Source of the DNA: Bacteroidetes bacterium 4572_112
Lineage (GTDB): Bacteria > Bacteroidota > Bacteroidia > Bacteroidales > UBA1556
Direction: 5' to 3'
DNA: 33,292 nucleotides
NCBI GenBank assembly: GCA_002254285.1
Contig: NIUZ01000006.1
Coordinates: forward strand, 1-33,292
Below are positions 1-33,292 of the stretch, one piece after another. Each line of letters opens with the position of its first letter. The stretch's first letter is position 1. A program made the translations under genes and the position numbers. Under the pieces are notes generated by a model that saw only the letters and a list, made by a program, of their open reading frames with translations, was not told where the DNA came from and searched no databases.

Positions 1-89
1 CAAAAATTATTTGCATAGCCGTAGCTATGGAAATAATTTTTAACGCAGTAATAGGGAAATATAAACGATTTATATGGCGTGTTTTGGTA

Positions 90-434
90 TTAATTTGGTA
101 TTACAGCTTTAATGGAGTAAATAAGCAGTAGACTTACTGATATGGCTATAAATACTACTCCAATAATTAATAAAGATTTTTGCAACACAAAAGACTCTAT
201 TAAACTTGTTGTTATACCCGAAAGCAGAAAGAATAATATTCCTAAATATTGAAATGCTATGGATATACTTAATGTTTTCAGCTGAGTAAGTTTTGCGCTT
301 ATAATATCATTATCTGCTTTATAAACATTAATAAGCTCTGTTATTTCCCTATTAAGCTCAAGCATAATATTTGATGTTGAGGTTATAATCAGCCCAATAC
401 CTGGGATAATTGTAATTGGTATATACCATTCCAT
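90..434 (-). CDS. small membrane protein, DUF2721-like
   Basis: 114-aa ORF with several hydrophobic helices (ISIAFQYLGILFFLLSGI; LLIIGVVFIAISVSLLLIYSI); family assignment is tentative. Confidence 0.6.
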   Translation of the reverse strand: MEWYIPITIIPGIGLIITSTSNIMLELNREITELINVYKADNDIISAKLTQLKTLSISIAFQYLGILFFLLSGITTSLIESFVLQKSLLIIGVVFIAISVSLLLIYSIKAVIPN

Positions 435-1520
435 TTTTTTTGTGTTTTAAGGGATTTATTTTGGGACACCAGTTTCGAAAGGATTATTAGCATCATTGCT
501 CCCGGAATCCTACCTTTTTTCTCAATATAATTATAACCACTTACTTCACCAATATACTCGGGCCAGCTGCGCACACATACTATATCTGCAGTTTCAGATT
601 TTATCATTTCTTTAGCTTGGTCTATGTCAACAATAATCTCTGGACGACCAGGGATTTGAACTCCAAAATCACTTAGGGGCTTCTTTTCTACATCGTCAAT
701 ACTTATCTAGTAATCAGCATCTTTCCGCGCTTGGAAACCACCATTTAATATCCTAACATCCTTAACACCTGCATAAAGCATAATCATTGCATTGCGAATT
801 GCTCCAATATGCCCAGCAGCACTTCCTGGGAAAATCGTCATCATTATTTGGTGTCATAAATTTGCCATAAAGCACCACAGTTGTATCAGCAGTAATACCA
901 TGTTTTTAAAGAGCCAATTTGAGCTCTTCAGGCGAGCGTCTATTCCATGTTTCTGGAGCTTAAAGAGCTAGAGTGTCCATATCTATTGCCCTAGGAATAT
1001 GCCCCGAAAGGTAGGTTTCTCTATTTCGATAATGAGAGTGGCAAATAACATATTTGTCGTTATTGTATTCTGCAGGGCTACCTCCAGAAATAAGTTCTTT
1101 TACCCAATGTGCTGATACCAAATTCTTATATCTTGCCAAATTTTCCATTGGCAAATCTTTGTTAGTGGCTCATTCTTCAATAAAGTATTTATAGATAGAA
1201 ACATTTGAATAACCAGCTTTTATAAAGTAATTTGCTAGTTTTAGACTCTCATTTTCAGAATAAGAATATATTACGATATTGTGCTTTGGTAGAATTTGTT
1301 TTGAACGGACAACCTCAATCCAATCCATATAGTTTGTCCATTTTAGAGGAAGGGTTTTTGCGCCTTTAATATGGCCACCTCTTTGTTCGTTGGCGCATTT
1401 CCAACCATTATATGAGTCACTATTTCGTGCATCAATAATAATAGGATTATTATCTTTTATGGCGTTCAATACTTCATCTGTTGATATTTCTTTTATGTTT
1501 GTCATATTGATAATCACCAA
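389..1520 (-). pseudogene. degraded multi-domain rhodanese (sulfurtransferase)
   Basis: Minus-strand ORFs 1170-1520 and 960-1154 lie in the same frame, separated by one TGA (1170-1172). The same frame continues through TAA (960-962) and TAA (906-908). A frameshift near 833 leads into HIGAIRNAMIMLYAGVKDVRILNGGFQARKDADY, then TAG (707-709), then ISIDDVEKKPLSDFGVQIPGRPEI...IVCVRSWPEYIGEVSGYNYIEKKGRIPGA. Rhodanese-like residues persist in all segments. Confidence 0.85.
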
Positions 1521-1860
1521 TTAATTTTCTTGTAAAATTAATTGGTGATTATATACTTTAGTCGTTTAAGGAAGGGAATCCTTACAGATTTTGATAAAAT
1601 AACTCCATAAAGATAGTGCTAATATGCAACCAAAAGGTAGTATTTCTTATCTTAATACAGTATTACATAGTTTTTTAAGATAAATTTGAACAATTACGAA
1701 AGTTTTTGTGAAAAATAGAGTCATAATATAATATTGTTATTAGAATAAACACTTTCCAAAGGGTAGGTTCTGTCACTTATTTAATAGCGATTATATATAA
1801 AAGTATTTTACTACTTTTATGCAATCACTAATACATACATTAATACATAAAATTATTAGC

Positions 1861-2112
1861 ATGCAAATCAACAAAAACATAGCCATTAGCGATAGTGGTT
1901 TTCTTTTCAATCCTGCCACAGGCGAATCGTACAGCCTAAATACTACAGGCACAGAGTTGCTAAATCTTATTAAAGAGGGAAAGACTCTTGATGAGATTAC
2001 TTCAATATTTATTGAAAAATATGATACCGATAAGATTACTGTAGAAAAAGATTATCAGGATTTTACGGAAGTGATAATGCAGTATAATTTATCTGAATCA
2101 GACGCAAAATAA
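1861..2112 (+). CDS. PqqD-like (RRE-type) small protein
   Basis: MQINKNIAISDSGFLFNPATGESYSLNTTGTELLNLIKEGKTLDEITSIFIEKYD...VEKDYQDFTEVIMQY matches the PqqD pattern (GxxYxLNxTGxxLLxLIxEGKTxxEI...D). The ORF opens at 1819, but ATG 1861 fits the family start better. Confidence 0.8.
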   Translation: MQINKNIAISDSGFLFNPATGESYSLNTTGTELLNLIKEGKTLDEITSIFIEKYDTDKITVEKDYQDFTEVIMQYNLSESDAK

Positions 2113-2114
2113 TT

Positions 2115-3158
2115 ATGGATAAAACATATACTATAGCCCTTAGTGGGTTAAATGCAATTGATAATCCTGGTCCTGGTGTTGCTGTGGCTCGTGGTTTGAA
2201 AGAGGCAAAGAGTTTTAAAGCAAGACTTATTGGCTTGAGTTATGAAAGTCTTGAACCGGGTGTTTATATGCGCGATTTATTCGACAAAATATATCAAATT
2301 CCTTACCCAGCAGCGGGAACAGAGGTTCTAAAAGCTCGTATTAATTATATTAATGAAAAAGAGAATTTAGATATTATTATCCCAAATTTTGATGCCGAGC
2401 TACATTCATTTATGAAGCTAGAAAAGGAATTAAAATCCATGGGAATTAATACATTTCTTCCTACTTTCGACCAGTTTGAGGAGCGTCATAAAGTAAATCT
2501 TCCAGAATTTGGTAAGAAATACGATATTTTAGTTCCTGGCTCAAAAGCAATTTACGATGCCTCAGAATTATATCATCTTGGTGATGATTTTGTGTTTCCA
2601 TATCTTATAAAAGGCAAATTTTACGATGCTCATATTGCATATAATGTGGAGCAGGCAAATAATTTTTTCAATAAGGTGAATGCTAAATGGGGTATGCCTA
2701 TAGTTGTTCAGAAATTTGTAAAAGGCGATGAATATAATGTTACTGGCCTTGGTGATGGGCATGGAAATACTATTGCAGCTGTAGCAATGCGCAAGCAGTA
2801 TATTACTGATAAGGGTAAGGCTTGGGGTGGAATTTCCATTGATAATAAGGAGATGATAAAGCTTACAAAACACTTTATTAGCCAAACAAAATGGCGAGGA
2901 GGTTTTGAGCTAGAGCTTATTAAATCTGCTGATGGCAAATTTCATCTTCTGGAAATAAACCCTCGTATGCCTGCATGGATATACCTTGCTGTAGGCGTAG
3001 GACAGAATATTCCCGAAGCATTGGCAAATCTTGCTATGGGTAATGAGGTTGAGCCTTTTACGAAATATGATATCGGCAAAATGTTTATAAGATATGCTTA
3101 CGATATGATAGTAAATCTTGAGGATTTTGAAAAAATAAGCTCAGAAGGCGAGCTGTAA
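2115..3158 (+). CDS. ATP-grasp domain protein (carboxylate-amine ligase type)
   Basis: 347 aa; VVQKFVKGDEYNVTGLGDGHGN and FELELIKSADGKFHLLEINPRMPAW are characteristic ATP-grasp motifs; starts 2 nt after the PqqD-like stop. Confidence 0.85.
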   Translation: MDKTYTIALSGLNAIDNPGPGVAVARGLKEAKSFKARLIGLSYESLEPGVYMRDLFDKIYQIPYPAAGTEVLKARINYINEKENLDIIIPNFDAELHSFMKLEKELKSMGINTFLPTFDQFEERHKVNLPEFGKKYDILVPGSKAIYDASELYHLGDDFVFPYLIKGKFYDAHIAYNVEQANNFFNKVNAKWGMPIVVQKFVKGDEYNVTGLGDGHGNTIAAVAMRKQYITDKGKAWGGISIDNKEMIKLTKHFISQTKWRGGFELELIKSADGKFHLLEINPRMPAWIYLAVGVGQNIPEALANLAMGNEVEPFTKYDIGKMFIRYAYDMIVNLEDFEKISSEGEL

Positions 3159-3164
3159 TTAAAA

Positions 3165-4547
3165 GTGAACAATACAAAACTGAATATAATGACAAAAATA
3201 AAATACGAAAGACCAATAATTAAGAAATTAGAGAATTCAATGCCTAATAAATTTGGTACGCGTACCGAATTTCAGCCAATGACTCATATTGATGGAGCTT
3301 CGGTTAAGGAGATGATTGCTAATCATGGTTCTCCATTATTTGTAATTTCTGAAGCTACCATTCGTAAGACATATCGTACTGCTAAGCGAGCCTTTACTAC
3401 TCGCTATCCTAAGGTGCAATTTGCTTGGAGTTATAAAACTAATTACCTAAACGCGGTATGTAACACATTCCATCAAGAGGGATCGTGGGCAGAGGTGGTT
3501 TCTGGTTTTGAGTACGAAAAAGCCATGAGAAACGGTGTTGATGGACGACATATAATTTTTAATGGTCCTGACAAAACCGAGGCAGACTTACTTAAAGCAA
3601 TAGAAAATAAATCATTAATTCATATCGATCATTTGGATGAGTATTATATGATTACAAAAATTGCTGAGGAAACAAAACTTCGCCCTCAGGTGGCAATTCG
3701 TGTGAATATGGATACAGGAATTTATCCTATGTGGGATCGTTTTGGATTTAATTATGAGAATGGCCAAGCTTGGGATGTTCTTAATAAAATAATGATGGGC
3801 AAAAAGATGGATCTTATAGGTTTACATTCTCATATTGGTACATATATGATGAAAGCTGAACCCTATGGTATAGCGGCTTCAAAGCTTGCAGACCTTGCTG
3901 TTGGCCTACGTCAGAAATACGATCATTATGTAAAATATATTGACCTTGGTGGTGGATTTGCTTCCAAAAACACTCTTAAAGGAGCGTTCCTTCCTGCCGA
4001 AGATACTAACCCTACTTTTGATGATTATGCTGAGGCAATTACTTCTGCATTATTGAATAGTAATATTAATCCTGAGCATTTACCGACTTTGATTTTAGAA
4101 ACTGGCCGTGCACTAATTGATGATGCGGGCTCTCTTTTGGGAACCGTAATTACAAATAAGCGCAATAGCGTGGGTGCAAGAAATACTGTTTTAGATATTG
4201 GTGTGAATATATTATTTACCAGCTTCTGGTACGATCATAAAATTACTCCTGCACAAGAATTTTCGCATCATGTGGAGGACACAAAAATATATGGTCCTCT
4301 ATGTATGAATATTGATGTTATTCGTGAAAATGTGAGCTTACCTCCTTTAAATGCTGGCGATAATATTGTAATGCATCGTGTTGGAGCTTATAATATGACT
4401 CAGTGGATGCAGTTTATTACTCTTCGCCCTGCTGTGGTTATGATTAGTGAAACTGGTGATGTGAATGTTATTCGTGATAGTGAGAAAATAGAGAATATTA
4501 CCGATTACGAAAGTGTTCCTAAACATCTTAAGAGTTTTGAGTTATAA
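3165..4547 (+). CDS. PLP-dependent decarboxylase of the Orn/Lys/DAP (LysA-like) family with an N-terminal extension
   Basis: NHGSPLFVISEATIRKTYRTAKRAF...VQFAWSYKTNYLNAV (PLP lysine region), GLHSHIGTYM, DLGGGF, LILETGRALIDDAG. Start is GTG 3165 or ATG 3189. Specificity unknown. Confidence 0.85.
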   Translation: MNNTKLNIMTKIKYERPIIKKLENSMPNKFGTRTEFQPMTHIDGASVKEMIANHGSPLFVISEATIRKTYRTAKRAFTTRYPKVQFAWSYKTNYLNAVCNTFHQEGSWAEVVSGFEYEKAMRNGVDGRHIIFNGPDKTEADLLKAIENKSLIHIDHLDEYYMITKIAEETKLRPQVAIRVNMDTGIYPMWDRFGFNYENGQAWDVLNKIMMGKKMDLIGLHSHIGTYMMKAEPYGIAASKLADLAVGLRQKYDHYVKYIDLGGGFASKNTLKGAFLPAEDTNPTFDDYAEAITSALLNSNINPEHLPTLILETGRALIDDAGSLLGTVITNKRNSVGARNTVLDIGVNILFTSFWYDHKITPAQEFSHHVEDTKIYGPLCMNIDVIRENVSLPPLNAGDNIVMHRVGAYNMTQWMQFITLRPAVVMISETGDVNVIRDSEKIENITDYESVPKHLKSFEL

Positions 4548-4572
4548 GGTTTCCTTAAAAAACTTATTTATT

Positions 4573-4613
4573 AAATCCACAATTTGATTTTATTCATATT
4601 GTGGATTTTTTTT
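4573..4613 (+). terminator. Rho-independent terminator of the PqqD/ATP-grasp/decarboxylase operon
   Basis: AAATCCACAAT ... ATTGTGGATTT inverted repeat followed by a T-run. Confidence 0.8.
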
Positions 4614-4766
4614 GTCTAAAAATGTGGTATTATACCAATTTGGTATCAAAATACGCTATAAATAAATTGGAATATATTTTCCTATTAGAAGGCAAAAAAG
4701 AACTTTGCTTTTTTTAGTATTTTTTTTCTTCAACTTTTTTGGCGCAAAAAAGTAGCAAAAAAACAC

Positions 4767-4923
4767 CCGCTGTGGAAAAATTTACTAAAAACAGAGGTGC
4801 AAAATCTAAAACATATAACTCCTCCTTATAGGCATTCTGCGAATGCCTAACGTTCGTCAAACAGGATATGTTTTTTAACGATTTTGCACTTCAGTTTTCT
4901 TAACGTAATTTTTCCAATGCGGA
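4767..4923. repeat. long imperfect inverted repeat (MITE/REP-like element)
   Basis: Left arm CCCGCTGTGGAAAAATTTACTAAAAACAGAGGTGCAAAATCTAAAACATATAACTCCT pairs with the right arm, whose reverse complement is CCGCATTGGAAAAATTACGTTAAGAAAACTGAAGTGCAAAATCGTTAAAAAACATATCCTGT. The loop contains the perfect IR TAGGCATTC-TGC-GAATGCCTA (4829-4849). Confidence 0.7.
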
Positions 4924-5363
4924 AGCCAGATTCTAAACGAATCTGTTTTGCCATCGCAGTTTTTAGCTCGTTCTTATTTTTGTAGTGAGTTTGTGGTGGT
5001 TTTTCTTTATTTGCATAAAGTGATACCCTCCATCTGTTGTTGTGCCTTTCAATAGTTAGCGGAACGCAAAGCAATAAGGTAGTGGAGCGTAATAAGATAT
5101 GGTGAATAGCTATGATACTTCTATTACTTAATGTTTGAATTGTTATGTTTATGAATAGTCTGTTTACCTAAAATGTGGTATTAGTACGCGAAGGCTTCGC
5201 TTCAAGAGAAGGCTTCGCTTATGGTTTGGAAAGAACTTTGTGGGGTTTTATCATTCTTCTTTTTTTGGCTATTCTGGCACTTCATATATGCTTTACGAAA
5301 GATATCAAAATAGTTATTTAATTTTCTACATTTGCCCTTTAATATGGTTAATAAATTTATTCT

Positions 5364-7522
5364 ATGGAAAGCATATATTTAATTTTAATAGTAATACTAT
5401 TTGCTCTTGCAATTTCTGATATAGTAGTTGGGGTTAGTAATGATGCTGTGAATTTTCTTAACTCAGCAATTGGCTCAAAAGTAGCTCCTTTCAAAGTCAT
5501 TATGGCAATAGCTGCCGTAGGTATTTTTGTTGGCGCAACTTATTCCACAGGAATGATGGAAGTAGCAAGGAAAGGTATTTTTCATCCTGAATTATTTAAT
5601 TTTCAGGAGATTATGTTTCTGTTCTTGGCAGTAATGATTACGAATATAATATTGTTAGATGTTTTTAATTCTTTCGGGATGCCAACATCAACTACTGTAT
5701 CAATAGTATTTGGATTATTAGGTTCTGCTGTTGCAATTGCTTGGTATAGAATTCATACTGATGCCAGTGCAAATCCAGAATTAATGAATTATATTAATTC
5801 GGCTAAGGCATTGCAAATTATTTCAGGGATATTGCTTTCGGTTATAGTTGCATTTTCTGTGGGTGCAATAGTCCAATGGTTTTCGCGACTTCTATTTTCT
5901 TTTAACTACGCCAAAAGGTTTAAGTATTTTGGCTCAATATGGGGAGGAATAGCTATTACTTCTATTACCTATTTTATACTAATAAAAGGATTAAAAGGCT
6001 CTCCTTATGCCTCACATATAATGGAAGATGGTACTCAGTTAATGGATTGGGCACAGTCGCATAGCTTGCAAATTATAGGAGTAAGTTTAATAATTTGGAC
6101 TATTATATTGCAAATAATGCAATGGTTAAAACTAAGCATCCTTAAATTTATTGTTCTTATAGGAACATTTGCTTTAGCGTTAGCTTTTGCAGGTAACGAT
6201 CTTGTTAACTTTATTGGCGTACCACTGGCTGGCTATAATGCTTACGAATATTGGATACATTCTGGAACAGCGGCAGATCAATTTATGAAGCTGTTGTTAA
6301 AACATCACTTGACTTAAGCCGTCAGGATGAAGGAGATGAGAGATTTGGGTCTTCTATTATGGCAAGAAATATTGTTAGAGGTTCTAGAAAAACAGCCATG
6401 GCTATTGATAATATCATGCCCTCTGGAATGAAATTAGCAATCAATAGGCAATTTGATTTACAGGAATACAAAAAGAGTATTTCTAATGATGCAAATCCTC
6501 CTGCATTTGATATGATAAGAGCTTCGGTAAACCTTGTTGTAGCAAGTATTCTTATTGCAATAGGAACTTCATTAAAGCTTCCTCTTTCCACAACTTACGT
6601 TACCTTTATGGTTGCCATGGGAACTTCTTTATCTGATAAAGCTTGGAATAGAGAGAGTGCTGTTTTTAGAATTACGGGTGTTATTTCCGTAATCGGTGGA
6701 TGGTTCTTTACTGCATTTTCAGCCTTTTTAAGTGCTTTTATTGTTGCTGTATTATTTAGCTATGGTTCATTTTATGTAGTTTTTATAATGACAGCCATTG
6801 CAGCATACTCTTTAATTAAAACGAACTTCTTTAATAAGAAGCTTGATGAAAGCTCTGAAGAAGAATGCATTGAAGATATTGCTGACGACAATGTTTTAAT
6901 TAAAAGCACTAGCAATGTTGTAAAAACATTATCAAATATTAATAATATTTACGACAACATTATCAAAGGTTTAGAGAATGAAGACAGAGCTTTGCTGAAA
7001 AGTGTTAAAGCAGAAGTTAAAGAGATGAATAAGCGCTCTAAATACCTTAAAGATACTGTTTATAAAACCATTAAAAAGCTTAATAAAGACTCTATTTCTA
7101 CAAGTCATTTCTATGTGCAAGTTCTTGATTACCTAAGAGAATCAACTCATTGCATGGAATATATGGCTAAACCAAGTTTTGCTCATGTTGATAACGATTT
7201 TTCAAGATTACACGATGTTCAATTTAAAGAGTTAAAATTAATTTCTAAGAAATTACGTGACTTTTACCAATTAATATTTGAAGTAATAGAGACTAAGGAT
7301 TATGCCAAAGTGCAAGATGTTATTACTATTCGTGAAAAGCTCATTAAAGAGATTGAATCTTATAGAAAGAAGCAAATAAAGCGTCTTAAACATGGTAAAG
7401 TGGGTAGTAAAAATAGTATGCTGTATTTAGGTTTATTGCACGAAACAAAGAATCTGCTATTGCATAGCGTTAATCTTATTAAAGCCCAAAGAGACTTTGA
7501 CGATTATAAAATAGAGGAATAG
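5364..7522 (+). pseudogene. inorganic phosphate transporter (PiT family) with C-terminal PhoU-like region, split by a deletion/frameshift
   Basis: ORF 5364-6317 is the N-terminal PiT half (SNDAVNFLNSAIGSKVAPF, FAGNDLVNFIGVPLAGYNAY). ORF 6251-7522 (TTG opening) resumes at VKTSLDLSRQDEGDERFGSS...LGTSLKLPLSTTYVTFMVAMGTSL plus a helical C-terminus. The expected intervening TM segment is absent. Confidence 0.75.
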
Positions 7523-7660
7523 AACCATATTGTAATTATTAAAGTGCTAAATTATTAAATGCTGAATTACTATTACGTAATATATAAATCGGCATAACAC
7601 AGCTCATTAAATAATTACACCATTAAAGCATTGTATAATTCCCCTTAGTATTCCCCATAT

Positions 7661-7702
7661 TAAACATTTTGTTTTAAACATTTTGTTTTAAACATTTTGT
7701 TT
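7661..7702. repeat. three perfect tandem copies of 14-bp TAAACATTTTGTTT upstream of the ATPase gene
   Basis: Copies at 7661-7674, 7675-7688 and 7689-7702; each contains the dyad AAACA-TTT-TGTTT. Confidence 0.95.
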
Positions 7703-7726
7703 AATAAGAAAAATGCACTATCTTTG
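7696..7726 (+). promoter_or_regulatory. Bacteroidota-type promoter (TTTG-N19-TATCTTTG)
   Basis: -33-like TTTG (7696-7699) lies inside the last repeat copy; -7-like TATCTTTG at 7719-7726; 19-bp spacer; ATG at 7752. Confidence 0.65.
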
Positions 7727-7751
7727 AGTTTCATAATAAAAACGTAGAGAT

Positions 7752-8873
7752 ATGAACCCATTTCAACTAACAGGATATCACGGGCCAGAGCTGTTTTGTG
7801 ATAGAGAGGAAGAAACTGAAAAGTTATATAATGCTATTGATAATGAGCGTAATGTAACACTTACTTCTATTCGCAAAATGGGTAAGTCTGGACTTATAAA
7901 ACACGTACTTCATAAGCTAAAAGCTAATAAAAAAGCATACTCTGTTTACTATCTAGATATATACCATACGGAGAATCTAAGCAATTTTTTGGAGGTTTTT
8001 GGTAAAGAATTGATGAATAATCACAGTAATTTCCCTCAAAAAGTACGTAATTTATTCGAAAATTTCATCAAATCACTCAATCCAACCATATCTTTTGACC
8101 CATTAAGTGGCAAACAAAACCTTAGTTTCAATTTTAATTCTAATGTGAATAAGGAGCAATCCATAATCGGAATATTTGATATACTATCGAAAATATCGGC
8201 TACGAAAAAGGTTGTAATAGCCATTGACGAATTCCAACAAATAGCCAAATATCCTGAGAAAAATGTTGAGGCATTATTGCGAGGAGTTATTCAGAGTTTG
8301 AAAAATATAAACTTTATTTTCTCAGGCAGCGACACTTCTATGATGACCGAGATATTTAATGACAGCAAGCGACCATTTTATCAATCTACTCAGTTGATGC
8401 ACCTAAGTCATATTCCTTACGATAAGTATAGCGAGTTTATAAATCACCATTTTGAGTCGAATAAACGACATATAGAGCAGCAGGCAGTGGATTTTATTCT
8501 CAATGAAACCCGAATCCATACTTATTATGTTCAGTTTCTTTGTAATAGAGCTTTCGCTAGCAAAAAGAAGAAAATAAACCTGAATGATATAAAACTTCTT
8601 TATTCGGAAATACTGCAAGAAAACGAAGCCTATTATAGCACTTATAAGGATATGCTTAGCACCCAACAATGGAAACTACTAATTGCTTTGGCCAATGAGG
8701 GTGGCTTTGCCAGCGTTACCTCTGGTGATTTTATCCGCAATTATAACCTAAGCAACGCAAGCACCATCCGCCGTAGCGTAAAGTCATTATTACAAAAACA
8801 AATGATATTCAAAAAAGATAACAGCTATTATGTCTACGATGTATTCTTTGCACGTTGGCTAACTAGATTATAA
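7752..8873 (+). CDS. archaeal-type AAA ATPase (PF01637-like) with C-terminal winged-helix-like region
   Basis: FCDREEETEKL, Walker-A-like SIRKMGKSGLI, Walker B KKVVIAIDEFQQI, sensor-like FIFSGSD, C-terminal ASTIRRSVKSLLQKQMIFKKDNSYYVYDVFFARWL. Confidence 0.85.
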   Translation: MNPFQLTGYHGPELFCDREEETEKLYNAIDNERNVTLTSIRKMGKSGLIKHVLHKLKANKKAYSVYYLDIYHTENLSNFLEVFGKELMNNHSNFPQKVRNLFENFIKSLNPTISFDPLSGKQNLSFNFNSNVNKEQSIIGIFDILSKISATKKVVIAIDEFQQIAKYPEKNVEALLRGVIQSLKNINFIFSGSDTSMMTEIFNDSKRPFYQSTQLMHLSHIPYDKYSEFINHHFESNKRHIEQQAVDFILNETRIHTYYVQFLCNRAFASKKKKINLNDIKLLYSEILQENEAYYSTYKDMLSTQQWKLLIALANEGGFASVTSGDFIRNYNLSNASTIRRSVKSLLQKQMIFKKDNSYYVYDVFFARWLTRL

Positions 8874-8878
8874 AAAAT

Positions 8879-10762
8879 ATGAAACCAAAAATAATCATCA
8901 CCATAATAATAATGCTATTCAATATTGCAGCGGTAAAAGCGGTTGCGGTAGATGTGCATTATGCAAAATTAGCCAAGAAAATTGAGAGAGATACCATTAG
9001 CAGAACTAATGGCAAAACAACTACGCTCACCATTTATAATGGAGAAAAGGTTGTGGAGGTAATAAGGTTGCGTGATGGAAAGAGGAATGGAATTCACGAA
9101 TTGTTTAATGGAGATGGAAGTCTTAAAAAGCAAGCTGCTTATAAAAATGGCAACTTACATGGCAAAACGATAATTTATAATTATAGAGGACAAATTATAG
9201 AAGAAAAAACTTATAAATACAATAAAGCAAGAGGCCACTCTCTGCTACAAGGCAAATACGAAAAGTATTATAATACTAGACTGATATTTTCGGCAAATTA
9301 TAAAGACAGCCTGTTACATGGAAAGGCTTTGGAATATGCAAACAATAATTTGAAAAGCATAAAGCATTATAAAAGAGGTAAACTTAGCGGCAATGCAAAG
9401 AGGTATAATTATGCGAATGGGCTTTTGATTTCTGACGAAAATTATAAGATTATTAAAGATAGTATTTCCGAAAAATCGGTTTTGCATGGCAAATGCATAT
9501 ATTATAGTAGCAATGGAGGTATAAATAATATTGGCAACTATAAAAACGGAAATAAGGATGGTGTTTGGAAAACATATTATCATAATACTCCGAATATTGA
9601 GTCTGAGATAAACTATAAGGATGGATTGAAATATGGTGCTTTTACGAAATACTATTCCAATGGAAATATCAAAAATGAAGGCTTTACTTTTGAAGAACTA
9701 TTGTCAAATAAGCGTAAAAAAACCAAATTGGATGGCGAGCAAAAGGACTATTACGAAAACGGAATACTGTCGAAACTAAGTCATTATAATATGGGCGTAA
9801 AAACTGGTATTTGGGAAACCTATTATAATAATGCTAAGTTAAAAACCATAGGGGAATACAGTGACAATCTGCTTATTGGCAATTCGTTGTATTATGGATT
9901 AGATGGCGATACAATCAGCTATGTTACATATAAACTAATTTCGCAAAATAATAAGTTGGCATCCGTAAAAGATGGTACCGAAAGACGATGGAAAAATGGC
10001 GCAAAGGTTTTTGAACAAACTTATAAGGATGGCAAAAAGCATGGCAAAGGAATAAGCTATTATGGCAACGGACAGCCATCAAATCTGATGAATTTTAACG
10101 AAGGATATCTTGAAGGTGAGTATGTAGACTATTATCAAGATGGGCAAACAAAATCATACAGAGTTTATAGAATTGATACTAACATTCGTAGTCAAATAAA
10201 ATCGAAGATTATTGGATGGGAATATAGGTACGATAAAGATGGAAGTTTAAATTTTAAGAATTACAGAGGCAAAAACGAAAGTTCTTTATACAGCATAAAT
10301 TTTACCAAAGGCAAAATAAATAAGATACAATATGGCAATGGAATGACATTAAATTATTTTCCAGAAGGAAAGTTAATGTCAATAATAATCAATAATAGAT
10401 ATTCGCAGCCCATATTTGCGCAATATTTTTATAGAAATGGGCAAATGCGCATCATTAGTTTTCAGAATGGAGATAAGGGCGTGATAAATCAAATTATATA
10501 TACCAGCAATGGCGATTTGATGACTACCACAAATTATACAAATCAAAACCCCGATAGTTTGAATCCTAGCCCAAGCACTATTGCTAATTTTGGTGAGGCT
10601 GTTGGCTTACATTATATCGACAATAAATTCTATACCGACACCTTGCGCAATGGTAGTTATAGTTTATTTTATGGCAGTGGTAAGCCAATGTGTAATTTGC
10701 AATTGAAAAACGAATTGCTCGATGGCGAATTTGTATTATTTGATGCCCTAAATGGCGAGTAA
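8879..10762 (+). CDS. secreted MORN_2/YwqK-like repeat protein (probable N-terminal part of a split gene)
   Basis: Signal peptide-like start MKPKIIITIIIMLFNIAAVKA; many DGxxHGxxxxYYxNG-type repeats (GVWKTYYHN, DGKKHGKGISYYGNGQ). Confidence 0.8.
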   Translation: MKPKIIITIIIMLFNIAAVKAVAVDVHYAKLAKKIERDTISRTNGKTTTLTIYNGEKVVEVIRLRDGKRNGIHELFNGDGSLKKQAAYKNGNLHGKTIIYNYRGQIIEEKTYKYNKARGHSLLQGKYEKYYNTRLIFSANYKDSLLHGKALEYANNNLKSIKHYKRGKLSGNAKRYNYANGLLISDENYKIIKDSISEKSVLHGKCIYYSSNGGINNIGNYKNGNKDGVWKTYYHNTPNIESEINYKDGLKYGAFTKYYSNGNIKNEGFTFEELLSNKRKKTKLDGEQKDYYENGILSKLSHYNMGVKTGIWETYYNNAKLKTIGEYSDNLLIGNSLYYGLDGDTISYVTYKLISQNNKLASVKDGTERRWKNGAKVFEQTYKDGKKHGKGISYYGNGQPSNLMNFNEGYLEGEYVDYYQDGQTKSYRVYRIDTNIRSQIKSKIIGWEYRYDKDGSLNFKNYRGKNESSLYSINFTKGKINKIQYGNGMTLNYFPEGKLMSIIINNRYSQPIFAQYFYRNGQMRIISFQNGDKGVINQIIYTSNGDLMTTTNYTNQNPDSLNPSPSTIANFGEAVGLHYIDNKFYTDTLRNGSYSLFYGSGKPMCNLQLKNELLDGEFVLFDALNGE

Positions 10763-12146
10763 AGGCTTGGCTACACTAAAGGAAACTTTTGATGAAAAAG
10801 GCAAAAGAGTTGAATATTATACCTTTCATACAAATGGCAAAATAAAGAATTATACAAATTACCTTAGTGGTGCAAATGTAAGTTATGACGCCAATGGTAA
10901 CATTCTTAATGAGACTATAAATAAGGGTAATATTTCTGTGCGCAATCGTTATTATGCTCTCAAAAGGCAAATTAGCTCATCTAATATATACATCGATAAT
11001 AAAAAGGATAGCATTTGGAAAACATATTATCCAACGGGAATTTTAAAATCAACCATAAGGTATCATAAGAATCAAAAGAATGGTAAATACATATATTATA
11101 ATGAAGAAGGAAATATAAAAAACGAAGGAAATTATAAAAATAATATAGCAGATGGTGCTTGGGTAAAGCATTTTGAGGGAACTACCGATACTACATTTTA
11201 CAAAAATGGAAGGGCAGTAGTAAAGCGAAATTTAGCACAATGCGAATGCGTGGATACCACATTGCATAAAATAGGTTTTGCGAACAGCTTAAATCGTTTG
11301 CTAGATTATTATACTCTAGTAAATAATATGCCATCTTATATTCAATCCCTGGATAGCAATGCCTATAAGTCAATTTTCTATTCGGGATTATTTACAGGCA
11401 GTGGCTCATATTCACTTACAATGCTTATGTATAAGAAGCTGAGTTTCGAGCTGCCTGCTGATAAGCAATTGCGCTTGACCATAAACCCATGTCATACCAA
11501 AGGTTATGTGAGTAAGGTAAGAGCTTCGGCATATATCGACCCCAGGTCACCACATAAGCGAATGACTATCAACCCTAAGCGTATTGCTATAGAGTTTATT
11601 AAGGGACCAATGCAGAGTGATGATTTAAGGCATAAATTTTTTACGGCATCGTTTAATATGGAGAGTATTAGATTTATTAGTGACGAAAAACCTCATGTAT
11701 ATATGGCCAAGGAAATTGATCCATGCTTCACAAAGGCTGTAATAAAAAATTATTTGCATTTGCAGGTAAATGATGCTTCGCTAACCATATTTAAAACTCC
11801 ATATTCCAATTATTCATACATAAAGAGTAAGGAACTCGATAATTTTTTCGGAATACAAATCAATGATGCGGATATAGAGTTTAACTATAATAAGTTTGGC
11901 GAAAATCATACTCTAAAGGCAAAATGTAGTAATATGTTGGCAGGAGGAAATTTTGCCTCCGGTAGAATTACTTTAGAATGCACTAAAAAAGGAGTAGATA
12001 AATTTGAAGTAAAAACTGAGGATGGATTATTGCAATTCAGCTCGCAAGATCTAAAAGTGGAATGGCTAAAGAGAGGATTTACTCATCTAAATTTCTTTTA
12101 TAGCGAAGAAATAAATGCTTTGGTAATTGATTTTTACGCAAAATAG
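10752..12146 (+). CDS. MORN_2-like repeats plus unknown C-terminal domain; probable continuation of the upstream ORF
   Basis: No signal peptide; repeats continue (DSIWKTYYPTGILKSTIRYHKNQKNGKYIYYNEEGNIKNEGNYKNN); overlaps the upstream ORF by 11 nt in another frame. Confidence 0.6.
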   Translation: MASKGLATLKETFDEKGKRVEYYTFHTNGKIKNYTNYLSGANVSYDANGNILNETINKGNISVRNRYYALKRQISSSNIYIDNKKDSIWKTYYPTGILKSTIRYHKNQKNGKYIYYNEEGNIKNEGNYKNNIADGAWVKHFEGTTDTTFYKNGRAVVKRNLAQCECVDTTLHKIGFANSLNRLLDYYTLVNNMPSYIQSLDSNAYKSIFYSGLFTGSGSYSLTMLMYKKLSFELPADKQLRLTINPCHTKGYVSKVRASAYIDPRSPHKRMTINPKRIAIEFIKGPMQSDDLRHKFFTASFNMESIRFISDEKPHVYMAKEIDPCFTKAVIKNYLHLQVNDASLTIFKTPYSNYSYIKSKELDNFFGIQINDADIEFNYNKFGENHTLKAKCSNMLAGGNFASGRITLECTKKGVDKFEVKTEDGLLQFSSQDLKVEWLKRGFTHLNFFYSEEINALVIDFYAK

Positions 12147-12240
12147 ACGATTTATAATTATGATACGAGCATGACAAAATTTAATCTTATTTTGACCCAC
12201 AGGGCAATGATTAAAATATTGTTATGTGACTCCATATCAC

Positions 12241-12323
12241 CGAATTAATAGATTTTAAACATATGAAACGAACATGACAATTTTTAATCATAAATCGAAT
12301 TAATAGATTTTAAACATATGAAA
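12241..12323. repeat. 28-bp perfect direct repeat spanning the start region of the downstream gene
   Basis: CGAATTAATAGATTTTAAACATATGAAA at 12241-12268 and 12296-12323 (offset 55 bp). Confidence 0.9.
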
Positions 12324-14108
12324 AAAACTATATATATAATCATTGCTATATTAGCAATAACGGTAATATCGGCAACAAATGGGCTAGCGCAAAAGGTATA
12401 CGATGTGTTTAGCAACGAATATATGCCCATTACCAACTCGCTTTATAAGGAGGTGAATGTGCGTAATTCTATTTTTAAGAATGAGGTGGAGGTACTTTAT
12501 TTCAAAATTAAGAATGAAGATACAAAGGCCATTAAATCCATTAATAAACAGGCCTATGCAATTTGTCTCGACTACCTTACTAATGAAAAAAAATCGATGA
12601 AACTAATGTCTGAATTAGAGCAGAGGTTAAGAGTAAGAAATGAACTTCAAAATTCCAAAAATGATGATTATGACCGAAGGGCAGAATATAATCAGCGGTC
12701 AAATCCACCTTTGCATAGCATAAAAAGCAGTATTATTTCTCGCATTGCTGATAAGTTATTTATTAGAGTGGATTTTAATTTTAAGAGTGAGTATAGCCGC
12801 AATTATTACGATAGCGATGATATAAATATTAGCCATTATTATGTGGCAAATATTAAGAGTGCTAAAGTAAAACGCTGGAAGAATGATTTAACGAATAAGC
12901 AATTATCTATTTTGCAGGAGAACCTATCGGAGCAACTGAATAGAAATTATTCGCAGGCAAATTCGGAACTTAAGCTTAGCGAAATAGAGCTCCTCAAAAG
13001 TAATGAAGAATATCAAGAGAATAATAGGGTTGAGGAATGTAAAAATATTTGCACACGAATAGATCTTTATGAGGCTGATTTTTATTGCTATGCTTGGGGT
13101 ATTATTGTTGATTTTCAGGAATATACCAATAGTAGCAAGATATATTATGGCGAAAAATTTCAGTTATTTATTCCTTATACCGATGCCAAGCAAATATTTA
13201 AGAATATTCCCAAATTTGCGTTCTTAAATCATATTCCAAATGTAAGTACCCATATTAATAACTTCAATATTCTTGATTTTTATAATAAAGCAGCATCAGA
13301 CAGAAGAGCCCCCGAAGCAGAGAATATTGTTGAGCTTAATGGCATAAAAAACTCACCAAAATCGCTAAGTATAATTAGAAGTCAGATATTAAGGGATAAT
13401 ACTGCCACAAACTTCACAAAGCAAGAGTTTGAGTATAATACCAAGGGGCAAATACTATCCAAAATATTGTATCAAGGTAAGGGTAATGTGTTTTATAGGT
13501 CAACCTTTTATAGCTACGATTCTGCAGGCTTATTATTGAGCAAAATAGTAAAGTATAAAGATAATAGAGAGGAATCTGAAAGCTATACTTACGACCATAA
13601 AAATAATCTTAGCCGATTAGCCATACGTAGCTCAAGCGACGACGAAAATAGTAATAAACTATATTTTTATAATGGAAACAATATTTACTATTTCACAATG
13701 GACAACGCCATAAGTGTTGATAATAGTGGGATTAGTAGATTACGTTTTGATAAAAACCGCATTTATAATACCGACAAAAACTATTTTGCGATAAATGATA
13801 AAAGGCAAATTGAAGGCATTGTTTCTTTAAGAAATTATAATAATCAAGGGCAATTTGGTCGCGATAGCTTGGATCGAATTATTGAATATCATAATGAAAA
13901 TGATAGATATAATTACTATTGGAATTACGACAGTTTGAACAGATTAGTTGAGTTTGAGCAATACGAATTTCAGAAAAATAAACTTCATATAAGCTTCCTT
14001 TACCAAGGTGAGAATATGTTGCCATATAAACGAATAAATATTCAAAAATATGGTGGTAATAATACTGTATTAGAAAAGGAACTTAAGTGGGAGATGTTTG
14101 AGGAATAG
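12318..14108 (+). CDS. secreted protein with YD/RHS-like repeats
   Basis: Signal peptide MKKTIYIIIAILAITVISATNGLAQ; C-terminal EFEYNTKGQILSKI, TFYSYDSAGLLLSKIVKY, SYTYDHKNNLSRL, YYWNYDSLNRLVEFEQYEF. Confidence 0.7.
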   Translation: MKKTIYIIIAILAITVISATNGLAQKVYDVFSNEYMPITNSLYKEVNVRNSIFKNEVEVLYFKIKNEDTKAIKSINKQAYAICLDYLTNEKKSMKLMSELEQRLRVRNELQNSKNDDYDRRAEYNQRSNPPLHSIKSSIISRIADKLFIRVDFNFKSEYSRNYYDSDDINISHYYVANIKSAKVKRWKNDLTNKQLSILQENLSEQLNRNYSQANSELKLSEIELLKSNEEYQENNRVEECKNICTRIDLYEADFYCYAWGIIVDFQEYTNSSKIYYGEKFQLFIPYTDAKQIFKNIPKFAFLNHIPNVSTHINNFNILDFYNKAASDRRAPEAENIVELNGIKNSPKSLSIIRSQILRDNTATNFTKQEFEYNTKGQILSKILYQGKGNVFYRSTFYSYDSAGLLLSKIVKYKDNREESESYTYDHKNNLSRLAIRSSSDDENSNKLYFYNGNNIYYFTMDNAISVDNSGISRLRFDKNRIYNTDKNYFAINDKRQIEGIVSLRNYNNQGQFGRDSLDRIIEYHNENDRYNYYWNYDSLNRLVEFEQYEFQKNKLHISFLYQGENMLPYKRINIQKYGGNNTVLEKELKWEMFEE

Positions 14109-14354
14109 CTTACCTCCTGCTAATGTTTATTTAACTAGGCGGGTTAATTGTGTTTGTTGCATAGTCCATGATATTTTTTACTAGAGAAGCTTTGTTCTAT
14201 TGTTTATCCTAACCCTAAAATGATAATAAAAAATAGATTTTGGCGTGAGTTTTTGGAACAAAAACCATGTCAAAATCGGTAAAATATAGGTTAAACATAA
14301 TTTTGTTATGTACAGTGCGTTTGATGTTTAAATTACCGAGTGTATTATTTATAT

Positions 14355-14903
14355 TTAATACGAATTCCATCTAACTACTTTATCAAAATCTTTGCGAATT
14401 TTTTTTCTTAGAAGGTAATCATCAGGGGCGTATCCGAAGCTAATTACCAAGCCAATAATTTTTTTCTCAGGAATAGATAGTAGCTTTTTAATCTTTTTTT
14501 CATCAAACCAGCCAAGCATACAGCTACCGATACCATCATCTTCGGCCTGCAGGCACATATGTTCGCCAGCAATTCCTATATCTATTAGTGGGTATTCCTT
14601 ATCCTTAATTGCACCGCCAATTTGTGTGGTTATTTTAGCCTTTTCTATCACCATTACTACTAATAGTGGCGATTGGGCAACAAACTTATTTATTCCGATA
14701 AGAGTTCCACGAGTAGCCTTAGCCACTTTCATACAAAGCTCAGGCTCATTCACCACAACAAAAGTCCAAGGTTGTGAGTTACTTGCCGAGGGGGCAAGGC
14801 GACCTGCTTCAAGAATACGATGAAGTTTCTCGTCTTCAATCTTTCTATCAATATCGTATTTTCTAACGCTTTGTCGCTGCTTTATTAAGTCGAAGAAGTC
14901 CAT
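14355..14903 (-). CDS. nitroreductase family protein
   Basis: MDFFDLIKQRQSVRKYD...ILEAGRLAPSASNSQPWTFVVV...DIGIAGEHMCLQAEDDGIGSCMLGWFDEKKIKKLL...IGLVISFGYA. Confidence 0.9.
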   Translation of the reverse strand: MDFFDLIKQRQSVRKYDIDRKIEDEKLHRILEAGRLAPSASNSQPWTFVVVNEPELCMKVAKATRGTLIGINKFVAQSPLLVVMVIEKAKITTQIGGAIKDKEYPLIDIGIAGEHMCLQAEDDGIGSCMLGWFDEKKIKKLLSIPEKKIIGLVISFGYAPDDYLLRKKIRKDFDKVVRWNSY

Positions 14904-14915
14904 TTCGTAAGTGTT

Positions 14916-15275
14916 TTAAAGGTTTGAGAATTCTTCAACACCACCTTTTAGGAAGTATACATTATCCATACCCATCCAGCGCATAATACTTGCTGCAACA
15001 GCGCCTTTTGGCCCTGCAAAGCAAACCATAATAATGCTTTCGTATGACGATAAGTCTAGTTTTGTAACTTCACTAACTAAGCTGTTAAATGGAATATTGA
15101 AAACGTGTTTATTGTCTATTTTATCATCAGAAAAGCAACAGCCATCAGGCTCTCTAACATCAATAACAGCCATATTATGACCTTGCTCCAAATAAGTTTT
15201 GAAATCGGCAGGCATTATCACCGGCCAGGGCATTTGCTGAACTTTATTGTTAAGCTCACTAAAAAAATCATTCAT
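14916..15275 (-). CDS. rhodanese-like domain protein
   Basis: MAVIDVREPDG...ESIIMVCFAGPKGAVAASIMRWMGMDNVYFLKGGVEEF. Confidence 0.85.
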   Translation of the reverse strand: MNDFFSELNNKVQQMPWPVIMPADFKTYLEQGHNMAVIDVREPDGCCFSDDKIDNKHVFNIPFNSLVSEVTKLDLSSYESIIMVCFAGPKGAVAASIMRWMGMDNVYFLKGGVEEFSNL

Positions 15276-15335
15276 AAAAATCTATATTTATTTAGGGGCA
15301 AATATAGGCTTAGAAATCCAATGGCAAATATTTTT

Positions 15336-15935
15336 TTAGTCTTCAATAAATTTGAATAGTTCTTCATAAAGCAATTGAGTAGGTAAGCCCATCACATTAT
15401 AAAAGCTCCCTTCTATGCGCTCAATGCCAATATAACCAATCCATTCCTGAATTCCATATGCTCCTGCTTTATCAAAAGGCATATATTTTTCAACATAATA
15501 ATCAATATCGGCATCCTCAATCTTCTTAAAAAAGACGTCGCTTTCGGCAGAAAAACATTCTTGTTTATCAACAGAACTTAAGCATACCCCTGTAATAACT
15601 TTATGTTTTTGACCACTCATGGTCTTCAGTGTTTTTCTTGCTTGAGATTTATTCTTTGGCTTGCCAATAATTTCACCATTTAGCACAACAATTGTGTCTG
15701 CGGTAATGTAAATATCGTTCTTTTTTAAGTTAGAAGTTTTACATGCTGCTGCCTTCAGCTTTGCTAAATACTCAGGTACTTTTTTGTAACTTAAATCTTC
15801 AGGGTAACTTTCTTTAACTCTCTTTACCTTTATTTCAAAATGTAAATCCATTCCGTCCATAAGCATTTGACGCCTAGGTGATTTAGAAGCAAGGATAAGG
15901 TTGTGTTTGCGAAGTTTTCGAAGTCGTGATTCCAT
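15336..15935 (-). CDS. maf: Maf family nucleotide pyrophosphatase
   Basis: NLILASKSPRRQMLMDGMDLHFE...YITADTIVVLNGEIIGKPKN...MSGQKHKVITGVCL...GAYGIQEWIGYIGIERIEGSFYNVMGLPTQLL; start probably the internal ATG (MESRLRKLRK). Confidence 0.9.
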   Translation of the reverse strand: MESRLRKLRKHNLILASKSPRRQMLMDGMDLHFEIKVKRVKESYPEDLSYKKVPEYLAKLKAAACKTSNLKKNDIYITADTIVVLNGEIIGKPKNKSQARKTLKTMSGQKHKVITGVCLSSVDKQECFSAESDVFFKKIEDADIDYYVEKYMPFDKAGAYGIQEWIGYIGIERIEGSFYNVMGLPTQLLYEELFKFIED

Positions 15936-16047
15936 GATAATTATTTTATACAAAGGTAGATAATTAAATCGAATATATAATAGCTTTTTCTGTTTGTTGC
16001 ATTTTTTTATTGTAAAATATTGTCGACGAACAAAGATTCGTTAAATA

Positions 16048-16092
16048 GAAAAAAAAAGCTTCATCCTACACATTAGTGATAGATGAAGCTTC
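16048..16092 (-). terminator. Rho-independent terminator downstream of efp
   Basis: On the minus strand GAAGCTTCATC...GATGAAGCTT followed by a T-run. Confidence 0.8.
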
Positions 16093-16113
16093 AATTTGAA
16101 AATAAAACTTAAT

Positions 16114-16683
16114 TTATTTTTTAACTCGTTCGCCGTATTCGTGAGTACGTGTATCAACTTTAATCCATTCTTCATTATTTATGAATAATGGAACCTTTAC
16201 GTTAGCACCAGTTTCCACTGTAGCATCCTTAAAAGTGTTAGTTGCAGTATTGCCTTTTTCTCCTGGCTCAGTATAAGTAATTTGTAATTCTACAAAAGCT
16301 GGTAACTCGCAAAATAAAGCAGTTTCTGTTTCAGCATGGTATACAATTTCAACATTTTGACCTTCTTTCAATAAATCAGGAGCATTAATAATGTCCTCCT
16401 CAATGAAAGTTTGCTCATAAGTTTCGTTATTCATAAAGTGGTATATATCTCCTTCATTATAAAGATATTGATAAGCACGACGCTCAACTCTTTGTATGTC
16501 AATCTTTACACCAGAGGTGAATGTGTTAGGAATAACTTTTCCTGTTTTAATATTTTTAAGCTTTGTACGAACAAAAGCAGGGCCTTTTCCTGGTTTAACG
16601 TGCTGAAATTCAACGATAGACCATAGCTCACCATTGAACATTAGTACCATTCCATTCTTAAAGTCTGAAGTATTTGATGCCAT
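16114..16683 (-). CDS. efp: translation elongation factor P
   Basis: MASNTSDFKNGMVLMFNGELWSIVEFQHVKPGKGPAFVRTKLKNIKTGKVIPNTFTSG...VEVVYHAETETALFCELPAFVEL-type EF-P sequence. Confidence 0.95.
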   Translation of the reverse strand: MASNTSDFKNGMVLMFNGELWSIVEFQHVKPGKGPAFVRTKLKNIKTGKVIPNTFTSGVKIDIQRVERRAYQYLYNEGDIYHFMNNETYEQTFIEEDIINAPDLLKEGQNVEIVYHAETETALFCELPAFVELQITYTEPGEKGNTATNTFKDATVETGANVKVPLFINNEEWIKVDTRTHEYGERVKK

Positions 16684-17149
16684 AATATGTTTTGTTATAT
16701 ATTGTTTTAATTTCAATAAGCGCAAAAGTAGTAAAATTAATGAGACAAAAAATCTAGACCAATTGCTATCAACCCTCTTATAAATTTACGTTCATTAACA
16801 ACAAATACTAGTAATATAATTTTGATTATTAATAAATTATACTGTTTTGAGTAAAGGTGCTTTCTTAATGGAAAAATAATTATTTCACGTATATTTACAA
16901 TAGCTTCAATTGATAAAATTTTGTTATGCAGGTTTCATTAAAAAGCATTAGATTTGCATTTGCAAAATATCAATGGCTTTATAGTTGAGTTTTAGGACTT
17001 AAGCTATTTATTAGTCAGTTTTGTAATGATTAAGTCTTGAATTCATGTAATGCCCATGATAAATATATTTTAACAGAACTATAGGTAACATAAATGGCAT
17101 AGACTATATTATAATAGATGTTTCCATAGTCAACTAATTTTTTAAACAA

Positions 17150-18304
17150 ATGAAAAAAATATTTTTAGTAGTAACAGTTTTGTCTTTTATGATGGTATCA
17201 TGTGGTGATGCTGCAACAAAAAAAGAAGAAAAAGTTGAAGATAAGGTTTCTGCACCAGCAGAAGCAGAAGTTAATTATGAAAATGCTGTATGGAATAAGT
17301 TTAAAGCAAATACACGTAACACTTCTCATATTGATGTTAATATGAAAATGGAGAAGCCTGCGTTTTTCATGAAATATAAAACTAACGCTCGTATTAGCAC
17401 AAGTCCTTCTATTTATGATGGCGTTGCTTATATTGGTAGTTCTGATAAGAATCTTTATGCTATTAACGAGTCAAAAGTACTTTGGTCTTTTGAGGTAGGA
17501 GACGATATTCGCTCTAATCCAACAGTTGTTGATGGTGTTGTATATTTCGGTTCTTCGGATAAGTTTATGTACGCTTTAGATGCAAAAACAGGTGAACTTA
17601 AATGGAAGTTTGAAACAGGTGACCTTATTATGTCATCACCAAATGTTGCTAACGACCTAGTATACTTTGGTAGCTATGATGGTTATTGCTATGCATTGAA
17701 TACTAAAGATGGAACTGTAAACTGGAAATTTAAGACAGGCGATGCTGTATATGCGAGTCCTGCTGTAGGAAATTCTGATGTTTACTTTGGTAGTTTTGAT
17801 GGTCATATGTATGCTTTAGATCAGTTAACTGGTGAGCTTAAGTGGAAATTTAAGGCTGGAGATGCTATTGCTTCTAGCCCAGCAGTTACTAACGGTAAAA
17901 TATATTTTGGTAGCGACGATTCTTACCTTTATGCTTTAGATAGAATAGATGGTAATCTTATTTGGAAATTTAAAAGCTTACAAGTTATTAACTCTAGTCC
18001 AGCAGTTAGCGAAAACAGTGTTTACTTTGGAAGTTATGATTATAGTTTCTATAGCATTGATGCTAATACAGGTATTTTGAATTGGACATTCCAAACAGAA
18101 GGTCCAATACACTCAAGCCCAGCTTTGACAAACAATATTGTTTATTTTGGTTCTGATGACTTTAATCTTTATGCTCTTAATGCAAAAGATGGTAAAGAAA
18201 TTTGGCGAGAAAAAGTTGGTGATAGAGTTCACTCTAGCCCTGCAATTCATAAAGGAATGGTTTTCTTCTGTAGTTTCGATAATTACTTATACGGAATGAA
18301 GTAA
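17150..18304 (+). CDS. PQQ-like beta-propeller repeat lipoprotein
   Basis: Lipobox-like MMVSCGD; repeated blades of about 40 aa (SPAVxxxxVYFGSxDxxxYALDxxTGxLxWKFKxGD). Confidence 0.85.
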   Translation: MKKIFLVVTVLSFMMVSCGDAATKKEEKVEDKVSAPAEAEVNYENAVWNKFKANTRNTSHIDVNMKMEKPAFFMKYKTNARISTSPSIYDGVAYIGSSDKNLYAINESKVLWSFEVGDDIRSNPTVVDGVVYFGSSDKFMYALDAKTGELKWKFETGDLIMSSPNVANDLVYFGSYDGYCYALNTKDGTVNWKFKTGDAVYASPAVGNSDVYFGSFDGHMYALDQLTGELKWKFKAGDAIASSPAVTNGKIYFGSDDSYLYALDRIDGNLIWKFKSLQVINSSPAVSENSVYFGSYDYSFYSIDANTGILNWTFQTEGPIHSSPALTNNIVYFGSDDFNLYALNAKDGKEIWREKVGDRVHSSPAIHKGMVFFCSFDNYLYGMK

Positions 18305-18326
18305 GAAATTTTATAATATTTCATTA

Positions 18327-18357
18327 AAGGCTGCCTAATTTAGGTGGCCTTTTTTTT
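18327..18357 (+). terminator. Rho-independent terminator
   Basis: AAGGCTGCCTAA-TTTAGGTGGCCTT followed by a T-run. Confidence 0.75.
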
Positions 18358-18550
18358 GATATTATATAAAATCATATTTTGAAAAGCTGATTAACAGGAG
18401 ATTAATTAAATATTTTCTATAGAATTAGATATCTTAACATAAGTTAATTACTTTCGCCGATTATATCAGGAGATGTATATATTACTCTCTAACTGATATA
18501 AGCTGTTTATTAAATTACTTGTTTACAAAAAAATTAATATCATTCATAAT

Positions 18551-21500
18551 ATGAAGAGTATTTTCTATTTTTTATTTATAATAATATCTATTATTGCTAG
18601 CCCAGTGAAATCATTTTCGCAATGTGCTACACCAACTACAACTACTGGATCACGATGTGGAGAAGGTTCTGTTACAGTTAGCGCCACAAGTGCAACGGGT
18701 AACTATCGTTGGTATGATGCTTCTTCAGGAGGCAATATTCTTGGAAATGATGCATCATTTAATACTCCTATTATTTCTGCAAATACAACTTTTTATGTTT
18801 CAGAATTTAATAATGGAACTACTAATGATGCCTTAGAATTTGATGGAACTAATGATTATGTTGCTATTCAAGATTTGCATTTTATTACTACCGAATTGGA
18901 AGTAATTACTATGGAAGCTTGGGTTAAAACAGATGTTAGTGGAGTTTCTGTATGGGACAACTGGTCTATTGTGGATTTTGATAGGAGTGAATATTTCAAC
19001 TTTTATGTGAGTGGTAATAATGGTACTGTAGGCTTCTCAACCACTGATAATAGTGGACATACTGATGATTTTTATGGAACAATAGCAGTTAATGATAATA
19101 CATGGCACCATATAGCAGTGGTATATGATGGCACTGATAAACATATATATATTGATGGAGCTCTTGATGCAACAAAAGCAAATCCTCATGGTGGAAAAGA
19201 TTTAGGAAAAGGGTCAGTAAGGTATGGTTTTGTTGGTGATGGTTCGGAAGCAACGGGATTTAATGGCTCACGAAATTATAAATATTTTGACGGAAGCTAT
19301 GACGAAATTAGGGTATGGAGTACTGCTCGAACAGCAGCAGAAATAAGTAGTAATTATAATAAATGCGTGCCTGAAGGTCAAGAGGATTTAATGCTATACT
19401 ATCGTATGGATGGAGTAAGTGGCGATAATACTCTAATTGATTATAGTGGTAATAATTATAATGGTACTCTTTATAATATGGATTTGGCAGCCGTTTGGAT
19501 AACAGGAACTAATTTAACAGATTGTCCTACATGTGAGAGTGCTAGAGCTTCAGTAATTGCTGAAATAGAAGCTGCTCCTGCAATTGACTTAGGTGTTGAT
19601 AAATGCGTGCCAACCACTAGCACAATATTAGATGCTGGTGCTGGGTTTACCTCATATTCATGGAGTACAGGTGCTACTACTCAGCAGATTACTGTTAATT
19701 CAAATGGATTTTATTCTGTTGATGTTACTCACGCTGCAAATTTATGTGTTGGTACCGATGGTATTTCTGTAAGTTTACTTTCAGAACCTGATGCTTCGGA
19801 CAAAGATAGATGTGGAGAAGGTACTTTAGCTCTAGATATTGATAACCCAAGTTCGACCACATATCAGTGGTATGATGTTGCAACAGGTGGTAGTGCCATA
19901 GGAACAGGAGTTAATTATACAACCCCAAGTATTTCGTCAACTACCTCCTATTATGTTAGTGAAATTGATAATTCGCAATATAAACAGGCTCTACATTTTG
20001 ATGGAGTAAATGATATGGTTGCCATAGATAACTTAACCTATAATGGAACAAATTATACTGAAGTTACTGTAGAAGCTTGGATTCGTACAACCGATAATAG
20101 TAAACAGATTATAGCATCTTATGATAGGAGTGAGTATTGGAGACTGGAGATTGCAGGTGAAGGTACAAATGCAGGAAGGGTTGGTTTTAAAATATATACG
20201 GGTGATACAGATTATAGTAATGGAATAGTAGATTTTGGAGGTACTGCTATAGTAAGTGATGGTAATTGGCATCATGTTGCAGCAGTTTTTAATAATGGCT
20301 CAATTAAAATATATGTTGATGGCAATTTAGATGCTTCTACTACAACAGACTCTAAATTTGGTAAAGGAACTGTTCGTTATGGTTTTCTAGGTGTTGGATC
20401 TGAAGCGTCAATATATAATGGAACTACTGGACCTCTTGACTATTTCAATGGTGACATTGATGAGGTACGTATTTGGAGTGTTGCTCGTAATATTACTCAA
20501 ATACAAAATAATAAGGATGGATGTTTATTGGGAACTGAAACTGGTCTTCAAGCTTATTATAAAATGGAAGATGGAAGTGGAAATACATTGAGCGATCACT
20601 CTATTAATAATAGTATAGGTACTTTGTTTAATATGGATAATAGTGCATGGATAAATACAGGTAAAAATATTGAATGTTCGTGTGGTGAAAGCGATAGGAG
20701 AGAAGTAACTGCTACTGTTAATGCAATTCCAGTGGTAAACTTAGGACTTGATAGATGTGAGCCAGCAGCGGTAGTGCTTGATGCAGAGAATGCTGGCGGT
20801 GGATATACTTATGTTTGGCAAGATGGAAGTACAAATCAAACTCTTAATGCAGCTACATCACAGCAATATTGGGCTCGTGTAACCGAAACTGCAACATCTT
20901 GTGAAGGTAGTGATACTGTTGTTATTAGTATTGGAACCACAGCAAAGCCAACAACAACAGACGGCTCTCGTTGTGGTAATGGAACAGTGGATTTATCAGT
21001 AAGTAATGTTAATACAATTAGATGGTATGATCAACAAACTGGTGGCACATTATTACAAACAGGATTGTCGTATACAACACCTAGTTTAAATTCTAATACT
21101 GACTATTATGTTAGTGCAGATGAGGGTACTTCATGTGGTGAAAGTGTTCGCGAAAAAATTACAGCAGAAGTAAACCCTGAAATTACAGCTCTTACAACAG
21201 TAAAATCGTGGCCTGGGGAAAATGGAACGGTAATAGTTTTAAGCTCAACAGGAGGCAGTGGGAATTATGATTATACTGAATTGCAAGGAAACTTTGATTA
21301 TGCAGGATCGTATACGGCTGCTGATGTTGAAAAAACTGTTCCAAACGGAGGGTCTTATAATATTATGGTTAGAGATGAAAAAGGATGTGAATATACTACC
21401 AATGGCGTGGTGACAAACCCTATACCTACTGCAATTGCAACGAGTGCTAATACTTCTGTTAGTTTATTTATTCCTCAAAAAAATGAGTGGTTTTATGTAA

Positions 21501-22507
21501 CAGATAATAATTCAAAAGCTATTGTTGCCATAAAAAGCGGTTCAAATGCACTAGGTAAAGTAGATGTTGAATTATATATTGATGGCTCAACAGGAATTTA
21601 TGATGGTTATGCTTTTCTGAAAAGGCATTTCGTTATTAATGTAGAAAATCAACCGACATCCAATGTTGAAGTTAAGTTATTATTCTCTACTAATGAGTAT
21701 AATAGCCTTAAAAGCGAAGCTGCTAATACTGCTGAACCATTAGATGATATTAGCACAATTGCCGATATTGGGGTAACAAAATATGAGGGGCCTACCGAAA
21801 ATGGAAATTATAAGCCTGGAGATGCCACAAGCTTAGCTTTCATTAGCCAAAGCTCAAGTGGTAGTGAGGCTGAAGGGAAATATATTATTATTCAAACGAG
21901 TAGTTTTTCTGAATTCTGGCCACATGCAAGTGGTGGTGGCTCGGCTTTACCCATAGAACTAATACGTTTTGAGACGGCTAAAGTGAATAATGATGTTGTG
22001 CTTTCTTGGACTACGGCCACTGAGCTTAATAACGAATATTTTAGCCTGCAACGTTCAGTCGATGGCAAAGAGTTTAATACTATTGCTAAAATAGATGGTG
22101 CGGGTAATAGTAATACTATTCTTAATTATCAATACGTTGATAATAAGCCGCTTTCTGGAACATCATACTATAGATTAAAGCAAACTGACTATGATGGTAA
22201 ATTTGCTTTCTCTCAAATTAGGGCTGTTAAATTTGCTTATGATAATGAGGCTAGTCTAGCGATTTATCCAAATCCAACAAACTCAAAAATAAATATGTAT
22301 TTTGATGGTTTTGTAAATGATAGTAAAGTTGAAATGAGCATTTATTCTGTAAATGGAAAATTAATGCTTACTAAATCTATTCCTCTCAGCGAAAATGGTG
22401 ATGGTAATATTAGTATGAATATTGAACAACTACTGCCTGCAGGTGTTTATTTTGTGAGAATCATAGGTGAAAACAATATTATTAACAATAAGATAATTGT
22501 ACAATAA
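18551..22507 (+). CDS. secreted multidomain LamG/Ig-like protein with T9SS type A C-terminal sorting domain
   Basis: Signal peptide; two LamG-like modules (ALEFDGTNDYVAI...DEIRVWSTART; ALHFDGVNDMVAI...DEVRIWSVARN); three Ig-like modules (RCGEGxxxLxx...YxWYDxxxGG...YYVSE); C-terminal LAIYPNPTNSKINMYF...GVYFVRI. Confidence 0.9.
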   Translation: MKSIFYFLFIIISIIASPVKSFSQCATPTTTTGSRCGEGSVTVSATSATGNYRWYDASSGGNILGNDASFNTPIISANTTFYVSEFNNGTTNDALEFDGTNDYVAIQDLHFITTELEVITMEAWVKTDVSGVSVWDNWSIVDFDRSEYFNFYVSGNNGTVGFSTTDNSGHTDDFYGTIAVNDNTWHHIAVVYDGTDKHIYIDGALDATKANPHGGKDLGKGSVRYGFVGDGSEATGFNGSRNYKYFDGSYDEIRVWSTARTAAEISSNYNKCVPEGQEDLMLYYRMDGVSGDNTLIDYSGNNYNGTLYNMDLAAVWITGTNLTDCPTCESARASVIAEIEAAPAIDLGVDKCVPTTSTILDAGAGFTSYSWSTGATTQQITVNSNGFYSVDVTHAANLCVGTDGISVSLLSEPDASDKDRCGEGTLALDIDNPSSTTYQWYDVATGGSAIGTGVNYTTPSISSTTSYYVSEIDNSQYKQALHFDGVNDMVAIDNLTYNGTNYTEVTVEAWIRTTDNSKQIIASYDRSEYWRLEIAGEGTNAGRVGFKIYTGDTDYSNGIVDFGGTAIVSDGNWHHVAAVFNNGSIKIYVDGNLDASTTTDSKFGKGTVRYGFLGVGSEASIYNGTTGPLDYFNGDIDEVRIWSVARNITQIQNNKDGCLLGTETGLQAYYKMEDGSGNTLSDHSINNSIGTLFNMDNSAWINTGKNIECSCGESDRREVTATVNAIPVVNLGLDRCEPAAVVLDAENAGGGYTYVWQDGSTNQTLNAATSQQYWARVTETATSCEGSDTVVISIGTTAKPTTTDGSRCGNGTVDLSVSNVNTIRWYDQQTGGTLLQTGLSYTTPSLNSNTDYYVSADEGTSCGESVREKITAEVNPEITALTTVKSWPGENGTVIVLSSTGGSGNYDYTELQGNFDYAGSYTAADVEKTVPNGGSYNIMVRDEKGCEYTTNGVVTNPIPTAIATSANTSVSLFIPQKNEWFYVTDNNSKAIVAIKSGSNALGKVDVELYIDGSTGIYDGYAFLKRHFVINVENQPTSNVEVKLLFSTNEYNSLKSEAANTAEPLDDISTIADIGVTKYEGPTENGNYKPGDATSLAFISQSSSGSEAEGKYIIIQTSSFSEFWPHASGGGSALPIELIRFETAKVNNDVVLSWTTATELNNEYFSLQRSVDGKEFNTIAKIDGAGNSNTILNYQYVDNKPLSGTSYYRLKQTDYDGKFAFSQIRAVKFAYDNEASLAIYPNPTNSKINMYFDGFVNDSKVEMSIYSVNGKLMLTKSIPLSENGDGNISMNIEQLLPAGVYFVRIIGENNIINNKIIVQ

Positions 22508-22529
22508 TTCAGTATAAATTATTGTCAGT

Positions 22530-22577
22530 AAAAAGCTCTAAGTTGGTAGTTATTCTATCATTAACTTAGAGCTTTTT
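22530..22577 (+). terminator. Rho-independent terminator (possibly bidirectional)
   Basis: AAAAAGCTCTAAGTT ... AACTTAGAGCTTTTT. Confidence 0.8.
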
Positions 22578-22758
22578 GTATATAATAATGGCAGTAATAC
22601 CAACCTAAGAAATCATTACATTTGCAAATCATTATATTTAGTCGCGAGATGCTCCGAAACCTATTTATAGCATCATTATTACGAATTTATGAATTCTGAT
22701 TTTGTAAAGGGTTTACAGAATAAAATCTCTCTCTAAATAAAAAACATAAGAATACAAT

Positions 22759-24546
22759 ATGGAAAATACTCGTAATTTCTGCATAATAGCACATATAGAT
22801 CATGGTAAAAGTACTTTAGCCGATCGCCTATTGGAATATACTGATACTGTTTCGGCAAGAGACCTGCAAGCGCAAGTGCTTGATGATATGGAGCTTGAAC
22901 GTGAGCGTGGTATCACTATCAAGAGCCATGCAATACAAATGCTTCATAAGCGAGATAAAACTGATTATATTCTTAACCTTATTGATACTCCGGGTCACGT
23001 AGATTTTTCTTACGAAGTATCGCGCTCAATCGCTGCTTGCGAAGGCGCCCTACTTATTGTAGATGCTACCCAAGGTATTCAGGCTCAAACAATTTCTAAC
23101 CTTTATTTAGCAATAGAGAATGATCTTGAAATTATTCCTGTAATGAATAAAATGGACCTTCCTAATGCTATGCCATTGGAAGTCGCTGATCAAATTGTAG
23201 ACCTTATTGGCTGTGATTTGGATGATATTATTGAAGCTAGTGGTAAAACCGGATACGGAGTAGATAAGATTTTAGATGCCATAATTGATGTAGTGCCTGC
23301 TCCTAAAGGAGATCCTAAAGCACCACTTGAGGCAATGATTTTTGACTCTGTTTTTAATTCTTTTAGAGGAATTATTGCCTACGTAAAAATCATGAATGGT
23401 ACTGTACGTAAAGGTGAGTTAGTAAAATTCTTCAATACTGCTAAAGAGTATAAGGCTGATGAGGTTGGAGTATTGAAACTAGGTTTGGAACCTAGCAAAG
23501 AGCTAAGTGCTGGCGATGTTGGATATATTATTTCTGGAATTAAAGCTTCTAAGGAAGTGAAAGTTGGAGATACTATTACTCATAAAGAAAATCCTTGTGC
23601 GGCGGCAATTGGTGGTTTTGAGGATGTGAAACCTATGGTGTTTGCAGGGGTTTATCCTGTTGATGCTGAGGATTATGAAGACCTACGTGCTGCTATGGAG
23701 AAACTTCAACTTAATGATGCTTCTCTAACATACGAGCCAGAATCTTCTGCTGCCTTAGGTTTCGGATTCCGTTGTGGTTTCCTTGGTTTATTGCATATGG
23801 AAATTATTCAGGAACGCCTTGATCGTGAGTTTGATATGAACGTAATCACAACTGTGCCCAACGTTTCGTATAAAGTACATACTCGCACTGGTGAGGAGCT
23901 TATGGTCTATAACCCATCGGGTTTGCCAGATATTTCTAAGGTTGACTATATTGAAGAGCCGCTTATTAGTGCTCAGGTGATTTTGCAGAGCGAATATATG
24001 GGCCCTGTTATGAAACTTTGCCTCGATAAGCGTGGTATTCTTAAAAATACAATTTTCTTAACAAGTAATAGAGTTGAGCTTACTTTCGATATGCCTTTGG
24101 GCGAAATTGTTTTCGATTTTTACGATAGACTGAAGAGTATTTCCAAAGGTTATGCTTCTTTCGATTATCATTTAAATGGTTTCCAGCAAGCAAAACTTAT
24201 TAGATTAGATATACTTCTTAATGGTGATTATGTAGATGCTTTGAGCACGCTACTTCACCAAGATAATGCATATAATTTTGGTAAAAAGATTTGTTCTAAG
24301 TTGAAAGAACTTATTCCTCGTCAGCAATTTGATATTGCAATACAGGCAGCCATAGGTTCTAAAATTATTTCTCGTGAAACAGTAAAAGCTGTTCGTAAGG
24401 ATGTTACTGCCAAATGTTATGGTGGTGATATTTCTCGAAAGCGCAAATTACTTGAAAAGCAGAAAAAAGGTAAAAAGCGTATGCGTCAGGTAGGAAATGT
24501 TCAAGTTCCTCAAAATGCATTCCTTGCTGTACTTAAGATGGACTAA
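22759..24546 (+). CDS. lepA: elongation factor 4
   Basis: [91 protein letters not shown]. Confidence 0.97.
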
Positions 24547-24627
24547 ATAATGATTAATTGTTAATGTTTAATTATTAATGCATTATCGATAATTAATCAT
24601 TAGTAATTTACAATTTAACATTAATAG

Positions 24628-26748
24628 ATGATATCACATATTTCTAAAAAGCTAAATCTTGATAGAAAAGCTGTGCAAGGCACAATTGAGCTATTGGAGA
24701 AAGGCGCTGGAATTCCGTTTATTGCACGTTATAGAAAAGAAGCTACGGGCGGACTCGATGAGGTTGCAATTGAAAACATCCGTGATGCTCATTTGCAATA
24801 TATTGAGCTTGAGAAACGCAAAAAATACGTTATCGAGAGTATAGCAAAGCAAGATTTACTAAGCGACATTTTACAACAGAAGATAGAACAATCTCTTACT
24901 TTAAGTGAGATTGAAGATATATATTTGCCATTTAAACCCAAGCGCAAAACTAAGGCTAGTGTTGCCAAAGAACGTGGTTTGGAACCCTTGGCGAAGATAA
25001 TAATGAGTCAAAATAATCCTGATTTTTATTTTCAGGCCGAGCATTACACCAAGCATCCCGATATTGCTGATGCCGAAATGGCTGTAAGTGGTGCTCTTGA
25101 TATTATTGCTGAATGGATAAACGAACGCCCAGCTGTACGTAAAAGCAGCCGTAGATTGTGGCAACGACAGGCAGTAATACAATCAAAAAAGAAGACTAAA
25201 GCTGAAGATGAGCAGCAAAAATTCAAACCTTATTACGATTGGGAAGAGAGAATGAGCAAGGCGCCAAGCCATAGAGTATTGGCTCTGCTTAGAGGAGAAA
25301 AAGAAGGTGTGCTGCGTCTTAAAATAGGTCCTGATGAGGATGTAGCCATCAATAGTATTAAGGACTATGTAATAAAAACAGATTCCACAAGCCGCCACGA
25401 GATTTCAATTGCTGTTAAGGACTCGTATCGTAGGCTTCTTTCATCATCCTTGGAAACCGAATTCAGAGCTGAGTTAAAAGAAAATGCTGATGCAAAAGCG
25501 ATTAATGTTTTTGCTGAAAATCTTCGTCAGTTGCTAATGACTAGTCCCTTGGGGCAAAAAGTGTGCTTGGCAATTGACCCAGGATTTAGATCAGGCTGCA
25601 AACTTGTAGTGCTTGATGCACAAGGCAAATTGCTGCACAACGAAACCATATATCCTCATCCACCACAGCGAGAAGCTACTATGGCAAAGAAAAAGCTTAG
25701 TAGCCTTGTGAATATGTATAAGGTGGAAGCCATAGCCATAGGAAATGGTACGGCAGGCCGCGAAACTGAGAAATTGGTTCAAAACACACATTTCGATAGA
25801 AAGATACAGGCTGTAATGGTGAACGAAAATGGTGCATCAATATATTCTGCAAGTGCTTTGGCACGTGAGGAATTTCCTGATTATGATATTACTGTGCGAG
25901 GCTCGGTTTCAATTGGTCGTAGGCTAATGGATCCTCTTGCCGAGCTTGTGAAAATTGACCCAAAATCCATAGGAGTGGGGCAATATCAGCACGATGTGGA
26001 TCAGAAAAAATTACAGGCAAAGCTTGCCGATGTGGTAAGTAGCGTTGTGAATAGTGTAGGAGTGGAACTAAATACCGCTAGCAAAGAGATATTGCAATAT
26101 GTAGTGGGAATTGGCCCTAGTACCGCCAAAAAGATTGTAGATTTTCGTAATGAGAATGGAGCTTTTGAAAGCCGCAAACAACTGATGAAAATTAGTGGTT
26201 TTGGTGCTAAAGCTTTTGAGCAAGCTGCCGGATTTATTAGAATTCGTGATGCTCGCAACCCATTGGATAATACTGCTGTACATCCCGAATCATATTCTGT
26301 GGTGGACAAAATGGCCAAAAAATTAAAGAAAAATATTGCTGAGCTTATTGAAGATAAAGAATCCATGAAATTGCTACAAGCAGAGGATTTTGTAACTGAT
26401 AAATTTGGCCTTTTTACAGTAAAAGATATTATTGCCGAGCTTCAGAAGCCAAATCGTGACCCTAGGTCAAAAATTGAGTTTTTCGAGTTTGAGAAGTCGG
26501 TAAATAGCCCTCAGGATTTGGAAGAAGGAATGATACTGCCGGGCATTATTACGAATATAACAGCCTTTGGTGCTTTTGTAGATGTGGGAGTGCATCAAGA
26601 TGGGCTTGTGCATATTTCTGAATTAGCCAACGAATTTGTTAGCGACCCTCATCAGTATGTAAAGCTAAATCAAAAAGTACAAATAAAGGTATTGAAAATA
26701 GATTTGCAGCGCAAAAGACTGCAATTTAGTATGAAAGATTTGAATTAA
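24628..26748 (+). CDS. tex: Tex family transcription accessory protein with S1 domain
   Basis: GIPFIARYRKEATGGLDEVAIENIRD, LAIDPGFRSGCKLVVLD, YQHDVDQKKLQAKLADVVSSVVNSVGVELNTAS, C-terminal S1 domain GIITNITAFGAFVDVGVHQDGLVHISEL. Confidence 0.95.
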   Translation: MISHISKKLNLDRKAVQGTIELLEKGAGIPFIARYRKEATGGLDEVAIENIRDAHLQYIELEKRKKYVIESIAKQDLLSDILQQKIEQSLTLSEIEDIYLPFKPKRKTKASVAKERGLEPLAKIIMSQNNPDFYFQAEHYTKHPDIADAEMAVSGALDIIAEWINERPAVRKSSRRLWQRQAVIQSKKKTKAEDEQQKFKPYYDWEERMSKAPSHRVLALLRGEKEGVLRLKIGPDEDVAINSIKDYVIKTDSTSRHEISIAVKDSYRRLLSSSLETEFRAELKENADAKAINVFAENLRQLLMTSPLGQKVCLAIDPGFRSGCKLVVLDAQGKLLHNETIYPHPPQREATMAKKKLSSLVNMYKVEAIAIGNGTAGRETEKLVQNTHFDRKIQAVMVNENGASIYSASALAREEFPDYDITVRGSVSIGRRLMDPLAELVKIDPKSIGVGQYQHDVDQKKLQAKLADVVSSVVNSVGVELNTASKEILQYVVGIGPSTAKKIVDFRNENGAFESRKQLMKISGFGAKAFEQAAGFIRIRDARNPLDNTAVHPESYSVVDKMAKKLKKNIAELIEDKESMKLLQAEDFVTDKFGLFTVKDIIAELQKPNRDPRSKIEFFEFEKSVNSPQDLEEGMILPGIITNITAFGAFVDVGVHQDGLVHISELANEFVSDPHQYVKLNQKVQIKVLKIDLQRKRLQFSMKDLN

Positions 26749-27746
26749 TGTTTATAACAGGAGCAAGCGGAATGCTAGGGACACATCTAGCATATAATTT
26801 ATTGAAGAAAGGCGAGTCGGTTACAGCTTTGAAGCGTAGCTCTACTGACCTATCATCAATGAAGAGTATATTTGCTTATTACGAAAAAGGTGATAATTCA
26901 CTTTTTGAGAAAATTGAGTGGATTGATGGCGATATTTTGGATTTCTATATTCTTGATGATATTATTTCCAAGCATAAGCAGGTATATCATACTGCGGCAT
27001 TTGTGAGCTTCCATAAACAGGATCATTCTAAAATTAGAGATATAAATATTCATGGCACCGAGAATATTGTTGCCGCCTGCATAAAACATAAATCGCGTTT
27101 GGTTTATAGTAGCTCTATTGCTGCTCTTGGGCGCAGTGATGGCGGTGGTGCTACCACAGAGAAAAACTATCGCGATAGCACTTTCAAGAGCTCGGTATAT
27201 TCCGAAAGTAAGTTCTTGGCAGAGCAGGAAGTTTGGCGTGGTATTGCCGAGGGGCTTGATGCTGTAATGGTAAACCCATCGGTGATAATTGGCCCTGGCG
27301 ATTGGAATAAATCCAGTGCTCAGCTATTTAAAACTGTGGCAAATGGTCTTAAATTCTACACCAATGGTAGCAATGGCTATATTGATGTGCGTGATATTGC
27401 GGAGGTAATGTATAGGCTTATGAATTCTGATATTACTGCCGAAAGATTTATTCTTTCTGCTGAAAATGTTACTTATAAAAGACTTTTTGAAACCATAGCC
27501 AAAGAGCTTAAAGTTGCTCCTCCAACAATATTGGCGAATAAAATACTATCCGAAATTAGCTGGCGAGTGTTAGGTATGTGGAGTGCATTAAGTGGCAATT
27601 CGCCTTTAGTTACAAAGGAAACAGCCAAAAGTGCTAATTCGCATTACGATTATTCTTCGCAAAAAGTAATTGATAGTTTAAATTATAAATTTATTAGCTT
27701 CAACCAAAGTGTTAAACATGCTGCTGAGCTGTATTTGAATATGTAG
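26748..27746 (+). CDS. NAD-dependent epimerase/dehydratase (SDR)
   Basis: MFITGASGMLGTHLAYNLL, VYSSSIAALG, YSESKFLAEQEVWR; ATG overlaps the tex stop codon by 1 nt. Confidence 0.9.
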   Translation: MFITGASGMLGTHLAYNLLKKGESVTALKRSSTDLSSMKSIFAYYEKGDNSLFEKIEWIDGDILDFYILDDIISKHKQVYHTAAFVSFHKQDHSKIRDINIHGTENIVAACIKHKSRLVYSSSIAALGRSDGGGATTEKNYRDSTFKSSVYSESKFLAEQEVWRGIAEGLDAVMVNPSVIIGPGDWNKSSAQLFKTVANGLKFYTNGSNGYIDVRDIAEVMYRLMNSDITAERFILSAENVTYKRLFETIAKELKVAPPTILANKILSEISWRVLGMWSALSGNSPLVTKETAKSANSHYDYSSQKVIDSLNYKFISFNQSVKHAAELYLNM

Positions 27747-27830
27747 TTGACTAATATTCAGAGATAATATATTGTTTAGTAACATTCAGAGATTAATTTC
27801 AGTATTTTTGTAAGCATAAATGATAAATAT

Positions 27831-28667
27831 ATGAGCGTACATAATATTACAATTTTAAAAAATTCTGGAGAAACAGAGCTCTTTGATGAGAATAAACTCA
27901 TGGAGTCTTTGCGTAGGTCAGGAGCTTCAAATGATTCCATAAAAAAGGTTGTTGACGAGCTTGGTTTATACCTTTATGATGGAATGTCGTCGCACAAAAT
28001 TTATAAAAAGGCATATAGCATATTAGGAAATATTTCCATGAAGGATGCTGGAAAATATCGCCTTAAGAAAGCTATTTTGGAACTTGGCCCTACTGGTTAT
28101 CCTTTTGAGCAATTTGTTGGTGCAATTCTAAAAACGCAAGGATATTCCGTAAAAGTTGGTCAGTTGATTGATGGCAAATGTGTGCAGCATGAGGTTGATG
28201 TGGTTGCCGAAACTAAAGATAAAATTATTGTTGTTGAATGTAAGTTTCACCGTACAGGAAATACAAAGAGTGATGTAAAAGTCCCTTTATATATTCGGTC
28301 TCGCTTCAACGATATTTATGATAAATGGTCGCAAGATGGCACCCTAGCAGGTCGTGATTACGAAGCTTGGCTAGTTACAAATACTCGTTTTACTGGAGAT
28401 GCTGAGCAATTTGGCAAATGCAGTGGCTTGGTGCTCAAATCGTGGAATTATCCTTATAATAGTTCGCTAAAGGATATGATTGATAAAGCAGGATTGCATC
28501 CAATTACTAGCTTAAAAACATTGAGTCGTAAGGAAAAGCAGAATATGCTAGATGAGGGAGTGGTACTTTGCCGCGAAATAAGTGAGCAAATTTTGATGAA
28601 GAATAATATAAAACGAACAAAGATAAATAAAGTACTTGCTGAGGCAAAAGTACTAACCGAAATATAA
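27831..28667 (+). CDS. ATP-cone domain fused to Mrr-like PD-(D/E)XK nuclease
   Basis: N-terminal ILKNSGETELFDENKLMESLRRSGAS...YKKAYSIL (ATP-cone); QFVGAILKTQGYSVKVGQLIDGKCVQHEVDVVAETKDKIIVVECKFH (D...ECK nuclease core). Confidence 0.8.
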   Translation: MSVHNITILKNSGETELFDENKLMESLRRSGASNDSIKKVVDELGLYLYDGMSSHKIYKKAYSILGNISMKDAGKYRLKKAILELGPTGYPFEQFVGAILKTQGYSVKVGQLIDGKCVQHEVDVVAETKDKIIVVECKFHRTGNTKSDVKVPLYIRSRFNDIYDKWSQDGTLAGRDYEAWLVTNTRFTGDAEQFGKCSGLVLKSWNYPYNSSLKDMIDKAGLHPITSLKTLSRKEKQNMLDEGVVLCREISEQILMKNNIKRTKINKVLAEAKVLTEI

Positions 28668-28673
28668 AACAAT

Positions 28674-29459
28674 ATGCAAGTAAGAGCGAAAAAACACCTT
28701 GGGCAACATTTCCTTAAGGATTTGGAAATAGCAAAAAATATAGCAACAAGTTTAGAGAATAATGAACTGCCTGTGCTTGAAGTTGGCCCAGGAATGGGAG
28801 TTCTGACTAATTTTTTGAATGCAGAAAATAAGGGGGATGTGTATGTTGCAGAGATTGATAGAGATTCTGTAGCCTATCTTATTGAAAAAGGAATTGTACC
28901 CCAAGAACGAATTTTGGGAGATTTTTTGCATCTAGATTTGAAAGAAAGCTTTGATGGCGAGGTGAATATTATTGGTAATTTTCCATATAATATTTCTAGC
29001 CAAATATTGTTTCGTACTTTAGAAAATAAGGAGCTTATTCCTGAGTTTGCAGGTATGTTTCAGAAAGAAGTTGCCGAGCGTATTGTTGCTAAACCAGGAA
29101 ATAAACAGTTTGGAATACTTAGCGTAATGACTCAAGCTTATTACGATGCCGAGTATTTATTTACTGTTGATGAGCATGTTTTTGATCCACCACCACGAGT
29201 AAAATCTGCGGTTATTCATCTTAAAAGAAAAGAGAATACGGTTTTAGATTGCGACGAAAAGTTATTTAAAACCATAGTGAAAACGACTTTCAATACTCGC
29301 AGAAAAATGTTGCGTGGTAGCCTTCGCCGTATTGTTGGTAAGAGTGATGTATTACATGATGAGTTTTTTCAGAAAAGACCTGAGCAACTTAGCGTTGAAG
29401 ATTTTGTAAACGTAACAAATATAATGCGAAAGGCAATTGACGAAGGAGCAAAAGCGTAG
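28674..29459 (+). CDS. rsmA: 16S rRNA dimethyladenosine transferase
   Basis: KKHLGQHFLKDLEIAKNI, LEVGPGMGVLT, IIGNFPYNISSQILFRTL, FNTRRKMLRGSLR. Confidence 0.95.
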   Translation: MQVRAKKHLGQHFLKDLEIAKNIATSLENNELPVLEVGPGMGVLTNFLNAENKGDVYVAEIDRDSVAYLIEKGIVPQERILGDFLHLDLKESFDGEVNIIGNFPYNISSQILFRTLENKELIPEFAGMFQKEVAERIVAKPGNKQFGILSVMTQAYYDAEYLFTVDEHVFDPPPRVKSAVIHLKRKENTVLDCDEKLFKTIVKTTFNTRRKMLRGSLRRIVGKSDVLHDEFFQKRPEQLSVEDFVNVTNIMRKAIDEGAKA

Positions 29460-29515
29460 TTTAGTAGATATTAATTTTAATATATTATCAAAAGGTTAAA
29501 TAATTGTATCCAAAG

Positions 29516-29544
29516 TTTGCAGTTCAGCTAAATAACTACTTTTG
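29516..29544 (+). promoter_or_regulatory. candidate Bacteroidota-type promoter (TTTG-N17-TACTTTTG) for the two-component operon
   Basis: TTTG 29516-29519; TACTTTTG 29537-29544; ATG 29570. Confidence 0.5.
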
Positions 29545-29569
29545 TTTCACATTAAAACAGCATTAAGTA

Positions 29570-30295
29570 ATGGCAATAAAAATTGATACATCAAAATATA
29601 AGATTCTACTTGTTGATGACGAGGAGGATATTCTAGAATTTATGGCTTATAATTTACGCAAGGAAGGTTATGAGGTTCATACTGCTGAGGATGGAGCTGT
29701 GGGAGTTAAAAAAGCCAAGGAAATAGTCCCAGACCTTATTGTGCTTGATGTGATGATGCCAAATATGGATGGTATGGAAGCCTGCGAAATTATTAATGGC
29801 ATTGACGAATTGAAAAATACCATTAAAATATTTCTTACTGCCAGATCCGAAGATTATTCGCAAATTGCTGGTTTTGATGCTGGTGCTGACGACTATGTTG
29901 CTAAACCAATTAAGCCAAAGGTATTGGTTAGCAGAATAAATGCATTACTTCGCCGAAGAGAAAAAACATCAAATAGTGATGGTGTTGATGATAATAGCCA
30001 TTTGATTGAACTACATAATCTTACCATCGATACCGAGAGGTATATTGTGCTTCGCAAAGGGGAGGAACATTCGCTGCCTCGCAAGGAGTTCAAATTGTTG
30101 CTACTGCTTACTTCCAAGCCTGGCAAAGTATTTACTCGCGAGGAAATACTTGAAAAAGTATGGGGAAATGAAGTGATAGTTGGAGATAGAACAATTGATG
30201 TGCATATTCGTAAACTCCGTGATAAGCTTAAACTAAAAAGAATAGTTACAGTGAAAGGTATTGGGTATAAATTCATAGAGAAGAATGAAGAATAA
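29570..30295 (+). CDS. OmpR/PhoB-type response regulator
   Basis: ILLVDDEEDILEFM...DLIVLDVMMPNMDGMEAC...IFLTAR...GADDYVAKPI; C-terminal winged helix VGDRTIDVHIRKLRDKL. Confidence 0.95.
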   Translation: MAIKIDTSKYKILLVDDEEDILEFMAYNLRKEGYEVHTAEDGAVGVKKAKEIVPDLIVLDVMMPNMDGMEACEIINGIDELKNTIKIFLTARSEDYSQIAGFDAGADDYVAKPIKPKVLVSRINALLRRREKTSNSDGVDDNSHLIELHNLTIDTERYIVLRKGEEHSLPRKEFKLLLLLTSKPGKVFTREEILEKVWGNEVIVGDRTIDVHIRKLRDKLKLKRIVTVKGIGYKFIEKNEE

Positions 30296-31346
30296 TCAAA
30301 GCCCTCAACGATTATCTATTATTACCACTATTTCGTTATTGTTGGTGAATATTGTGATATATACAATATTTAGCCTACTGTATGATCAAATGCATATTTG
30401 GACCTATATATTGGGCTTTCTTACCTCTTTTATATTCTCTTACTTTATTATATATCAAACACTTGAAACCTTTATTTATAAGAAGATAAAGCTTATATAT
30501 AAAACCATTCATAGACTTAAAAGGGGGCGAAAATCTTCGGATAAAAGTTTTGATTTGCAAACGGACTTAGATTTACTTGAGAACGTAAATAAGGAATTTA
30601 TTGATTGGGCTAATTCTCAAAAAAATGAGATTAAGCAAATGAAAGAGCTTGAGCAATATCGTCGAAATTTTGTGGGCAATGTTTCGCATGAGCTTAAAAC
30701 CCCAATTTTCAATATACAAGGTTATATACATACATTGCTTGATGGTGGAATCCATGATGATAATATTAATGTAAAATACCTTGAAAAGACTTCTAAAAGT
30801 GTTGACCGTATGATAAATATGGTGGAGGATTTGGAAACAATATCTGCTTTGGAGTCTGGCATTATTGAGATGAATTTTACAAAGTTCAATATTATTGACC
30901 TTACGCAAGAGGTAATAGAATTTTTGGAAGTAAAGGCACAAAATAAAAACATTAATCTGTTTGCTTCCATTGATGAAAGTAAAACTGCAGTTTTTGTTTT
31001 TGCAGATAAAGTTAGAATTCGTCAAATTATTATCAACCTGATTGATAATGCCATAAAATATACCAGTGATACTAATTCACCATATATAAAAGTTAGTTTT
31101 TACGATATGGATGAGAATATACTTATCGAGGTGAGTGATAATGGCTTGGGTATTTCAATGGAAAATATTCCTCATCTGTTTGATAGATTTTATCGTGTAG
31201 ACTCTGCTCGCTCTCGTGCACAAGGTGGTACAGGCCTTGGCCTTTCAATCGTTAAGCATATTATTGAAGCTCACAAACAAACAATTAATGTGCGTAGTAA
31301 CCTTGGTGTTGGTACTACTTTTTCCTTCACACTTAAGAAATCATAG
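30285..31346 (+). CDS. sensor histidine kinase (PhoR-like)
   Basis: Two N-terminal TMs; H-box NFVGNVSHELKTPIFNIQGYIHTLLDGG; N-box LIDNAIKYT; DNGLGISMENIPHLFDRFYRVDSARSRAQGGTGLGLSIVKHI; overlaps the response regulator by 11 nt. Confidence 0.95.
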   Translation: MKNNQSPQRLSIITTISLLLVNIVIYTIFSLLYDQMHIWTYILGFLTSFIFSYFIIYQTLETFIYKKIKLIYKTIHRLKRGRKSSDKSFDLQTDLDLLENVNKEFIDWANSQKNEIKQMKELEQYRRNFVGNVSHELKTPIFNIQGYIHTLLDGGIHDDNINVKYLEKTSKSVDRMINMVEDLETISALESGIIEMNFTKFNIIDLTQEVIEFLEVKAQNKNINLFASIDESKTAVFVFADKVRIRQIIINLIDNAIKYTSDTNSPYIKVSFYDMDENILIEVSDNGLGISMENIPHLFDRFYRVDSARSRAQGGTGLGLSIVKHIIEAHKQTINVRSNLGVGTTFSFTLKKS

Positions 31347-31384
31347 TAACTTTTAGTCCTTTTTAGAGATAGTAAATGCATAGC

Positions 31385-31416
31385 TTTGCTTTATATGGCT
31401 AATATTTGTACATTTG
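31385..31416 (+). promoter_or_regulatory. candidate promoter (TTTG-N20-TACATTTG) immediately upstream of the repeat array
   Basis: TTTG 31385-31388, TACATTTG 31409-31416. An alternative -7 box TAATTTTG lies at 31508-31515, after the repeats. Confidence 0.45.
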
Positions 31417-31418
31417 TA

Positions 31419-31493
31419 GCTCGTAATATTACGACTTATAATTATACAACTCGTAATATTACAACTCGTAATATTACAACTCGTAAATTTACG
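31419..31493. repeat. five tandem 15-bp dyad-symmetric repeats upstream of the second ATPase gene
   Basis: gctCGTAATATTACG / actTATAATTATAca / actcGTAATATTACa (x2) / actCGTAAATTTACG, contiguous from 31419 to 31493. Confidence 0.95.
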
Positions 31494-31535
31494 ACTTAAG
31501 ATTTAGCTAATTTTGTTTATTTACTAAGGATAAAT

Positions 31536-32714
31536 ATGAAAAAGAAAAGTAGTGAAATAATAAAGCTTCCAAATCCATTCAAGTTTGGTACAATAGTCGA
31601 TAACGATAGGTTCTGTAATCGTATTGATGAGTTGCGAACCCTTAAACAGTATGTTTATGATGGTTATTCGGTATGGTTGTTTTCGCCACGTAGGTACGGA
31701 AAAAGCTCTTTAGTAAAAAAGGCCTTTGCTCAAATAGATGACAGTACCACCATTTATATAGACCTTTATAATGTAAAATCCATTGATGATTTTGCGAAGA
31801 AATACTCCAAAGCACTAGCCGATAATTTGTTTAATTGGAAAACTGGGATTAAAAAAATCAGCACTTCATTGTCAAAATATTTTAGCTCACTTTATCCTAA
31901 AGTATCAGTAGGAACGGATGGTATTCCATCAATGTCAATTGAGAAAAAGGAAATAAACCAACAGGTAGATATTGAGCAAATATTGAATATGCCTGAGAAG
32001 TTTGCCCAAGATAATAATATAAAAATATGTATTGCCTTTGACGAATTTCAAGAGGTAGAGCGTATTGACCCATTTATAATAAATTGGATGCGCACAGCTT
32101 TTCAAAACCATAAGCACATAAGCTATATTTTTCTGGGTAGTAAGCAATCATTGATGAAAGAGATTTTTGCTGATATAGAATCTCCATTTTATGAGTTTGC
32201 TGTAAAAATGGATCTTGCAGAAATATCGTCAGAAGATTTAAGTGAATTTATAAAAAATAAGTTTGATCAAAATAAGATTCCTATTTCACAAAATACTATA
32301 GATGAAATATTAAAACGCTCCGAAAGGCATCCTCATTTTACACAATACTTTGCCTCGGTGGTGTTTGATGCTATTAGGTATGGCGAGGAACAAGATGACG
32401 AAGATTTTGCCGACAGATGGATGGATAAAATAATTAATAGTCAAGGAATTATATTTCAAACCATTTATGACCAACTAGCAAGTAACCAAAGAAGTGTTAT
32501 TTCTGCAATTGCCCAAATGGAAGACAAGCAGGAGCTCTTTTCTGATAAGGTAAGAAAGGATTTTGGTCTGCCAGTAAGTTCTTCAATAGCCATTACTTTG
32601 AAGGCATTAATCAAAAAAAGCTTGGTATATAAAACTCCAGAAGGGAAATATAGAATAGATAACCCAGTATTTAAAGAGTGGATTTACAGACTAAATACAG
32701 GAGGTTTGAGGTAA
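31536..32714 (+). CDS. archaeal-type AAA ATPase (PF01637-like), paralog of 7752-8873
   Basis: FCNRIDELRTLKQY, Walker-A-like SPRRYGKSSLV, Walker B IKICIAFDEFQEV, YIFLGSKQSLMKEIFADIESPFYEF, wHTH-like SSSIAITLKALIKKSLVYKTPEGKYRIDNPVFKEWI. Confidence 0.88.
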   Translation: MKKKSSEIIKLPNPFKFGTIVDNDRFCNRIDELRTLKQYVYDGYSVWLFSPRRYGKSSLVKKAFAQIDDSTTIYIDLYNVKSIDDFAKKYSKALADNLFNWKTGIKKISTSLSKYFSSLYPKVSVGTDGIPSMSIEKKEINQQVDIEQILNMPEKFAQDNNIKICIAFDEFQEVERIDPFIINWMRTAFQNHKHISYIFLGSKQSLMKEIFADIESPFYEFAVKMDLAEISSEDLSEFIKNKFDQNKIPISQNTIDEILKRSERHPHFTQYFASVVFDAIRYGEEQDDEDFADRWMDKIINSQGIIFQTIYDQLASNQRSVISAIAQMEDKQELFSDKVRKDFGLPVSSSIAITLKALIKKSLVYKTPEGKYRIDNPVFKEWIYRLNTGGLR

Positions 32715-32844
32715 TACCAAATATATTCCTTCTGATAGTTATCGGATTTATTAAATCAGCAAGCTTGAATCATAAGTGGTATGATTAATATTTCATAACT
32801 TTGCAAATATCATTTGATACACTAAAATAACTAAACTCAAGAAT

Positions 32845-33292
32845 ATGAAAAAGTTCCTATTAATATTTTCAATGCTAATAATTTTCGCAATAGCATTGGC
32901 TTTTCTATTATTAAAAAACACTGCTCCCCAATACTCAGGAACAGTTTCTGATACAAATATTAAAGATAGTACAGAGGTGATATACGATAAATATGGTATA
33001 CCACATATTTATGCAAAATCTGGTGAGGATGCATATTTTGCCTTGGGTTATGCTCATGCGCAGGAGCGACTTTTTCAGATGGAAATGCTTCGTCGCTTAT
33101 CTAGCGGTAGATTAGCCGAAATACTTGGACCAAAGCTTATTCCTATTGATAAAAAAATGCTTAGCCTTGGCTTCAACGAATTTGCAAAGAAAAATGCTGA
33201 TGCAGTGCTGGAATCTGGTGAAACAGAAATGCTTTCTTTTGCCAGTGCATATCATAAAGGGGTGAACTCATTTATTGATAATGGTGTTTTGC
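32845..33292 (+). CDS. penicillin acylase (penicillin amidase) family protein, truncated by the window edge
   Basis: MKKFLLIFSMLIIFAIALAFLLL signal/TM; VIYDKYGIPHIYAKSGEDAYFALGYAHAQERLFQMEMLRRLSSGRLAEILG. Confidence 0.9.
   Translation, partial: MKKFLLIFSMLIIFAIALAFLLLKNTAPQYSGTVSDTNIKDSTEVIYDKYGIPHIYAKSGEDAYFALGYAHAQERLFQMEMLRRLSSGRLAEILGPKLIPIDKKMLSLGFNEFAKKNADAVLESGETEMLSFASAYHKGVNSFIDNGVL

Follow-up and report, generated by a model that had tools for sequence, protein, structure and literature searches.

What a PqqD-like protein, an ATP-grasp enzyme and a LysA-like decarboxylase might be making together, with no precursor peptide in sight, was the question raised by a stretch of 33,292 nt (the window), which is contig C152 (NIUZ01000006.1) of the MAG of Bacteroidetes bacterium 4572_112 (2.23 Mb, 71.5% complete). 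The three co-oriented genes of the initial annotation are real: all are present as ORFs on the plus strand, and all their products match Pfam over the cut-off. They encode a PqqD-like protein (1861..2112, 83 aa; PqqD, 44.9 bits, 1.5e-11), a predicted ATP-grasp carboxylate-amine ligase (2115..3158, 347 aa; ATPgrasp_Ter, 1.6e-11, and ATP-grasp_3) and a PLP decarboxylase of the AR fold (3189..4547, 452 aa; Orn_Arg_deC_N, 9e-28, and C-terminal domain, 1.4e-12). Comparison with relatives agrees with 1861 as the start of the PqqD gene, and the 2-nt gap that follows this gene stands as first described. The second gap had been given as 6 nt, which requires a GTG start at position 3165; since the relatives begin with M-x-K-x-x-[YF]ERP, the decarboxylase is likely to start at the ATG at 3189, leaving about 30 nt between the two genes. 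The unit is closed in this genome by an intrinsic terminator at 4573..4614 on the plus strand, with an 11-bp stem followed by a T-run (-18.3 kcal/mol, z -4.58), which bears out the clear terminator of the annotation. It was found by RNA folding, a simple pattern scan giving no match there, and a search of the window against Rfam also gave no match.

Several other features of the window are worth noting. A rhodanese-type sulfurtransferase at 389-1520 on the minus strand looks split into two or three ORFs (Pfam match on 1170-1520). A PHO4 phosphate permease at 5364-7522 on the plus strand appears divided between two ORFs that overlap (317 and 423 aa) and each resemble PHO4, which suggests a frameshift or an assembly error. 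The MORN-repeat proteins at 8879-12146 come from a further pair of overlapping ORFs (627 and 464 aa), which may be a single disrupted gene. Two related AAA ATPases of the ATPase_2 type lie at 7752-8873 and 31536-32714, and a protein with an Mrr-type restriction endonuclease domain is encoded at 27831-28667, with housekeeping genes on both sides.

When the GTDB genome contigs were scanned with short peptides of a single sequence, that of the ATP-grasp protein, 27 loci were returned, and all the record titles that name a group belong to Bacteroidota (Bacteroidales, Flavobacteriales, Sphingobacteriaceae, Aquiflexum and others). PqqD, ATP-grasp and decarboxylase genes occur in identical order in 26 of these loci, the 27th being interrupted by a contig end. 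The arrangement is far beyond chance, and the neighbourhood is thus conserved well outside the close relatives of the organism, across Bacteroidota. In the relatives, these genes are usually followed by three more, in the order PqqD, ATP-grasp, decarboxylase, UT-M23 (a urea-transporter domain fused to an M23 peptidase), an outer-membrane protein with a TPR part and a barrel, and a TPR protein. The UT-M23 fusion and the TPR-plus-barrel protein were each found in 25 of the 27 loci and the TPR protein in 23; in deeper branches, a shorter protein or a substitute takes the place of the barrel protein, and its gene comes after the TPR gene. In the genome of the window, this second half is grouped on contig C93 on the minus strand, with other genes on both sides: the UT-M23 gene at 10446-12641, the barrel gene at 9038-10429 and the TPR gene at 8442-9050. 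All six genes are contiguous in four members of the same genus (G001, G004, G006 and G009), and a fifth (G010) has a two-part split identical to that of the window genome, so an assembly error is unlikely to be its cause. The window therefore holds half of a six-gene system, ended by its own terminator. The description of the triple as a self-contained transcription unit does not hold for the family, most relatives having three further genes in the operon, and the statement that no transporter is present is correct for the window but not for the system, whose other half contains transport and envelope genes.

Co-occurrence was examined in two samples, 60 relatives and 393 genomes drawn across the phylum Bacteroidota. 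The ATP-grasp gene was found in 35 of the 393 genomes, all 35 of which also contain a UT gene, nearly always in an open frame of at least 500 residues adjoining the ATP-grasp gene; the remaining 12 UT genomes have short stand-alone UTs, with open frames of 332 residues or fewer. Among the 60 relatives, the genomes with a strong match to the ATP-grasp enzyme are the very 26 that have one to the cassette decarboxylase. All 26 contain a UT gene, and two further genomes have UT, one as a UT-M23 fusion at a contig start and the other as a stand-alone protein. The PqqD-like gene was recovered by a six-frame HMM search in all 54 loci examined, ruling out its absence from some lineages. Pairwise divergence is correlated among the five testable genes (r 0.74-0.91), as expected for co-inheritance, although shared host descent contributes too. 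Plasmid carriage of the cassette was looked for and none was found, and PADLOC gave no anti-phage defence match for the six proteins. In G183, a one-contig genome, the cassette is present at both ends of contig C1 (L117 and L118), apparently an unclosed circular overlap.

The decarboxylase had been placed in the Orn/Lys/DAP decarboxylase fold, as its two Pfam domains confirm. Among the NCBIfam models, it scores higher with FslC (NF041039, 234 bits) than with LysA (TIGR01048, 209.8 bits), both below the respective cut-offs of 500 and 297.9 bits, and the full-length cassette decarboxylases score 203-236 bits with the LysA model. The nearest PDB entry is 7kh2 (1.5e-58), an N-citrylornithine decarboxylase. 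Active-site residues were read from an alignment to FigC and the M. jannaschii DAPDC, together with the published account (PMC7857480). The catalytic Lys, the Gly loop, Glu, Arg and Cys of an AR-fold PLP decarboxylase are all kept (SYKTNY, GGG, ETGR and GPLC aligned to FigC). Recognition of DAP depends on an Arg of the specificity helix and an acidic residue beside the catalytic Cys (PMC7857480); in the cassette enzyme, this Arg, which binds the distal carboxylate, is replaced by Thr and the acidic residue by Met, as in FigC, and both replacements are near-invariant in the 54 members. In addition, H357 and R387, the modelled citrate contacts of FigC (PMC7857480), are replaced by Ile and Gln, respectively. 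Across the 54 decarboxylases, the motifs FTxFWY, CMNID and TQWMQF hardly vary. Since the catalytic residues are kept and the contacts to both DAP and citrate are lost, these residues point to an enzyme that is most likely active on a substrate that is neither DAP nor citrylornithine. With LysA it shares the fold and catalytic residues, and with FigC/FslC of rhizoferrin biosynthesis the CMxxD motif as well as two residues of the specificity helix, Thr and Tyr; unlike FigC/FslC, which is partnered by an NIS synthetase, it is partnered by an ATP-grasp enzyme. The likeness to FigC would then be one of family logic. As for LysA itself, no protein passes its cut-off in many genomes of the order among the 60 relatives, whether or not they carry the cassette, which suggests lysine auxotrophy or an unrecognised LysA.

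The ATP-grasp protein shares 56-66% identity with 23 relatives, and K166-G-K168, E265, E267 and E280-I-N-P-R284 are invariant in the 24 sequences. It has the Pfam match, the fold and the ATP/Mg residues (K-G-K and E-I-N-P-R) of the superfamily. By target TM-score, its AF2 model (pLDDT 82.6) is closest to 2pn1, with the L-amino-acid ligases 3vot and 4wd3 and PylC (4ffl) further down. The model supports a carboxylate-amine ligase and points to no particular substrate.

The nearest PDB chain of the PqqD-like protein is TbiB1 (5v1u, 1e-7), a lasso-peptide RRE with which it shares the PqqD fold family, and it carries the RRE/PqqD domain looked for in RiPP clusters. Scores with the NCBIfam PqqD families HPr-rel-A, PQQ, GeoRSP and SynChlorMet are all below the cut-off, and no conserved residue stands out as the attachment point of a covalent carrier. 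Unlike the TbiB1 and PqqD systems, the cassette is not accompanied by a precursor, a lasso cyclase or a radical SAM enzyme. ORFs of 18-130 codons were compared up to 3 kb from the genes at about 50 loci. No family among them spans more than 4 loci, and such clusters as do form come mostly from closely related genomes or consist of shadow frames. The view that this is not a PQQ, GAK/HPr-rel or classical RiPP locus is upheld. Of the uncharacterised peptide- or amino-acid-modifying pathway proposed for it, the first word stands, as no description was found in the open-licence literature, while the peptide substrate finds no counterpart in a conserved small ORF.

In the second half of the system, the UT-M23 protein of one relative (L014) matches Pfam UT (9e-64) and M23 (5e-16). 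The urea site of UT proteins is lined by a Gln, a Glu and two Thr. When 52 UT-M23 proteins were compared with the bacterial urea transporter dvUT, the repeat-1 Gln was found to be kept in 39 and the repeat-2 Glu in none (Ala in 40), and Ser mostly replaces both pore Thr, so that the complete urea site is not retained; all four residues are intact in three stand-alone UTs from Bacteroidota. Urease is present in 7 of the 12 UT-only genomes, as against a strong match in 1 (G225) of the 35 cassette genomes, and a urease partnership of the cassette was rejected. Judged by these residues and the missing urease link, plain urea uptake is an unlikely role for UT-M23, which also differs from dvUT in its fusion to M23; the His/Asp and HxH motifs of the peptidase are present in 48 of the 52 fusions. 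The barrel protein is modelled (pLDDT 86) as a helical TPR part followed by 14 strands, and since Foldseek returned only generic barrels (FadL, OmpG, BcsC and AlgE), no function follows for it. AraC-type regulators with an N-terminal heavy-metal-associated (HMA) domain adjoin or lie near the six-gene operon in 10 of the 27 loci (L021:6089-6658, for example), and one of them has an MxCxxC-like motif; their presence makes a metal-related role conceivable.

With somewhat less than even confidence, we take the triple to be the half of this conserved six-gene system that carries out biosynthesis in the cytosol: amide formation would come first, then decarboxylation, then handling at the membrane. 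The ATP-grasp enzyme would join a carboxylate and an amino acid (probably a diamino acid) through an amine of the latter, and the PqqD-like protein would present or hold one substrate, in the way of RREs or of the small carrier BtrI. The decarboxylase would then take the alpha-carboxyl off the conjugated amino acid, like FigC and BtrK, and the product, or a small by-product, would be handled by the UT-M23 protein of the inner membrane, the TPR/14-strand barrel of the outer membrane and the TPR protein. The order of ligation before decarboxylation is proposed because the non-polyamine members of the family other than DAPDC (FigC, SbnH, AcsE, MccE and BtrK) have conjugated amino acids as substrates.

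The front half resembles, by analogy, the logic of FigA/FigC and of BtrI/BtrJ/BtrK in butirosin biosynthesis, an equivalent trio in which an ATP-grasp ligase (BtrJ) and an AR-fold decarboxylase accompany a small protein of about 85 aa. BtrI is a small carrier and BtrK an AR-fold decarboxylase acting on a conjugated amino acid, glutamyl-BtrI, just as FigC acts on N-citrylornithine (PMC7857480). However, BtrI is an acyl carrier, whereas the small protein of the cassette is of the PqqD/RRE type, and the butirosin genes form a secondary-metabolite cluster without UT-M23 or outer-membrane partners. As no system described in the open-licence literature combines these parts, we call the six-gene system new at the system level, although an account in a subscription journal is possible. 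Several observations count against our reading of amide formation, decarboxylation and membrane handling: a urea-channel fold would be an odd exporter of a larger conjugate, biotin carboxylases rank first among the generic fold matches of the ATP-grasp protein, the citrate contacts of FigC are lost from the decarboxylase, the PqqD-like protein shows no evident attachment residue, and in the order of the window only 7 of the 26 cassette genomes have a LysA over the cut-off.

Other readings explain parts of these data. The system could be of the RiPP type, with the PqqD-like protein acting as RRE for a leader peptide encoded elsewhere, the ATP-grasp enzyme and decarboxylase modifying the peptide, and M23 or the outer-membrane part maturing and exporting it. 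A PqqD domain at every locus and the closeness to TbiB1 are in its favour, but we consider it improbable, given that no small ORF recurs in the 3 kb around the genes at about 50 loci, that the NCBIfam scan gave no match to graspetide or other RiPP maturase models, and that neither a maturation protease nor an ABC exporter belongs to the conserved gene set. An envelope or muropeptide role, in which the decarboxylase acts on diaminopimelate with a peptide-linked L-centre (in a recycled or precursor muropeptide), the ATP-grasp enzyme adds a residue and M23 cuts peptidoglycan, would suit the M23 motifs and a DAPDC-related enzyme that has lost the residues binding the distal carboxylate and amine. 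Yet the ATP-grasp protein has no Mur-ligase match, the UT domain and PqqD are left unexplained, and most Bacteroidota lack the system, in a phylum where nearly all members make peptidoglycan; this role, too, seems unlikely.

The similarity of the decarboxylase to FslC/FigC, together with the AraC-HMA regulators, could instead point to a metallophore, i.e. a small chelator under the control of the AraC-HMA regulator. We think this quite unlikely, since the citrate-binding residues are lost, the conserved set includes no NIS synthetase, TonB receptor or MFS exporter, and a siderophore cluster would not usually be so highly conserved or have a fixed operon. Least probable is that the decarboxylase merely serves as LysA in these genomes, its neighbours being incidental. 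No other LysA was found in the incomplete genome of the window, where it is the only Orn/DAP-decarboxylase detected, and 19 of the 26 cassette genomes of the same order have no other LysA over the cut-off (two of them narrowly), the other 7 having one. Across the phylum, however, 30 of the 35 cassette genomes have a separate LysA (E 1e-105 or better), and this coexistence, the scores well below the LysA cut-off and the loss of the DAP-recognition residues lead us to reject a canonical LysA, the fixed operon also being at odds with incidental neighbours.

The reading that we prefer, again at slightly under even odds, is of a dedicated and ancient Bacteroidota system in which a decarboxylated amino-acid conjugate is moved across, or built into, the envelope by way of UT/M23 and the TPR-barrel complex. 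This would be a novel type of system, uniting biosynthesis with the envelope. The system is a bounded and testable unit of six genes, with near-perfect co-occurrence and cultured hosts (Aquiflexum, Cognataquiflexum and Yeosuana). Its characterization would bring a further decarboxylase specificity into a family whose members are readily mis-annotated as lysA, show PqqD in use away from the RiPP loci known to date, and assign a role to a urea-channel fold fused to a peptidase. Should the product prove to be an envelope molecule or a chelator, then many Bacteroidota contain a compound that has so far been overlooked.
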